Below, in pieces: positions 1 through 62,675 of a stretch of 62,675 nt of DNA. Below the pieces are notes generated by a model, which did no database searches, had not been told where the DNA came from, and saw nothing but the letters and a program-made list of their open reading frames with translations. The DNA is from Candidatus Thioglobus sp. (GTDB lineage Bacteria > Pseudomonadota > Gammaproteobacteria > PS1 > Pseudothioglobaceae), in the NCBI GenBank assembly GCA_028228555.1, contig JAOJBP010000009.1, positions 1-62,675 of the forward strand. The letters are read 5' to 3'. Every line of letters starts with the position of its first letter. Within the stretch, counting starts at the first letter, position 1. Made by a program: the position numbers and the translations under genes.

Positions 1-210
1 GATGAATTATTTGCACTTAAGAGTGAAATCACCATCGACTTAGAAACGCAAACTATTCGTACAGATTCACAAACATATGACTTTGAAGTTGATCAGGAGC
101 GCAAACGTCGACTGATCAATGGCTTGGATGATATTGGTCTTACCTTGCAATATGCCGATGAGATTAAAGCTTTCGAAGTACAATACTTCAAAACCTATTC
201 TTGGATATAG
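1..210 (+). CDS. leuD: 3-isopropylmalate dehydratase small subunit, C-terminal end (partial)
   Basis: The window opens inside a forward reading frame that ends with TAG at 208-210. The 69 visible residues carry the LeuD C-terminal signature RRLINGLDDIGLTLQ, followed by a short tail ending in SWI. LeuD is the small subunit of isopropylmalate isomerase, which works with LeuC in leucine synthesis in the cytoplasm. The start and catalytic swivel region lie outside the window. The ruvA start codon follows six bases after the stop, so the two genes are probably co-transcribed. Confidence 0.9.
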   Translation, partial: DELFALKSEITIDLETQTIRTDSQTYDFEVDQERKRRLINGLDDIGLTLQYADEIKAFEVQYFKTYSWI

Positions 211-216
211 TTAAAA

Positions 217-807
217 ATGATTGGTCGCTTAACTGGAAAAATTCTAGAAAAAAACCCTCCTGAAATCTTGCTTGAGGTTGGTAACATTGGCTATGAAATA
301 CTTTGCCCAATGTCCAGCTTTTATGAAATGGGTGATCAAAGCGAAATTACACTGCATACACATTTTCACGTTAAAGAAGATGCTCAGACCTTATATGGAT
401 TTATTTCTAAAGATGAAAAAACACTTTTTAGAGAGTTAATTCGCGTTAACGGTATTGGTCCAAAAGTGGCACTTGCGATTTTGTCTTATTTGAATACCGC
501 CTCACTCATGAATGCAGTTGCTAATGAGGATGATGTTTTATTAGCCAAAACACCAGGTATTGGCAAAAAAACTGCACAAAAGCTTATTGTTGAGCTCAAA
601 GATCGTTTGGCTAAGCTAGAACTGCATGGCTCAAATAATCAACTTGTGACAGCCAGTATGAATATCAATCCAAATACTCAAAAAGCCTCCCAAGCTTTAC
701 AAGCACTTGGTTTTAAAGCCAAAGAAGCTGAAAAAATGCTAGCAGCTATTAAAGACGACACTCTGTCAACGGAAGAACTCATTCGTAAAGCTTTACAAAA
801 TAAGTAA
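217..807 (+). CDS. ruvA: Holliday junction branch migration protein RuvA
   Basis: RuvA tetramers bind four-way DNA junctions and direct the RuvB motor during recombinational repair. The 196 residues begin MIGRLTGKIL, the normal RuvA start, with an N-terminal OB domain to about residue 63. The helix-hairpin-helix repeats follow (VNGIGPKVALAIL near 78 and TPGIGKKTAQKLI near 112). The C-terminal domain III (QALQALGFKAKEAEKML) contacts RuvB. Length matches the family (203 in E. coli). It follows leuD closely. ruvB and ruvC are not adjacent here, as leuD precedes it and a convergent gene follows. Confidence 0.97.
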   Translation: MIGRLTGKILEKNPPEILLEVGNIGYEILCPMSSFYEMGDQSEITLHTHFHVKEDAQTLYGFISKDEKTLFRELIRVNGIGPKVALAILSYLNTASLMNAVANEDDVLLAKTPGIGKKTAQKLIVELKDRLAKLELHGSNNQLVTASMNINPNTQKASQALQALGFKAKEAEKMLAAIKDDTLSTEELIRKALQNK

Positions 808-959
808 GACTGGTTATAAAATTTTGGAAATAATGCGAATTTTGAAATTTATCCGTTTATTTTAAGTAAAAAAAGCTAGAAAAGGCTTAAAAAGGCTATT
901 TAATAGTCAAAATTCTTAATTTATTACAAAATATTGGATATTTTCAAAATATTAAAAAA

Positions 960-3900
960 TTATAAACCAATCCTCTTCTTTTTGAATCTTTCAAGCCATT
1001 TAATGATTTCATAATTCATTAAATATAGGCATGGTAATAAGATCATTGTCATCAGAGTGCCAAATAACAACCCGTAGCCAAGTGCGAGTGCCATTGGCTG
1101 CAAGAGATGGTCTGTACCACCAAGACCGTAAGCCAATGGGATAATACCTGCCAACGTTGTTAAGCTTGTCAGTACAACGGCGCGAAGCCTATCTTTAACA
1201 CCTTTAACAATCCACTGATGAATGGTTAGTTCTTCTAAGGCCTTGTCTTTCAAGTAGTTAAGATGCGATACAAGCACTAACGAATCATTCACAATAACAC
1301 CAACCAGTGCTAAGACTCCTAAAATCGCAAAAAAGCTTAATGCCTCTCCATGCAAAAAGAATGCCCAAATAACACCGATAACTGAAAATGGAATGGCGCT
1401 TAAAATTATTAATGGCTGCGTATATGAATTAAACAACAAGACCAGTAACAAGAAAATACCAATAACCGCCATTAAGAACGCTTGCTTAAAGCTATCCATG
1501 GATTTCGCGGTTTCCTTAGCACCACCTTCAGAAATAGCTCGCACAGAAGGAAAATTATTATCCAGATCAAGTTGTAGTAAAACCTCTTTCATTACCTCGC
1601 TGGTAGATGTCTTTTCATCATTAACACTAGCACTAACCATAATAGATCTAAGGCCGTTATAGTGATTAAAATCAGGCTCACCGATGATTTGACGAATACT
1701 AGAAAAATTTACTAGTGGAATGACGCGCCCTTTTTTATTGACTACTTTTAACGATTCTATAAAGACTTCTGATTTTTCCAAATCGCCCAAATAAAGTCGA
1801 AAATTAACATCGTTTTGCCCTTCGCGAATGTTGGTCACATCAATACCAGTAAAGGCAGCTCGTAAATATCGATTAACGGTTGAAAAATCAATATCAAGGC
1901 GCGCCATTTTTTCAAAATCAAGTTTTACTTCAATTCGATCCTTTCCAGGCTCATCATCTCTATTGACATTATCAACGCCTGAAATATTTAATAAAATTTG
2001 CTCAAGTTTATTAGCTGCTTGGAGATTTTCAGAGCCTGCTTGACTGACCAAGTTAATTTCTACATCCTCGCCTTGTGGAGGACCAGGTCTTCTCACTGAA
2101 AATTTTAACTTTTCTACTTGGTCTATCTCATTTTTACTCGCTTTTAAATTCTTTAGAATATCTTTGGAGCTTTTATCACGCTCTGAGGCTGGCAATAGTT
2201 CAATGGTCATATTTGCCTTGTGTGTAAAATACTTACCCACATCTGACGTCACTGAAACTAAATCATCACCAACAATTCGATCAATTAATGCCTCTACTTG
2301 CTTGACCTTAGCTTCTGTATTGTTTAGCGATGAACCAGCGCTCATTGTCATGCGAACGTTAATTGTATCAACGCCCACTGCAGGGAACAAGGTGAACTTC
2401 ATTTGCGTACTTGCAAAATAAATTGAAATTACCAGAGCTACACTAAAAATTGCTATTATCCAATAGTGAAAATTTAATATCTTGGATAAAAAAACTTCAA
2501 ATTTGTTTTCAAAATATTCGAACCAATTATGCTTTTTTTGCTTTTCATTTGATCCGGCTAAATGTGCAGGTAATGCGAGTGATACCTCTAAAAAAGACAA
2601 GGTGAGTGCAAAAATAATTACCAGTGGAATCACGTAAATAAATTTACCCATCATGCCTCCCATTAAAAACATCGAAGAGAAGGCTAAAATTGTTGTTAAG
2701 ATTGTTGTCACTACCGGCATAATAACGCGCCTAAAACCATGAGCGGCTGACTTAAAGTTATCTTCACCAGTTTGCTTATAGTGATAAATACTTTCTGCCA
2801 CAATGATGGAGTCATCCACCACAATACCTAGTACCAAAATCATGGCTGCTAGTGAGATAAGATTAATGGTTTCGCCTGTTGCACCTAATAATGCCACTGT
2901 ACCTAATAACGATACAGGCAAGCTAACTGCAACCCAAAATGCGGTTTTAAAAGATAAAAATGCACCCAATACTATTAATACTAATAACAATCCGATCAAG
3001 CCATTATTGGTCACAATATCTAATCGGTTACGTACGTATTGAGACAAGTCAGATGAATAAAAAATATCTAACTGATTGTTATATTTGCCGCCCGTTTTTT
3101 CCATGTACGCTTTAACCAAATCAACTGTGGTTATGACATCAGCTTGTGCTTGTTTTTTTACTCGCAGAACAAAACCTTTTTTACCGTTGACACGGACAAT
3201 TGATTTTTCTTCTACATTTCCAGACTCAATAACTGCAATATCTTTAAGTCTAACGACCAACCCTTCAAACGTAGATTTAACAATAACCTCGCTGACGTCA
3301 GTTGCTGCATCAAATTTAGACAATACAACAATGGTTTTTTCATTTTTATCATTATGATTGCTGCCCACAGTGTAACGCTGATTTCTTTGGGTAATTGCAC
3401 TCATTACTTGTGGCAAGGAAAGCTCATATTGATAAAGTTTTTCTGGATCAATACGTATTTGGATTTCTTTATCTAAATAACCATCTTTAGTAACTTCTGA
3501 TACACCTTCGATCGACTCTATCGATTGAGCAATACCATCAACTATGCCTCTTAATTCTGCGTAATCTATTTCTTCGCTACTAAGACTGATTTTTATAATG
3601 CTTTTTCGGGAAGTCTTACGGTCTATAACACGTGGTAAATCTACGACCTCTTCAGGTAGTGACTTAATGCGATTAACAACATTACGAACTTCTTGCTTAA
3701 GCTCAGATAAATCACTGACATCTTGTGAGAAGGTAATGATAATTGAAGACACGCCTGCTCGAGAGGTTGAGGTAAATTTATCAATGCCTGTGACACCGCT
3801 TAATTCATCCTCAATGACATTGGTAATATTTTGCTCGACATCCTCTGGAGAGGCACCTGGATAGCTGGTGACAATTGTCATTACTTCAAAATCTACAGCA

Positions 3901-4016
3901 GGAAATTGATCACGCTGTATGTTGTTAAGACTAACAAGTCCAAGTGCAATAACACTGATGCTAAAAACCAATGCTAATTTTTTCTGCCTAACTAAAAAAT
4001 CAAGTAAACCATTCAT
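960..4016 (-). CDS. RND superfamily efflux transporter (AcrB/HAE-1-like)
   Basis: This inner-membrane proton-driven pump of 1018 residues has the RND layout: a first membrane helix (residues 12-30), a large periplasmic loop, a helix bundle around 335-470, a second periplasmic loop, and a final helix bundle from about 850. The helix 4 proton-relay pair is present as GIVVDDSIIV. In helix 10 the position of the AcrB lysine-asparagine pair reads asparagine-aspartate (GVIVNDSLVL), a form seen in some RND branches. No membrane-fusion or outer-membrane channel gene is adjacent. It lies 77 bases downstream of typA on the same strand. Substrate is unknown. Confidence 0.9.
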   Translation of the reverse strand: MNGLLDFLVRQKKLALVFSISVIALGLVSLNNIQRDQFPAVDFEVMTIVTSYPGASPEDVEQNITNVIEDELSGVTGIDKFTSTSRAGVSSIIITFSQDVSDLSELKQEVRNVVNRIKSLPEEVVDLPRVIDRKTSRKSIIKISLSSEEIDYAELRGIVDGIAQSIESIEGVSEVTKDGYLDKEIQIRIDPEKLYQYELSLPQVMSAITQRNQRYTVGSNHNDKNEKTIVVLSKFDAATDVSEVIVKSTFEGLVVRLKDIAVIESGNVEEKSIVRVNGKKGFVLRVKKQAQADVITTVDLVKAYMEKTGGKYNNQLDIFYSSDLSQYVRNRLDIVTNNGLIGLLLVLIVLGAFLSFKTAFWVAVSLPVSLLGTVALLGATGETINLISLAAMILVLGIVVDDSIIVAESIYHYKQTGEDNFKSAAHGFRRVIMPVVTTILTTILAFSSMFLMGGMMGKFIYVIPLVIIFALTLSFLEVSLALPAHLAGSNEKQKKHNWFEYFENKFEVFLSKILNFHYWIIAIFSVALVISIYFASTQMKFTLFPAVGVDTINVRMTMSAGSSLNNTEAKVKQVEALIDRIVGDDLVSVTSDVGKYFTHKANMTIELLPASERDKSSKDILKNLKASKNEIDQVEKLKFSVRRPGPPQGEDVEINLVSQAGSENLQAANKLEQILLNISGVDNVNRDDEPGKDRIEVKLDFEKMARLDIDFSTVNRYLRAAFTGIDVTNIREGQNDVNFRLYLGDLEKSEVFIESLKVVNKKGRVIPLVNFSSIRQIIGEPDFNHYNGLRSIMVSASVNDEKTSTSEVMKEVLLQLDLDNNFPSVRAISEGGAKETAKSMDSFKQAFLMAVIGIFLLLVLLFNSYTQPLIILSAIPFSVIGVIWAFFLHGEALSFFAILGVLALVGVIVNDSLVLVSHLNYLKDKALEELTIHQWIVKGVKDRLRAVVLTSLTTLAGIIPLAYGLGGTDHLLQPMALALGYGLLFGTLMTMILLPCLYLMNYEIIKWLERFKKKRIGL

Positions 4017-4093
4017 AACGCAAGATTATACCAAAGGTTTTGAACCTTATACAAGCGTCAAAACCTTATACTTTGATGTGTCAGAAAAATTAC

Positions 4094-5899
4094 TTATCGT
4101 GAGCGTTTACGCTCAACTTCCTTTAATAAGCGTTTACGGATACGTGTGTTGTTTGGCGTTACTTCTACCAACTCGTCATCATCAATAAACTCTAAAGCTT
4201 GCTCAAGATCTAGCTTGATTGCAGGTGTTAGCGATACTGCCTCATCGGTACCGGAGGCACGAACGTTAGTTAGCTGCTTACCCTTCATGACATTTATCAC
4301 TAAATCTTTATCACGTGCATGAATACCTACAACCATGCCTTCGTAGACTTCCGTATTATGTTCTACAAAAAACTTGCCACTCTTTTGTAAGTTGAAAATT
4401 GCATAAGCAACTGCCTTACCTTGGTTCATTGAAATTAGTGAGCCGTTTGCACGCTGACCAATGTTGCCTGGCTTTTGAGGCTTGTACGCATCAAAAGTAG
4501 AGTTCATCAAGCCTGATCCAGTTGTTGCTGTTAAGAACTCTGTTCTAAAGCCAATCAAGCCACGTGCAGGAATATTAAAGTCAAGCTTAACACGGCCATT
4601 TCCATCAGGTTGCATATTGGTTAGCTCTGCTTTACGCTCACCTAATTTTTCCATGACCGTACCTTGATGCTGAGATTCAACATCAACACTTAAGTCTTCA
4701 AATGGTTCACAGGTAACGCCATCAATCTCTTTTAAAATAACTTGAGGACGGCCAACAGCTAATTCAAAGCCTTCGCGACGCATAGTTTCAATAAGTATTG
4801 ATAAATGAAGCTCACCACGACCAGATACTAAAAACTCTGATGGATCTTCTGTGTTTTCAACACGAAGTGCAACGTTATAGATAAGCTCTTTATCTAGACG
4901 GTCGCGAATGTTTCTTGAAGTAATATACTTTCCATCTTGGCCAGCAAATGGCGAATCGTTAACTCTAAAGGCCATTGATACAGTTGGCTCATCAACACTT
5001 AGTGGTGGCAATGCTTCTATAGTTTCAGGATCACAAATAGTATCTGAAATTGAAAGACCTTCAATGCCTGTAATACAAGCAATATTACCTGCCTCAGAAG
5101 AGCCAACATCAATCTTTTCTAAGCCTAAAAATCCCTGTAAATTAGCGATTTTAGCTTTTCTCTGAACGCCATCTGCACCCACAACAACTACTTGTTGGTT
5201 CTTTTTAATGGTACCACGAGTAATACGGCCAATGCCAATAGCACCGACAAATGATGAATAATCTAATGCTGAAATTTGCATTTGCAATGGTGCGTTAACA
5301 TCGACTTCTGGCGCAGCTACTTTTTCAACAATAGTTTCAAACATTGGAAGCATATCGCCTTCACGCACGTCGTCTTCCAATGTAGCATAGCCATTAATAC
5401 TTGAAGCGTAAATAATAGGGAAATCTAGCTGCTCATCAGTCGCACCTAGTTGATCAAATAAATCAAATACTTGGTCGATTACCCAGTCAGGGCGAGCTGC
5501 ATCTTTATCAATCTTGTTAATAACAACAATTGGATTCAGACCTTGATCAAATGCTTTTTTAGTCACAAAACGCGTTTGCGGCATTGGCCCTTCTTGTGCA
5601 TCTACTAATAGTAATACCGAATCAACCATTGATAATACACGCTCAACTTCACCACCAAAATCGGCGTGTCCCGGGGTGTCAACAATATTAATATGGTAAT
5701 CTTTCCACTTAATCGCTGTATTTTTAGAAGAAATCGTAATGCCGCGCTCTTTTTCAAGATCATTTGAGTCCATCATACGGTCTGTTGACTCAAAGCGCTC
5801 CTCGAAAGTTTCTGATTGCTCCAATAGTTTGTCAACCAATGTCGTTTTACCGTGGTCAACGTGGGCAATAATGGCAATATTTCTAAGTTTAGTATTCAT
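4094..5899 (-). CDS. typA: Ribosome-associated GTPase TypA/BipA
   Basis: TypA is a translational GTPase that binds the 70S ribosome and supports 50S assembly and growth under cold or stress. The 601 residues show an N-terminal GTPase domain with P-loop [14 protein letters not shown] (from about residue 12), switch I with RGITI, G3 DTPGHAD and G4 NKID. EF-G-like domains 2, 3 and 5 follow, then the TypA-specific C-terminal domain ([15 protein letters not shown]). Length matches E. coli (607). It is divergent from rlmE with a 91-base spacer. Confidence 0.97.
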
Positions 5900-5990
5900 G
5901 CGTTTGAGGGTGATTCGAAAAAGACACTATTATCCCCTAACTCTCCTATAATATTATCATTTATTAATGTGAATCAATCACTTAAGACTT

Positions 5991-6608
5991 ATGGGTAAAA
6001 AAAGTTCTTCGGGTCGTTGGATGAGTGAGCATTTGAGCGATGAATACGTTAAAAAAGCTCAAAAAGAAGGGTATCGATCTCGAGCCGTCTACAAACTAAC
6101 AGAAGCAGTTGCTAAAGATAAGTTTATCAAGCCTGGTGATCGGGTTCTTGATTTGGGTGCCGCTCCTGGTAGTTGGAGCCAAGTGGCTATCAACATGGTG
6201 GGTAATAGCGGACAAGTAATTGCAAGTGACATCCTAGATATTGATCCCATTGATGGCGTTGATTTTCTTTGTGGTGACTTTACTCAAAATTCAGTCTATG
6301 AAGAGCTTTTAGCTTTAACAGAAGGTAAAAAAGTTGATGTTGTTTTAAGTGATATGGCACCTAATATGAGTGGCCAGCTCTCAGTTGATATTCCTAAATC
6401 TATGTATTTATGCGAACTCGCACTTGATATGGCTATTAAAACAATAACACCAAACGGGACTTTTTTTATCAAAGTTTTTCAAGGCGCTGGATTCGATGAA
6501 TATGTTAAATCTTGTAAGGTGGCTTTTAACAAAGTTATTATTCGTAAACCTAAAGCATCAAGATCACGATCTAAAGAAGTATATTTACTGGCAAATGGAT
6601 TAAAATAG
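5991..6608 (+). CDS. rlmE: 23S rRNA 2'-O-ribose U2552 methyltransferase RlmE (FtsJ/RrmJ)
   Basis: RlmE methylates the ribose of U2552 in the 23S A-loop using S-adenosylmethionine, a late step in 50S maturation. The 205-residue protein shows the family N-terminus ([19 protein letters not shown]), the SAM motif [13 protein letters not shown], and the K-D-K-E catalytic tetrad in [24 protein letters not shown] and SKEVYLL. Length matches E. coli (209). It is followed four bases later by ispB. Confidence 0.97.
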
Positions 6609-6612
6609 TCGG

Positions 6613-7584
6613 ATGAAATATTTTGACGACATCCAGACGCTACTAAAAGAAGATTTAGCACAAACAGATGTTTTATTACATTCACGCCTAAGCTCTAATG
6701 TTGCTCTGATTAACCAGGTCAGTAGTTATATTATTAGCGCTGGTGGCAAGCGTCTTCGCCCACTATTACTATTATTATGTGCGCGTGCCACTCACTACCA
6801 AGGTGAGCATCATCGTTTAATGGCGGTAGTGATTGAGCTTATCCATACTGCCACTTTGTTGCACGATGATATTGTCGATGAATCATCAATACGACGTGGA
6901 AAAAATACCGCTAATGAGGTTTGGGGAAATGCTGCCAGTGTTTTGGTGGGAGATTTTTTATATTCAAGGTCGTTTGAAATGATGGTTGAGCCAGGCTCAA
7001 TGAAAATCATGCAAATTTTATCTAAAGCCACTAATGAAATTGCCCAGGGTGAGGTTTTACAATTACTCAATTGTAAAAATTCGACTCTAACGCAAGATGA
7101 ATACTATCAAGTAATCGAACGTAAAACTGCGGTACTTTTCCAAGCAGCAACACAAATTGGTGGCATTCTTTCAGAAGCAAATAACACTCAAGAGCAGGCT
7201 TTAAAAGATTACGGCTTACATTTAGGCAATGCTTTTCAAATTATTGATGACGTTTTAGACTATGAGTCAGATAGCGACACCATGGGTAAAGAAGTGGGTG
7301 ATGACTTAAGCGAAGGTAAAACCACTCTACCAATGATCTACGCTTTGGCAAATACATCAGGTGCGGACAAGCAATTACTAGAAGATGCAATTAACAATGC
7401 TGATAACACCAAGATTACTAAAGTGGTACAAATATTACAATCAGTTGATGCCTTTGGATACACTCGTAAGCAAGCAAAAAAATCTGCAGATCTAGCTAAA
7501 TCCTCATTAGACAGTATTGATCCATCGCCTTACAAAGATGCGTTAATTCTATTATGTGATTTATCTTTGGCACGTAAGTCATAG
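6613..7584 (+). CDS. ispB: Octaprenyl/polyprenyl diphosphate synthase
   Basis: This trans-isoprenyl diphosphate synthase makes the long side chain of ubiquinone or menaquinone by adding isopentenyl units to farnesyl diphosphate. It has 323 residues, the same length as E. coli IspB. The first aspartate-rich motif is LLHDDIVDES (near residue 82) and the second is QIIDDVLDYESD (near 209), with the GGKRLRP substrate-binding segment near the N-terminus. The exact chain length cannot be read from sequence. Its stop codon overlaps the GTG start of the next gene by one base. Confidence 0.93.
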   Translation: MKYFDDIQTLLKEDLAQTDVLLHSRLSSNVALINQVSSYIISAGGKRLRPLLLLLCARATHYQGEHHRLMAVVIELIHTATLLHDDIVDESSIRRGKNTANEVWGNAASVLVGDFLYSRSFEMMVEPGSMKIMQILSKATNEIAQGEVLQLLNCKNSTLTQDEYYQVIERKTAVLFQAATQIGGILSEANNTQEQALKDYGLHLGNAFQIIDDVLDYESDSDTMGKEVGDDLSEGKTTLPMIYALANTSGADKQLLEDAINNADNTKITKVVQILQSVDAFGYTRKQAKKSADLAKSSLDSIDPSPYKDALILLCDLSLARKS

Positions 7585-9644
7585 TGTTATCTGACGAACT
7601 TAAAGCTCAAATTCGAGATTCATTTATTACGTTAAAGTCTGATATGTCGGATTTTATCGTGCGACCTTCGCAAAACAAAATGATTGCTGAAATCTCTAAA
7701 ACCTTATGTGGAGATTATCAAAATTCTAATAAAATTTTATGTGTGGAAGCGCCTACAGGAACAGGGAAAACTTTCGCCTATCTTCTTAGTAGTATTCCCA
7801 TTGCCAAGGCCAATAAAAAGAAATTAATTGTCTCTAGTGCGAATGTTGCCCTACAAGAGCAGCTTTTATTAAAGGATATCCCTGAGGCTCAAAAATATTG
7901 TCAAGTTGATTTTGAATATGCCTTAGTCAAGGGAAGATCTCGATATGTTTGCATTCGAAATCTAATCAATCTGTGTGAAGATAGCACTTCAGACGACGGG
8001 CTTTTTAATTCAGATTTATTATTTGATGAGCCTCCCGGTAAATATCAGTTAGAAGAAATGGGTGAACTTTTGGAGGATTATTCTGCCAAGAAATGGAGCG
8101 GTGAGATTGACGATCTAATGCGTGCACCTGATCATAGTATTTGGCAAAAAATTAATTGTAATCGCTTTACTTGTACTGCAAAAAGTTGTGAGTTTTATCA
8201 AGATTGTGCTTTTTTCAAGGCTCGTAAGCAAATCACCAAGGCAGATGTAATCATTGCCAACCATGATTTGGTATTAGCAGATTTGGCTTCAGGAAACACA
8301 GTACTGCCTGACGTTGATGATTCGATCTTTATTTTTGATGAAGCGCATCACTTAAGTAGTAAGGCGCTATCGCATTTTTCACTGAGTACGGGCACTGAAT
8401 TCATTAAAACTAGTATTCGCCAAGCCAAAGGTGTGAGTGATCAAATATGCAAAATTACTGAGCAAGATGTGCCCGATATTAATATCAAGCAAATTGATGA
8501 TTATTTATCTGATCTCAATATATTGCTTAAAACCCTAGATTTTGATGAAGATATTTATTTATTTGATCAAGGTATGGTCGATCAACCTATTAAAGATATC
8601 GCAAAAAACCTATTCATTGGTATTGTTAACATACAAAATAAATTTTCTACATTAAGAGAATCTTGGTCTAATTATCTGAAAATAAAAGTTCTAGATAAAA
8701 GCATTAGTGACACAATTAATACCGCTAGTGGCGAATGTGAACAACACCTTGCAGGCATTGTAGAATTGCTATCTTCTTTTTTAAAAAGTGATGATAATTC
8801 TCAATCTCCTCATTCTAGATGGATTGAAAAAAATACATTGGCTAATAAAAAAATTAACTATAGTCTATTTAGTGCGCAAACAGACATATCTAGTAATTTA
8901 GATGCGCTAATTTGGTCGAAAGCTTCTGGCGCAATCCTTACCTCTGCAACTTTATCATCATTAGGCAGTTTTGATCGACTCAACAAGCAGCTAGGGCTTA
9001 AAAAATCTGAGAATCAGTATTTACGCTTACCCTCTCCTTTTGTATTTGACCAAGTTGATTTTATTATTGCTAAATTTAAAGCTAACCCTACTCAAGTGTT
9101 TGATCATACCAAAGAGGTTGCCAGTCAGCTTCTTAAGCGGATTGATACGCAGGAAGGTACTTTGGTTTTATTTGCTTCCAACAAGCAAATGCAAATGGTA
9201 GCCGATATGATTGAGAAAAAACTCGACTGTAGTCTTTTCATTCAAGGTGAGTACCCAAAAAAAACTATCTTAGAAAAGCATATTAATCTGCGAAAAAATG
9301 GCGAAGGTAGTGTCATTTTTGGACTAGATAGCTTTGCTGAAGGTGTTGATCTTAAAGGTGACAACCTAACTCACGTTGTAATTGTCAAACTGCGATTTAG
9401 CGTACCCACATCGCCAATCGATAAAACCTTAGCTGACTATTTACAATCTCAAAATAGAAATCCATTTATGGAGATTTCTTTGCCTGACGCATCGCTAAGA
9501 TTGATACAAGCTTGCGGCCGATTAATTCGCACTGAAACTGATACGGGAAAAATTACTATTTTTGATAATCGTTTAGTGAGTAAATTTTACGGCAAGCAGT
9601 TATTAGCTGCCTTACCAAACTACAACGTCGTTATCGAATCTTAA
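7584..9644 (+). CDS. dinG: DinG-family ATP-dependent DNA helicase (XPD-like, Fe-S)
   Basis: A superfamily 2 helicase of 686 residues. Walker A is APTGTGKTFAYLL (near residue 55) and Walker B is DEAHH. Four cysteines between them (CIRNLINLC, then CTAKSCEFYQDC) match the Fe-S cluster domain of DinG/XPD helicases. Helicase motifs V-VI lie near the C-terminus (LIQACGRLIRT). The start is GTG, overlapping the ispB stop; no ATG fits before residue 21. DinG unwinds R-loops and D-loops, aiding replication past transcription; a YoaA-type role is the alternative. It converges on trkH with a four-base overlap. Confidence 0.85.
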   Translation: MLSDELKAQIRDSFITLKSDMSDFIVRPSQNKMIAEISKTLCGDYQNSNKILCVEAPTGTGKTFAYLLSSIPIAKANKKKLIVSSANVALQEQLLLKDIPEAQKYCQVDFEYALVKGRSRYVCIRNLINLCEDSTSDDGLFNSDLLFDEPPGKYQLEEMGELLEDYSAKKWSGEIDDLMRAPDHSIWQKINCNRFTCTAKSCEFYQDCAFFKARKQITKADVIIANHDLVLADLASGNTVLPDVDDSIFIFDEAHHLSSKALSHFSLSTGTEFIKTSIRQAKGVSDQICKITEQDVPDINIKQIDDYLSDLNILLKTLDFDEDIYLFDQGMVDQPIKDIAKNLFIGIVNIQNKFSTLRESWSNYLKIKVLDKSISDTINTASGECEQHLAGIVELLSSFLKSDDNSQSPHSRWIEKNTLANKKINYSLFSAQTDISSNLDALIWSKASGAILTSATLSSLGSFDRLNKQLGLKKSENQYLRLPSPFVFDQVDFIIAKFKANPTQVFDHTKEVASQLLKRIDTQEGTLVLFASNKQMQMVADMIEKKLDCSLFIQGEYPKKTILEKHINLRKNGEGSVIFGLDSFAEGVDLKGDNLTHVVIVKLRFSVPTSPIDKTLADYLQSQNRNPFMEISLPDASLRLIQACGRLIRTETDTGKITIFDNRLVSKFYGKQLLAALPNYNVVIES

Positions 9645-11089
9645 AAACGCCAAAAAGCTCTATGTAACAACGCCATTAACGTTAAGATTTCTAAGCGCCC
9701 TAACAGCATTGAAAAACTCAAAATCCACTTGGCACTCTCACTAATAGAGCCATAATTTTCTGCCACACTCCCCAAACCTGGACCAAGGTTATTAATACTT
9801 GCAGTAGCTGCTGAGAAAGCACTAACTTGATCCATACCGGAAAACATGAGCGCCACTAGAATGAAAACAAAAGCAATGACAAAAAGTGAAAAGAATCCCC
9901 ATACTGAAACCAAGGTGCTTTCGGCAACGCTTCGTTGATTTAGCTTGATATTAATCTGTGCATTAGGATGGATAAATTTTTTGATTTCTTTCATGGCAAG
10001 CTTAAACATTAAAAGCACTCTAACCACCTTAATACCACCGCCTGTTGATCCAGCACAAGCACCTATAAAACTGGCAAAAATGAGTAGTACTGGAAGCATA
10101 AATGGCCATAATGAAAAATTGGTAGATGCAAATCCGGTAGTAGTTGCCATTGAAATACTTTGAAAAACACCATATCTAAGCGCATCTTCTGTTGTTTTAT
10201 AATAACCCTCATTCCATAATTCGATTGAGATTACTAAGCTTAAGGCACTCAATATTAAGACATAGGCCTTAAATTCAGAATCCTTAAAAAATTCTAATAT
10301 ATTTTTCTTTCGCCAAACAAAGAAATGCAGGGAAAAATTAATACCAGCTAAAAACATGAACATAATGGCTACTGATTCAATAGCGATAGAGTCAAAATAT
10401 CCAATAGATAAATCATGGGTAGAAAATCCACCAATAGCAACAGTGCTATAACTATGTCCGATAGCATCAAACACGCTCATTCCTGCCCAATAATAAGCCA
10501 ATGCACAAACAAGTGTGAGGCTTAAGTAAATTTTCCACAATGCTTTAGCAGTCTGTGTGAGTTTTGGGGTTAGCCTATCTTTAGAAATTCCACTAGACTC
10601 AGCATGATATAACTCCATACCACCAACACCTAGCATGGGTAGAATAGCCACCGCCAAAACGATAATACCCATGCCACCAAGCCATTGCAGCTGTTGACGG
10701 TAATACAAAACAGCTCTTGGCAAATCATCAAGGCCTGATAAAACAGTCGCACCTGTTGTTGTTAAGCCTGACATTGACTCAAAAAATGCATCTGAGAAAG
10801 TCATATGCAAAGACTCTGACAGTAAAAAAGGAATTGTTGCAAATAGTGACAAAACAAACCAGAAGCTCACCACCACTAGAACACCTTCACGAATTCTAAA
10901 ATCTTTAGTGGATTTTCTAAAAGGCAAATAGAGTAATAATCCGCTGGTTAACGTGAGTGCAAATGCTGTTAGAAATGATGAGGCTTCATTTTGTTGATAA
11001 ATCAGGTCTACAACAACAGGAGGTAGTTGAGTTAAACTAAAGACCATCAGCAGTAAACCAATAGTTTTAAAAACAATACTAAATTGCAT
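9641..11089 (-). CDS. trkH: Trk potassium uptake membrane subunit TrkH
   Basis: TrkH forms the ion-conducting dimer of the Trk K+ uptake system in the inner membrane. At 482 residues it matches E. coli (483). It shows repeated helix-pore-helix units with selectivity-filter loops, including SGLTTTGATVL, AIGGFSTHD, TTTGFASTN and NNLGPGLGS. It is the last gene of an ntrY-ntrX-trkA-trkH run and lies 13 bases after trkA, which encodes its cytoplasmic gating partner. Its 3' end overlaps that of dinG. Confidence 0.95.
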   Translation of the reverse strand: MQFSIVFKTIGLLLMVFSLTQLPPVVVDLIYQQNEASSFLTAFALTLTSGLLLYLPFRKSTKDFRIREGVLVVVSFWFVLSLFATIPFLLSESLHMTFSDAFFESMSGLTTTGATVLSGLDDLPRAVLYYRQQLQWLGGMGIIVLAVAILPMLGVGGMELYHAESSGISKDRLTPKLTQTAKALWKIYLSLTLVCALAYYWAGMSVFDAIGHSYSTVAIGGFSTHDLSIGYFDSIAIESVAIMFMFLAGINFSLHFFVWRKKNILEFFKDSEFKAYVLILSALSLVISIELWNEGYYKTTEDALRYGVFQSISMATTTGFASTNFSLWPFMLPVLLIFASFIGACAGSTGGGIKVVRVLLMFKLAMKEIKKFIHPNAQINIKLNQRSVAESTLVSVWGFFSLFVIAFVFILVALMFSGMDQVSAFSAATASINNLGPGLGSVAENYGSISESAKWILSFSMLLGRLEILTLMALLHRAFWRF

Positions 11090-11102
11090 AATTTATCCCA
11101 GT

Positions 11103-12476
11103 TTAGTCAAAATAGCCTGCAAACAACTCTTCAACTTCATGAATTTTGTTCACATCTGTTAATACTAAAAGCACATGATCATCTTCTTTGATCACTACTT
11201 TTCTTGAGCCCATAATAACTTCATTATTACGCACAATAGAACCCACAACTACACCATCAGGTAGTTTAATTTCTTCAATAGATCGACCCACCACATCTGA
11301 ATGGTCTTTATCACCATGAACAATCACTTCAATCGCTTCTGATTTACCCTGGCGCAATGAATGCACCATCATTGTATCCCCTTTACGAATATGAGCGAGG
11401 ATGCCACTGGTGGTAATTTGATCTGGCGAGATAACCATATCTACATCTTCACTCTGTTCTGCTAAATCTTCATAAACATTTCGCTTAACAAGAGCGATTG
11501 TCTTATGCGCACCAAGACGTTTTGCCAAAATAGAAACGATAACATTGATCTCATCAGAATCAGTAAGAGCTAAAAATAAATCTGTATTTTCGATACCCTC
11601 TTCCAATAACAACTCTTCATCAGAAGCATTGCCTCGAAGCACCAATACATTTTCTAATTCATCGGCAATTTCTTTAACGCGATCTTTATCCATTTCGATA
11701 ATACGAACTCGATGATTTGCTTGTAAGTGTTTGGCTAAATTAAGACCAATACGTCCACCACCGGCGATAATAATATTTTTATAGGCTTTATCTAGTCGTC
11801 TAAACTCTTTAAGTACCTTAGAAACACTGCTTTTTTTAGTAACGAAATAAACACGATCACCGTCTTTAATTACCGTGTCTCCATAAGCGGGGATTGCTCG
11901 ACCATTGCGATACAAGCTCACAATACGCATGCGTATTTTAGGCAAATGCTTATGTAATTCCTTAATAGGATGGCCAACAATAGGGGTGCCGGCATAAGCC
12001 CTAGTTTCAACCAATTGTACCAATCCATTTTCAAATTCAAATACTTGCTCAGATCCGGGCTCTTCTACCACTCGCTTAATATAGTTAGTCACTAAAATTT
12101 CAGGCGTAATCACAAAATCAATAGGGACAGCATCATCAGAAAATAACTCTTTTCGATGGAGGTATTCTGCAGTTCGTATACGGGCAATTTTTTTATTAAC
12201 CTGGTAAAGTGTATGTGCCATTTGACAAGCAAGCATATTATCTTCATCAGATTTGGTCACAGCAATAACCATATCCATATTGCGAATATCAGCCTCTTCA
12301 AGAATATTTGGATAAGAAGCCTGACCACAAATCGTTTTAATATCTAGATGACGCTGGAGATCAAGCAAGTTGCTTTCAGCTTTATCAATAATAGTAACAT
12401 CATTGTCATTATCTTCACTTAAATATCTAGCCAATGTCGCGCCAACTTGTCCAGCACCTAAAATTAAAATTTTCAT
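11103..12476 (-). CDS. trkA: Trk system NAD-binding regulatory subunit TrkA
   Basis: TrkA is the cytoplasmic gating ring of the Trk K+ transporter. Its 457 residues are two RCK_N-RCK_C repeats. The first Rossmann loop is ILGAGQVGATLARYL at the N-terminus and the second is IIAGGGRIGLNLAKHL near residue 228. Each is followed by an RCK_C ligand-binding domain (around 140-220 and 370-450). Length matches E. coli (458). It lies two bases after the ntrX-like gene and 13 bases before trkH, so potassium uptake is expressed together with the two-component system. Confidence 0.96.
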   Translation of the reverse strand: MKILILGAGQVGATLARYLSEDNDNDVTIIDKAESNLLDLQRHLDIKTICGQASYPNILEEADIRNMDMVIAVTKSDEDNMLACQMAHTLYQVNKKIARIRTAEYLHRKELFSDDAVPIDFVITPEILVTNYIKRVVEEPGSEQVFEFENGLVQLVETRAYAGTPIVGHPIKELHKHLPKIRMRIVSLYRNGRAIPAYGDTVIKDGDRVYFVTKKSSVSKVLKEFRRLDKAYKNIIIAGGGRIGLNLAKHLQANHRVRIIEMDKDRVKEIADELENVLVLRGNASDEELLLEEGIENTDLFLALTDSDEINVIVSILAKRLGAHKTIALVKRNVYEDLAEQSEDVDMVISPDQITTSGILAHIRKGDTMMVHSLRQGKSEAIEVIVHGDKDHSDVVGRSIEEIKLPDGVVVGSIVRNNEVIMGSRKVVIKEDDHVLLVLTDVNKIHEVEELFAGYFD

Positions 12477-12478
12477 AA

Positions 12479-13063
12479 TTAAGCCTTGTTTTTATCGATC
12501 CCTAAATCTTTTAGTTTTCGGTATAGCGTTGTTCGCTCCAATCCTGCTAATGCAGCAACTGTTGCAATATTGTAATTATTTTTTTGTAAATGATAATCAA
12601 AATATTCTTTTTCAAAAATATTTCTCGCCACCTTCAAAGGTGCGTCAAAATCGATACCTGTAATACTATTGCCATCACTCTTTAAAAAAGCTTGTTCTGA
12701 CAAAATTCTTCGCACAAATGGCAAAATGTCATGCAAGGGTTTTTTCAAAAAATCGGCCGCGCCAAGTTTAATAGCCTTCACCACATCTTTGTGCTCCGCA
12801 TGGCCAGACATCATCACAATGGGTGTTGAAAAGCCCATTCGAGTCCACTCTTCTAATAATGACATGCCGTCTTGGCCTGGCATCCAAACATCCATCATAA
12901 CTAAGTCAAAAGACTGCTGCGCAATAAGTGTTTTAGCCTCTTGTGCGTTAGCTGCCATACTTACCTGATAATTGACATCTTCTAAGGTATCCATAATTGT
13001 TTCTGCATTAATACTTTCGTCATCAATAATAAGAATTTTTCCGATAATGCTTTTGTCGTTCAT
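12479..13063 (-). CDS. NtrX-like response regulator lacking the AAA+ domain
   Basis: A 194-residue regulator with an N-terminal receiver domain (residues 8-125) and a C-terminal Fis-type helix-turn-helix (about 145-190). Receiver hallmarks are the acidic pair DD at 14-15, phospho-acceptor Asp58 in VMMDVWMPG, and the FLKKP lysine. The C-terminus (ARNIFEKEYFDYHL, then AGLERTTLYRKLKDLGI) closely resembles that of NtrX, but the sigma-54-interacting AAA+ ATPase domain between them is absent. It could bind DNA but should not activate sigma-54 promoters. It is coupled to the ntrY-like kinase upstream and trkA downstream. Confidence 0.85.
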   Translation of the reverse strand: MNDKSIIGKILIIDDESINAETIMDTLEDVNYQVSMAANAQEAKTLIAQQSFDLVMMDVWMPGQDGMSLLEEWTRMGFSTPIVMMSGHAEHKDVVKAIKLGAADFLKKPLHDILPFVRRILSEQAFLKSDGNSITGIDFDAPLKVARNIFEKEYFDYHLQKNNYNIATVAALAGLERTTLYRKLKDLGIDKNKA

Positions 13064-13078
13064 TGCGTTGTCCTTTTT

Positions 13079-15238
13079 TTATACTTGATAATCAAATTCA
13101 ATAGTAATCTTAGCACCATGTGGCTTCACATTAGCGGCAAATATTCGCCCATCATGCTGCTCAATAATATTTTGCACTATGGCCATTCCCAATCCACTCC
13201 CCTTAATTTTTGTTGTGACATAAGGCTCAAAGACACGGTCTAGCACCTCCTCATTAAAACCTTCACCATTATCTGTTACGATTAGACGAACTAAGTGTTT
13301 CTTAGGCAGATATCGAGTAGAAATCTTCACCAAAGTTTGGTTATTAAACGGCGCTTCTACTGAGTTTTTAATCAAATTAATCAAAACCCTGGAAAGGCTA
13401 ACTGCGTCTAATAATAAAAGTGGAATATCGTCCGCTAAATCAAAATCAATATCCAGATCTTCTTGCGAGTCATATAAAGAAATTGACTGGTTAACAATCT
13501 CATTTAAATGACTTAACTTACGTTCGATTTTAGGCGTGTTGGCATAATCAGCAAACGCACTAACCATAAGATCCATTGACTTCACTTGATTAATAATCGT
13601 GTTGGTGGTTTTGTCAATCACCTCTAAATCTCGGCCTTCTAATGACTCCATGAATCGATTGCGCAATCGTTGCGCTGAAAGTAAAATTGGCGTCAATGGA
13701 TTCTTAATTTCATGCGCCATACGAATTGCCACCTCTCCCCAGGCCGCTTTCTTTTGTGCACGATTAAGTTTAGAGATATCTTTAATGATAATCACATAGC
13801 CTAATGTTTCGCCATGGCTTTCAAGTATAGCGCCCTGGCACGATAACAATAAGTGACGATCTAATGAAGTTAACTCAAGATCCTCATTCCATTCTCTATT
13901 ATTCGCTTTAAATTTTTCTGCTGTTAACTTGAACAGAGAATCCAGTTTTGGATACTTATCACCGATTTTTGAACAATTGCCGCCAATAAAAGATTGTTCA
14001 TCTTCAATATTAAACATTTCACCAATAATCGGGTTAATGAGTCGAATATTTTTATGTTGGTCTAACGCAATAACGCCATAAGAGTATTTAAGAATTGTTT
14101 CTAAATAAATGTTATGGGTATCTAAACCTTCTTGGGAGGATTTAATCTTGCTTGACATGATATTAAATTGATCAATCAACAAACGCACATCATCAGTATC
14201 TTTACTCTGCTCAATACGAACATCATAGTTACCTTGGGCGACTTCTCGAGTGGCAAGTGATAATTTATTAAGTGGTCTCATGAGTTTTTCAATCATACGA
14301 AAAACCAGCATCAATGCACTTAGGACTGCTAACAATATGGTTGAAGAAAAATCAATCATGAATCGCTGCTGGGTGATTGAAGTATTTAAGCTAAAGTTGA
14401 TATCTTTAGTACGCTTATTAAAAGCGCTAACTTGCGATAAAAAGCTCGAAAGTCCAGGATCTGTTGCATAGACCACATCAACCGACGAGAAGTTTTTTTC
14501 TGGCGTTCTAGTTAAGTAACGGGTTGACATTTTAACTTGAGCAACATTCGTATTTTCATCTACAAAAATCATAACTGGCTGTATTGCAGGCAAGGACTGG
14601 TCGTCTATAGCCATACAATCAGAAATATCAGCTGTTTTAGCGATAATTTCTGCTTGATCATCTAACAGGGAAATTTGACAAGCCCAACCTTTATCAATTA
14701 AGCCATCTAAAAAAACTTGCATACTTTGGGAATATGTTTCTGACTCTTTCTTAAAATTACCAAACGAAGTGATTAGAGTTAATACGCGTTTAGTTTGCTC
14801 GGTATAGCGCTCAATTCTAACCTGGTCGATACCCACATATAAACCATCCACTTGTTGAATAAAGCCTTTGCTAAAACTATCAAATGCTTTTTCTGAGTCG
14901 GCTACGTTATTCTGAATTGTTTGAAACGAAAACATATAAAACGACAGTACCGGGACAATCACAAGAATAGGAACAATCTTAATAAATGACCATGTAAATT
15001 TAGAGCCAACAATATCCTTACCTATGTCACGCTTTAATCGATTTACATCTGTATAAATATAGTAAGCAGCTATCACACTTAATATGATGTTATAGGACAC
15101 TAAATAAGCCCACCAGCTACTAATCAACTCCGGATTCAAGCCTAAGTAAAACGTGCCTGAAATAGATGTTAAGAAGACTACTGCCCAAAACCAGACAGGT
15201 GGTGATTTTATAAAGCTTTTTTGTTGACGAGTAGTCAT
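13079..15238 (-). CDS. NtrY-like membrane sensor histidine kinase
   Basis: A 719-residue sensor kinase, first gene of the ntrY-ntrX-trkA-trkH operon. Membrane segments near residues 15-32, 43-62 and 92-108 precede an extracytoplasmic sensor region of about 180 residues. Another helix (about 297-315) leads to HAMP, then a PAS domain (about 375-490), HisKA with phospho-acceptor histidine in MAHEIKNPLTPIL (near 508), and the ATPase domain (LINLIKNSVEA, DNGEGF, GSGLGMAIV). This is the NtrY architecture. NtrYX systems respond to nitrogen or redox state in other proteobacteria; the signal here is unknown. Confidence 0.88.
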   Translation of the reverse strand: MTTRQQKSFIKSPPVWFWAVVFLTSISGTFYLGLNPELISSWWAYLVSYNIILSVIAAYYIYTDVNRLKRDIGKDIVGSKFTWSFIKIVPILVIVPVLSFYMFSFQTIQNNVADSEKAFDSFSKGFIQQVDGLYVGIDQVRIERYTEQTKRVLTLITSFGNFKKESETYSQSMQVFLDGLIDKGWACQISLLDDQAEIIAKTADISDCMAIDDQSLPAIQPVMIFVDENTNVAQVKMSTRYLTRTPEKNFSSVDVVYATDPGLSSFLSQVSAFNKRTKDINFSLNTSITQQRFMIDFSSTILLAVLSALMLVFRMIEKLMRPLNKLSLATREVAQGNYDVRIEQSKDTDDVRLLIDQFNIMSSKIKSSQEGLDTHNIYLETILKYSYGVIALDQHKNIRLINPIIGEMFNIEDEQSFIGGNCSKIGDKYPKLDSLFKLTAEKFKANNREWNEDLELTSLDRHLLLSCQGAILESHGETLGYVIIIKDISKLNRAQKKAAWGEVAIRMAHEIKNPLTPILLSAQRLRNRFMESLEGRDLEVIDKTTNTIINQVKSMDLMVSAFADYANTPKIERKLSHLNEIVNQSISLYDSQEDLDIDFDLADDIPLLLLDAVSLSRVLINLIKNSVEAPFNNQTLVKISTRYLPKKHLVRLIVTDNGEGFNEEVLDRVFEPYVTTKIKGSGLGMAIVQNIIEQHDGRIFAANVKPHGAKITIEFDYQV

Positions 15239-15324
15239 TGACTGTTCTTAAATGATTAGCTAATTATTCAGAATTATCTCATAAATAAACCGACAGTATC
15301 GCTACTTGTTGCTAAAATACAACA

Positions 15325-16368
15325 ATGATACAAACGCAACAGCAGTTAACCGGTTTTTTAAACGCCATCAAGACCGATACACATTTAGCAATTGATACCG
15401 AATTCAAACGTATTGATACTTTTTATCCTATCTTATGCCTGGTGCAAATAGCTACAAAAAACGCTGTTGATTGTGTCGATATTTTAGCTGTTGAAGATCT
15501 TGAGCCGCTTTTTGACAAGCTTTACCAAAAAGATAGTGTTTGGATTGTTCATGCTGCTCGTCAAGATATTGAAGCCTTATATTATTTATCTAAAAGACTT
15601 CCAAGCCAGCTCTTTGATACTCAAATTGCTGCTCACTTTCTTAATCATCCAGCTCAAATATCTTACCAAAATCTTACTGAAATCTTACAAGGAGTTCTAC
15701 TAGATAAAGCTTACACGAGATTGGACTGGACCACGCGCCCTCTGCCTGAAGAAGCTATTGAATATGCACTTGATGACGTACGTTATTTGATTAAAAATTA
15801 CTCACAACTGATTGAGCAACTAACCCAAGAACAAAAGCTTGACTGGCTAATGGCAGATGGCTTAGAATTATCAGATATCAACTTATACCTGCCAAATCTT
15901 GATCAGGCCTGGAAAAAAGTTAAAGGCTTATCACGACTCCCAAAGAGTACTCATCAGAAAGCCGCACATTTAGCGGCTTGGAGAGAGGATCAAGCCATCA
16001 AGAGTAATAAGCCTAGAAAATGGATTATGAGTGATGATCAATTAATCAATTACAGCCTTAACAAAACAAAAATGTCTGATCAAGATAAAACAACCTTTGG
16101 TGATTTTTTATCTCAACAATTGCAACTCACACAACAGCGTATTCAAGTCGATGTTCATCAAGTACCCACCAAAAGTGAAAAAAATCAAAAAAATGAACTG
16201 CAAATACTCATTAAAAAAATCGCAGTTCAGTATAATCTAGATGAAGCAATCATCGCTAATGGTAAAACATTAATGAAATTTATTCGTAGCGATCAATCCG
16301 TCAACTTTTTTACTGGTTGGCGCTATCATATTTTAAAAGAGGAGTTGGAAAATGCAAAACAGTCTTAA
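15325..16368 (+). CDS. rnd: Ribonuclease D
   Basis: RNase D is a 3'-5' exoribonuclease that trims tRNA precursors. The 347 residues contain the DEDDy catalytic motifs Exo I (AIDTEFKRIDTFYP), Exo II (VHAARQDIEAL) and Exo III (YALDDVRYL). An HRDC domain follows (around 205-285, with KSNKPRKWIMSDDQL) and a second helical domain at the end. Length is a little below E. coli (375). Its 3' end overlaps the ppa start by 17 bases, suggesting coupled translation. It is divergent from the ntrY-like gene. Confidence 0.93.
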   Translation: MIQTQQQLTGFLNAIKTDTHLAIDTEFKRIDTFYPILCLVQIATKNAVDCVDILAVEDLEPLFDKLYQKDSVWIVHAARQDIEALYYLSKRLPSQLFDTQIAAHFLNHPAQISYQNLTEILQGVLLDKAYTRLDWTTRPLPEEAIEYALDDVRYLIKNYSQLIEQLTQEQKLDWLMADGLELSDINLYLPNLDQAWKKVKGLSRLPKSTHQKAAHLAAWREDQAIKSNKPRKWIMSDDQLINYSLNKTKMSDQDKTTFGDFLSQQLQLTQQRIQVDVHQVPTKSEKNQKNELQILIKKIAVQYNLDEAIIANGKTLMKFIRSDQSVNFFTGWRYHILKEELENAKQS

Positions 16369-16882
16369 ACCCGTATCAGCAGGAAATATACCCGATGAAA
16401 TTAATGTTATTATTGAAATCCCGGCACATTCATCGCCAGTAAAGTACGAAATCGATAAAGAAACTGGTGCTATGTTTGTTGATCGCTTTATTTCTACACC
16501 AATGTTCTACCCATGTAACTATGGTTTCGTGCCAGAAACATTAGCAGATGATGGCGATCCAGCTGACGTATTGGTAATTACTCCTTATCCACTCATTCAT
16601 GATTCAGTCATTACAGCTCGTCCAATTGGCGTTCTACGTATGACTGATGAAGCAGGTAAGGATTCAAAAATTTTAGCTGTACCGACTGATAAGCTTTGTA
16701 AATCATACCGCAATATTAAAGGTATTGATGATGTAGATGCAACCCTTAAAGATCAAATCGAACATTTCTTTCGTTACTACAAAGATTTAGATGATGGCAA
16801 GTGGGTTGAAATTGATGGTTGGGGCGATGCTGCTGAAGCAAAACAAGAACTTCAAGAATCTTTTGATGCATTCAAGCCTTAG
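16352..16882 (+). CDS. ppa: Inorganic pyrophosphatase
   Basis: A soluble family I pyrophosphatase that hydrolyses PPi from biosynthesis. It has 176 residues, as in E. coli. Metal-binding aspartates are in DDGDPADVLV (near residue 66) and in KGIDDVDATLKDQIEHFF; the FYPCNYGFVPETL segment is typical. The ATG sits 17 bases inside the end of rnd, preceded by GAGG (aggagttggaaaATG), which fixes the start. rsmD follows three bases after its stop. Confidence 0.97.
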   Translation: MQNSLKPVSAGNIPDEINVIIEIPAHSSPVKYEIDKETGAMFVDRFISTPMFYPCNYGFVPETLADDGDPADVLVITPYPLIHDSVITARPIGVLRMTDEAGKDSKILAVPTDKLCKSYRNIKGIDDVDATLKDQIEHFFRYYKDLDDGKWVEIDGWGDAAEAKQELQESFDAFKP

Positions 16883-16885
16883 TCT

Positions 16886-17461
16886 TTGATTCAAGCCACC
16901 AACAATTTTCAAATTATTGGTGGTGAGCATCGAGGTAGAAAGTTTAACTTTCCAGATGCGCCAGGGCTAAGACCCACACCTAACAAAGTTCGAGAGACCT
17001 TATTCAACTGGATTCAGTTTCAGTCTAGTAATAAGGTTTTTTTAGATTTGTTTGCAGGTAGTGGCGCACTTGGTTTTGAAGCTCTTTCTCGAGGTGCTAA
17101 AAAAGTTATCAGCATCGAAAAAGACTCGAGCGCTTTTAAGAGTTTAGAAAAAAATCGGAAAAACCTAAGATCCGACAAAATTCAAATTATTAATGCTGAT
17201 GCTTTGGACTTTTTAAGCAATAAAACTACGCAAGTCTTTGATTTTGTCTTACTTGACCCGCCTTTTCATCAAAAATTACTAGAAAAAGCGCTAAAAAAGC
17301 TCTCAAAAGGTGGTTTTTTAGCATTAGGCAGTCAAATATATATAGAATCTGAATTTGAAATAACTGATATTTTCTTGAATCAAGAAATTTCGCAAAAAAT
17401 CAAAATCAACAAACAAAAGCGCTCAGGACAAGTACACTACTGCTTAATTGAAGTATTATGA
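16886..17461 (+). CDS. rsmD: 16S rRNA guanine(966)-N2-methyltransferase RsmD
   Basis: RsmD methylates G966 of 16S rRNA in the assembled small subunit. The 191 residues match family length (198 in E. coli). They show IIGGEHRGRK, the conserved GLRPTPNKVRETLFNW, the SAM loop FLDLFAGSGALGFEALSRGA, and the catalytic LLDPPFH. The start is TTG, three bases after the ppa stop; homology begins at once (IQATNNFQIIGG), so no later start fits. coaD follows after 24 bases, the usual rsmD-coaD pairing. Confidence 0.94.
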   Translation: MIQATNNFQIIGGEHRGRKFNFPDAPGLRPTPNKVRETLFNWIQFQSSNKVFLDLFAGSGALGFEALSRGAKKVISIEKDSSAFKSLEKNRKNLRSDKIQIINADALDFLSNKTTQVFDFVLLDPPFHQKLLEKALKKLSKGGFLALGSQIYIESEFEITDIFLNQEISQKIKINKQKRSGQVHYCLIEVL

Positions 17462-17485
17462 ATCTAATTCACTACTAAATTTCTT

Positions 17486-17965
17486 ATGACAAAAAAAATC
17501 GCTATCTATCCAGGCTCATTTGATCCAATTACCAATGGTCACATTGATCTTATCAAGCGTGCAAGCAAACTATTTGACGAAGTTGTTGTTGGTATTACTC
17601 AAAATAGTAAAAAAACAGCTTTCATAAACATTGATGAACGTATCAGCTTATCTAGCGAAATTTTAAAAGATATTGATAATGTCAAAGTACTAAGCTTTAA
17701 TACATTGTTAGTAGACTTTGCTAAAGAACAGAATGCTCAAGTAATCTTGCGTGGATTGCGAGCTGTGAGCGACTTTGAATATGAATTTCAATTGTCTGGT
17801 ATGAATAAACACCTAAATTCAAATATTGAAACTCTGTTTATGACGCCAGCAGAGCAATATGCCAACATCTCTTCTTCACTGGTTCGAGAGATTTTATCTC
17901 TTGGCGGTGATATCAGTCACTTTGTCCCTAAATCGGTCGAAATCTTACTAAAAGAACGTCTTTAA
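17486..17965 (+). CDS. coaD: Phosphopantetheine adenylyltransferase
   Basis: CoaD converts 4'-phosphopantetheine and ATP to dephospho-CoA, the fourth step of coenzyme A synthesis. It has 159 residues, as in E. coli. The nucleotidyltransferase motif is YPGSFDPITNGHIDLI at the N-terminus; LRGLRAVSDFEYE (near residue 90) and the C-terminal ISSSLVREI complete the signature. It is the last gene of the rnd-ppa-rsmD-coaD run, just before the dnaK heat-shock promoter. Confidence 0.97.
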   Translation: MTKKIAIYPGSFDPITNGHIDLIKRASKLFDEVVVGITQNSKKTAFINIDERISLSSEILKDIDNVKVLSFNTLLVDFAKEQNAQVILRGLRAVSDFEYEFQLSGMNKHLNSNIETLFMTPAEQYANISSSLVREILSLGGDISHFVPKSVEILLKERL

Positions 17966-17983
17966 TTTTTTTACCTTTTTCTG

Positions 17984-18010
17984 CTTGAATTAGAAATACT
18001 CACCCCTATA
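17984..18010 (+). promoter_or_regulatory. Sigma-32 (RpoH) heat-shock promoter of dnaK
   Basis: CTTGAAT at 17984-17990 matches the sigma-32 -35 element (CTTGAAA). CCCCTATA at 18003-18010 matches the -10 element (CCCCATNT), with a 12-base spacer. The -10 lies in a perfect 12-base palindrome, CCCTATATAGGG (18004-18015). A ribosome site AAGGAG (18031-18036) precedes the dnaK ATG at 18044. It implies RpoH control of dnaK, and of dnaJ by readthrough. Confidence 0.8.
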
Positions 18011-18043
18011 TAGGGTGTATATCAAATTACAAGGAGCAAAAAA

Positions 18044-19954
18044 ATGTCAAAGATTATAGGTATTGACTTAGGAACAACTAATTCATGTGTGGCCATTATG
18101 GATGGTGGCACGGTTAAAATTATTGAAAACTCAGAGGGTGATCGTACCACCCCATCAATTGTTGCCTTTCCAAAAGATTCTGACGAAGTTCTAGTTGGTC
18201 AATCAGCTAAGCGTCAAGCGGTCACAAACCCTGAAAATACATTGTATGCAATTAAGCGTTTAATTGGTCGTCGTTTCGATGAGGATGCTGTTCAAAAAGA
18301 TATCGATCTTGTTCCATATAAAATTGTTAAAGCAGACAATGGTGATGCCTGGGTTGAAGCTAATGGCAAAAAAATGGCTGCTCCTGAAATCTCAGCAAAA
18401 ATTATTGGTAAGATGAAGAAAACAGCTGAAGACTACTTAGGTGAAACAGTCACTGAAGCAGTGATCACTGTTCCAGCTTACTTTAATGATTCACAGCGTC
18501 AAGCGACTAAAGATGCTGGCAAGATTGCTGGTCTTAATGTTAAGCGTATTATTAACGAGCCAACAGCGGCAGCATTAGCTTATGGTGTTGATAAATTAGT
18601 CGGTGATAAAACAGTTGCAGTTTACGATTTAGGTGGTGGTACATTTGACGTATCTATCATTGAAATGGAAGATGTTGATGGTGAAAAACACTTTGAAGTG
18701 TTATCAACCAATGGTGATACATTCCTAGGTGGTGAAGATTTTGATCAGCGTATTATGGATTATTTAGTTGATGAATTTAATAAAGAGCAAGGTGTTAATC
18801 TTAAGAACGATCCAATGGCACTTCAGCGCTTAAAAGAAGCGGCAGAAAAAGCTAAGATTGAATTATCATCTTCTGAGCAAACAGAAGTTAACCTACCTTA
18901 TGTAACGGCTGATGCTTCTGGCCCTAAGCACATGAATATTAAGATTACACGTGCTAAATTAGAATCATTGGTTGAAGACTTAATTAAGCGTTCAATTGAT
19001 CCATGTCAAACAGCATTAAATGACGCTGACCTTTCAGCAAGCGACATTGACGAAGTTATTATCGTTGGTGGCTCTACACGTATGCCAAAGGTACAAGAAA
19101 AAGTAAAAGAATTTTTTGGCAAAGAGCCTAAAAAGGATGTTAACCCTGATGAAGCAGTTGCTATGGGTGCTGCCATTCAGGCAGGTGTATTAGGTGGTGA
19201 TGTTAAAGATGTATTGTTACTTGATGTCACCCCGTTATCTTTAGGTATTGAGACAATGGGTGGCGTAATGACTAAGCTTATCGAGAAAAATACAACCATT
19301 CCTACGAATGCTTCTCAAACTTTTTCAACAGCAGCAGATAATCAATCAGCAGTAACAGTTCATGTATTACAAGGTGAGCGTGAAATAGCCAGTGCCAATA
19401 AGTCACTAGGTCAATTTAACTTAGAAGGTATTGATTCAGCACCTAAAGGAACGCCACAAATTGAGGTTACCCTAGATATTGACTCTGATGGTATTTTGAA
19501 TGTTTCTGCTAAAGATAAAAATACTGGCAAAGAGCAATCAATCACAATTAAAGCCTCTAGTGGTTTAAGTGATGAAGAAGTTGAAAAAATGATTAAAGAT
19601 GCTGAAGCAAATGCTGATGAAGATAAGAAATTCCAAGAATTAGTCACTTCTAAAAATATGGCGGACTCTTTAATTTATTCAACTAAGCAAACATTAGAAG
19701 AACTTAAAGAAGAAGTTTCTGAAGATGAAAAAACAGCTATTGAAGCAGCAATTAGCGAACTTGAAGAAGCTATTAAAAGCGATGACAAAGAAGCAATTGA
19801 TGCCAAGTCACAAGCATTAACGCAGACAGCTCAACCATTAGCTGAAAAAGCACAAGCTAAAGCTGGTGCAGCAGATGGTGGAGCTTCTGAAGCAACCGAT
19901 GCAGGTGATGATGTAGTTGATGCAGATTTTGAAGAAGTTAAAGACGACAAGTAA
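18044..19954 (+). CDS. dnaK: Molecular chaperone DnaK (Hsp70)
   Basis: DnaK binds exposed hydrophobic peptide segments in an ATP-driven cycle with DnaJ and GrpE. At 636 residues it matches E. coli (638). The ATPase domain starts [19 protein letters not shown], with [17 protein letters not shown] and [13 protein letters not shown]. The linker [19 protein letters not shown] leads to the substrate domain, and the acidic C-terminal tail ([15 protein letters not shown]) is typical. It is preceded by a sigma-32 promoter and separated from dnaJ by a terminator-like hairpin. grpE is not in the window. Confidence 0.99.
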
Positions 19955-19978
19955 TCTTTAAAATATAAATTAATCACT

Positions 19979-20016
19979 AACCTTCTTCAGATCTATGCAT
20001 TTGAAGAAGGTTTTTT
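19979..20016 (+). terminator. Rho-independent terminator between dnaK and dnaJ
   Basis: The inverted repeat AACCTTCTTCA (19979-19989) and TGAAGAAGGTT (20002-20012) forms an 11-bp stem with a 12-base loop, followed by a run of six T (20011-20016). It would end part of the dnaK transcription before dnaJ, giving more DnaK than DnaJ. Confidence 0.75.
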
Positions 20017-20036
20017 AACTTTACATAAGGTAGTTC

Positions 20037-21146
20037 ATGTCAAAAAAAGATTTTTACGACGTTCTAGGTGTTGATAAAAACGCAGATAAAAAGCAAATTA
20101 AAAAAGCTTATAAGCGACTAGCGATGAAACATCACCCCGACCGAAATACAGATAACAAGGAAGCGGCTGAAGAAAAATTTAAAGAAATTCAAAAAGCTTA
20201 TGCTATTTTATCTGACGAACAAAAACGACAAACCTATGACCAATTTGGCCATGCTGGTGTTGATGGTAGCGCTGGCGGTGGTTTCGGTGGTGGCGGTGGC
20301 GGCTTTGGCGGAGGTGGTTTCGGCGATATCTTTGGTGATATATTTGGCGGTGGTGGTCGCCAACAGGCTGATAATCGTGGCTCTGATTTACGCTACGATT
20401 TAGAGATTGACCTCAAAGAGGCAGCTGAAGGGACTACGGTCAAAATTCGAATTCCTAAAAATGAAACTTGTGAGCCTTGTTCTGGAACAGGCGCCAAACC
20501 GGGTACCAGTGTTAAAACTTGTGCTTCATGTGGTGGCGTAGGTCAGGTACAAATGCAGCAAGGGTTTTTTACAGTTCAGCGCCCTTGCCCAACTTGCTCT
20601 GGTACTGGTCAAAAAATTGAATCTCCATGTGGGTCATGTCGCGGTCAGGGTGTAGTTCGCAAGCAAAAGACCCTATCAGTTAAAATCCCTGCCGGGGTTG
20701 ATACAGGAAATCGCATTCGCCTTAGTGGTGAAGGTGAGGCCGGTGTTCGCGGTGGACAAAGCGGTGATTTGTACGTAGAAGTGCATGTTAGAGCGCATGA
20801 AATATTTCAACGCGAAGGTAACGACTTATATTGCGAGGTACCAATCGATTTCACCACAGTGGCATTAGGCGGCTCAATTGAAGTGCCAACACTGGGTGGA
20901 AAATTAAAAATTAAAATTCCAGCAGGGACTCAAACTGGCAAACAATTTAGACTAAGAGGCAAAGGTATTACCGCTATTCGTCATGGTGGAACTGGTGATT
21001 TAATTTGTCAGGTTAAAATTGAAACGCCCGTTAACTTAAGTAAAAAACAAAAAGAACTTTTAGAGGAGTTTTCAGGTACCTGTAGCAAGAAACATCATCC
21101 TGAATCAGACTCATTTTTTGGTAAAATGAAATCATTCTTCGAATAA
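20037..21146 (+). CDS. dnaJ: Co-chaperone DnaJ (Hsp40, type I)
   Basis: DnaJ delivers unfolded proteins to DnaK and stimulates its ATPase. The 369 residues show the J domain with HPD (KHHPDRN near residue 31), a Gly/Phe-rich linker (about 75-108), four CxxCxGxG zinc repeats ([32 protein letters not shown]) and the C-terminal substrate-binding domains. Length is near E. coli (376). It follows dnaK after 82 bases including a partial terminator; eno follows 18 bases later. Confidence 0.98.
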
Positions 21147-22445
<1,299 letters not shown>

Positions 22446-22480
22446 ACTAAGCTTTAATTCATTTAATACGCCACAACTTA

Positions 22481-23728
22481 TTGGAATCACTTTCGACTTT
22501 CTGGCTTAGTATCTTGTTATTTGGCTTGATACTAGCCTCTGCTTTTTTCTCATCTGCCGAAACTTCAATGATGGCAATTAATCGCTATCGCCTAAAAGCT
22601 TTAAGTCTGACTAATAAAAATGCAAAAAGAACTGAGCATTTACTTCAGGACACAGATCATCTAATTGGCACCATCCTTCTCGGCAATAACTTTGTTAATA
22701 TCTTTGCCTCTAGTATTGCAACTATTTTGGCTATTAAACTCTGTGGAGAAGACTCTATTGTCTTAGCATCATTAGCACTTACTTTTGTAATTTTGGTATT
22801 TGCAGAAACCACACCCAAAACTTTTGCAGCTAAAAACCCTGAGAAAATCGCCCTCCCTGCTTCTATAATTATCAAATTTTTGATTAAGCTATTCAAGCCT
22901 TTTGTTTGGACGATTGCACAACTTTCAAAGCTCATTCTAAAGCTTTTCGGTATTCATGCTGATCAACAAAATCACAATATTAGTTCTGAAGAGTTACGCA
23001 TGGTGGTGAGTGATGCAAAACCCATCATTGCTTCGAATTATCAAAAAATGTTACTTAATATTATCGACCTAGAAAAAGTTAAAGTTGAAGATATTATGAT
23101 TCCTAGACATGAGTTAATTAGTGTGGACATCAATAAGCCTGATGAAATCCTAAAGCAACTTGAGCGCATTCAGCATACACGCCTACTTACTTACGATAAT
23201 TCTAGTGACAACATCACGGGTGTTTTACACATGAGAGATGTTGTAAATCTCTATGCTAAGGGAGAATTTAAAATAGATAATGTTTTATCGCTAGTTCGTG
23301 CTCCATATTTTGTGCCTGAAGGGACTTCTCTTGCACATCAGCTTGAGCATTTTCAAACACAAAAAAGACGTCTAGGTCTTGTTGTCGACGAATATGGAGA
23401 GGTTCGAGGTTTAATTGTACTCGAAGATATCTTAGAAGAGATTGTTGGTCAATTTACTTCAAATCAAAATGAGCGCTTTGATGAAGTTAGTCTACAAGAA
23501 GATGGGAGTTATTTGGTTGATCCTAGAATAAGTATGCGAGAGTTAAATGCACTGCTTAGTTCAAAGCTTTCAACCTCGAAAGCTAAAACTTTAAATGGCC
23601 TTATTTTAGAAGAGTTACAAGCCATTCCAGAGCGCGACGTTAGTCTAAAAATTGGGGAAATATTAGTAGAGATCTTGCAAATTTCTGATAAGACCATAAA
23701 ATTAGTTAGGCTTACTAAACTAGATTAA
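22481..23728 (+). CDS. CNNM/CorC-family membrane protein (DUF21-CBS-CorC_HlyC)
   Basis: A 415-residue inner-membrane protein. Its DUF21/CNNM domain (about residues 5-180) has membrane segments starting ILLFGLILASAFFSSAETSMMAINR and VFAETTPKTFA. A pair of CBS domains follows (IMIPRHELISVDI near 205 to VVDEYGEVRGLIVLEDILEEIVG near 305), then a CorC_HlyC C-terminal domain (about 330-410). This is the YfjD/CorB layout linked to Mg2+ or Co2+ handling. The start is TTG at 22481 with no clear ribosome site; the first ATG would cut the conserved first helix. It converges on psd with a 9-base overlap. Confidence 0.88.
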   Translation: MESLSTFWLSILLFGLILASAFFSSAETSMMAINRYRLKALSLTNKNAKRTEHLLQDTDHLIGTILLGNNFVNIFASSIATILAIKLCGEDSIVLASLALTFVILVFAETTPKTFAAKNPEKIALPASIIIKFLIKLFKPFVWTIAQLSKLILKLFGIHADQQNHNISSEELRMVVSDAKPIIASNYQKMLLNIIDLEKVKVEDIMIPRHELISVDINKPDEILKQLERIQHTRLLTYDNSSDNITGVLHMRDVVNLYAKGEFKIDNVLSLVRAPYFVPEGTSLAHQLEHFQTQKRRLGLVVDEYGEVRGLIVLEDILEEIVGQFTSNQNERFDEVSLQEDGSYLVDPRISMRELNALLSSKLSTSKAKTLNGLILEELQAIPERDVSLKIGEILVEILQISDKTIKLVRLTKLD

Positions 23729-24532
23729 AGACTCGCCCATTCGAACAATCTGTCCAGCACTCAAATTTAACTTATTCTCTTGATTTGGCATTAACATAAC
23801 AATGGTCGAGCCCATATTAAAGCGCCCCATTTCCTCACCTTTTTTAAGCTCAATATTTTGATTTGTATAGTCAAAATTCTGAACCTTCTTCTGATAAGGT
23901 GGATTAATTTGACCTTCCCAAACTGTCTGCATAGAGCCCACAAAGATAGCGCCCACTAGTACAAAAGCACATAAGCCAAACTGAGTTTGGAAATAGCATA
24001 CAACTCGCTCATTTCTTGCAAAAAGATTATCAACACCTTCGGCAGTGGCCTTATTTACCGAAAATAAGTCACCAGGAATATAATCCATGGATACTAACTT
24101 GCCGTCAAAAGGCATATGAATACGGTGATAGTCTTTGGGTGATAGATAGATTGTAGAAAAGTAGCCTGACTCAAATTGATCCGCCCTATAATCCCCACCA
24201 AGTAAGGCCGAAACAGTATAGTAATGATTTTTTGCTTGAAAAATAGTCGCGTGACTAATCTCACCAGATTGTGACACCGCTCCATCAACAGGGCATACAA
24301 TATTAGCAGAACCAATTTCACGCGCCTCTGGTTTTAACGCGCGAGTAAAGAAATCATTAAAGTGCTGATAATCCTCTACTTTTTCACGAACCGCTTCAGA
24401 TAAATTTACCTGGTATGACTTAACAAACCAATGTGTAAATTTATTTTTAAGCCAAACATTTTCAAGTCGAGCGAAACGGAACATAAGCTTTGATAGCGCA
24501 TGCTGGGGAATAATATATTGCCACCAAATCAT
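23720..24532 (-). CDS. psd: Phosphatidylserine decarboxylase
   Basis: This membrane-associated pyruvoyl enzyme makes phosphatidylethanolamine from phosphatidylserine. The 270-residue proenzyme has the type I Psd sequence: FNDFFTRALKPEAR, CPVDGAVSQ, DYHRIHMPFDGKL and the self-cleavage motif GST within FNMGSTIVML, where the serine becomes the pyruvoyl group. The residue before GST is Met instead of the usual Leu. It is shorter than E. coli Psd (322), mainly at the ends. It starts 18 bases after proS on the same strand. Confidence 0.94.
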   Translation of the reverse strand: MIWWQYIIPQHALSKLMFRFARLENVWLKNKFTHWFVKSYQVNLSEAVREKVEDYQHFNDFFTRALKPEAREIGSANIVCPVDGAVSQSGEISHATIFQAKNHYYTVSALLGGDYRADQFESGYFSTIYLSPKDYHRIHMPFDGKLVSMDYIPGDLFSVNKATAEGVDNLFARNERVVCYFQTQFGLCAFVLVGAIFVGSMQTVWEGQINPPYQKKVQNFDYTNQNIELKKGEEMGRFNMGSTIVMLMPNQENKLNLSAGQIVRMGESLI

Positions 24533-24550
24533 AATTCTTCCTTAAAAAAT

Positions 24551-26233
24551 CTAGTTTAGTTGAGATTGAATAAAAGCTAACGCTTCGTCATAGTTAACTT
24601 CAAGCTTTTGCGCATTATTTCTTGCCTTATATTCAACCATGCCATTATCAGCATGTGTATCACTAAGAACAATTCGATGAGGAATACCTAATAATTCCGA
24701 GTCTGCAAACATAATACCTGCTCGCTCTTTTCTATCATCTAATAAAACCTCAATACCTTCATCTAAGCATTGCTGATATAAATTATCGGCCAAATCCTTA
24801 ACTCGAGTAGATTTATTGTAATTAATTGGCACAATAACAACTTGGAAAGGTGCAATTGCCTCAGGGAAGATAATACCTCGATCATCATGGTTTTGCTCAA
24901 TCGAGGCTGCAATAACACGAGTAACACCAATACCATAACAACCCATGGTGGTGGTGACAGCCTTGCCTGATTCACCAATCACATTAGCTTTCATGGCTTT
25001 AGAGTATTTATCACCTAACTGAAAAATATGCCCGACTTCTATACCGCGTTTAATAATTAATTTTCCTTGACCATCTGGAGATTTATCCCCTTCAATGGCA
25101 TTACGTAAATCTGCCTCAACAAATTCAATATCTTGCCAATTTACACCTGTGAGATGCTTATCCCACTCGTTAGCGCCACAAACGAAATCACATAAAGCGC
25201 TAGCTGAATAATCAACTATAAGCTCGATATCTAAGCCTTTAACGCCAATAAAGCCTTTTTTCAACCCTAACGATTTAATATCATCATCAGAAGCTAATTC
25301 AAATTCACCCAATAAATTCTGCGCTTTAATTTCATTAAGTTCGTGGTCACCTCGAAGTGCTAATGCTTTGAACCCACCTGCCAATTTAATAATTAAAGTT
25401 TTAATGCAGATTGATTTTTCAACAGATAAAAAATCAGCTACTTCTTCAATACTGGTTTTTTTCTTAGTTAAGATTTCATTTTCTTGGGCTTTAGACGAAC
25501 ACATATTGGCTTGCTTAGAAAAAGCTACTTTTTCAATATTAGCAGCATAGTCAGACTCATCTGAAAAACAAATAGCATCTTCACCACTTTGTGCCAATAC
25601 ATGAAATTCATGCGACGCATCGCCACCAATAGATCCTGAATCTGCCAACACTGCACGATAATCTAAGCCTAGGCGATCAAAAATATTACAATATGTTTGA
25701 TGCATTGCATCATAAGTTTTCTGCAACGACTCTTGATCTAAATGAAAAGAATAAGCATCTTTCATGATAAATTCACGCGAACGCATAACGCCAAATCGAG
25801 GACGAATTTCATCCCTAAACTTTGTTTGAATTTGATAAAAACTCATTGGTAATTGCTTATAGCTTCGAATGTATTGAGCCGCTAAATTGGTGATTACTTC
25901 TTCATGAGTTGGACCCATACAAAATTCTCGACCATGACGATCATTAAAACGCAGTAACTCTGGACCATACTCATCCCAACGCCCTGACTCTTGCCAAAGC
26001 TCGGAAGGTTGTGTTACTGGCATTAATACTTCTTGGGACCCTGCTTTATCCATTTCTTCACGAACAATGGCTTCCACTTTTTTAAGTACTCTCACTCCCA
26101 TTGGCAGGTAAGAATACAAACCAGAAGCTAGCTTAGAAATAAGACCGGCTCGAATCATTAACTGATGTGAAATAATTTTAGCGTCATTTGGCGCTTCTTT
26201 CTGAGTTGGAATTAATAGTTGTGTGGTTTTCAT
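24551..26233 (-). CDS. proS: Prolyl-tRNA synthetase
   Basis: ProS charges tRNA-Pro. From [15 protein letters not shown] the protein has 560 residues and the bacterial-type layout. It carries class II motif 1 ([20 protein letters not shown]), motif 2 ([19 protein letters not shown]) and motif 3 ([13 protein letters not shown]). The YbaK-like editing insert (about 225-405) and C-terminal anticodon-binding domain are present. The frame is open a further 24 codons upstream, but those residues are not conserved and approach the divergent protease gene, so ATG at 26233 was chosen. Confidence 0.97.
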
Positions 26234-26290
26234 ATAAAATGAAGTGATGGTTTTAAATAATTGTGTTAATTTTACCCGAGCAGCCTTATT

Positions 26291-26920
26291 ATGATTGAGA
26301 TTCAAACACTATTAATTTACGCCGTCCCTGTCTTGTTTGCAATTACGGTTCATGAAGCCGCACATGGCTGGGTAGCCTCTCTGTTAGGGGATCATAGTGC
26401 AAGAATGATGGGCAGAGTCACCCTTAATCCAATTAAGCATGTCGATCTGGTTGGTACAATTATTGTTCCGGCTTTTTTATACTTTACTGCCGGATTCATT
26501 TTTGGCTGGGCAAAGCCTGTTCCTGTTAATTTTAGAGCCCTTAGGTCACCAAAAAAAGATATACTTTGGGTAGCAATTGCCGGCCCTATGAGTAACTTTA
26601 TCATGGCGACATTATGGCTGATTGTTATCTTTGCCGCCATCAACACTGGATCTCAATTCTTGGCAGACATGGCGCAAGTTGGCATTCAGATAAATTTATT
26701 ACTAGCAGTATTAAACCTACTACCGCTCCCCCCTCTTGATGGTGGTCGCGTTGTGAGCTCACTACTACCGCAAAAACTGGCTTATCAGTATGATCAATTA
26801 GAGCCTTATGGTTTGTTTATATTGCTTGGTTTATTATTTTTAGGCGTCTTTCAAACTGTTATTTTACCGATAGTCAAACTCATTCAAAATTGGGCTTATA
26901 CTTTAGTTGGTCTGATTTAA
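26291..26920 (+). CDS. Site-2-protease family M50 membrane metalloprotease
   Basis: A 209-residue membrane protease with the zinc motif VHEAAHGW (HExxH near residue 20) in the first membrane segment. The third ligand region is [14 protein letters not shown] near 150. About five hydrophobic segments are visible and there is no PDZ domain, which fits the small YwhC/group III site-2 proteases. These cleave membrane-embedded substrates, but no substrate is suggested here. It is divergent from proS and converges on gatB. Confidence 0.85.
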
Positions 26921-26947
26921 AACAGCTTATAAAAAGTAAGTCTTGAA

Positions 26948-28378
26948 TTAGCTTAATTTCTTTCTAAGCAGTTGGTTGAGTAATTTTGGATTAGCCTTGC
27001 CTTGGGAAGCTTTCATCGCTTGTCCGACAAAAAATCCTAAGATTTTTTCATTTCCTGACTTAAACTGTTCAACCTGAGGTGCATTATTGTCAATTATTTC
27101 ATCAATAATTGCTTCAATTGCACCTGTATCAGTTACTTGTTTAAGACCTTTGGACTCAATAATAGCATCTGCAGAACCATCACCATCCCACATAGCTTTA
27201 AAGACATCTTTAGCAATTTTTCCTGAGATAGTGTCGTCACCAATACGTACAATTAATTGTGACAAGTCGTTTGCAGATATAGGAGAATTTTCAATATCCA
27301 GCTGATGCTTATTAAGCGAAGCAGACAACTCTCCCATCACCCAATTTGCGCATAACTTGGCATTTTTTTCATTATCTTTGAGCATAGTTTCAAAATAATC
27401 TGCCAAAGACTTTTGTGATGTTAGTATATCTGCATCATATTCGTTTAAACCTAATTCAGCTATAAATCGCGCTTTTTTCTCTACTGGAAGCTCAGGTAGG
27501 CTAGCCTTAATAGAAGCTATCAGTTCATCAGTAATTTCAACAGGTAATAAATCAGGGTCTGGGAAGTAGCGATAATCGTTCGCTTCTTCTTTTGAGCGCA
27601 TAGAACGAGTCTCATGCTTAACCGCATCATATAAACGCGTCTCTTGGACCACCGAACCGCCCTCCTCTAAAATATCTTGCTGACGCTCCACTTCTAAATT
27701 AATAGCACGTTCTAAAAATTTGAACGAATTGATGTTTTTAAGCTCTGCTCGCGTTCCCAACTTTTCTTGACCCATAGGACGAAGCGAAACATTGGCGTCG
27801 CAACGAAATGAGCCTTCTTGCATATTACCATCACAAATACCAATATATTGCACTAAAGCATGAATTTTCTTAGCATAAGCCACTGCCTCTTTGGCACCAC
27901 GCATATCTGGCTCTGAAACAATTTCAAGCAGTGGCGTGCCAGCACGATTTAAATCTATTGCTGTATATTCATTAAACATGTCGTGCACTGACTTGCCTGC
28001 ATCTTCTTCTAAATGAGCACGTGTCACGCCAATTACTTTAGTTTCATCACCTATTTTAATCTCAATTTCACCTTCACCAACAATCGGCAAATCCATTTGT
28101 GAGATTTGGTATCCCTTAGGTAGGTCAGGATAGAAGTAGTTTTTTCGATCAAAAATATTACGCTGGTTAATATGCGCATTAACTGCTAAACCAAACTTAA
28201 TGGCTTTATTAACAGCTTCTACATTCAATACAGGCAACACACCTGGCAAGCCCAGATCAACTGCACAAGCTTGAGAATTTGGTGCCTGGCCAAACTGCGT
28301 ACTGGCAGATGAAAAAATCTTAGATTTAGTACTTAACTGGGCATGAATTTCCAAGCCAATAACTGTTTCCCATTCCAT
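26948..28378 (-). CDS. gatB: Asp/Glu-tRNA amidotransferase subunit B
   Basis: GatB activates and transamidates Glu-tRNA(Gln) and Asp-tRNA(Asn) with GatA and GatC. From [15 protein letters not shown] it is 476 residues long. It has the family signature [40 protein letters not shown] and YRYFPDPDL, then the C-terminal YqeY-like helical domain. The frame extends 32 codons upstream into gatA, but the ATG at 28378 begins the conserved sequence and leaves a one-base gap after the gatA stop. It is the last gene of the gatCAB set. Confidence 0.97.
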
Positions 28379-28379
28379 G

Positions 28380-29828
28380 TTAATTCTCCTGTGGCATCTG
28401 CTGATGCCAATCAGTTTGTTGTTGGAACTGGTGGGCAATATTAAGTAATTTTGATTCAGACCAATAGTTACCAATCAGCTGCAAGCCAACTGGTAGTTTA
28501 TTGGAGAATCCTGCCGGGATACTCATACCAGGTAAGCCTGCAAGATTTGCACTGAGCGTGTAAATATCAGCCAAATACATAGATACTGGATCTTTTACTG
28601 AGCCCAAATCAAATGCGGTTGTTGGAGATACAGGCCCCATAATGACATCAACCTCACCAAAGGCTTTTTTAAAGTCCTCGCTAATTAGATGGCGTGTTTT
28701 TTGGGCCTTTAAATAATAGGCATCGTAATAACCTGCTGATAAAGCATAAGCACCAATCATAATTCGGCGTTTAACTTCAGCGCCAAAAGCCTCTGAACGT
28801 GAGCGTAAATATAAATCTTCTAAATTTTTAGGATTATCACAACGATAGCCATAACGCACACCATCAAGTCGTGACAGATTTGATGAGCACTCACAAGGTG
28901 CGACAATATAATAAGTAGGAATAGCGTAAGCAGAATTAGGCAGGGAGATCTCTTTAACAGTTGCACCCATGGCCTCAAACTCTTTGACTGCATTCATAAC
29001 CTGAGATGCCACACCATCATCCAAACCTTCAGAGAAAAACTCCTTAGGTAGGCCGATGGTTAAACCCTTGATAGAATCATTCAAATTAGCCGTATAATCT
29101 GGCACTTCTTGCTCAGCAGAGGTCGAGTCTTTTTCATCAAAACCAGCCATTGCATTTAAAACAATAGCCGCGTCTTGAGCTGTTTTAGTCATCGGCCCTG
29201 CTTGATCTAAGCTCGATGCATAAGCGATCATGCCATATCTAGAAACACGTCCATAAGTTGGTTTTAGGCCTGTGATGCCGCACAAGCTAGCAGGCTGGCG
29301 AATAGAGCCGCCCGTATCTGTTCCTGTAGCAAAACAGCTTAACCCACCTGCTACAGCAGCTGCCGAGCCACCCGATGATCCGCCTGGAATTTTATCGGTA
29401 TTCCATGGATTTTTAACGGCGCCATAAAACGAGTTTTCATTACTCGATCCCATGGCAAATTCATCCATATTAACCTTGCCCAACATAACTGTGTCGGCCT
29501 GATTTAGTTGATGAGAAACTGTAGCGTCATAAGGTGAGATAAAATTATCCAGCATTTTAGAGCCAGCTGAGGTTTTAACCCCTTTTGTGCAAAAAATATC
29601 TTTATGCGCATAAGGAATACCTGTCAGAATATTAGCACTACCTGCTGCGATTTTTTCATCAGCCATTTGTGCTTGACTCATGGCCAATTCATCAGTCACC
29701 GTGATAAAGGCGTTTAAATCTGACTGCTTAATTCGATCTAAATAATGCTGAGTAATCTCTACCGATGAAAATTCTTTATCTTTAAGGCCTTGCGCAAGCT
29801 CAGCAATGGTTTTCTTATGGATGCTCAT
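28380..29828 (-). CDS. gatA: Asp/Glu-tRNA amidotransferase subunit A
   Basis: GatA is the amidase subunit that releases ammonia from glutamine for tRNA amidation. The 482 residues carry the amidase-signature triad: a lysine in [11 protein letters not shown] (near residue 76) and serines in [14 protein letters not shown] and [16 protein letters not shown]. It lies one base after gatC and one base before gatB, so the three subunits are made together. Confidence 0.98.
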
Positions 29829-29829
29829 C

Positions 29830-30117
29830 TTATTCGATCACCGTTGGCACTAAATAATGTTTATTGCCCGTTTTTGGCGCAATAGATTGAAATAAATCTG
29901 CTTGGTCATGCTCGGTTACTACATCTGCACGCAGGCGCTGAGTCATGTGCAGTGGATGAGCCATAGGCTCAATATCGTCTGTATTAATAGCGCCTAGCTG
30001 CTCAGCCAAGCCAAGAATAGCGTTTAAATCTTTGGTGTTTTCTTGAAGTTCACCAGCGCTTAATGACAAACGCGCCAAATAAGCAATTTGAGTAACTTGC
30101 TGTTCAGACAACGACAT
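29830..30117 (-). CDS. gatC: Asp/Glu-tRNA amidotransferase subunit C
   Basis: GatC is a small subunit that holds GatA and GatB together. It has 95 residues, the family length, with the N-terminal helix [13 protein letters not shown], the ILGLAEQL segment, the central [12 protein letters not shown]-type motif (here [12 protein letters not shown]) and the C-terminal [10 protein letters not shown]. It is the first of the gatC-gatA-gatB genes and begins two bases after the coiled-coil gene. Confidence 0.95.
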
Positions 30118-30119
30118 AA

Positions 30120-30704
30120 TTACAACATTGGAATCTTGTTAAAGATTCTAAGTGGCTTAGAGAATGAAGAGCGTAATATGTTTAAATCACGTTGCATCCA
30201 TTGCATAGAAGTTTGCATATCTGTCATATTTTTGTTCATTTCTTCCATATTAATAAGCATTGGCTCTAATGAATCCATTTTCACGCTAACATGCGTTAAA
30301 TCAACCGCAATAGAATCTAATGCATTTAGTTTTAATGCAATGACGTCCATATTTTTACCAACCTTTGAAAAGCTCTTTTGCATTTGAGCGACAGATGTCG
30401 TCATTGAATTAACATTATTTGAAAGTTTTTCAATACTACCCACCATGGATGACATGTTGCTAGCCATTTTTGGATCCATAGCATCAGCAAGGCGTGTCAT
30501 GTCAGTGGTGATTGTATAAATAACAACAAAGAAGCCCATGATAATTGCACTAAAAACAGCCAAAGCTGGCAAGAACATACGTTCGAATTTTGAATCAGTG
30601 CGCTTATCTGCATTTTCGAGCATTTTTTCCAAATCAGAAATGCTTGAAGTAATCATCACTTCATCGTCTTTGATTGGTGCTTTTTTTTGCTTACTATCTG
30701 TCAT
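30120..30704 (-). CDS. Methionine-rich membrane-anchored coiled-coil protein, function unknown
   Basis: I do not recognise this 194-residue family. A charged N-terminal segment (about 42 residues) precedes one membrane helix (FLPALAVFSAIIMGFFVV, about 44-63). A long predicted coiled coil follows, with hydrophobic residues every three to four positions to about residue 180. The likely topology places the coiled coil in the periplasm. Methionine is strikingly frequent: 22 of 194 residues, 17 of them after the membrane helix. It sits between aroB and gatC with gaps of 20 and 2 bases, so it is co-expressed with housekeeping genes. Confidence 0.8.
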   Translation of the reverse strand: MTDSKQKKAPIKDDEVMITSSISDLEKMLENADKRTDSKFERMFLPALAVFSAIIMGFFVVIYTITTDMTRLADAMDPKMASNMSSMVGSIEKLSNNVNSMTTSVAQMQKSFSKVGKNMDVIALKLNALDSIAVDLTHVSVKMDSLEPMLINMEEMNKNMTDMQTSMQWMQRDLNILRSSFSKPLRIFNKIPML

Positions 30705-30724
30705 TTACTACCCTTATATTATGG

Positions 30725-31801
30725 TTAACAAAAATCCCCAATTACTTGATCTAGCTTCTCTTTTTGATACTTATCACTGATGTATGATTCACCTAATTTT
30801 TTCATTAAAATGAGTCGAATATTGCCATCAATCACCTTCTTATCAACGCTCATAGCTGATAAGAACTCAGAAGCGCTAATTTTACCGTCTACACTGATTG
30901 GTAAATTAGATTTTTCTAATAAATCTTGAATTTCAGATACCTCTTGGCTAGTTAAATCACCTTCTAGTTGTGATAGTTTCGCCGCCATTAACATCCCTAC
31001 AGAGATCGCTTCACCATGTAAAAATACCCCGTAGCCTAGTGTATTTTCAATAGCATGGCCAAAAGTATGACCTAAATTTAATAAAGCTCTTTTGCCAGAT
31101 TCCAACTCATCTTGGGCAACAATATCAGCTTTATCTGAACAAGATTGATATACTGCTTGAGTGATCAAATCCTTATCTCTATTCATTAAATTATGGATAT
31201 TATCTTGTAAAAATTTTAAAAAATCACGATTTCCTAGTAATCCATATTTAATAACCTCAGCCATGCCTGCTGCATACTGTCTATCATCCAAAGTATCCAA
31301 CGTATCAACATCGATTAGTACACATTTTGGCTGATAAAATGCACCAATCATGTTTTTTCCTAAAGGATGATTAACGCCTGTTTTTCCGCCGACACTAGAG
31401 TCAACCTGAGAAAGTAGTGTGGTTGGAATTTGAATAAAATTTACACCGCGCTGATAGCTACTAGCAGCGAATCCTGTCATATCACCAACAACACCGCCAC
31501 CCAAGGCGATTAGGGTACATGAGCGGTCAAAACGATTCTCCAATAAAGCATCAAAAATTAAATTCACTGTGTCCAGTGTTTTATATTGCTCGCCATCAGG
31601 CAAAACAACATCAGCCACTTTAAATGAACCAAATAATGACTTAATCTGCTCTAAATAAAGAGGGGCTACTGTTGTATTGGTAACAATCATTACCTGCTTA
31701 CCAGTAATGTGCTTAGTGAGTAATTCTGCCTCAGATAATAGCGCCTGACCGATATAAATCGGATAAGATTTAACGCCTAAATCAAGCTGTAGTGTCTTCA
31801 T
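30725..31801 (-). CDS. aroB: 3-dehydroquinate synthase
   Basis: AroB converts DAHP to 3-dehydroquinate, the second step of the shikimate pathway, using NAD+ and a divalent metal. The 358 residues match E. coli (362). The NAD-binding segment is LIALGGGVVGDMTGFAA, with GVNFIQIPTTLLSQVDSSVGGKTGVNH, and zinc ligands in the E-H-H set including LNLGHTFGHAIE and FLHGEAISVGM. Its ATG overlaps the ileS stop by one base. Confidence 0.98.
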   Translation of the reverse strand: MKTLQLDLGVKSYPIYIGQALLSEAELLTKHITGKQVMIVTNTTVAPLYLEQIKSLFGSFKVADVVLPDGEQYKTLDTVNLIFDALLENRFDRSCTLIALGGGVVGDMTGFAASSYQRGVNFIQIPTTLLSQVDSSVGGKTGVNHPLGKNMIGAFYQPKCVLIDVDTLDTLDDRQYAAGMAEVIKYGLLGNRDFLKFLQDNIHNLMNRDKDLITQAVYQSCSDKADIVAQDELESGKRALLNLGHTFGHAIENTLGYGVFLHGEAISVGMLMAAKLSQLEGDLTSQEVSEIQDLLEKSNLPISVDGKISASEFLSAMSVDKKVIDGNIRLILMKKLGESYISDKYQKEKLDQVIGDFC

Positions 31802-34569
31802 TAGGCGTACTCTCGCTTTTCACCATCACCAGCAACATTCTCAATGCAACGGCCGCACAATTCAATATGCTCAGCATGCTGACCAACATCTTCACGATGA
31901 TGCCAACAGCGCACACATTTTTCATTTTCTGATTTACTCACTTTAACAAATACACCTTCTAATGCTTCAATACATTCATCAGTTTTGTCAATCAATGGAT
32001 GAATACGTGCATCTGAAGTAATAAACACAAAGCGAAGTTCATCGTCTAGTTGATCTAAAGCTTGATAAATTTTCTCATCACAATACAAATCAACTTGCAC
32101 ATCTAACGACGAACCAATCGTTTTGTCACTTCGCATGACTTCCATTTGCTTACGAATGAATGGGTTAATATTTCTAGCAGTATCAATAGCAATATTTTCA
32201 TAACCCACTGACAGTTCTTCATACCATTCGCTTAAGAAAATACTTTGTGATTTTTCATTAGGCATATTTTGCCAAATTTCCTCAGCAGTAAATGACAACA
32301 CAGGAGAAAGCCAACGAACCATTGTCTCAAGAATATGATTAAGCGCTGTTTGGGCGCTTCGTCTTGCTCTAGAATCTTCTTGAGTGGTGTATTGTCTGTC
32401 CTTGATGACGTCCAGATAAAATCCACCCAAATCATTGCTACAAAAATTTAGAATAAGTTGCATGGCATGATGAAAATTATATTGCTCATAAGCTTTTAAA
32501 ATTTGCACTTGTAGGTCTGCTGTTGTAGACACAATCCACTTATCTAAATCTAGCATATTATCAAACGCGATTGCATTTTGTACTGGGTTAAAACCACTAG
32601 TATTTGCCAGCATAAAGCGCATGGTATTACGAATACGTCGATAAGAATCTGCTGAACGATTTAGAATTTCATCAGATACAGTCATCTCACCGGTGTAATC
32701 AGTAGAAGCAATCCATAAGCGTAAAATATCAGCGCCTAAATTGTTCACTACTTTTTGTGGGCTCATCACATTACCCAACGATTTGCTCATTTTCTTACCG
32801 TCTTTATCAACGGTAAATCCGTGGGTTAATACTTGCTTATAAGGCGCCTTGCCGTTGATTGCTACTGATGAAATAAGAGATGATTGGAACCAGCCTCGAT
32901 GCTGATCAGAGCCTTCTAAATATAAATCAGCAACATCAGACAAGCCTGTCCTAGCTTTAAGAACAGCAAAATGACTCACGCCAGAATCAAACCAAACATC
33001 TAATGTGTCAGTGGCTTTTTCATAATCCTGCGCATCAGCCCCTAATAAATCTTTAATATCTGTTTCAAACCAAGCCTCAATCCCTTCTTTTTCAATCATT
33101 GCTGAAATACTAACAAATAATTCTTGAGTATTTGGATGCAGCTGCCCTGTTTGTTTATGAGTAAACAATGTGATTGGAACACCCCAAAATCTTTGACGCG
33201 AAATACACCAATCAGGGCGATTACCCACCATCAACTCGATACGCTTCTTGCCCCAATCTGGAATCCAGTCTACCTTTGGAATTTCTGCATTAACCGCATC
33301 TCTTAATCCATTGTCCTGCATAGAGACAAACCATTGTGGTGTAGCTCTAAAAATAACCGGTGTCTTATGTCGCCAGCAATGAGGGTATGAATGTAACAAT
33401 GGCGCATGTTTAACCAGCGTATTAGTTGACTTTAAAATTTCAATAACACTGGCGTTTGCTTTAAAAATAAATTGACCAGCCAATAGCTCGGTATCGTCAA
33501 AAAATACACCGCGGCCATCAACCGGACAATTAACAGGTAAGTCATATTGTTTACCAACAACAAAATCTTCTTGTCCATGCGCCGGCGCGGTATGAACTGC
33601 ACCAGTACCGGCATCAGTAGTTACATGCTCACCTAAAATAATTGGCACTTGCTTGTCGTAAAACGGATGTTGTGCTTGCAAACCTTCTAGATCACTACCG
33701 GTAAAAACTGCAGAAGTGATATTAGCTTGAAGCTCATAACGTGCTAAAGCATCTTGAGCTAAATCTTGTGCTAACAATAAATACTCATCACCAGTATCTG
33801 CTAATACATAACTCATTTCAGGGTGAAGAGCGACAGCCTCATTGGCAGGGAGTGTCCATGGTGTTGTGGTCCAGATAACCACAAAAACTGGCTTATCAAC
33901 CTTAAATATACTGCTATCAATAATGCGAAATTTAACATCAATAGCATCTGATTGCTTATCTTTGTATTCTACTTCAGCCTCTGCCAAAGCTGAGCCACAC
34001 TCAGTACACCAGTGAACAGGTTTATAGCCTTTAGATACATGGCCGTTGTCAACAATTTTCCCTAAGGCACGAACAATGTCTGCTTCGTACTGGAAGTCTT
34101 TGGTTAAATATGGATTATTCCAGTCACCTAAAATACCCAAACGCTGGAAATCAAGCTTTTGTTTAGCGACTTGAACATCGGCATATTTTCGACATTCCGC
34201 TCTAAATGAATTGGCATCAATTTTTACCCCAGCCTTACCCTTCTTTTTTTCAACATTTAGCTCGATTGGCAAACCATGGCAATCCCAGCCTGGCACATAA
34301 GGCGCATCAAAGCCAGATAAAGACTTAGATTTAACAATAATATCTTTTAAAACTTTATTAACAGCATGGCCAATATGAATGTCACCATTCGCATATGGAG
34401 GGCCGTCATGTAATGTAAATTGAGGCTTACCTTGATTATGCGCACGGATTTGACCATACAAATCATCGTCTTGCCATTTTTTAAGAAATCCACCTTCACG
34501 ATTTGCAAGATTTGCCTTCATGGCAAACTTAGTGGCAGGTAGGTTTAAAGTAGATTTGTAATCAGACAT
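31801..34569 (-). CDS. ileS: Isoleucyl-tRNA synthetase
   Basis: IleS charges tRNA-Ile. From [15 protein letters not shown] the protein has 922 residues. It shows the class I motif HIGH in [13 protein letters not shown], the editing domain with [18 protein letters not shown], and the KMSKS loop [12 protein letters not shown]. The anticodon-binding region and the C-terminal zinc site (CVRCWH, then CGRC) complete it. A GTG two codons upstream is also possible, but [11 protein letters not shown] is the conserved start. It heads the ileS-aroB-coiled coil-gatCAB operon. Confidence 0.98.
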
Positions 34570-34575
34570 TAGCAC

Positions 34576-34816
34576 TAAAAAGTATAAAAACTAAAAAACA
34601 CCATTATACGTGATAGGCTTGGTTTTTTGAAAACGAAAATTAAGAGTTAAGCATGATATATAGCTATTTTATCAATGACAAGTAAAGCTTTAAAAAACAA
34701 CCAGTACGCCTGAAGATGGTGCAAAAATTGCCACCACTCTCAATATTTTATTGATGTTTAATTATCTCGAAATTGTGGCTAAGAAAATAACCTAGAATTA
34801 ATCAAATTCTAGAGAG
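34576..34816. other. Gene-poor spacer upstream of ileS
   Basis: No intact gene is visible here. The stretch contains the ileS leader, a short frame-broken coding remnant on the forward strand, and a long hairpin at its right-hand edge. The rest is AT-rich with no clear promoter match. Confidence 0.5.
34675..34795 (+). pseudogene. Possible decayed gene remnant
   Basis: An ATG at 34675 opens MTSKALKNNQYA, then a stop. Shifting by one base at about 34705 restores a protein-like frame, TPEDGAKIATTLNILLMF then NYLEIVAKKIT, ending at TAG 34793-34795. The joined product has an ordinary helical-protein composition that fits no neighbour, suggesting the tail of a lost gene. The family is not identified; the ending vaguely recalls DUF4760-like proteins. 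Confidence is low because short AT-rich frames can look coding by chance. Confidence 0.3.
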
Positions 34817-34823
34817 TTATTTT
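34784..34823 (-). terminator. Long hairpin, likely terminator of the 40-residue ORF
   Basis: Arms AAAATAAC plus CTAGAATT (34784-34799) pair with AATTCTAG (34805-34812) and, after a three-base bulge, GTTATTTT (34816-34823), around a five-base loop. It overlaps the stop codon of the small reverse ORF. The downstream T tract is weak, so efficiency is uncertain. Confidence 0.45.
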
Positions 34824-34939
34824 CTAAAGATTTTAAATCGTCTACCAATAACAAAAATAATAAAGCTAACAATTGCTAATGCAACCATTAATAGGCTCAT
34901 GTAAAACACCGTATCAGCGTTAAGTTCGTTCATAATCAT
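34817..34939 (-). CDS. Small single-pass membrane protein, 40 residues, unknown
   Basis: The translated product reads MIMNELNADTVFYMSLLM, then an unbroken hydrophobic helix (VALAIVSFIIFVIG), then the basic tail RRFKIFRK. This is a classic small membrane protein with the positively charged end in the cytoplasm. An AGGA element about ten bases upstream of the ATG (CAGGAAAACGACAATG) supports translation. A second ATG two codons later is an alternative start. No family is recognised. It stands alone between ileS and rluB with a hairpin at its end. Confidence 0.6.
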   Translation of the reverse strand: MIMNELNADTVFYMSLLMVALAIVSFIIFVIGRRFKIFRK

Positions 34940-34999
34940 TGTCGTTTTCCTGTTTTCTTTTTAACAACAGCATTCTATCAACAATGTAGGAATAAATAT

Positions 35000-35013
35000 T
35001 TGACCTAGGTTAA
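35000..35013. promoter_or_regulatory. Imperfect palindrome, possible operator
   Basis: TTGACCTAGGTTAA is a 14-base palindrome with one mismatched pair around the core ACCTAGGT. It lies 61 bases upstream of the small membrane-protein ORF and 17 bases beyond the rluB stop. A regulatory role is only a guess from position and symmetry. Confidence 0.25.
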
Positions 35014-35029
35014 CTTTTTAAATATTAGC

Positions 35030-35758
35030 CTAGAGTTTGGCCGCATCAAGCAACAATCTAACCTGTCCAGGTTTTAAATAGTCATATTCATTAGCTCTAA
35101 GATTTTCAGGCAGGCGAATTTCACCATAACGAATACGGATTAAACGTGACACTTTAAAACCTAAAGACTCCCAAAGTCTTCTAACCTCTCGTTTTCTACC
35201 CTCTCTAAGCACCACTTTATACCAACGATTAGCGCCTTCACCACCCCCAATAGTTACTCTAATAAATTTAGCAATTCCGTCGTCCAATTCAACACCGGTG
35301 GTTAGCTGTTTAATATCTTCACTTTCCACTTGACCTAATACTCGAACAGCATATTCTCGATCAATTTGCGAACTTGGATGCATGAGTTTATTGGCCAAAT
35401 CACCATTATTAGTAAACAACAACAAACCAGAAGTATTAAGATCCAAACGACCCACCATAACCCATCTAGACTCTTTAGGAAGTAAGCTATAAACACTCTT
35501 GCGCCCTTCATCATCTTTATTAGAGCAAATTACACCAGCTTGTTTATTAAGAATAAGTACTTTAGTTTCTTCTTCTTTATAACGCTCAAGATCAATACTT
35601 CTGCCATCAATTTTTACCTTATCGGTTATCTCGCACTTGTCGCCAATTTGAGATGTCTTATTATTGACCTCAATACGCCCTTGCTCAATAAGTCTTTCAG
35701 CCCATCGACGTGAGCCATAACCTGCTGTTGCAATTAGTTTTTGTAGTCTTTCAGCCAT
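35030..35758 (-). CDS. rluB: 23S rRNA pseudouridine(2605) synthase RluB
   Basis: RluB makes pseudouridine 2605 in 23S rRNA. The 242 residues have an N-terminal S4 RNA-binding domain (LQKLIATAGYGSRRWAERLI) and the RsuA/RluB catalytic domain with the active-site aspartate in VGRLDLNTSGLLLFTNNGDL (near residue 106). LREGRKREVRRLWESLGF follows, then the RluB-type end. It lacks the long basic tail of E. coli RluB (291). RluE/RluF-like activity is less likely because of the S4 domain and sequence. It is the last gene of ygfZ-coaX-trpS-rluB. Confidence 0.88.
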   Translation of the reverse strand: MAERLQKLIATAGYGSRRWAERLIEQGRIEVNNKTSQIGDKCEITDKVKIDGRSIDLERYKEEETKVLILNKQAGVICSNKDDEGRKSVYSLLPKESRWVMVGRLDLNTSGLLLFTNNGDLANKLMHPSSQIDREYAVRVLGQVESEDIKQLTTGVELDDGIAKFIRVTIGGGEGANRWYKVVLREGRKREVRRLWESLGFKVSRLIRIRYGEIRLPENLRANEYDYLKPGQVRLLLDAAKL

Positions 35759-35788
35759 AATAAATTTCTTGTAATTTGTTAGTTATAA

Positions 35789-36988
35789 TTAGTATGTAAT
35801 ACCCATTGAATCTCTCACTTCTTCCATGGTTTCCTTGGCGACACCTCGTGCTTTTTGAGAGCCTTCATGAATAATTTGTTTAATTAAATCTGGATCTGCT
35901 TGATACTTAGCAATACTCTCTTGCATAGGCATAAGCTCAATCTGAATCGCTTTAATGACCGGCTGTTTACATTCCACACAACCCATCTTAGCATTCGTGC
36001 AACCATCAACAACCCAGTCACGCGTCTGGCTATCTGAGTATATTTCATGCAATTGCCAAACAGGGCATTTATTCGGATCACCTGCATCAGTCAGTTTAAT
36101 ACGCGCAGGATCTGTTGGCATGCGCTTAACTTTAGCCTCAATTTCTTCAGATTTATCTCTTAAAGAAATAGTATTGCCATAAGACTTACTCATTTTTTGC
36201 CCATCTAAACCTGGCATTTTTGATGCCTTGGTGAGTAAAGATACTGGCTCCGGCAAAATAATTTTTCCAGTGCCCTCAATATAGCCTGCTAAACGCTCAA
36301 GATCACCCAGGGTGATATTTTGCTGCTCTTGTAGTAAAGCTTGAGCTTTAACTAAAGCTTCATCGTCACCCGTTTCTTGATAAGCCTTGCGCAATGAACG
36401 GAATAACTTAGCTGGTTTTTTGCCCATTTTGCCAATAGCGGCTTTGGCTTTTTCTTCAAAATCTACTTCACGACCATAGATATGATTAAAGCGCCTGGCG
36501 ACTTCACGAGTCAGCTCAATGTGTGCAACCTGATCTTCACCAACTGGCACCAAACCAGCTTTGTACATCAAGATATCTGCACTTTGCAATAAAGGATAGC
36601 CTAAAAATCCATAGGTACCGAGATCTTTAGTTTGCAGCTTAAGTTGTTGATCTTTATAAGAAGGTACGCGCTCAAGCCAGCTTAGTGGCGTGGTCATGGA
36701 TAATAATAAATGCAACTCAGCATGCTCTGGCACTTTTGACTGAACAAAGATCGTTGCTGTATTTGGATTAATACCAGCTGCAAGCCAATCAACCACCATT
36801 TCTATCACATTTGCTTCAAGATCAATTTTGTCTGAATAATGCGTGGTAAAAGCATGCCAATCAGCTACAAAAAAGTAAGAATCATACTCATTTTGTAGCT
36901 CAAGCCAATTTTTTAATACACCGTGAAAATGGCCCAAATGCAGCTGACCTGTTGGTCGCATGCCGGATAAAACTCGATTGTCTTGCAT
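35789..36988 (-). CDS. trpS: Tryptophanyl-tRNA synthetase
   Basis: TrpS charges tRNA-Trp. The 399 residues carry the class I motif HLGH in GQLHLGHFHGVL (near residue 17) and KMSKS in GLDGQKMSKSYGNTI. The protein is longer than E. coli TrpS (334) because of an insert of about 60 residues (about 175-245, KAKAAIGKMGKKPAKLFRSL onward) before the KMSKS loop, a form known in other proteobacteria. It lies 44 bases after coaX on the same strand. Confidence 0.96.
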   Translation of the reverse strand: MQDNRVLSGMRPTGQLHLGHFHGVLKNWLELQNEYDSYFFVADWHAFTTHYSDKIDLEANVIEMVVDWLAAGINPNTATIFVQSKVPEHAELHLLLSMTTPLSWLERVPSYKDQQLKLQTKDLGTYGFLGYPLLQSADILMYKAGLVPVGEDQVAHIELTREVARRFNHIYGREVDFEEKAKAAIGKMGKKPAKLFRSLRKAYQETGDDEALVKAQALLQEQQNITLGDLERLAGYIEGTGKIILPEPVSLLTKASKMPGLDGQKMSKSYGNTISLRDKSEEIEAKVKRMPTDPARIKLTDAGDPNKCPVWQLHEIYSDSQTRDWVVDGCTNAKMGCVECKQPVIKAIQIELMPMQESIAKYQADPDLIKQIIHEGSQKARGVAKETMEEVRDSMGITY

Positions 36989-37032
36989 TGCTCTAGCGTT
37001 AAGTTAATTAACGCGCATTATACCAAGGCTGT

Positions 37033-37698
37033 CTAAGCTTGTGCGTAAAGCGCAAGCCCGTCTAGAACTAAATTTGGTTTGATTTGAGTTTGCTGATTGA
37101 GCCTAATCCCAATCATCTTGGCATCACCACCTGTTAGGATAATTTGTAAATCACCATACTGATTCAGATAGCTGTTAATTTGCTCATTAATCACACTCAT
37201 CAGCATCTGTGCTGTGCCATATTCCCAGGCATCAGTCGTATTGTTAGCGCTCTGGCGCAACAACAACTGTTTTGATTCACTAGAAAATTGCCCAAAACTA
37301 CGGCGTAAAACACCCAAGCCCGGCATAATTAATCCGCCTCTGTGTTGGCCATCAGCAAGCACCAAATCAAACGTCAGTGCACTACCTGCATCAATAATAA
37401 GGCATGTTTGATTAAAATACTGATCCATGCTTGCAATCATTGCCAAGAAACGGTCCACTCCTAGATCTTGGGGCATTTCATAGGCTGAAATAAATCGCCC
37501 AAAAGCTGGTTCTGATTCAACAAATACTGTATTTTTTAAGCTTTTTAAAATAGATCGATCACCAACACAGCTGACAAAAATTTGATCAGCCTCGGGTAGA
37601 AACTCAGCACTAAAGTCTGAAATTAAAACAGACTCATAGCCCCCATCAAACAGCCATTTAATGGCGGTATTGCCAATATCTATAAATAAATTAGGCAT
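37033..37698 (-). CDS. coaX: Type III pantothenate kinase
   Basis: CoaX phosphorylates pantothenate, the first step of CoA synthesis, and needs a monovalent cation. From MPNLFIDIGNTAIKW the protein has 221 residues. The ASKHA-fold phosphate loop DIGNTAIKW, the GVDRFLAMIA segment, the catalytic aspartate in DAGSALTFD and the GGLIMPGLG and TGGDA motifs are present. A TTG four codons upstream is possible, but the ATG begins the conserved sequence. With coaD at 17.5 kb, two CoA-pathway enzymes occur in the window. Confidence 0.93.
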   Translation of the reverse strand: MPNLFIDIGNTAIKWLFDGGYESVLISDFSAEFLPEADQIFVSCVGDRSILKSLKNTVFVESEPAFGRFISAYEMPQDLGVDRFLAMIASMDQYFNQTCLIIDAGSALTFDLVLADGQHRGGLIMPGLGVLRRSFGQFSSESKQLLLRQSANNTTDAWEYGTAQMLMSVINEQINSYLNQYGDLQIILTGGDAKMIGIRLNQQTQIKPNLVLDGLALYAQA

Positions 37699-37727
37699 AT
37701 GCCAATACAATGCTTAGTAATACAGAT

Positions 37728-38528
37728 CTATCCACGGATTATCCTGGTGAGTTTAGCACCCTGTGCATCATTAAGTGTAATTTGATCATCCTCATGCGCA
37801 ATTTCTATCGTAGCCAGGCATAATGATTTTGCGTCTAATTTTACACGACGCACAACAACGCCTGACGCTTTAGCTGAGCTTGAACTCAAAGCAAATAGCT
37901 TATCACCTACCTTTAAATCATCTTTACACTCAAACATGCGAAGTCTGCGCTTAGATTTACCTAGATAATGCAAACGTGCCACCACTTCCTGGCCAGGATA
38001 ACAACCCTTGGTAAAACTTACACCTACTTCATCAATATCCAAATTTAACAACTGCGGTACAAATTGCTCAGAAGTGTCTAGCGTTACTTCAGCTATACTA
38101 TTTTCAACACAAGATTTTTCCCAGATATTCTCATCCACCAACTCAACAGCATCTAGCGTTTCAACCAAGGCCACAGACTGCTGATTATTAAGCTTAAAAG
38201 CACCCTTAAAATCTTCATCAATAATACCCAGCTGGATCATGTCATTACTTAAATCACTAATCTGTACATCTGACATCATCTTAAACATGGTTAGTCGTTT
38301 AATGATTACATCCGCTAAATCTATCGGAAATGACAAATAAAAGCTTTCATTTTTTTTCATCACCCAGATCAGCGCAATAATCTTACCCTGATGCTGACAA
38401 TAAGCATTTAGCTGAACAACTCCTTGTTCTAAAGTATTGATATCATTAGAAAATTGGCCTTGTAAAAAGCTTTGGACATCTTTTCCAATGAGCTCTAAAA
38501 GGGTTCGATGGTTTAATTGACAGATCAT
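37728..38528 (-). CDS. ygfZ: Folate-binding protein YgfZ (Fe-S cluster assembly/repair factor)
   Basis: YgfZ is a tetrahydrofolate-binding protein of the GcvT-like fold that supports Fe-S enzymes such as MiaB. The 266-residue protein has the family hallmark KGCYPGQEVVARLHYLG near residue 168, and the N-terminal LLELIGKDVQSFLQGQFSNDI. A GTG eight codons upstream is also open, but the ATG at 38528 fits the family start better. It is the first gene of ygfZ-coaX-trpS-rluB and lies downstream of the porin terminator. Confidence 0.92.
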   Translation of the reverse strand: MICQLNHRTLLELIGKDVQSFLQGQFSNDINTLEQGVVQLNAYCQHQGKIIALIWVMKKNESFYLSFPIDLADVIIKRLTMFKMMSDVQISDLSNDMIQLGIIDEDFKGAFKLNNQQSVALVETLDAVELVDENIWEKSCVENSIAEVTLDTSEQFVPQLLNLDIDEVGVSFTKGCYPGQEVVARLHYLGKSKRRLRMFECKDDLKVGDKLFALSSSSAKASGVVVRRVKLDAKSLCLATIEIAHEDDQITLNDAQGAKLTRIIRG

Positions 38529-38579
38529 ATTCTTAAGATAGATAAAAAACACCTATTTTAAACCAATTTTCATTAGACG

Positions 38580-38611
38580 AAAAAAAACCCCAGACCAAAG
38601 TCTGAGGTTTT
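38580..38611 (-). terminator. Rho-independent terminator of the porin gene
   Basis: Arms at 38584-38595 (AAAACCCCAGAC) and 38600-38611 (GTCTGAGGTTTT) pair with one mismatch around a four-base loop. Read on the reverse strand, the hairpin is followed by eight T and then CGTC. The same T8-CGTC tail occurs at two other terminators in the window. Confidence 0.88.
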
Positions 38612-38657
38612 AAGTACTTAACTTAAGAAGTTAAGTTAACTGTTTTCTAAATAAGAT

Positions 38658-39620
38658 TTAGAATTTAACAGATAGCTCAAGATCTAAAGTTTCAGAGTCG
38701 TTTGCAGTAGCATCACCATCAACTTCAGTGTATGTTGCTTCAAAAGTTGCGCCACCAGCTAATGCACGAGTAGCAACAAACTTCATTACGTCAACATCTT
38801 TAGAAGCTGAGAAATCATCAATGGTAATTAACTTAGCTTGAATAGTGTTGCCAGCAACAGTAGTCTTAAGACCAAAACCAGAGATATCATCACCAGCAGC
38901 CATACCTGTAGCACCGCCAACATTGTATGCAGCAGCATCACCAAGGTATGAATCACCAGAAATAACTGCAGCAGAATCTGCATCAACCTGTGCATAAGTT
39001 AGCTCAACACCAGAAACTGTTGTTGAAACTTGAACTGACTGCTTATCAGCGTTAGCAGTATTGCTATCTAAGTTATGAAATGCAACATTTACACCAGCGA
39101 TATCGCCAGAAATCTTAACTTGATCTTGGTGAGATTCATTCTTGAATGAAACATTTGCACCAGCAACAGTACCTGCTAAAGTAACACCTGTACTTGCATT
39201 AGCAGTTTCGCCAGTTACAGTAACTGAAACACCAGCCATTGAAGTTGCTAATGAGTACTGTCCAGATGCACGATCAGTATCTTTTGACATTAATGAGTCA
39301 GAACCATTCCAAGTACCAGACTTAATAGTTACATCAGCAACCTTAGTTTGCATCCATACATCTTCAGTAGTAAATTTAGAACCTTCAGTATTATCACCGT
39401 CAGTTTCGTCTTGGTTGAATTCCATATGAACTGAAGTATCGCCAGACTGACCTTTTACATATAAGTTAGTCTCATGCTTAACATGGTTAGTTACAGTAGT
39501 ACCGTTACCAGCATCTTTGTTAGTGTAGTTTACTTTCATTGCACCAGAGATAGAAATGTCAGCCATTGCAGCTGTACCCATAGTTGCTGCAACTGCAGCG
39601 ATTAGTAATTGTTTTTTCAT
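38658..39620 (-). CDS. Outer-membrane porin-like beta-barrel protein
   Basis: The mature start is MKKQLLIAAVAATMGTAAMA, a textbook signal peptide with cleavage after AMA, giving a product of 320 residues in all. The rest alternates polar and hydrophobic residues in short strands separated by Asp/Asn/Gly/Thr-rich turns. It ends in LDLELSVKF, a C-terminal phenylalanine typical of outer-membrane barrels. AGGAG lies eight bases before the ATG and a near-consensus sigma-70 promoter lies upstream, so it is probably highly expressed. The frame runs 22 codons further upstream, but those codons lie in the leader. It is probably a general diffusion porin; specificity is unknown. Confidence 0.85.
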   Translation of the reverse strand: MKKQLLIAAVAATMGTAAMADISISGAMKVNYTNKDAGNGTTVTNHVKHETNLYVKGQSGDTSVHMEFNQDETDGDNTEGSKFTTEDVWMQTKVADVTIKSGTWNGSDSLMSKDTDRASGQYSLATSMAGVSVTVTGETANASTGVTLAGTVAGANVSFKNESHQDQVKISGDIAGVNVAFHNLDSNTANADKQSVQVSTTVSGVELTYAQVDADSAAVISGDSYLGDAAAYNVGGATGMAAGDDISGFGLKTTVAGNTIQAKLITIDDFSASKDVDVMKFVATRALAGGATFEATYTEVDGDATANDSETLDLELSVKF

Positions 39621-39696
39621 TTTAAAACTCCTAAATTTATAATTTATGCTAGATTGCTCTAGCGCTTTTCTCAACAATGTTGTCAAGATGGTGCGT

Positions 39697-39724
39697 ATTA
39701 TAAGGATATGATTTTAAAAGTCAA
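39697..39724 (-). promoter_or_regulatory. Sigma-70 promoter of the porin gene
   Basis: On the reverse strand TTGACT (39719-39724) and a perfect TATAAT (39697-39702) are separated by 16 bases. The -10 ends 76 bases before the porin ATG. A/T tracts upstream of the -35 could act as an UP element. The tRNA-Ala promoter has the same arrangement (TTGACT, 16 bases, TATAAT). Confidence 0.8.
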
Positions 39725-39982
39725 CACTTATTTGCAAAAAAAATACAAAAAAATGCAAATATACTACAAATAGAGTGCTTTTAACCCCCTAAAACCCTCT
39801 TTAAAGCCTTTTATGGCGCTGTTTTAACGGTTTTTTTACCTAAATACTACATTTGTGTAAAAATATTGCAAAAAAGCCAAATGACTATAAAACCTTGTTA
39901 ATAATGGATTTTTGATTGGGTTTAATTGTTATTTATCTTATACATATAGATTGTAAATATTTAAAACCTCAAAAGTCGGACG

Positions 39983-40012
39983 AAAAAAAACCGAGAACAA
40001 GTCTCGGTTTTT
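39983..40012 (-). terminator. Rho-independent terminator of the PuuD-like gene
   Basis: Arms AAAAACCGAGA (39986-39996) and TCTCGGTTTTT (40002-40012) form an 11-bp perfect stem with a five-base loop. On the reverse strand it is followed by T8 and CGTC. It lies about 130 bases downstream of the PuuD-like gene. Five T on the forward side would also allow termination in the other direction. Confidence 0.85.
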
Positions 40013-40144
40013 ATATCACTAATAGTTTTTAATTTTTAGTTAAATTCGAGGCGGAGGTTTTATTTAGTGCCGGCGTGTACATAATGTACACAACAAGCTA
40101 AGTAAAATAATCCAACAAAGAAGTTAGCAAAAATTAGAATCTAT

Positions 40145-40729
40145 TTATGCGTGCCATGCAATCATGGTTAACAGCATTGGTATCGACAGTATCACATTAA
40201 TGCTTGAAGCCAAAGCAGCATTCTTCTTAGCCGTTGCAATTTGCTCAGCAGTTGCCTCTTTCATACCTAAGATCTTTTGCTGGTTTGGCCAGATGATGAA
40301 CCAGACGTTAAACGCCATGATTGTACCCATCCATGTACCTAGACCGATAACCTGAAAACCTGGTGCAAGCATGTATGCATTTGCAATCGCACCTTGAACG
40401 CCAAGCAATACTAAACCTAGAATTAAAGTTGTAGCGGCTGCCATACGAAACCACAGTAGCGCACGCGGAGCAATGTACTTACCAATTGCTGCAGGACCTG
40501 GGCCATCAGTATCAGCTAATGCTTGACCCATAGCTGGAACTTGAACGAAGTTAAAGTAGTATAAAAGACCGATCCAAATAATACCTGCAAACACATGTAG
40601 CCACACTGTCATACCGTAGTGACTTAGATTTTGAGCTTCTGCAACATTACCTTTAAAGCTAAAAAATAAAATAATTGATAAAACAAAACCCAATAGAATT
40701 TTGTTTTGTACTGAATTAATAAAACCCAT
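40145..40729 (-). CDS. PuuD-like (urate hydroxylase membrane domain) integral membrane protein
   Basis: A 194-residue membrane protein with about four or five hydrophobic helices. Conserved-looking features are WLHVFAGIIWIGLLYYFNFVQ (near residue 43), ALLWFRMAAA and NVWFIIWPNQQKIL. These match the membrane domain of PuuD/DUF989-type proteins, many of which stand alone without a cytochrome domain. The histidine in the first motif could bind heme, but function is not established. GGAGA seven bases before the ATG and a good promoter suggest strong expression. It is divergent from mutM. Confidence 0.7.
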   Translation of the reverse strand: MGFINSVQNKILLGFVLSIILFFSFKGNVAEAQNLSHYGMTVWLHVFAGIIWIGLLYYFNFVQVPAMGQALADTDGPGPAAIGKYIAPRALLWFRMAAATTLILGLVLLGVQGAIANAYMLAPGFQVIGLGTWMGTIMAFNVWFIIWPNQQKILGMKEATAEQIATAKKNAALASSINVILSIPMLLTMIAWHA

Positions 40730-40760
40730 CTTTCTCTCCGTTGTTGTAAAGTTGACTATT

Positions 40761-40790
40761 ATAATAGGCTATTTAGTTGATGTAAGTCAA
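40761..40790 (-). promoter_or_regulatory. Promoter with an overlapping FNR/CRP-like box
   Basis: On the reverse strand TTGACT (40785-40790) and TATTAT (40761-40766) are separated by 18 bases, with a TATAAT three bases further on (40758-40763). The -35 is part of TTGAC-TTAC-ATCAA (40777-40790), nine of ten matches to the FNR consensus TTGAT-N4-ATCAA. Overlap with the -35 suggests repression of the PuuD-like gene or an effect on divergent mutM. Confidence 0.5.
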
Positions 40791-40816
40791 TTTTAGTTTT
40801 TTACTTATCTATATGT

Positions 40817-41626
40817 ATGCCTGAACTACCTGAAGTTGAAACCACCAAAAATGGCTTGCTACCGCTTATTAAACATCAGCGCATTACTCATGCGATTCGC
40901 CATCGGGCTAATTTGCGCTGGGAGATCCCTAAAGAGCTCAAAACTATCCTAGCTGGCCAAGTAGTTAATGGCATTGATAGACGTGGCAAATATTTGCTTA
41001 TTCGTTTTGATGTGGGGACGCTTATTATCCATTTGGGTATGAGCGGCTCTATTAAAGTGGTGGATAGTAGTGAGGTGCTTCGCAAGCATGATCATTTTGA
41101 ATTAATCTTTGATAATAACAAAAGCATGCGTTTGAATGATCCACGGCGCTTTGGTGCGGTGTTATTTTCAAAAGATGGCTCACACCCACTGCTTGATAAT
41201 TTGGGGGTGGAACCACTGACCTATGATTTTAGCGAAACATACTTATATATAGGGTCTCGCAAAAAAGTGCAGAATATTAAGGCCTTTATTATGGATAGCA
41301 AAGTGGTTGTGGGTGTGGGGAATATTTACGCTTGCGAGTGTTTGTTTGCCTCAGGTATTGATCCGACACGTGCGGCAGGTAGTATTTCTAAGGCGCGTTA
41401 CAAAAAGCTTACCCAAAATATTAAACAAATTTTAGAGCGTGCGATTAAAGCCGGCGGCACAACTTTGCAAGATTTTTCGCAAGTGGATGGCTCGCCTGGA
41501 TATTTCGCACAGACTTTAAACGTGTATGGGTGTGAAAACAAGCCGTGCGCTACATGCGGTGGTAAAATAGCAAGAATTACACAAAACCAACGTTCAACTT
41601 TTTATTGTAAAAACTGCCAATCATGA
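40817..41626 (+). CDS. mutM: Formamidopyrimidine-DNA glycosylase (Fpg/MutM)
   Basis: MutM excises 8-oxoguanine and formamidopyrimidines from DNA and nicks the abasic site. At 269 residues it equals E. coli. It begins MPELPEVETT, where the N-terminal proline is the catalytic nucleophile, followed by the base-flipping loop region (LIIHLGMSGSI, NDPRRFGAVLF). The helix-two-turn-helix with VVGVGNIYACE and the C-terminal zinc finger (CENKPCATCGGKI, FYCKNCQ) are intact. Its stop overlaps the next gene by four bases (ATGA). Confidence 0.97.
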   Translation: MPELPEVETTKNGLLPLIKHQRITHAIRHRANLRWEIPKELKTILAGQVVNGIDRRGKYLLIRFDVGTLIIHLGMSGSIKVVDSSEVLRKHDHFELIFDNNKSMRLNDPRRFGAVLFSKDGSHPLLDNLGVEPLTYDFSETYLYIGSRKKVQNIKAFIMDSKVVVGVGNIYACECLFASGIDPTRAAGSISKARYKKLTQNIKQILERAIKAGGTTLQDFSQVDGSPGYFAQTLNVYGCENKPCATCGGKIARITQNQRSTFYCKNCQS

Positions 41627-42033
41627 GTGATATCGATACCCCACAAGAATTATTTGAAAGCAACTGCGCTATTAACTCCGAGCCGTTTGCACTGCAAAAT
41701 TTAGGAAACTACATGGAGCCTGAGTTTAGTGAAAACTGTATTGTGATTATTGATCCGGGTATGGCCGTTCATAATCGTGCCTACGCCGTTGTGCGCTATG
41801 AAAATGATATGTATTTCCGCCAATATATTGAACGAGGTGGTGATAAATTTTTAATACCTTTAAATACACAGCATGACGAAATTCAGCTTAACGGCGAGTT
41901 TGAGGTTGTGGGCTGTGTGATTCAGCAAAAACAGCGTAAGCAAAAGCCACTGCATTACTACCATCTTAATAAAGAGACTAAGAGTATGGATTTTAGTATT
42001 AGTGGTAAAGTTAAAGCCAAAGAGGAGCAGTAA
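41623..42033 (+). CDS. S24/LexA-fold protein without the catalytic serine and lysine
   Basis: A 136-residue protein with the LexA/S24 protease fold pattern: ALQNLGNYMEPEFSENCIVIID, then AYAVVRYENDMYFRQYIERGG and FEVVGCVIQQ. In active members the first motif has Ser before Met (SMEP) and the strand after VVR/VVA carries the catalytic Lys. Here the serine position is tyrosine (near residue 31) and the lysine position appears to be arginine, so autoproteolysis is not expected. No DNA-binding domain is present. It is translationally coupled to mutM and overlaps the DUF2798 gene by one base. Confidence 0.7.
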   Translation: MSDIDTPQELFESNCAINSEPFALQNLGNYMEPEFSENCIVIIDPGMAVHNRAYAVVRYENDMYFRQYIERGGDKFLIPLNTQHDEIQLNGEFEVVGCVIQQKQRKQKPLHYYHLNKETKSMDFSISGKVKAKEEQ

Positions 42034-42251
42034 TGGAAAAGAAAGTGCACTTAATTTTTAGTATAGCCATGTCCTTGTTTATGGTGCTAGTCATGTCTTT
42101 TGTTGTTACTTATAAGAATGTCGGCTGGACAGATCAAACTATTGATTTATGGCTATCAAGCTTCTTTTACGCATGGATCGTTGCCTTCCCGCTTATTTAC
42201 ATATTTGCACCAATCTTTAAAAAAGCTATTGTCAAATCTTTAAGCAAATAA
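42033..42251 (+). CDS. DUF2798 family small membrane protein
   Basis: A 72-residue protein with two membrane helices (IFSIAMSLFMVLVMSFVV and FFYAWIVAFPLIYIFAP) joined by a short loop with NVGWTDQ and WLSSF. This matches DUF2798, a family of unknown function. The ATG overlaps the previous stop (TAATG), making it the third gene of the mutM operon. The tail is basic (KKAIVKSLSK), probably cytoplasmic. Confidence 0.75.
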   Translation: MEKKVHLIFSIAMSLFMVLVMSFVVTYKNVGWTDQTIDLWLSSFFYAWIVAFPLIYIFAPIFKKAIVKSLSK

Positions 42252-42380
42252 CTACCCAATCAACTCATAAGAGTCAATTTTTCTTATATCGCGGCGTAAC
42301 AAAATGAAAAATAGGCGTTTACTTATAGTAAATAACTATTTTGAGACTTTGCTAGAACAAAGAAATAAGGGAAATTAAAC

Positions 42381-43121
42381 TTATGAAATCCAAATGAGGT
42401 GTGCCATACGCCCTGATTGCGCACCATCACGGCGATAGGAGAAATACTTATCTTTTTGCTTGAAGGTGCACTCATCACCACCTGTGATTGATTCAACACC
42501 CAAACCTTTTAAAATAATTCTAGCTGCCTCGTAAATATCCAGCTGATATTTGTCGTCTTTTGGTGTGAATGCATCTTTGAGTTTTACCTCTTTACCAATG
42601 AACTGCTGATAAACCTCATCACCCACCGTAAATGCCGTTTGAGAAATAGCAGGACCAAAGTGGGTTAGTAAATTAGTATCGCTAAACTTAGCAATGGTAG
42701 ATTCAATCACGCCATTTAATACACCCTTCCAGCCTGCATGAACCACGCCTACTTGCGTACCATATTGGTTAGAGATAAAAATTGGCAAGCAGTCCGCAGT
42801 TAGCACTGCACAAACTACGCCCTTTTCTTGTGTGATAACGGCGTCACCGATACACTCAGCACTTGAAGCTTCCAAGCAAATATTAGAATGAGTCTGCTCT
42901 AACCATTTAGGCTCACTAGGCAAGCTATACGCTTGAATAAGTTGCACTCGATTGCGTGCCACTATTTGTGCATTATCATCAACATGCATGGCTAAATTAA
43001 AATCAGCATAGCCATTTTCAGCTGACAAATTCTTAAGCGGATTGTCCAAATAACGCATGGTGGAAACCACTTGTACGTTATCTGGAAAGCCAAATTGCTG
43101 TTTGTTGCTAGATAGGGTCAA
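42381..43121 (-). CDS. pgeF: Purine nucleoside/peptidoglycan-editing laccase-domain protein PgeF (YfiH)
   Basis: A laccase-domain (DUF152) protein of 246 residues, as in E. coli YfiH (243). Homologues edit peptidoglycan precursors by removing wrongly added serine, and others show purine nucleoside phosphorylase activity. Metal-site residues are visible in WLEQTHSN, VLTADCLPIFI, GVVHAGWKG and FGPAI, with the end FSYRRDGAQSGRMAHLIW. Its start overlaps the end of rluD by 14 bases, the common rluD-pgeF pair. Confidence 0.93.
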   Translation of the reverse strand: MTLSSNKQQFGFPDNVQVVSTMRYLDNPLKNLSAENGYADFNLAMHVDDNAQIVARNRVQLIQAYSLPSEPKWLEQTHSNICLEASSAECIGDAVITQEKGVVCAVLTADCLPIFISNQYGTQVGVVHAGWKGVLNGVIESTIAKFSDTNLLTHFGPAISQTAFTVGDEVYQQFIGKEVKLKDAFTPKDDKYQLDIYEAARIILKGLGVESITGGDECTFKQKDKYFSYRRDGAQSGRMAHLIWIS

Positions 43122-44058
43122 ACTTTGCTAACGCTTTAAGTAAATCATCCAAATCTTTTGGTAATGGCGCCTTCCAAGACATTTCTTCGCCAGAAATAGG
43201 ATGCATTAATGTGAGCTTTTTGGCATGCAAAGCTTGACGATTAAAACCTTTTAAAACATCTTTTAATTCTTCTTCAGCTTTTTTAGGAAAGCGTATTTTT
43301 CCACCATACATCGGATCTGCAATCAGTGGATGTTCAATATGCGACATATGTACACGGATTTGGTGAGTTCGCCCGGTTTCCAAAATACATTTAACATGCG
43401 TATGGTGCTTAAATCGATCAATCACTCGATAGTGTGTAACCGCTTGTTTACCCTCGCCCTCTTCAACTACAGCTTGTCTGATTCTATCTTTAGGGTCACG
43501 ACCAATAGGCGCATCCACCGAACCACCAGAAATCATATGGCCATAAACAATGGCAGAATATTCGCGCGAAACTGCGTGCGTTTGCAACTGCTCAACTAAA
43601 TTTTTTTGTGCCAATTCACTACGCGCTACCACCATTAAACCCGAGGTATTTTTATCTAAACGGTGAACAATACCGGCACGATCAAGTGTGGCGAGTGCTG
43701 GTTCATAATGAAGTAGTGCATTAGCAAGTGTGCCTGTCCAATTACCTGCACCTGGATGTGTGACCAAGCCAACTGGTTTATTCAATACGATAATATCGTC
43801 GTCTTCATACACCACGTCAATAGGAATATCTTCACCTAGCCAGGCATTAGACTTTTCTTGGATGATGGACAAAGCAACCACTTCGCCACCTAGTACCTTC
43901 TCTTTGGCTTTAAAAGCTTTGTCGTTCACCAGTGCCCTACCTGAACGCACCCAGCTGGTAATCTTAGAACGTGAATAATCAGGCAGCATGGTGGCTAAAG
44001 CGCTATCGATGCGTTGGCCAATTAGGCGATCTGGAATAACAATGTTTAATAAGCTCAT
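43108..44058 (-). CDS. rluD: 23S rRNA pseudouridine(1911/1915/1917) synthase RluD
   Basis: RluD modifies helix 69 of 23S rRNA. The 316 residues have an N-terminal S4 domain (QRIDSALATMLPDYSRSKI, with WVRSGRALVNDK). The catalytic aspartate lies in GIVHRLDKNTSGLMVVA (near residue 138), and LETGRTHQIRVHMSHIEHPL follows. Length is near E. coli (326). It is translationally coupled to pgeF downstream. Confidence 0.95.
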   Translation of the reverse strand: MSLLNIVIPDRLIGQRIDSALATMLPDYSRSKITSWVRSGRALVNDKAFKAKEKVLGGEVVALSIIQEKSNAWLGEDIPIDVVYEDDDIIVLNKPVGLVTHPGAGNWTGTLANALLHYEPALATLDRAGIVHRLDKNTSGLMVVARSELAQKNLVEQLQTHAVSREYSAIVYGHMISGGSVDAPIGRDPKDRIRQAVVEEGEGKQAVTHYRVIDRFKHHTHVKCILETGRTHQIRVHMSHIEHPLIADPMYGGKIRFPKKAEEELKDVLKGFNRQALHAKKLTLMHPISGEEMSWKAPLPKDLDDLLKALAKFDPI

Positions 44059-44279
44059 GGTCGATATTTTACTTAGTAATCGTCAACCATCTATGATGTA
44101 TTTTTATATTTAACATGGTAGAAGTTAAAAAGACGATGAAAAAAATAAATTTGTAACTATAGGTATTTTTTCTGTCTGCAAAGCAAATTGCTGAATTCTT
44201 AATTGAGTATAGCGACCTTCTATATGATTGAAAGAATTTAGCGGTTTAACATCACAAAAAAGAAGAAGTCGAAGTAATT

Positions 44280-44357
44280 TGGCGTCGCGTAGGAGATTTG
44301 AACTCCTGTTACCAGGATGAAATCCTGGGGTCCTGGGCCGGACTAGACGAACGCGAC
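44280..44357 (-). tRNA. tRNA-Glu (anticodon UUC)
   Basis: The reverse strand folds as a complete tRNA of 78 bases including an encoded CCA. The acceptor pairs are GTCGCGT and ACGCGAC, the anticodon stem is CCAGG/CCTGG with loop ATTTCAT, and the T loop is GTTCAAATC. The D loop is about three bases longer than in the second tRNA-Glu copy at 44999. No clear terminator follows within about 200 bases. Confidence 0.93.
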
Positions 44358-44402
44358 AAAACTATTTTAATTGAGATTGCCAAGAGTAATAGTAATTTTT
44401 TT

Positions 44403-44426
44403 TATTATTATATTATTATATTATTA
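44403..44426. repeat. Tandem 8-bp repeat (TATTATTA x3)
   Basis: Three head-to-tail copies of TATTATTA are followed by TATATAATAG, which contains a TATAAT at 44429-44434. The repeat lies 36 bases upstream of the cytochrome c ATG, where a -35 element or spacer would be expected. Copy-number change could alter promoter geometry. Confidence 0.7.
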
Positions 44427-44462
44427 TATATAATAGTTTTTTTAAATAAAAAGAAGAAAACT

Positions 44463-44858
44463 ATGAAAATACAAATCACAGGTATTACCGCCGCTATTTT
44501 TTTGATGAACAACGTCTTTGCAAGTGATGGAAAAGAGTTGTATGGACAATTATGTGCCAGCTGTCATACGCCAAACGCTAGTGTTAAAATTGCGCCGCCA
44601 ATCTTTGCCGTAGTTGACCACGTGCGACAAGCTTATCCACAAAGAGAGGATTTTATTGCTCAAATTATTGAATGGGTTGAAGAGCCAAAAGCGGAAGTAG
44701 CCTTAATGCCTGGTGCAATTCGTAAATTCAATATTATGCCAAAATTAGGCTATAGCCAGAATGATGTAGAAGAAATCGCAGAATATTTATTTGACAAAGA
44801 TACTGTTTTGTCGAAAGAATACAAGGAGCATAAAAAGAAAGGTCACGGAAGTAACTAG
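44463..44858 (+). CDS. Periplasmic class I c-type cytochrome
   Basis: A 131-residue protein with a signal peptide (MKIQITGITAAIFLMNNVFA, cleavage before SDGKEL) and one heme-binding CASCH motif (near residue 32). A likely distal ligand methionine is in FNIMPKLGYS, which is the monoheme class I pattern. The C-terminal tail is lysine-rich (KEYKEHKKKGHG). The open frame extends back through the tRNA-Glu gene, but that part is not coding; the ATG at 44463 begins the signal peptide. Redox partner is unknown; no oxidase gene is near. Confidence 0.85.
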   Translation: MKIQITGITAAIFLMNNVFASDGKELYGQLCASCHTPNASVKIAPPIFAVVDHVRQAYPQREDFIAQIIEWVEEPKAEVALMPGAIRKFNIMPKLGYSQNDVEEIAEYLFDKDTVLSKEYKEHKKKGHGSN

Positions 44859-44899
44859 ACTCAGATTAGCGCTATTTGATGGCAATTTTAAATATTATT

Positions 44900-44940
44900 C
44901 ATCTGGAAGTGTAAGTTAACTACCAACAAGCTTCTAGATG
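44900..44940. repeat. Inverted repeat downstream of the cytochrome c gene
   Basis: CATCTGGAAG (44900-44909) and CTTCTAGATG (44931-44940) are inverted with one mismatch and a 21-base loop. No T run follows, so it is not a standard terminator; it could protect the 3' end of the cytochrome mRNA. Confidence 0.4.
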
Positions 44941-44958
44941 TCAGCAATAGTGAAGACG

Positions 44959-44992
44959 AAAAAAAACCTGATTTTATTAAATCAGGTTTTTT
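44959..44992 (-). terminator. Rho-independent terminator after the tRNA-Ala/tRNA-Glu operon
   Basis: A perfect 14-bp stem, AAAAAACCTGATTT (44961-44974) and AAATCAGGTTTTTT (44979-44992), with a four-base loop. On the reverse strand it lies just beyond the tRNA-Glu 3' end and is followed by T8 and CGTC. The forward side has six T, so it can also end cytochrome c transcription. Confidence 0.9.
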
Positions 44993-44998
44993 AGTGTA

Positions 44999-45073
44999 TG
45001 GCATCGCCTAGGAGAATCGAACTCCTCTTACCAGGATGAAAACCTGGGGTCCTAACCGATAGACGAAGGCGAC
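44999..45073 (-). tRNA. tRNA-Glu (anticodon UUC), second copy
   Basis: A 75-base tRNA with encoded CCA on the reverse strand. The acceptor is GTCGCCT with AGGCGAT (G1-U72 wobble), the anticodon stem CCAGG/CCTGG has loop TTTTCAT, and the T arm is AGGAGTTCGATTCTCCT. It is downstream of tRNA-Ala in the same transcript and ends just before the terminator. Confidence 0.95.
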
Positions 45074-45092
45074 ATAACATTTCTACTACTAC

Positions 45093-45168
45093 TGGTGGAG
45101 CTAAGCGGGATCGAACCGCTGACCCCGTCGCTGCCAGCGACGTGCTCTCCCAGCTGAGCTATAGCCCC
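45093..45168 (-). tRNA. tRNA-Ala (anticodon GGC)
   Basis: A 76-base canonical tRNA with encoded CCA. The acceptor is GGGGCTA with TAGCTCC (one G-U pair), the D arm is GCTCAGCTGGGAGAGC, the anticodon stem is CGTCG/CGACG with loop CTGGCAG, and the T arm is GCGGTTCGATCCCGC. It is first in the tRNA-Ala/tRNA-Glu operon behind a strong promoter. Confidence 0.97.
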
Positions 45169-45196
45169 AAAACTTGGTGCGTAGCAAAAGAGGTAA

Positions 45197-45224
45197 ATTA
45201 TAATGCTGAAGTTAAATTAGTCAA
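45197..45224 (-). promoter_or_regulatory. Sigma-70 promoter of the tRNA-Ala/tRNA-Glu operon
   Basis: On the reverse strand TTGACT (45219-45224) and TATAAT (45197-45202) are 16 bases apart. The -10 ends 28 bases before the tRNA-Ala 5' end. The layout is identical to the porin promoter. Confidence 0.82.
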
Positions 45225-45247
45225 GCTATTATTGGTAAAATAATTGT

Positions 45248-45970
45248 ATGAAACTACAAACCTTTGAAGAAAAAACTTACTCACTTGATATTATGTATCA
45301 CCTGGGTACTTATGAAAACTCTATTCACTTTATTTTTGATCATGATAGTAAAACTTGCGCCATTATTGATCCTGCTTGGCATGCTGATCTTTTTATCAAC
45401 TATGCTAAAGATAAAGGCTACAAGATTACTGATATTTGGCTAACCCATTGGCATGGAGATCATACCAATGCAGCGGATGAAATTGCACAAAAGACTGGCG
45501 CCAAAATCACTGCTGGTATTAATGAGCTACCTTATTTAGATATTAAGAATGATTTAGCAACCGTTAATGACGATGATGTCATTAGCCTTGGAGGTACTAC
45601 TGCAAGAATTATCAATACGCCTGGGCATACGGCTGGTGGTATTTGCTATTTATTAGATGGACATATTGTTGCAGGCGATACATTGTTTGTTTATGGTGCT
45701 GGCCACTGTAGCCTTCCAGGTGCAAGTATTAAGGAACTTTATGACTCTATGCAAAAGCTTAAAAAGGTTGATGATAATGTCATGCTTCATTGTGGACATG
45801 ATTATGGATGCAAAATTAACACCACGATGGCTGAGCAAAAATCTGGCAATGCGTATTTACTATTAGATAGTGAGGCTGACTTTACCAGTTTCGTACAGGG
45901 TATGTCGCAAGGGCTGGTCGCCTATCCGACTGAAGCACTGACTTTAAAAGAAGTTAAAGCCATGCTATGA
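45248..45970 (+). CDS. Metallo-beta-lactamase-fold hydrolase (glyoxalase II-like)
   Basis: A 240-residue cytoplasmic enzyme. Metal-binding motifs are THWHGDH (near residue 66), TPGHTAGG (near 126), VAGDTLF (near 142) and HCGHDYG (near 181), the order in glyoxalase II and persulfide dioxygenases. The GDTLF-to-CGHDY spacing and overall length fit either family, so substrate is open: hydroxyacylglutathione or glutathione persulfide are candidates. Its stop overlaps the nadD start (ATGA). Confidence 0.8.
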   Translation: MKLQTFEEKTYSLDIMYHLGTYENSIHFIFDHDSKTCAIIDPAWHADLFINYAKDKGYKITDIWLTHWHGDHTNAADEIAQKTGAKITAGINELPYLDIKNDLATVNDDDVISLGGTTARIINTPGHTAGGICYLLDGHIVAGDTLFVYGAGHCSLPGASIKELYDSMQKLKKVDDNVMLHCGHDYGCKINTTMAEQKSGNAYLLLDSEADFTSFVQGMSQGLVAYPTEALTLKEVKAML

Positions 45971-46593
45971 TTGGATTTTTTGGGGGTTCGTTTGATCCTG
46001 TGCACTTTGGGCATTTAAATAATGCACAACAGCTTAAAAATGAGCTTAACTTGTCTGAGCTATTTTTAATGCCATGTCGAGAGCCTGTTCATAAAAAAAC
46101 ACCAACCTTTTCCACAGAGCAGCGCCTTCAAATGCTACAAATGGCCATACAAGACTTTCCAGAGCTTAGCCTGGATACTCGAGAAATTAACAGAAAAAGT
46201 GAATCTTATAGTGTTGACTCGCTAAAAGAAATTGCACTCGAGCTTCCAGAAGAGGTTATTTGCTTGATTATTGGCATGGATAGCTTTAACCAATTATCTA
46301 GTTGGAGAGACTATCAAAAATTTCATCAATATTGTCATTTGATAATTCTAGCAAGACCTGGGGAAATAAATGAGCAAAATTATGCTGGATTTACACTAAC
46401 CCAAAACTCTAAAGATCTTCCTAGCAAAAGCGCAGGTCTAGTTTATTTTGCAAAAACAGACCTTTATGATGTTTCTTCAAGTGATATTCGCGGTATTCTG
46501 TTTAAAACTTCGCAAGAGGGTAAAATACACGCACAACAGAGCTTGGATGAATTAATTCCAAAGCGTATTATTAACTATCTACAAAAATTATGA
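45967..46593 (+). CDS. nadD: Nicotinate-nucleotide adenylyltransferase
   Basis: NadD adenylates nicotinate mononucleotide in NAD synthesis. The 208 residues show the nucleotidyltransferase motif FFGGSFDPVHFGHL at the N-terminus. Family segments LMPCREPVHKK and IGMDSFNQLSSWRDY and the C-terminal VSSSDIRGIL (ISSTxxR-like) follow. Length matches E. coli (213). It overlaps the preceding gene and rsfS by four bases each, forming the usual nadD-rsfS-rlmH cluster. Confidence 0.95.
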   Translation: MIGFFGGSFDPVHFGHLNNAQQLKNELNLSELFLMPCREPVHKKTPTFSTEQRLQMLQMAIQDFPELSLDTREINRKSESYSVDSLKEIALELPEEVICLIIGMDSFNQLSSWRDYQKFHQYCHLIILARPGEINEQNYAGFTLTQNSKDLPSKSAGLVYFAKTDLYDVSSSDIRGILFKTSQEGKIHAQQSLDELIPKRIINYLQKL

Positions 46594-46928
46594 GCCTAAA
46601 CCTAGAAGAGCAACTTAAAGTTGTCACAGATACTATTGACGAATTAAAAGGCGAAAATGTCGTCACCCTTAAAGTGCTTGACCAAAGTGCTGATATTGAA
46701 GCTATTGTTGTTGCAACAGGTCGCTCTGTTCAGCATGTTCGTGGTATTGCTAATAACATTAAAATTGAAGCTAAACGCTTAGGTATGAAAGTATCTGGTA
46801 TTGAAGGCACCGAAACTGGTCATTGGGTATTGGTTGATTTAGCAGAAGTAGTTGTTCATTTGATGACTGAAAAGACTAGAGAATTCTACAAACTAGAAAG
46901 GCTTTGGTCTGGCGCTGAAAACGACTAA
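46590..46928 (+). CDS. rsfS: Ribosomal silencing factor RsfS
   Basis: RsfS binds ribosomal protein L14 and blocks subunit joining in stationary phase. The 112 residues have the DUF143 pattern: LKGENVVTLKVLDQS, IVVATGRSVQHVRGIANNI, SGIEGTETGHWVLVDLAEVVVHLM and REFYKLERLW. Length matches E. coli (105). It starts within the nadD stop codon. Confidence 0.96.
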   Translation: MSLNLEEQLKVVTDTIDELKGENVVTLKVLDQSADIEAIVVATGRSVQHVRGIANNIKIEAKRLGMKVSGIEGTETGHWVLVDLAEVVVHLMTEKTREFYKLERLWSGAEND

Positions 46929-46934
46929 AAGTCA

Positions 46935-47402
46935 ATGAAGATTAACCTGGTTGTAATTGGCAAAAAAATGCCAGATTGGATACAAACTGGGATTAATCAT
47001 TACCAAAAACAACTCCCCACACAACTCAACTTTAGTCTCATTGCATTAGAGGCTCAAAAGCGCAAAGGTAAAAACATTACGCAAATAAAAGAGTTGGAGG
47101 GTGAATTAATTCTTAAAGCAGTTAAAGACTCTCATCTTGTAATTGCTTTTGATGAGCATGGAAAACAGCATACAACCAAGACTATTGCTCAAAATTTGAG
47201 TAATTGGCAGCAAAGTGGTGATACGATATCGCTTATTATTGGTGGTGCTGACGGCTTAAGCGATACGGTTAAATCTCATGCTAATCTGCTCTGGGGATTA
47301 TCAAATTTAACACTGCCTCACTCGATGGCCAGACTGCTGGCGGTTGAGCAAATTTACCGAGCACACTCATTATTAACAAATCATCCTTATCATCGAGAAT
47401 AA
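46935..47402 (+). CDS. rlmH: 23S rRNA pseudouridine1915 N3-methyltransferase RlmH
   Basis: RlmH methylates pseudouridine 1915 in 23S rRNA helix 69, a site made by RluD, which is also encoded in this window. It has 155 residues, as in E. coli. SPOUT-fold features are LVIAFDEHGKQHTT, ISLIIGGADGLSD (SAM loop) and LSNLTLPHSMARLLAVEQIYRAHSLL, ending in NHPYHRE. It lies six bases after rsfS. Confidence 0.97.
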   Translation: MKINLVVIGKKMPDWIQTGINHYQKQLPTQLNFSLIALEAQKRKGKNITQIKELEGELILKAVKDSHLVIAFDEHGKQHTTKTIAQNLSNWQQSGDTISLIIGGADGLSDTVKSHANLLWGLSNLTLPHSMARLLAVEQIYRAHSLLTNHPYHRE

Positions 47403-47427
47403 TCAACCATTAACTAAAGGAAATAAA

Positions 47428-48096
47428 ATGAAATTAGAACTCATCAGCTTTAAACTTTGCCCATTTGCACAGCGTGCAATTATTTCTCTAAATATCCAAA
47501 ATCATGATTTTGAGATAACTTATATTAACCCAATGGACCCACCTGACTGGTTTAAGGAAATTTCTCCTAATGGAGAAGTTCCCCTTCTTAAAGTGGACGA
47601 TCAAGTTGTATTTGAGTCCTTGGTGATTACTGAATTTATTGAAGAAATTAGCCAAACAAGCTTCCATCCTAAAGATGCTATTCAGCGTGCTAATAATCGC
47701 GCCTGGATCATCTTTTCAGGTGACCTGCTAGGCGATATGTTCGGTATTGTTACCGGTGATGAGAAAAAGTTCAATACCTCTAAAGCTTCGCTATTTACCA
47801 AACTAGCCAAGGTTGAATCAATTAAAGGCTCTGAAAAATTCTTTAATGGCGATGAATTTAATATGATTGATGCCGCTTTTGCGCCTATTTTTATGCGCCT
47901 AGCTTGGATTAATGAATTTACCAACAACGCGCTATCACTTGCAGAATTTAATAATTTAAATGCTTGGAGTGAGGCGATTTTAGAAGTTGAAACTGTCAAA
48001 ACTTCTGTTGTCGATGGGCTAGATGATGTTTATTATTCCAATATAGAAGGACGTGAAGGTCATCTTTCTACTCTTTTAGTAGAAGAAGATTACTAA
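47428..48096 (+). CDS. Glutathione S-transferase family protein
   Basis: A 222-residue soluble protein with an N-terminal thioredoxin-fold domain (ELISFKLCPFAQRAIISL, then SPNGEVPLLKVDDQVVFES) and a C-terminal all-helical domain. The CPF motif near residue 11 resembles omega- and SspA-type GST proteins. It could be a thiol transferase or dehalogenase-like enzyme; the substrate is unknown. AAGGAA precedes the ATG. It lies 25 bases after rlmH, and an ArsC-like gene converges on it. Confidence 0.8.
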   Translation: MKLELISFKLCPFAQRAIISLNIQNHDFEITYINPMDPPDWFKEISPNGEVPLLKVDDQVVFESLVITEFIEEISQTSFHPKDAIQRANNRAWIIFSGDLLGDMFGIVTGDEKKFNTSKASLFTKLAKVESIKGSEKFFNGDEFNMIDAAFAPIFMRLAWINEFTNNALSLAEFNNLNAWSEAILEVETVKTSVVDGLDDVYYSNIEGREGHLSTLLVEEDY

Positions 48097-48105
48097 AGTC
48101 ATTTA

Positions 48106-48453
48106 TTAAATGATCGCTAGAATGTTTTCTGGAGGTCTACCAATGGCAACGCCTTTATCTGTTCGAACAATTGGACGTTCTATTAAAATCGGATTATCGA
48201 TCATAGCTTGAATTAGCTCATCTTCATTCAGTGATGTATCATCTAAGTTATTCTCTTTATAGGCTGTTTCAAAAGTTCTCATTAGGCCTCTTGCATCGGT
48301 TTTAAGCTCGCTCATCAAAGCTTTTAACTCATCAAAGCTTGGTGGAGACTCTAGATATTTAATTATTTCAAAATCCAGGTCTTTTTCTTCTAAAATGTCT
48401 AGTGTTAATCTAGATTTTGTACATCTAGGGTTGTGGTAAATTATTGTGCTCAT
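48106..48453 (-). CDS. ArsC/YfgD-family thiol reductase
   Basis: A 115-residue thioredoxin-fold protein of the glutaredoxin-dependent ArsC family. The active-site cysteine is in IYHNPRCTKSRLTLDIL (near residue 11), and the C-terminal IERPIVRTDKGVAIGRPPE is the family signature with conserved arginines. Its small size suits the YfgD group, whose arsenate reductase activity is unproven. No arsenite pump or arsR gene is nearby. It is divergent from the TlpA-like gene. Confidence 0.85.
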   Translation of the reverse strand: MSTIIYHNPRCTKSRLTLDILEEKDLDFEIIKYLESPPSFDELKALMSELKTDARGLMRTFETAYKENNLDDTSLNEDELIQAMIDNPILIERPIVRTDKGVAIGRPPENILAII

Positions 48454-48468
48454 ATTAAAAAGGTTGTT

Positions 48469-48990
48469 ATGAAAAAAATTATTATTATACTCTCTCTACT
48501 TGCTGGCTTTAATAGTGCGCATGGCATGACTGTTGATCAAATTGTGGACGCTGCTAAGGTTGCTCAACAGCAAGATAAACAAATTATAGCACCTAACTTT
48601 TCTTTGATTGATACCCAAGGAAATATCCACACCAATCAATCAACCCAAGGAAAATATCTAGTGATTAATTTTTGGGCAACCTGGTGTCCGCCTTGTTTGA
48701 AAGAAATTCCTGCTTTCGTAGAGTTCTATGAGAACAATAAAGATCGAGTTTTAATCCTTGGACTAGACTACGAGCAAGCTGATAAAAAAGCCATTGAAGA
48801 ATTTACTGACACCTTTATGGTTAACTACCCAATAGTCCTGTTTGACGAACATAACAGTCCTCAGTTTCCTAATTTTGGTGAAGTAATTGGCATGCCAACT
48901 ACTTATGTTTACAATCCAAAGGGAAAGTTAGTTGATTTTAAAATGGGTGAAATGGATATTGAATCTTTGAAAAATGCTATTTCAAAGTAG
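48469..48990 (+). CDS. Periplasmic TlpA-like thiol-disulfide oxidoreductase
   Basis: A 173-residue protein with a signal peptide (MKKIIIILSLLAGFNSAHG) and a thioredoxin fold carrying WCPPC in INFWATWCPPCLKEIPAF. The cis-proline loop is IGMPTTYVYNPKGK. TlpA/ResA-type proteins reduce apocytochrome c or other periplasmic disulfides. The frame extends 12 codons upstream over the arsC promoter region, so the signal-peptide ATG was chosen. It converges on epmB with a 9-base overlap. Confidence 0.87.
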   Translation: MKKIIIILSLLAGFNSAHGMTVDQIVDAAKVAQQQDKQIIAPNFSLIDTQGNIHTNQSTQGKYLVINFWATWCPPCLKEIPAFVEFYENNKDRVLILGLDYEQADKKAIEEFTDTFMVNYPIVLFDEHNSPQFPNFGEVIGMPTTYVYNPKGKLVDFKMGEMDIESLKNAISK

Positions 48991-49926
48991 CCAACTTTTT
49001 GAAGATTTACCCTCATCTCTAACCAGTCTTGGTACGAGATAACCACTTAATTCAGATTTTAATCGTTGGTGTAATTTAAGCGCCACCTCATCTTCAATGA
49101 AATATCTTTCAGCGCCTGATACAGGATCCAGCATATGCAAGTAATAAGGCAAGATTCCAACTTTAAACAAATCTAGACTAAGTTTTTTTAATGTATCAAT
49201 ATGGTCGTTTACCCCTTTTAAGAGTACTGCCTGATTAAGTAAAGTTAAATCTTTTAATTTGGTAATCTGCTGAACAAATCCTGCTGATAATTCTTGCGAG
49301 TGATTGACATGAAAAACTATTACCACTTTTAATCGAGTTGATCTAAGTAAATTAGCTAGCTCCGAAGTAATTCTACTAGGCATGACTACTGCACTGCGAG
49401 TGTGAATACGAATGGCATTAATATGTTTGATATTTTCAATATTGTGAATTAGCTTTTTAAGTTTATCATCACTTAAACTTAAAGGGTCTCCACCGCTTAG
49501 TATGACTTCATTCACTTTTTTATCTGCTTGTATGTATTGCTCAATCTCATTCCAATTACTCATTGCATCATGCTGTGTGTAATTAAAGTTTTGTCTAAAG
49601 CAATATTGACAATGAATAGCGCATACTTGGGAGGTGATCAATAGTACTCGATTAGTGTACTTATGGATGAGTCCAGCTACCGGTGAATTTTCTTCATCAT
49701 TCAAAGGTGACTTGCTAAAGCCCATTAGATCTATGCTGGCTTGTGGCATAACTTGCTTAAGCAGTGGATCATCAGGGTTATTTTTATCAATCAGTTGGGC
49801 ATATTCCAAAGGGATTTTAATAGGAAAATTTGAATCTTCGAATGCTTCGATATTAAAAAAATCATTACTGATTTTTGCACCTTTTAGCACTTTTCTAGCT
49901 TGTTGATTCCACTGAGCCATAGACAT
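48982..49926 (-). CDS. epmB: EF-P lysine 2,3-aminomutase EpmB (radical SAM)
   Basis: EpmB converts alpha-lysine to beta-lysine for modification of elongation factor P. The 314 residues show VAGLIHKYTNRVLLITS, the radical SAM cluster motif CAIHCQYCFRQNF (CxxxCxxC near residue 103) and VILSGGDPLSLSD. KGVNDHIDTL, LPYYLHMLDPVSGAERY and GYLVPRLVRDEGK follow. Free-standing lysine 2,3-aminomutase is the alternative, but length and the C-terminus fit EpmB. A terminator hairpin ends a few bases before the ATG, leaving little room for a ribosome site. epmA and efp are not in the window. Confidence 0.9.
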   Translation of the reverse strand: MSMAQWNQQARKVLKGAKISNDFFNIEAFEDSNFPIKIPLEYAQLIDKNNPDDPLLKQVMPQASIDLMGFSKSPLNDEENSPVAGLIHKYTNRVLLITSQVCAIHCQYCFRQNFNYTQHDAMSNWNEIEQYIQADKKVNEVILSGGDPLSLSDDKLKKLIHNIENIKHINAIRIHTRSAVVMPSRITSELANLLRSTRLKVVIVFHVNHSQELSAGFVQQITKLKDLTLLNQAVLLKGVNDHIDTLKKLSLDLFKVGILPYYLHMLDPVSGAERYFIEDEVALKLHQRLKSELSGYLVPRLVRDEGKSSKSWLL

Positions 49927-49928
49927 AA

Positions 49929-49950
49929 AAAAGCCCCGTCAGGGGCTTTT
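49929..49950 (-). terminator. Rho-independent terminator between the 61-residue gene and epmB
   Basis: A perfect 9-bp stem, AAAAGCCCC (49929-49937) and GGGGCTTTT (49942-49950), with a four-base loop and six T on the reverse strand. The T run touches the epmB ATG at 49926, so this may also work as an attenuator. Confidence 0.85.
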
Positions 49951-49974
49951 ATAATTCGTTTTTACTTGAAGCTA

Positions 49975-50160
49975 TTAACAGAAGTTAGCGAAGTTTTCAT
50001 CTGTATGCTCTTGGCCATCTTCATAACCTGATTCATACTCGCTTGTTCTTCTTTGCTCTTCAATTTCAGGATTACCTAGGAAGCCTGCAACCCAACCTTG
50101 AATATAGTTGTCATTTACGCCCATTTCTTCCATTTTTTTAACGCCTTCATAGTAAGTCAT
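49975..50160 (-). CDS. Small acidic protein, 61 residues, function unknown
   Basis: I do not recognise this family. The product MTYYEGVKKMEEMGVNDNY continues IQGWVAGFLGNP and ends in an acidic, Tyr/Glu-rich tail with SGYESGYEDG-like spacing and a final cysteine. It has no signal peptide or membrane helix. AGGAG lies eight bases before the ATG and a strong terminator follows the stop, so it is a real, probably well-expressed single gene between uvrD and epmB. Confidence 0.7.
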   Translation of the reverse strand: MTYYEGVKKMEEMGVNDNYIQGWVAGFLGNPEIEEQRRTSEYESGYEDGQEHTDENFANFC

Positions 50161-50278
50161 TGCTAATACTCCTTAAATAATGTTTATAATTTTGCTGCTT
50201 ACATCAGAGCTTTTTTTCAACTGACATAAGATAAAGGTAATATTATAACCATTTAATTTCATAAGGTAAGAAAAAACG

Positions 50279-52444
50279 ATGAATTTATCAGAAATAATCG
50301 ACGGCTTAAATGAAAAACAATGCCAATCGGTTGAGCTTGAAGGTGCCCAAAATGCACTCATACTAGCGGGTGCAGGCAGTGGAAAGACTCGAGTCTTAAC
50401 ACATAGAATCTCGTATTTGGTTACTCAAAAAAATATTCATACGGACTCAATATTAGCGGTAACTTTCACAAACAAAGCTGCAGCCGAAATGAGAGAAAGG
50501 CTCTCCACTCTTTTAAGAAGGCCTATTCAAAGTATGTGGGTTGGCACTTTTCATGGCCTTGCACACCGTCTATTACGAACGCATTATGAAAAAGCTGGAC
50601 TTACATCGGGTTTTCAAATATTAGATGCACAAGATCAATTTCGGATCGTTAAGCGTCTAATGAAAGAGAATAGTATTGATGAGTCTAAGTTTCCAGTTAG
50701 AAAGGTTCAATGGTTCATCAATCAACAAAAAGATGAGGGTGTTAAAGCGCAAGATGTTGACCCTGGTTACAACTTCTTTATTAAGAAAAGTCTTGAGGTT
50801 TTTGTATTGTATGAAGCGCATTGTCGTGCCAATGATTTAATTGATTTTGCTGAACTATTAGTTCGAAGCTATGAGCTACTTAAAAATAATACTGAGCTTC
50901 TTGAGCATTATCAAACCCGTTTTTCGCATATTTTAGTAGATGAATTTCAAGATACTAATACTGTTCAATACAAATGGATTCAGCAATTATTTAACGGCAA
51001 TAATCAAGTATTTTGTGTCGGCGATGATGATCAATCTATCTACGGCTGGCGAGGTGCAAAAATTGAAAACATTACCAAGCTAGAAACTGATTTTGCACCC
51101 ATTCAAACTATTCGACTTGAGCAAAATTATCGCTCAACTGGCCACATCTTGTCGGCTTCGAACGCTTTAATTGCTAACAATACTAATCGCATGGGTAAGT
51201 CTTTGTGGACCGATTCTGGCAATGGTGATTTAATTGATGTGTATGAAGCACGAACTGAAACTGACGAAGCAGATTATGTCATTCGCAATATTCAAAAACT
51301 GATTAAGGATGGTGATCGCGCTAGTGATTGTGCTATTTTGTATAGATCCAATGCACAATCAAGAGTATTTGAAGAGGTATTAATTAAATACAATGTGCCT
51401 TATATTATTTATGGCGGTTTAAGGTTTTTTGAACGCGCTGAAATTAAAGATGCATTAAGTTACTTACGCTTAATTGAAAACACTGCTGATAATGTTGCTT
51501 TTGAGCGGATCGTAAATTTCCCAACACGAGGCATTGGTAACGCTACGTTAGAAAAAGTTCGTGAATTTGCTCGTGATCAGCATACCAATTTATTCCAAGC
51601 AGCTCAAGAGGTTTCGTCTACTTTACCAACACGAGCCGCTAATGCATTAAATGGTTTTGTTGAGCTTATCGATCAAATGATTGATGATAGTAAGCATCTT
51701 GATTTAAGTGAGAAAGTTGCTCATTTGCTTAGTGCATCAGGAATTATGAATCATTATGCTAATGACAAAACTGACAAAGCGGGCAGTAAAAAAGAAAACC
51801 TAGAGGAGTTAATCTCTGCTGCCAAACAATACAATCATGAAGAAGATAGTGAGATGAATGAAGTCGTTGGTTTTATTTCTTTAGCATCACTAGATTCTGC
51901 TGGCAATGCCAATGCACCTGCGGTTGATAACGTACAGCTCATGACTATTCATTCAGCCAAAGGCTTAGAGTTTCCAAATGTATTTTTAGGTGGATTAGAA
52001 GAAGATTTATTTCCATCAAGACAATCTAAAGACGAGCCGCACCTACTAGATGAAGAAAGACGCTTATGCTATGTTGGCATGACGCGCGCTATGAAAAAAC
52101 TAACCTTATCATTTGCTATTAAGCGTTTTTTACATGGGCAGTCTTTGTATGCCTACCCTTCAAGATTTTTAGATGAAATACCCAGTGAATACGTTAACAA
52201 AGTTAAGGCGAAATTTGGCGCAACACAAGCTAACTATTCTGATAATGATATCTATAACCAAGACATTGAGCCTGTAGCAAATGGTCAATTATCAGTAGGT
52301 GCAGGGGTTAAACACGCAAAATTTGGTTATGGCTCAGTGCTGAATTTTGAGGGCGAGGGTGATAGCGCTAGAATTCAAATTAAATTTAAATCAGCAGGCA
52401 CAAAATGGTTAATTGCCAGCTATGCTAATTTAGAGTTTGTTTAG
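50279..52444 (+). CDS. uvrD: DNA helicase II (UvrD)
   Basis: UvrD is a 3'-5' superfamily 1 helicase for nucleotide excision and mismatch repair. The 721 residues equal E. coli UvrD (720). Motifs in order are Walker A ILAGAGSGKTRVLTHRI (near residue 30), VTFTNKAAAEMRERL, FHGLAHRLLR, Walker B VDEFQDTN, CVGDDDQSIYGWRGA, LEQNYRS, LMTIHSAKGLEF and VGMTRAMKKL. The C-terminal Tudor-like segment (VKHAKFGYGSVLNFEGEG) distinguishes it from Rep. Its end overlaps the convergent AraC gene by 20 bases. Confidence 0.95.
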   Translation: MNLSEIIDGLNEKQCQSVELEGAQNALILAGAGSGKTRVLTHRISYLVTQKNIHTDSILAVTFTNKAAAEMRERLSTLLRRPIQSMWVGTFHGLAHRLLRTHYEKAGLTSGFQILDAQDQFRIVKRLMKENSIDESKFPVRKVQWFINQQKDEGVKAQDVDPGYNFFIKKSLEVFVLYEAHCRANDLIDFAELLVRSYELLKNNTELLEHYQTRFSHILVDEFQDTNTVQYKWIQQLFNGNNQVFCVGDDDQSIYGWRGAKIENITKLETDFAPIQTIRLEQNYRSTGHILSASNALIANNTNRMGKSLWTDSGNGDLIDVYEARTETDEADYVIRNIQKLIKDGDRASDCAILYRSNAQSRVFEEVLIKYNVPYIIYGGLRFFERAEIKDALSYLRLIENTADNVAFERIVNFPTRGIGNATLEKVREFARDQHTNLFQAAQEVSSTLPTRAANALNGFVELIDQMIDDSKHLDLSEKVAHLLSASGIMNHYANDKTDKAGSKKENLEELISAAKQYNHEEDSEMNEVVGFISLASLDSAGNANAPAVDNVQLMTIHSAKGLEFPNVFLGGLEEDLFPSRQSKDEPHLLDEERRLCYVGMTRAMKKLTLSFAIKRFLHGQSLYAYPSRFLDEIPSEYVNKVKAKFGATQANYSDNDIYNQDIEPVANGQLSVGAGVKHAKFGYGSVLNFEGEGDSARIQIKFKSAGTKWLIASYANLEFV

Positions 52445-53348
52445 TTTTCTGATATTGACTAGGTGTACAGCCATAAAACTGACTAAACCTTCGGCAAAAG
52501 TGGCTAGGATCATTAAAGCCAGTACCATAGCAAACGCTAGTAATTGACTGACCTTTTTGTAACATGCCTGCTGCCATTTCTAGCTTGAGTTGCCAGTAAA
52601 AATCGCCAGGTGTGCACCCTAGATGATTCTTAAACGCAGTATATAAAGCACTTCGACTCATGCAAGCTTTTTGCGTCAACTGATTAATCTCAAAAGGCTT
52701 GGTAATGTTATGTTTAAGATAATCTATCACCGTGGTCATACTGTCAAAGTCTGGCATATGGTGTGCATAATTTAACAATAAATCTCTACTTTGCTGTCGA
52801 AGTAAACGAGTAACTAACTCGGAAATTCCAAAGCCTACTAAAACCTCTTTATCTGGATGATTATTTGTGAATAAGCAAACCAGTCGATTAAGTAGCTTTT
52901 GAGTATCAGCCGTATGATGCAAGTGAATGTTCTCAGGTTGGTATTCCCAGCTTTTGCCAATTCCATTGGAGGGAATTAAGTCTTGCATTTTATCAGAAAT
53001 CGCATCAATCCTATCTTTAGATATTTCCACCGTTAGACAGGTTGTGGGGGAATCCTCTTGCGCTTCTGGAAAATCAATCTCAACACAACCTTTTGGCTTT
53101 ATGACATAAGACTCATGGGGTAAGAATATTTGAGACTCTGAATTTTCAAGATTATGCATGACTTTTTTACCCGTGATCATACCGCAATACATTACTTGAT
53201 CAGCGCTTAACGAAACTCTGCTTGCTTGTCGATAAGTGTCATAGATGCTTAACTCACTATCAGGACCTAGAAACGAAATCTTATTTTCAATCAATAGCTT
53301 TCTATTCTTATACCTTTCAAAAGGTGTTATATCTAAATTTTTTTTCAC
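52425..53348 (-). CDS. AraC-family transcriptional regulator
   Basis: A 307-residue regulator. The C-terminal AraC domain (about 205-305) has two helix-turn-helices: FEINQLTQKACMSRSALYTAF with the LGCTPGDFYWQLKLEMA linker, and ITSVCYGTGFNDPSHFCRRF then GCTPSQYQ. The N-terminal 200 residues look like an AraC-binding-like ligand domain. It is divergent from the aldehyde dehydrogenase gene with a 139-base shared control region, so it probably regulates that gene in response to an alcohol or aldehyde. Overlap with uvrD at the 3' ends is 20 bases. Confidence 0.88.
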   Translation of the reverse strand: MKKNLDITPFERYKNRKLLIENKISFLGPDSELSIYDTYRQASRVSLSADQVMYCGMITGKKVMHNLENSESQIFLPHESYVIKPKGCVEIDFPEAQEDSPTTCLTVEISKDRIDAISDKMQDLIPSNGIGKSWEYQPENIHLHHTADTQKLLNRLVCLFTNNHPDKEVLVGFGISELVTRLLRQQSRDLLLNYAHHMPDFDSMTTVIDYLKHNITKPFEINQLTQKACMSRSALYTAFKNHLGCTPGDFYWQLKLEMAAGMLQKGQSITSVCYGTGFNDPSHFCRRFSQFYGCTPSQYQKTKQTLN

Positions 53349-53417
53349 AATTAATAGTTGTTAAGTCGTAAGTCTATTTTTTAACCTTTTTTATACTGTG
53401 AGTCAAGTCTTTTGGAC

Positions 53418-53429
53418 TCTGGATCCAGA
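53418..53429. promoter_or_regulatory. Perfect palindrome in the AraC/aldehyde dehydrogenase control region
   Basis: TCTGGATCCAGA is a perfect 12-base palindrome. It overlaps a second inverted repeat, GAGTC (53400-53404) and GACTC (53415-53419). Both lie just upstream of a possible -35 (TTGTTA, 53430) and -10 (TACTAT, 53451) for the dehydrogenase. AraC proteins more often bind direct repeats, so the binding protein is uncertain. Confidence 0.4.
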
Positions 53430-53487
53430 TTGTTAAAAAAAACATATCTATACTATAGTTCAAACTTAATAAAAAAAGGGGAATATT

Positions 53488-55008
53488 ATGATTTACGCAC
53501 AACCTGGCTCAGAAGGCTCAGTTATTACATTTAAAGCACGCTATGAGAATTATATTAATGGAGAGTGGATGCCTCCTGTTAAAGGGGTTTACTTTAACAA
53601 TATAACACCTGTTACAGGAGAAGTTTTTTGTGAAATTCCTCGGTCAACTTCTGAAGATATTGATTTAGCACTTGATGCAGCTCATGTTGCTAAAATTACT
53701 TGGGGTAAAACGTCAGTAACAGAAAGATCAAATTTGCTATTAAAAATTGCTGACAGAATTGAGCAAAACCTTGAAATGTTAGCAGTTGCAGATACTTGGG
53801 ACAATGGTAAAGCAGTTCGTGAAACGCTGGCAGCTGACGTGCCGCTTTGTGTTGACCATTTTCGCTATTATGCCGGCTGTATTCGATCTCAAGAAGGTAC
53901 CATGGGTGAACTAGATGAAAACACAGTCTCTTATCAATTTCATGAGCCACTTGGTGTAGTTGGACAAATCATTCCTTGGAATTTTCCACTATTAATGGCA
54001 GCTTGGAAGCTTGCACCAGCATTAGTAACAGGTAATTGTGTCGTATTAAAGCCTGCTGAGCAAACACCTGTATCAATTTTAATACTCATGGAGATTATTG
54101 GTGATTTATTACCACCAGGTGTTCTAAATGTTGTCAATGGATATGGTACAGAGGCTGGAAATGCACTCGCCACTAGCAAACGTATTGATAAAATTGCTTT
54201 TACTGGATCAACACCAGTAGGTTCACATATTTTAAGATGTGCTGCTGAAAATATCATACCTTCAACTGTTGAATTAGGTGGTAAATCTCCAAATATATTT
54301 TTTGAAGATATTATGCAACAAGATGATGACTATATTAGTAAATGTGCCGAAGGTGCTGTACTGGCATTCTTCAATCAAGGAGAGGTTTGTACTTGCCCTT
54401 CACGTGCCTTAATCCAAGAAAGCATTTATGATGAATTTATTGCTATTGTAATTGAGAGATCTAAGCAAATTATTCGTGGAAACCCTCTCGATACAGATAC
54501 ACAAGTAGGCGCTCAAGCTTCTCAAGAGCAGTTTGACAAAATCATGGATTATATGGATATTGGTGCTAAAGAAGGTGCTGAGTTGATATTGGGCGGGGGT
54601 GTTGCTCAGGTTGGTCCTGAATTTGGAAATGGCTATTATGTTGAGCCAACACTACTTAAAGGTAAAAATGATATGCGAATCTTTCAAGAGGAAATTTTCG
54701 GCCCTGTTGTGTCTGTTACCACCTTTAAAGATGAAGCCGAAGCTTTGGCCATTGCCAATGATTCTGAGTTTGGATTAGGTGCAGGTGTTTGGACTCGTGA
54801 TATAAACCTGGCTTACCGAATGGGTCGTGGAATTCAGGCTGGACGTGTTTGGACGAATTGCTACCATTTATACCCTGCACATGCTGCGTTTGGTGGCTAC
54901 AAGAAGTCAGGTGTAGGGCGTGAAACACACAAGATGATGCTCAATCATTACCAACAAACTAAAAATTTATTGGTAAGTTATAGTACTAGCCCTCTTGGAT
55001 TTTTCTAA
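53488..55008 (+). CDS. NAD(P)-dependent aldehyde dehydrogenase (AldB/ExaC-like)
   Basis: A 506-residue ALDH-superfamily enzyme that oxidises aldehydes to acids. Features are the cofactor segment [32 protein letters not shown], the catalytic glutamate in [12 protein letters not shown] and the catalytic cysteine in [16 protein letters not shown] (near residue 305). [10 protein letters not shown] and the C-terminal [18 protein letters not shown] follow. The sequence fits the acetaldehyde/ExaC branch that is often paired with an AraC regulator, as here. AGGGGA precedes the ATG. No alcohol dehydrogenase gene is nearby. Confidence 0.9.
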
Positions 55009-55039
55009 AAAAATAACCTTAAAGAAGGCTAAATAATTT

Positions 55040-55070
55040 AAAAACCGCATCCATTGATGCGGTTTTTTTT
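55040..55070 (+). terminator. Rho-independent terminator of the aldehyde dehydrogenase gene
   Basis: AAAAACCGCAT (55040-55050) pairs with ATGCGGTTTTT (55057-55067) around a six-base loop, followed by a run of eight T starting in the stem. It overlaps the stop codon of the convergent 93-residue gene, which it may also terminate. Confidence 0.87.
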
Positions 55071-55350
55071 AATTTAAAGTTTTCTTTAAATCATCAATAG
55101 AAAAACTTTGAACAGTTTGTTCGTCAGTATAAACTGGCTTCATTTTAGTATGAGTACCAGCTTGTTTTTCAATTTCAGTTTGACGAGAAGTAACAAGATT
55201 TAAACAATCAGTAATCATTTTTTGTGTGTTTTCAGTCAATGGATGACGCAGGCCTGGCTTGGTCATGGTGTCTTTTGCAACTGAGATTAGGGTTTTTCTC
55301 ATGGCACTTAGCATTCTAACTTCTAAATCGGGTGTATTGGTATCACTCAT
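55069..55350 (-). CDS. Conserved small protein coupled to nagZ, function unknown
   Basis: A 93-residue soluble helical protein. The N-terminal half (DLEVRMLSAMRKTLISVAKD, then KPGLRHPLTENTQKMITDCL) looks like a small family found in gammaproteobacteria and sometimes mislabelled segregation/condensation protein A; I cannot confirm a function. The sequence has no signal peptide or membrane segment. Its ATG overlaps the nagZ stop by four bases, making it the last gene of the peptidoglycan-recycling run. Confidence 0.7.
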   Translation of the reverse strand: MSDTNTPDLEVRMLSAMRKTLISVAKDTMTKPGLRHPLTENTQKMITDCLNLVTSRQTEIEKQAGTHTKMKPVYTDEQTVQSFSIDDLKKTLN

Positions 55351-56333
55351 AATAAGCTCTTAATAGTTTCTAAATGTTGTAAGTGGGTTATTTTATCGGA
55401 TTTATACCTTCTATTACCTTGCATTGATTGTAGCTTTTCATTCGAACCCCAATCTTGATCAATGACCTCTAATAGCATCTCTGGATGATTGCAAATCAAC
55501 ACCATATCACAACCACTATCTAGGGAAATTTTCACACGGTCTTTAATATTCTCAATAAATAAAGCGCCCTGCATTGATAAATCATCACTAAAAACAACCC
55601 CATCAAAACCCAGCTTACTTTTTAAAATATCTTGAATCCAAACATTAGAAAATCCTGCAGGCTTATCATCTACCTTTGAATATATTACATGTGCAGGCAT
55701 AACTGCATCAAGACCTTCATCAATCAAATCTTTAAAAGTCACCATGTCTTGGTAAATTTCTTTTGCAGGACGCTCATCAATTGGCAAGTCTATATGTGAA
55801 TCTAATGAGACATATCCATGCCCTGGAAAGTGCTTACCAACACACTTCATTCCAGCTCTATGCATACCTATAATTAACGCCTGTGCTAATTTAACAATTG
55901 CATCAGGATTTGAGTGAAATGCGCGGTCTCCAATCACTGAAGAATTACCATAATCCATATCAAGCACAGGTGCAAAAGAAAAATCTACATCAATTTCTAA
56001 TAACTCATACGCCAGAATAAAGCCACATGAACAAGCATATTTTATTGCTTTTTTGGGCTTTTTATCGTAAAGCTCACCCAGCTTTGACATGGCTGGCAGA
56101 TGCGTAAATCCTTCTTTAAAACGCTGAACTCTTCCACCTTCATGATCAACAGAAATTAAGATATTTGGATTAACCGCTCTAATGGAGCTAATCAGCTGCT
56201 TAACTTGATCAATCGATTCAAAGTTACGGCTAAATAAAATAACACCGCCAATACTGGGTTTTGCTAATTGTGCTTGTTCTAACTCTGTCAATGTCAGTCC
56301 TGACACATCCATCATGATTGGTCCTAGATTCAT
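55347..56333 (-). CDS. nagZ: Beta-N-acetylhexosaminidase NagZ
   Basis: NagZ removes N-acetylglucosamine from anhydro-muropeptides in the cytoplasm during cell-wall recycling. The 328 residues (341 in E. coli) show the GH3 signature: GGVILFSRNF, ISVDHEGGRVQRF, SFAPVLDMDYG, and KHFPGHGYVSLDSHIDLP with the catalytic histidine. The nucleophile aspartate is in FSDDLSMQGA (near residue 247). It lies seven bases after ampG, which imports its substrate. Confidence 0.95.
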   Translation of the reverse strand: MNLGPIMMDVSGLTLTELEQAQLAKPSIGGVILFSRNFESIDQVKQLISSIRAVNPNILISVDHEGGRVQRFKEGFTHLPAMSKLGELYDKKPKKAIKYACSCGFILAYELLEIDVDFSFAPVLDMDYGNSSVIGDRAFHSNPDAIVKLAQALIIGMHRAGMKCVGKHFPGHGYVSLDSHIDLPIDERPAKEIYQDMVTFKDLIDEGLDAVMPAHVIYSKVDDKPAGFSNVWIQDILKSKLGFDGVVFSDDLSMQGALFIENIKDRVKISLDSGCDMVLICNHPEMLLEVIDQDWGSNEKLQSMQGNRRYKSDKITHLQHLETIKSLL

Positions 56334-56340
56334 AGTTTCT

Positions 56341-57885
56341 CTAATTGATATAAGGTTTCACTTTGTACACTAAATACAAAATAGGTAACCCGATTAAGGT
56401 GGTTATGATAAAAAATTGACTATAGCCAAATGCTTCAACAATACCACCCGAATAGCCGCCAAAAATTTTGGGTAGAAGTGTCATAAGCGAGGAGAAAATG
56501 GCATACTGAACGGCAGTAAATTTAATATTAGTCAAGCTAGATAAGAAGGCAATAAAGGCTGCACTAGCCAATCCAGCAGACAAATTATCCATGGTAATAG
56601 TTACATAAAGCCAAGTTATATTGTGGCCAACATTTGCCAAAACAATAAAAAGTAAATTGGTTAGCGCAGAAAGTGCTGCCCCCAAGAATAACACCCTAAA
56701 CACACCCCATTTGATTGCCATTAACCCGCCTAAAAACCCTCCAGCGATGGTCATAAATAAACCAAAGGTTTTAGACACGGTGGCAATTTCTATTTTCGTA
56801 AAGCCCATATCTTGATAAAAGATATTAGCTACAACGCCAAGCACAATATCACTAATACGATATAAGCCAATAACCGCTAATAACAACACAGCAACACTCA
56901 CTCCATATCGGCTAAAAAAATCTTTAACAGGGCTAATGTAAGTATTATTAACCATAGATTTGTTGACCACCTTAAGTTTGATCAACAGTCGAGTGGCAAT
57001 ATACGCTCCTGTAATGGCCAGTATCAATCTAATCGCACCAACAATAAACCCAGCCAGATGTTTGTTAGTAAAAATTTCCGTTAAGTTTGATTTAAGCGTT
57101 TTAACCAGCTCTGCACTAAAAATAAAGGTAGCGATAAATGCTGCCACTACGACTAAAAATAAGGCAAAAAATCGAACGTAATCTTGGGTGGAGTATTGCT
57201 CTTCACGGCGACTATGGTTGGGCTCCTTGACTAACAAGGTGGTTACCACGCCCACCATCATAACCATAATCATAACTAGATAAGTATTAGACCAGGCCGA
57301 AAAACTATACAACTCTTTGGTGGATCCAAAATAACTGGCTAAAAATAAACCACCTGCACCAGCCGCCAACATGCCAATACGATAGCCTGCAACATAAGTT
57401 GCTGAAAGCATAGACTGCATGTTCTTATCAGCTGACTCAATACGATAAGCATCAATAACAATATCTTGAGTCGCTGATGAAAAGCCTAATAAAACTGCAC
57501 CATAAGCCATAATAGTTAAGCTATCAACGCCGGCTTTTGGATCAACTGACGACATTAGTAAAATTGAACTCATGATTGCTAGTTGTGAAACCAGCATCCA
57601 GGCACGACGACGACCTAATAGTTTAGTCAGAATCGGCAAAGGTAAGCGATCTACTAATGGCGCCCAAACAAACTTAAATGAGTAACCTAATGCAGCCCAA
57701 GAAAAAAAAGTAATACTAGATTTTGCAACACCCGCCTCATTCAGCCACAGACCTAATGTGGAAAAAATAAGCAAAATCGGTACGCCTGCTGAAAATCCCA
57801 AAAATAGCATGGCAGCTACCCGAGGATGAATAAACAGTCGAAGGCTTTCTAGCACTGAATCCAAGGCATTCCGTCGTGGCGCCAT
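56341..57885 (-). CDS. ampG: AmpG-family muropeptide permease (MFS)
   Basis: AmpG imports GlcNAc-anhydroMurNAc peptides released from the wall. The 514-residue protein has 12 or more hydrophobic segments and the AmpG N-terminal pattern IHPRVAAMLFLGFSAGVP, FKFVWAPLVDRLPLP and GRRRAWML. QDIVIDAYRIES follows near residue 138. It is close to E. coli AmpG in length (491). The ATG lies 37 bases inside the rhodanese gene, and a TTG seven codons later is an alternative start. It is followed by nagZ. Confidence 0.92.
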   Translation of the reverse strand: MAPRRNALDSVLESLRLFIHPRVAAMLFLGFSAGVPILLIFSTLGLWLNEAGVAKSSITFFSWAALGYSFKFVWAPLVDRLPLPILTKLLGRRRAWMLVSQLAIMSSILLMSSVDPKAGVDSLTIMAYGAVLLGFSSATQDIVIDAYRIESADKNMQSMLSATYVAGYRIGMLAAGAGGLFLASYFGSTKELYSFSAWSNTYLVMIMVMMVGVVTTLLVKEPNHSRREEQYSTQDYVRFFALFLVVVAAFIATFIFSAELVKTLKSNLTEIFTNKHLAGFIVGAIRLILAITGAYIATRLLIKLKVVNKSMVNNTYISPVKDFFSRYGVSVAVLLLAVIGLYRISDIVLGVVANIFYQDMGFTKIEIATVSKTFGLFMTIAGGFLGGLMAIKWGVFRVLFLGAALSALTNLLFIVLANVGHNITWLYVTITMDNLSAGLASAAFIAFLSSLTNIKFTAVQYAIFSSLMTLLPKIFGGYSGGIVEAFGYSQFFIITTLIGLPILYLVYKVKPYIN

Positions 57886-58238
57886 CCATTGACATTACCA
57901 CGCTGGTCTTCTTCATCAAGATCACCTTCAAAACCACTCACAATATGGGCAATATTCGTAAACCCATTCTTAATCAGGCACTTACCCGCATCATTAGAAC
58001 GATAACCACTTCGACAAATTAAAATAATTTCAGCATCTTTATCAATATCAAACCTTGAAAAAGCTTTAATAAACTTCTCCTCATCTACTTCCCATTCTGG
58101 CTCATCTAGCCATGGAATAAGAATGGAGTTTGGCACACGCCCTACAAATTTATTTTCTGCTTCACAACGAACATCGATCAAAGTAGCGCCTTCTAGAATA
58201 AGCTTAACTGCTTTTTTTGGTAAATAATTTTTAATCAT
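57849..58238 (-). CDS. Rhodanese-domain protein
   Basis: A 129-residue single-domain rhodanese. The active-site loop is ICRSGYRSNDAGKCL (near residue 75, catalytic Cys in CRSGYR), with TLIDVRCEAE and a final NGWRHDGMPW. It is cytoplasmic, lacking a signal peptide. Such proteins carry sulfane sulfur between thiols; the partner is unknown. It overlaps the YkuD gene by four bases and ampG by 37, so the three are translationally coupled. Confidence 0.88.
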   Translation of the reverse strand: MIKNYLPKKAVKLILEGATLIDVRCEAENKFVGRVPNSILIPWLDEPEWEVDEEKFIKAFSRFDIDKDAEIILICRSGYRSNDAGKCLIKNGFTNIAHIVSGFEGDLDEEDQRGNVNGWRHDGMPWIQC

Positions 58239-58675
58239 TGAATATCAACCTCCTCACCTGCTTGAACTTGGCTAAAAAGATTAATGATATCACTATTTTT
58301 CATACGGATACAGCCTTTTGATCCGGGCTTTCCCATGGTGAATTCGTCTGCTGAGCCATGTATATAAATATATCGTTGTTTAGTATTTTTATTGTGTGAC
58401 TCAACTCCATCAAGCCAAAGAATACGAGATAAAATCCAATCTCGACCAGGTTGCTCATCAAACAGTTTTTTTGAATAAACTTCACCTGTTGGCACGCGCC
58501 CTACTAGCACCGAACCTAACTCTAAGTCATCGCCAATTTTTTCAGCAATTTTGAATTTTCCCAAAGGTGTGCAAAACGACCCTTGTATTTCACCAACGCC
58601 ATTAGCGGCGCTACTGATTAAATACACTGTATCTTTGTAAGTTAAAGTTTGATTAGCAATATTAATTGTAATCAT
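58235..58675 (-). CDS. YkuD-domain enzyme without signal peptide; candidate cytoplasmic L,D-carboxypeptidase
   Basis: A 146-residue protein that is almost entirely a YkuD catalytic domain. GVGEIQGSFCTPLGKFKI is the N-terminal substrate region, and the catalytic motif is YIYIHGSADEFTMG with GSKGCIRMKN (His, Ser-x-Gly-Cys-Ile-Arg). It starts MITINIANQTLTY with no signal peptide or membrane helix, so it should be cytoplasmic, unlike the wall-building L,D-transpeptidases. Its neighbours are ampG and nagZ. A cytoplasmic YkuD-fold L,D-carboxypeptidase (ElsL/LdcV type) is known in other gammaproteobacteria and is the best fit. Confidence 0.8.
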   Translation of the reverse strand: MITINIANQTLTYKDTVYLISSAANGVGEIQGSFCTPLGKFKIAEKIGDDLELGSVLVGRVPTGEVYSKKLFDEQPGRDWILSRILWLDGVESHNKNTKQRYIYIHGSADEFTMGKPGSKGCIRMKNSDIINLFSQVQAGEEVDIQ

Positions 58676-58684
58676 AAGAATGTG

Positions 58685-60001
58685 TTATTTGGTGAAGAGC
58701 GCAATAGATTCAACGTGGGCAGTTTGAGGGAACATATCCATCACTCCAGCCGTATCAAGCTTATAACCCAACTCAATCAGTTTAGCGGTATCGCGAGCAA
58801 GCGTTGCTGGGTTGCACGATACATACACCAAGCGCTCCACACCTAATTTTGGTAACAGCTCTACAATTTCAATGGCACCAGAGCGTGCCGGATCAATAAG
58901 TGCCTTATTATAAGTTTTGCCTCTGAACCATTCAAAGCCTTCCACCTCTTTAAATAGATCAGCTTTGTAAAAATCAGCATTGGTTATTGAGTTTTTTTCA
59001 GCATTATACTTAGCTCGTTCAATCAAGCCCAAGTCACCTTCTACACCAACGACATGTTTAGAATACTTAGCGATAGGTAGGGTGAAATTACCCAAGCCAC
59101 AAAATAGGTCAATCAGTTCATCTTGATCATTAAGCGCCAACATTTCTAGAGCTAGGTTGATCATTTTTTGATTTAACTTAAAGTTAACCTGAGTAAAGTC
59201 AGTCGGTAAAAACTCCATAACAATATCATGATCAGGATGTGAATAAGTCAATACTGCGGGCTTATCTAGAGGTTTAACCGTATCTGCACCACCACTTTGA
59301 GTATAGAAAGTAACGTTTAATTCATTAGCACAATCTAGCAATATTTGCTCATCTTGATCGCTAAGTGGCTCCAAATGACGCAAAATTAATACTGTACTAT
59401 TTTCAGCTACAGCTACCTCAAGTTGTGGCACTTGCGATTTAATGGAAAGCTTGCCAATGCATTCGGCCAGCATTTCAAGATTGTCGCCTAAAGAGGGGTG
59501 TAGCACCTCACAACGACTCATGTTGGTAATGAAACCAGATTTCTTTTCTCTGAAACCGACTAAAACTTTTTCTTTCTTGGCAACATAACGAACGCCCAAT
59601 CTGGCTTTACGTCGATAGCCCCAGCTTTGTTCTTGTAGCGGATCAAGCCAGTGTTTTGGTGCAACTTTAGCTTGGCCAGAAAATGCATCTTTTAACCATT
59701 CTGCTTTAGCCTGGATTTGGTCTTCACTAGACAAGTGTTGAAATGAACAGCCACCACAAACACCAAACACTTCACATTTGGGCTTGATTCTATTTTCAGC
59801 AGGTTTTAGCACCTCAATTACATCAGCTTCTTCAAACTTTGCACGAGAAAAGGTGCGGTCTGCCCGCACTGTTTCACCGGGCAAGGCACCACTCACAAAG
59901 ATAACTTTTTCTTCCAAATGTGCAATGCCTCGACCTTCATGTGACAATGATTCAATGTCTAATTCGTAAGTTTTGGCCTTTGGCTTTCTTCTTCTACCCA
60001 T
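58685..60001 (-). CDS. rlmD: 23S rRNA m5U1939 methyltransferase RlmD
   Basis: RlmD (RumA) methylates U1939 in 23S rRNA. The 438 residues have an N-terminal TRAM domain (ELDIESLSHEGRGIAHLEEK) and a 4Fe-4S cysteine cluster (CEVFGVCGGCSFQHL, plus a fourth Cys in MSRCEVLHP). The SAM domain has LIDLFCGLGNFTLPIA, LIDPARSGA and the catalytic cysteine in LVYVSCNPATLARD. Length is near E. coli (433). It lies 16 bases after glcF and 9 before the YkuD gene. Confidence 0.95.
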   Translation of the reverse strand: MGRRRKPKAKTYELDIESLSHEGRGIAHLEEKVIFVSGALPGETVRADRTFSRAKFEEADVIEVLKPAENRIKPKCEVFGVCGGCSFQHLSSEDQIQAKAEWLKDAFSGQAKVAPKHWLDPLQEQSWGYRRKARLGVRYVAKKEKVLVGFREKKSGFITNMSRCEVLHPSLGDNLEMLAECIGKLSIKSQVPQLEVAVAENSTVLILRHLEPLSDQDEQILLDCANELNVTFYTQSGGADTVKPLDKPAVLTYSHPDHDIVMEFLPTDFTQVNFKLNQKMINLALEMLALNDQDELIDLFCGLGNFTLPIAKYSKHVVGVEGDLGLIERAKYNAEKNSITNADFYKADLFKEVEGFEWFRGKTYNKALIDPARSGAIEIVELLPKLGVERLVYVSCNPATLARDTAKLIELGYKLDTAGVMDMFPQTAHVESIALFTK

Positions 60002-60017
60002 GATGCTCTTTGGCTAA

Positions 60018-61151
60018 TTAATTGGTCTGATTATCCAATAATTCCACCCAATGTTTAACGGGAATTTCACTGTCTTTTTGTAAATGCATTAAACAGCCAA
60101 TATTTGCCGTTACAATCATCTCTGGATTGGAAGCTTTAAGATTATTGATTTTATTAGTCTTAAGCCGTTTTGAAAGATCCGGCTGGAAAATTGAATACGT
60201 GCCTGCCGAGCCACAACATAAGTGAGAATCTTTAACGGCAGCTGGCGAATAGCCCAGAGAGTCTAGAATTGAATTCACCAGTCCTGCTAATTTTTGACCA
60301 TGTTGGAGTGTACAAGGCTCATGATATGAAATATTGGCTTGCTCCAATTTAAGCTTAGACAAATCTTTATCAATTAAAAACTCAGCAATATCTTGGGTTT
60401 TGTTAGAGATTTCTTGTGCTTTTTGATAGTAATCATCTCCCTGTGAAAATATAGAAGCATAGTCTTTCACCATTAGTCCGCAACCACTAGCACTAGAAAT
60501 AATCGTATCGACATCAAACTCTAGCCACGTATCAATATTCGATTTAATTTTGATCAGTGCATCATGTTCAGCGCTAAGATGTTGATCTACTGCACCACAA
60601 CATTGTTTTTGTGGGGTTTCAATAGCCTCAAAACCCAATTTTGCCAAAATATTCTTAATGCTATGATTGATATTAGGCGCAAGAACAGGCTGCACACAGC
60701 CTCCTAATAGTAAAACTTTTTTACTATTAGAGATTGGCTTAACAGCTTTGCCTTGTTTTTTTGAATGTCTAGAAATATACCCAATTGGATTAAAAAGAAC
60801 TGGCGTGGTTAATAGTTTACGTATTGAATAACGCATCGCCTTTTGCCATACTGGTCGTTTTTGTTCAACAAATTCTCTGCCGATATCGATCAATTTCCCA
60901 TATTTAACGCCTGAGGGGCAGGTAGTTTCACAAGCTCTACAAGTAAGGCAACGATCTAAGTGCTTAATACTTTCACCAGAAAAATGATTTTTCTCAAGAG
61001 AAGATTTGATCAGATAAATACGTCCACGTGGAGAGTCGAGCTCTGAACCAAGTAATTGATATGTAGGGCAAGTAGCCAAGCAGAACCCACAATGCACACA
61101 TTTTCTAATAATTTCATTTGCTTTAAAATTAGCAATCTGATTTGTTTGCAT
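60018..61151 (-). CDS. glcF: Glycolate oxidase iron-sulfur subunit GlcF
   Basis: GlcF carries electrons from the GlcD/GlcE flavin centre of glycolate dehydrogenase toward the membrane. The 377 residues have two ferredoxin cluster motifs (CVHCGFCLATCPTYQLLG and CLTCRACETTCPSGVKYG) and two CCG-type domains (LGGCVQP/QKQCCGAVDQH and SYHEPCTLQH/SHLCCGSAGTY). It is a little shorter than E. coli GlcF (407). Its ATG overlaps the glcE stop by one base. Confidence 0.95.
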   Translation of the reverse strand: MQTNQIANFKANEIIRKCVHCGFCLATCPTYQLLGSELDSPRGRIYLIKSSLEKNHFSGESIKHLDRCLTCRACETTCPSGVKYGKLIDIGREFVEQKRPVWQKAMRYSIRKLLTTPVLFNPIGYISRHSKKQGKAVKPISNSKKVLLLGGCVQPVLAPNINHSIKNILAKLGFEAIETPQKQCCGAVDQHLSAEHDALIKIKSNIDTWLEFDVDTIISSASGCGLMVKDYASIFSQGDDYYQKAQEISNKTQDIAEFLIDKDLSKLKLEQANISYHEPCTLQHGQKLAGLVNSILDSLGYSPAAVKDSHLCCGSAGTYSIFQPDLSKRLKTNKINNLKASNPEMIVTANIGCLMHLQKDSEIPVKHWVELLDNQTN

Positions 61152-61684
61152 TAATTAAATATTCCTCTTGGATCGAATACTGTTTTTAGTCGACTTTCGA
61201 TTGTCTCACGCAGCGCTGAACGCTCAACTGTTTTAATTCGAGACTTAAGCTCGCCCACATAATGACGTGGCATTACTTTAAAACTAATTTGAGTAACAAC
61301 AGCCAATTGACCTTTTGAACCAATCAGCATTCTGGCGACGTCATAACCAGCTACATTTTTCATCACTTGACCGCCAAAATTTAACAATTCACCCGAACCA
61401 TCAATAATCTGCACTCCAAGAACGCTGTCAGACAAATCTTGCGCACCATTAGCATAAGCAGCGCCAATACTTTGCTCTTGGTTTTCAACATAAAATGGCA
61501 ACACTTGATCATTTTTAGCAAGCACCTTACAAATTTCGGCAATGGGCGTACTAGCCTTAACCGTAATAACCAACTCTTCTGAGAAATACTCCTCAACACC
61601 CATATGATTCAACCAGCTACTAGTAATATGAAGACTGCTGGATGATTTAATTTCTTCTTGTAACTTTGAAAGGTTATCTGACAT
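61151..61684 (-). CDS. glcE: Glycolate oxidase FAD-binding subunit GlcE, short form
   Basis: GlcE is the second flavin subunit of glycolate dehydrogenase. Here it has only 177 residues, about half of E. coli GlcE (350). The PCMH FAD-binding domain is present: VLPFYVENQEQSIGAAYANG, then SVLGVQIIDGSGELLNFGG and VMKNVAGYDVARMLIGSKG. After about residue 150 the sequence jumps to the usual C-terminal end (ESRLKTVFDPRGIFN), so the FAD-oxidase cap domain is missing. The frame is intact with one-base overlaps to glcD and glcF, so this looks like a functional shortening, not a fresh mutation. Confidence 0.88.
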   Translation of the reverse strand: MSDNLSKLQEEIKSSSSLHITSSWLNHMGVEEYFSEELVITVKASTPIAEICKVLAKNDQVLPFYVENQEQSIGAAYANGAQDLSDSVLGVQIIDGSGELLNFGGQVMKNVAGYDVARMLIGSKGQLAVVTQISFKVMPRHYVGELKSRIKTVERSALRETIESRLKTVFDPRGIFN

Positions 61685-62675
61685 TAGAATCGCTCCAGTT
61701 CAGGATGAGGCAGTTGTCCATGATGAACATGCATCGAGCCCAACTCTGCGCATCTGTGCAATTCAGGAATTGCTTTGCCAGGATTGAGTAATAATTCTGG
61801 ATCAAACACAGCTTTAATCTGATGGAAAATCTCTAATTCTTTATCATTGAACTGATGACACATGGCATCTAACTTTTCAACACCAACACCATGTTCGCCT
61901 GTAATACTGCCGCCCATGTCTACACTTAATCTTAAAATTTCAGTGCCAAATTCTTCAGTTCTTTCCAGTTCACCTGGAATATTTGCATCATACAAAATTA
62001 GAGGATGCAGGTTGCCATCACCCGCATGAAAAACATTGGCCACTCTAAGTTTATATTTTTTAGATAACGTGTTAATTTTTTCTAGCATATCAGCTAAATG
62101 ACGCCTTGGAATTGTACCATCCATACAATAATAGTCAGGAGACAGTCGCCCTACAGCAGGAAAGGCAGACTTGCGACCTTTCCATAAATCCAAGCGCTCT
62201 TTTTCGTTGTTTGATACTCTAATGCTAGATGCGGATGATAAAACTTTTAAAACTACCTCAAGCTCAGCCTGAACTTCAGACTCTGAGCCATCTAATTCAC
62301 ACAATAATAACGCCTGCGCATCTAGTGGATAACCCACTTTAGCAAAGCCTTCTGCAGCTTCAATGGCGAAACTATCCATCATTTCAAGACCTGCCGGAAT
62401 AATGCCTGCCTTAATAATTTCAGCCACTGAATTGGCACAATTACGCACCGAGTCAAATCCAGCCATTACTACTCTGGCTAATTTAGGCGTTCGGGTTAGC
62501 TTAACTGTAATTTCTACAATAACGCCTAGCAAACCTTCAGATCCATTCATGACTGCTAACAAGCCAAGTCCTTGATCATCTCTAGATAAAACCAACTCTT
62601 CGCCATCAATGGTTAATATTTTAACCGCCTCAACATTATGCACAGTCAAACCATACTTTAAACAATGTACACCGC
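61684..62675 (-). CDS. glcD: Glycolate oxidase subunit GlcD, C-terminal part (partial)
   Basis: The reading frame is open to the window edge, so the N-terminal FAD-binding region lies outside. About 330 residues are visible, starting GVHCLKYGLTVHN. They include GSEGLLGVIVEITVKL, GLEMMDSFAIEAAEGF, LLCELDGSESEV, SPDYYCMDGTIPRRHL, NVFHAGDGNLHPLILYD, GGSITGEHGVGVEKL and FDPELLLNPGKAIP, which follow E. coli GlcD closely. It is the catalytic flavoprotein that oxidises glycolate to glyoxylate. It heads the visible part of glcD-glcE-glcF. Confidence 0.96.
   Translation of the reverse strand, partial: GVHCLKYGLTVHNVEAVKILTIDGEELVLSRDDQGLGLLAVMNGSEGLLGVIVEITVKLTRTPKLARVVMAGFDSVRNCANSVAEIIKAGIIPAGLEMMDSFAIEAAEGFAKVGYPLDAQALLLCELDGSESEVQAELEVVLKVLSSASSIRVSNNEKERLDLWKGRKSAFPAVGRLSPDYYCMDGTIPRRHLADMLEKINTLSKKYKLRVANVFHAGDGNLHPLILYDANIPGELERTEEFGTEILRLSVDMGGSITGEHGVGVEKLDAMCHQFNDKELEIFHQIKAVFDPELLLNPGKAIPELHRCAELGSMHVHHGQLPHPELERF

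Follow-up and report, generated by a model that had tools for sequence, protein, structure and literature searches.

A putative cytoplasmic L,D-carboxypeptidase of the ElsL class in a peptidoglycan-recycling gene cluster of Candidatus Thioglobus, and its joint loss with Mpl in related bacteria

Introduction

The closest described system is that of Acinetobacter baumannii, in which ElsL (LdtK), characterised in 2021, is reported to be a leaderless, cytoplasmic YkuD protein that cuts disaccharide tetrapeptide and not pentapeptide (PMC8649774). Two further papers agree with its being the cytoplasmic recycling L,D-carboxypeptidase of this species (PMC8630537; PMC9239154). Among the suppressors of elsL ldtAb lethality, 21 out of 22 lie in ampG and mpl (PMC8649774). 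The same source delimits the class by the lack of a signal peptide or transmembrane helix, the lack of a peptidoglycan-binding domain, and a length of 105–200 amino acids, and it counts 788 orthologues, mostly in Gamma- and Betaproteobacteria (PMC8649774). That many organisms with ElsL have neither LdcA nor LdcV has already been noted (PMC8630537).

Here we analyse a YkuD gene in a stretch of 62,675 nucleotides from a Candidatus Thioglobus genome, which we refer to as the window; it is contig C9 of an assembly of 1.25 Mb that is 97.9% complete. The encoded protein shares with A. baumannii ElsL a single leaderless YkuD domain, the profile family, and the catalytic residues, and the two genomes are alike in having no known LdcA or LdcV alongside the other recycling genes. 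A. baumannii has a second, exported YkuD protein (LdtAb/LdtJ), whereas the window genome has none; in the window genome, elsL is clustered with ampG and nagZ. With LdcA of Escherichia coli (peptidase S66) and LdcV of Vibrio cholerae, the window protein would have its reaction and its place in the pathway in common, but LdcA is described as an unrelated serine peptidase and LdcV as a zinc-dependent metallopeptidase of the LAS superfamily, not a YkuD protein (PMC8649774). The E. coli L,D-transpeptidases (LDTs) LdtA–E have the YkuD catalytic domain with its His and SxGC motif in common with the window protein, but carry a hydrophobic leader, are longer, and form a separate branch.

Our literature searches returned nothing on peptidoglycan recycling in Vesicomyosocius, on peptidoglycan and gene loss in SUP05/Calyptogena, or on a Thioglobus carboxypeptidase and recycling; judged by their titles, none of the matches listed for ElsL and symbionts concerns ElsL in these bacteria.

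Results

A leaderless YkuD protein of the ElsL class

The features around the YkuD gene, hereafter elsL, are collected in Table 1. The reading frame runs from an ATG to a TGA, and its product matches the Pfam YkuD family (PF03734) over residues 2–145 (E = 1.9e-17; 64.6 bits, cut-off 23.4). Pfam returns YkuD families only, with no S66 or VanY/LAS metallopeptidase domain, and the length of the product fits the range given for the class. The N terminus (MITINIANQTLTYKDTVYLISSAANGVGEI) is not hydrophobic: The 12-residue hydropathy peak within the first 40 residues is 1.09, against 2.02–2.49 in the five exported E. coli LDTs. The first-pass annotation had described a complete YkuD motif without an export signal, and both hold: H106 and C122 are in place, and neither the hydropathy of the N terminus nor the upstream reading frame gives any sign of such a signal. 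The TAA that ends rlmD lies in the elsL frame, four codons upstream of the ATG, with only the codons for H-I-L in between, and this excludes an upstream start with room for a leader. A true upstream start adding a signal peptide, against which the annotation had wanted the gene checked, thus does not exist, and we discarded the idea that this is an exported LDT whose start had been overlooked.

Table 1. Coordinates of elsL and its neighbours in the window
Feature	Coordinates	Strand	Product	Basis
orf93	55069..55350	-	Conserved 93-aa ORF, overlaps nagZ	No Pfam/NCBIfam match at E 0.01; beside nagZ in relatives
nagZ	55347..56333	-	Beta-N-acetylhexosaminidase, 328 aa	NF003740, 448 bits (cut-off 207)
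ampG	56341..57885	-	Muropeptide importer, long version, 514 aa	TIGR00901, 526 bits (cut-off 350)
rhodanese	57849..58238	-	Rhodanese-domain protein, 129 aa, intact CRSGxRS active loop (C75)	PF00581, E 4.5e-10
elsL	58235..58675	-	Leaderless YkuD-domain protein, 146 aa, catalytic C122 and H106	PF03734, NF040925, tree, conserved residues
rlmD-like	58685..60001	-	RNA uracil-5-methyltransferase, directly upstream of elsL	PF05958 and TRAM

The best NCBIfam match of the product is NF040925, "cell wall-recycling L,D-carboxypeptidase ElsL" (residues 2–139, E = 9.6e-44, 149 bits), with the models for exported LDTs scoring 23–27 bits. The protein thus formally falls short of the curated cut-off of NF040925, 270 bits. 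That score is reached in none of 276 genomes of the class and none of 83 of the family; it does not tell class members apart here and seems to suit only near kin of the enzyme on which the model was founded. By sequence identity of the product, the closest named relative is a Candidatus Thioglobus isolate (93%; L002).

We aligned 75 ElsL-class proteins, including that of the window, with the five E. coli LDTs; at least two genomes (G315 and G318) entered twice, and of the 75 loci tried besides the window, one (L025, among the 30 taken from the wider class) yielded no protein and has no row in alignment or tree. H106, G107, S119, G121, and C122 are identical in all 75 ElsL-class proteins, and R124 in 72 of them. 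Five further residues (Q9, S33, D79, W80, and R84) are likewise present in all 75 and do not occur at the corresponding positions of the five LDTs. In a maximum-likelihood tree with 53 rows, the window protein falls in the ElsL group, separated from the LDTs with support of 97/95; the LDT branches in this tree are long, its bootstrap is not fully settled, the Acinetobacter enzyme is not among its rows, and the LDTs are the five of E. coli only. Grouping with exported LDTs, which the first-pass annotation had named as speaking against its reading, is not seen; the protein groups with leaderless ElsL-class proteins. On its sequence, then, the window protein is another member of the known ElsL class, and as an enzyme it would be an ordinary one.

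An AlphaFold2 model, for which 14 close sequences were used, is of mediocre quality (mean pLDDT, 70.4; pTM, 0.66), residues 92–100 and 109–118 falling below a pLDDT of 50. Its PDB matches by Foldseek are LDTs (best E = 7.1e-5, TM ~0.5), with Campylobacter jejuni Pgp2 at rank 20. The model confirms that the predicted fold is YkuD-like and says nothing on specificity. PDB sequence searches with the product gave seven matches each, none named ElsL, and the YkuD/LDT-like ones span only the C-terminal 40–50 residues.

The structural matches of the model, together with a catalytic domain that is the same as in LDTs and the lack of any other PF03734 protein in the genome, are what could be said for an L,D-transpeptidase or periplasmic trimmer (Csd6/Pgp2-like) that leaves the cytoplasm by an unrecognised route and makes or edits cross-links in the wall. 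We consider this highly improbable: The protein has no signal and no upstream start, it carries the residues and holds the tree position of the ElsL class, and its gene is clustered with ampG and nagZ and lost together with mpl (see below).

The gene cluster in the window and in relatives

The minus-strand order is rlmD, elsL, rhodanese, ampG, nagZ, and the 93-amino-acid ORF, with spacings of +9, −4, −37, +7, and −4 bases. Thus elsL and the rhodanese gene overlap by 4 bases, the rhodanese gene and ampG by 37, and nagZ and orf93 by 4, with gaps of 9 bases between rlmD and elsL and 7 between ampG and nagZ. The coordinates, and the passing of their cut-offs by AmpG and NagZ, bear out the earlier description of a YkuD gene coupled by overlaps to a rhodanese gene and ampG, followed by nagZ. 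The gene upstream we take to be rlmD.

The order elsL-rhodanese-ampG-nagZ-orf93 recurs in those family loci that reach far enough. Exceptions are the rhodanese gene, absent in L013 and in G279 (L075, L088); orf93, without a match in L013 and L097; and G313 (L086), in which elsL and nagZ are remnants only. In most family loci, elsL is preceded by the rlmD-like gene; this gene was not found beside elsL in L013, L063/L091, L056/L097, L083, and L093. We also searched flanks of up to 1.5 kb around 30 ElsL loci that belong to the class but to other families (tblastn, E ≤ 1e-4). Nine of these have nagZ, so the linkage of elsL with nagZ extends beyond the family; four have the rlmD-like gene, and none has a rhodanese gene or ampG.

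Several further features of these loci are worth recording. The product of orf93 is kept in place across the family at 66%–100% identity. AmpG occurs in two versions in the same slot: a long one of ~510 amino acids, 63%–97% identical to that of the window, and a short one (433–459 amino acids where measured) that is 30%–39% identical to it (loci L012, L056, L069, L071, L077, L079, L081–L085, L087, L089, L093, and L097 bear on the two versions). This suggests replacement in place. L013 (CACFAY010000009.1) is titled "SAR324 cluster bacterium," yet the tree groups its elsL with Candidatus Thioglobus relatives, and the title may be wrong.

The rhodanese neighbour

In 16 aligned rhodanese proteins, C75, R76, S77, G78, R80, and S81 are invariant, and catalysis by the window protein is plausible from its sequence. 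The gene lies between elsL and ampG in most family loci examined, with the active loop kept, and in the window it overlaps both. Such an arrangement would fit a cytoplasmic recycling YkuD hydrolase whose main substrate is not the tetrapeptide ending in meso-diaminopimelate–D-Ala, such as an uncommon peptide processed jointly with the rhodanese. The distribution of the rhodanese argues against this, and we regard such an enzyme as likewise highly improbable. The rhodanese gene is missing in G279 and L013, with elsL, ampG, and nagZ present; it is broken in G315, where elsL, mpl, ampG, and nagZ are intact; it is intact in five genomes with a broken elsL; and, against the 30 ElsL loci of other families with their 1.5-kb flanks, it is seen in this family only. 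Since it is absent or broken in three loci with an intact elsL, the rest of the cluster can be kept without it, and we rejected it as an obligatory partner. The most fitting reading is that of a neighbour with a function of its own. The first-pass annotation had called it unexplained; it is still without a role in the pathway, to which the comparison adds its dispensability. In G315, the gene is split into short ORFs (L087:2219-2614).

The remainder of the recycling pathway

The genome contains mpl (591 bits, cut-off 389), AmpD (172 amino acids, 254 bits, cut-off 143; without a leader on visual inspection), and AnmK (430 bits, cut-off 367). Profile searches of the genome gave no S66/LdcA match, no VanY/LdcV match, and no second PF03734 gene, elsL being the sole one. 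The absence of LdcA and the presence of ampD and mpl agree with the earlier reading; the rest of peptide recycling is there, and ElsL would fill the carboxypeptidase gap. That reading had also spoken of "ElsL/LdcV-type YkuD" carboxypeptidases, and here only the ElsL half stands, LdcV being a zinc LAS metallopeptidase (PMC8649774). An LdcV-type enzyme was rejected on this account and on the lack of a VanY match in the genome.

Within the family, a PF03734 match occurs in 44 of 83 genomes and a second PF03734 gene in none; the two matches found in each of G093, G311, and G314 are pieces of one broken gene. The pattern points to ElsL as the enzyme in use in this family of marine sulfur oxidisers, with no second YkuD protein beside it.

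ElsL and LdcA across the Gammaproteobacteria

In 276 gammaproteobacterial genomes, we counted ElsL as strong at E ≤ 1e-15 and LdcA as an S66 match above cut-off. Strong ElsL occurs in 207 genomes (a count that includes the broken gene of G093 and leaves out 31 of 238 genomes whose ElsL-profile match is weaker), above-cut-off S66 in 27 (two of the 29 genomes with LdcA matches fall below cut-off and were left out), and both in two (G043 and G153). Strong ElsL is thus found in 2 of 27 genomes with LdcA vs. 205 of 249 without it (P = 4.5e-15, Fisher's test, uncorrected for shared ancestry). At these thresholds, 44 genomes have neither. Within family f48, G170 has ElsL without LdcA, and G047 and G259 have LdcA without strong ElsL. 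These data add support to the replacement of LdcA by ElsL in the class.

Joint loss of ElsL and Mpl in the family

For the family, we kept 49 of 83 genomes (completeness ≥90%, contamination ≤5%) and dropped 34. Of the 49, 29 have an intact ElsL, that of G327 running into the end of its contig. An intact Mpl accompanies it in 28 of these 29, vs. none of the 20 genomes without (2 × 2 test, uncorrected for ancestry), and AmpG is above cut-off in all 29 and in six of the 20. The exception is G343, a draft of 98% completeness, in which ElsL and AmpG are present and no Mpl passes its cut-off. The 20 genomes without an intact ElsL belong to two genera, g220 (11) and g2 (nine).

Two of the dropped drafts, G340 (83% complete) and G350 (79%), have Mpl over cut-off and no ElsL match, which speaks against a reading as co-loss. 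Both proteins are found in 10 dropped genomes (G278, G319, G320, G323, G334, G341, G346, G347, G348, and G355; ElsL is partial in G278 and G319), and neither in 18 of g220 plus G321, G322, and G352. In G337, ElsL is present and Mpl is partial at a contig edge.

Genus g2 comprises reduced relatives, mostly with small closed genomes. In five of these (G093, G311, G312, G314, and G316), elsL is frameshifted or eroded and mpl is interrupted, and the reading frames of the rhodanese, a 433-amino-acid AmpG, NagZ, and orf93 are intact. The Mpl of G093 reaches its cut-off only in fragments separated by stops, and we scored it as broken. (The loci in which the two genes are broken or eroded together are L081–L085 and L098–L102.) Three other g2 genomes (G315, G318, and G200) keep both elsL and mpl, and in four (G309, G310, G313, and G317) the searches run show elsL, ampG, and mpl to be lost.

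A common stop at codon 9 of elsL, together with further frameshifts, is found in G311, G314, and G316. The G093 gene has no such stop and instead a later frameshift, and this difference makes at least two inactivations of elsL likely; the forks of the g2 tree are weakly supported (25, 38, 41, and 73), so that the number of independent losses cannot be fixed.

In genus g220, none of the 29 genomes, 11 of them over 90% complete, has ElsL, a PF03734 match, or Mpl over cut-off, and AmpG is missing in 28; G286 has a divergent AmpG-like gene (L094). The genus seems to be without muropeptide recycling of the ElsL/Mpl/AmpG type.

Discussion

The YkuD protein of the window is an elsL orthologue that very probably trims recycled tetrapeptides in place of LdcA. 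The first-pass annotation had proposed that the gene supplies the L,D-carboxypeptidase step right beside an importer and a glycosidase, and the sequence class, the lack of a leader, the cluster, and the lack of LdcA support this proposal. If the reaction, its substrate, its cytoplasmic location, and the order of steps follow the characterised A. baumannii enzyme, AmpG would import anhydro-muropeptides, NagZ and AmpD would strip the sugars from them, and the YkuD protein (Cys122/His106) would hydrolyse, in the cytoplasm, the bond by which the terminal D-Ala of the tetrapeptides is attached to the L-centre of meso-diaminopimelate. The resulting tripeptide would be the form that Mpl ligates to UDP-MurNAc. 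With the ElsL step sitting in one cluster with importer and glycosidase, the pathway is readable from gene order.

The gene cluster, the lack of a second YkuD gene in the family, and the joint loss of elsL and mpl make this otherwise ordinary enzyme moderately interesting. Since mpl and ampG nulls rescue the loss of elsL in A. baumannii, co-loss of elsL and mpl is what would be predicted for cells without an LDT, and the pattern in the family offers an evolutionary test of the published model, in which the re-use of tetrapeptides by Mpl makes it toxic to lose the carboxypeptidase. The co-loss could also be plain genome decay. We give an even chance to the reading that elsL was lost in g2 only jointly with mpl, the ElsL and Mpl branch being dropped as a unit and AmpG and NagZ being kept for sugar salvage or scavenging; with no further YkuD protein in the family that could relieve tetrapeptide stems, elsL would be losable only in this way. 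That the g2 bacteria are host-restricted symbionts is only a guess from their small closed genomes. If the reading of a joint loss is true, evolution in g2 would have replayed the suppressor experiment of the laboratory, and full wall recycling would have become a route for sugar salvage or scavenging.
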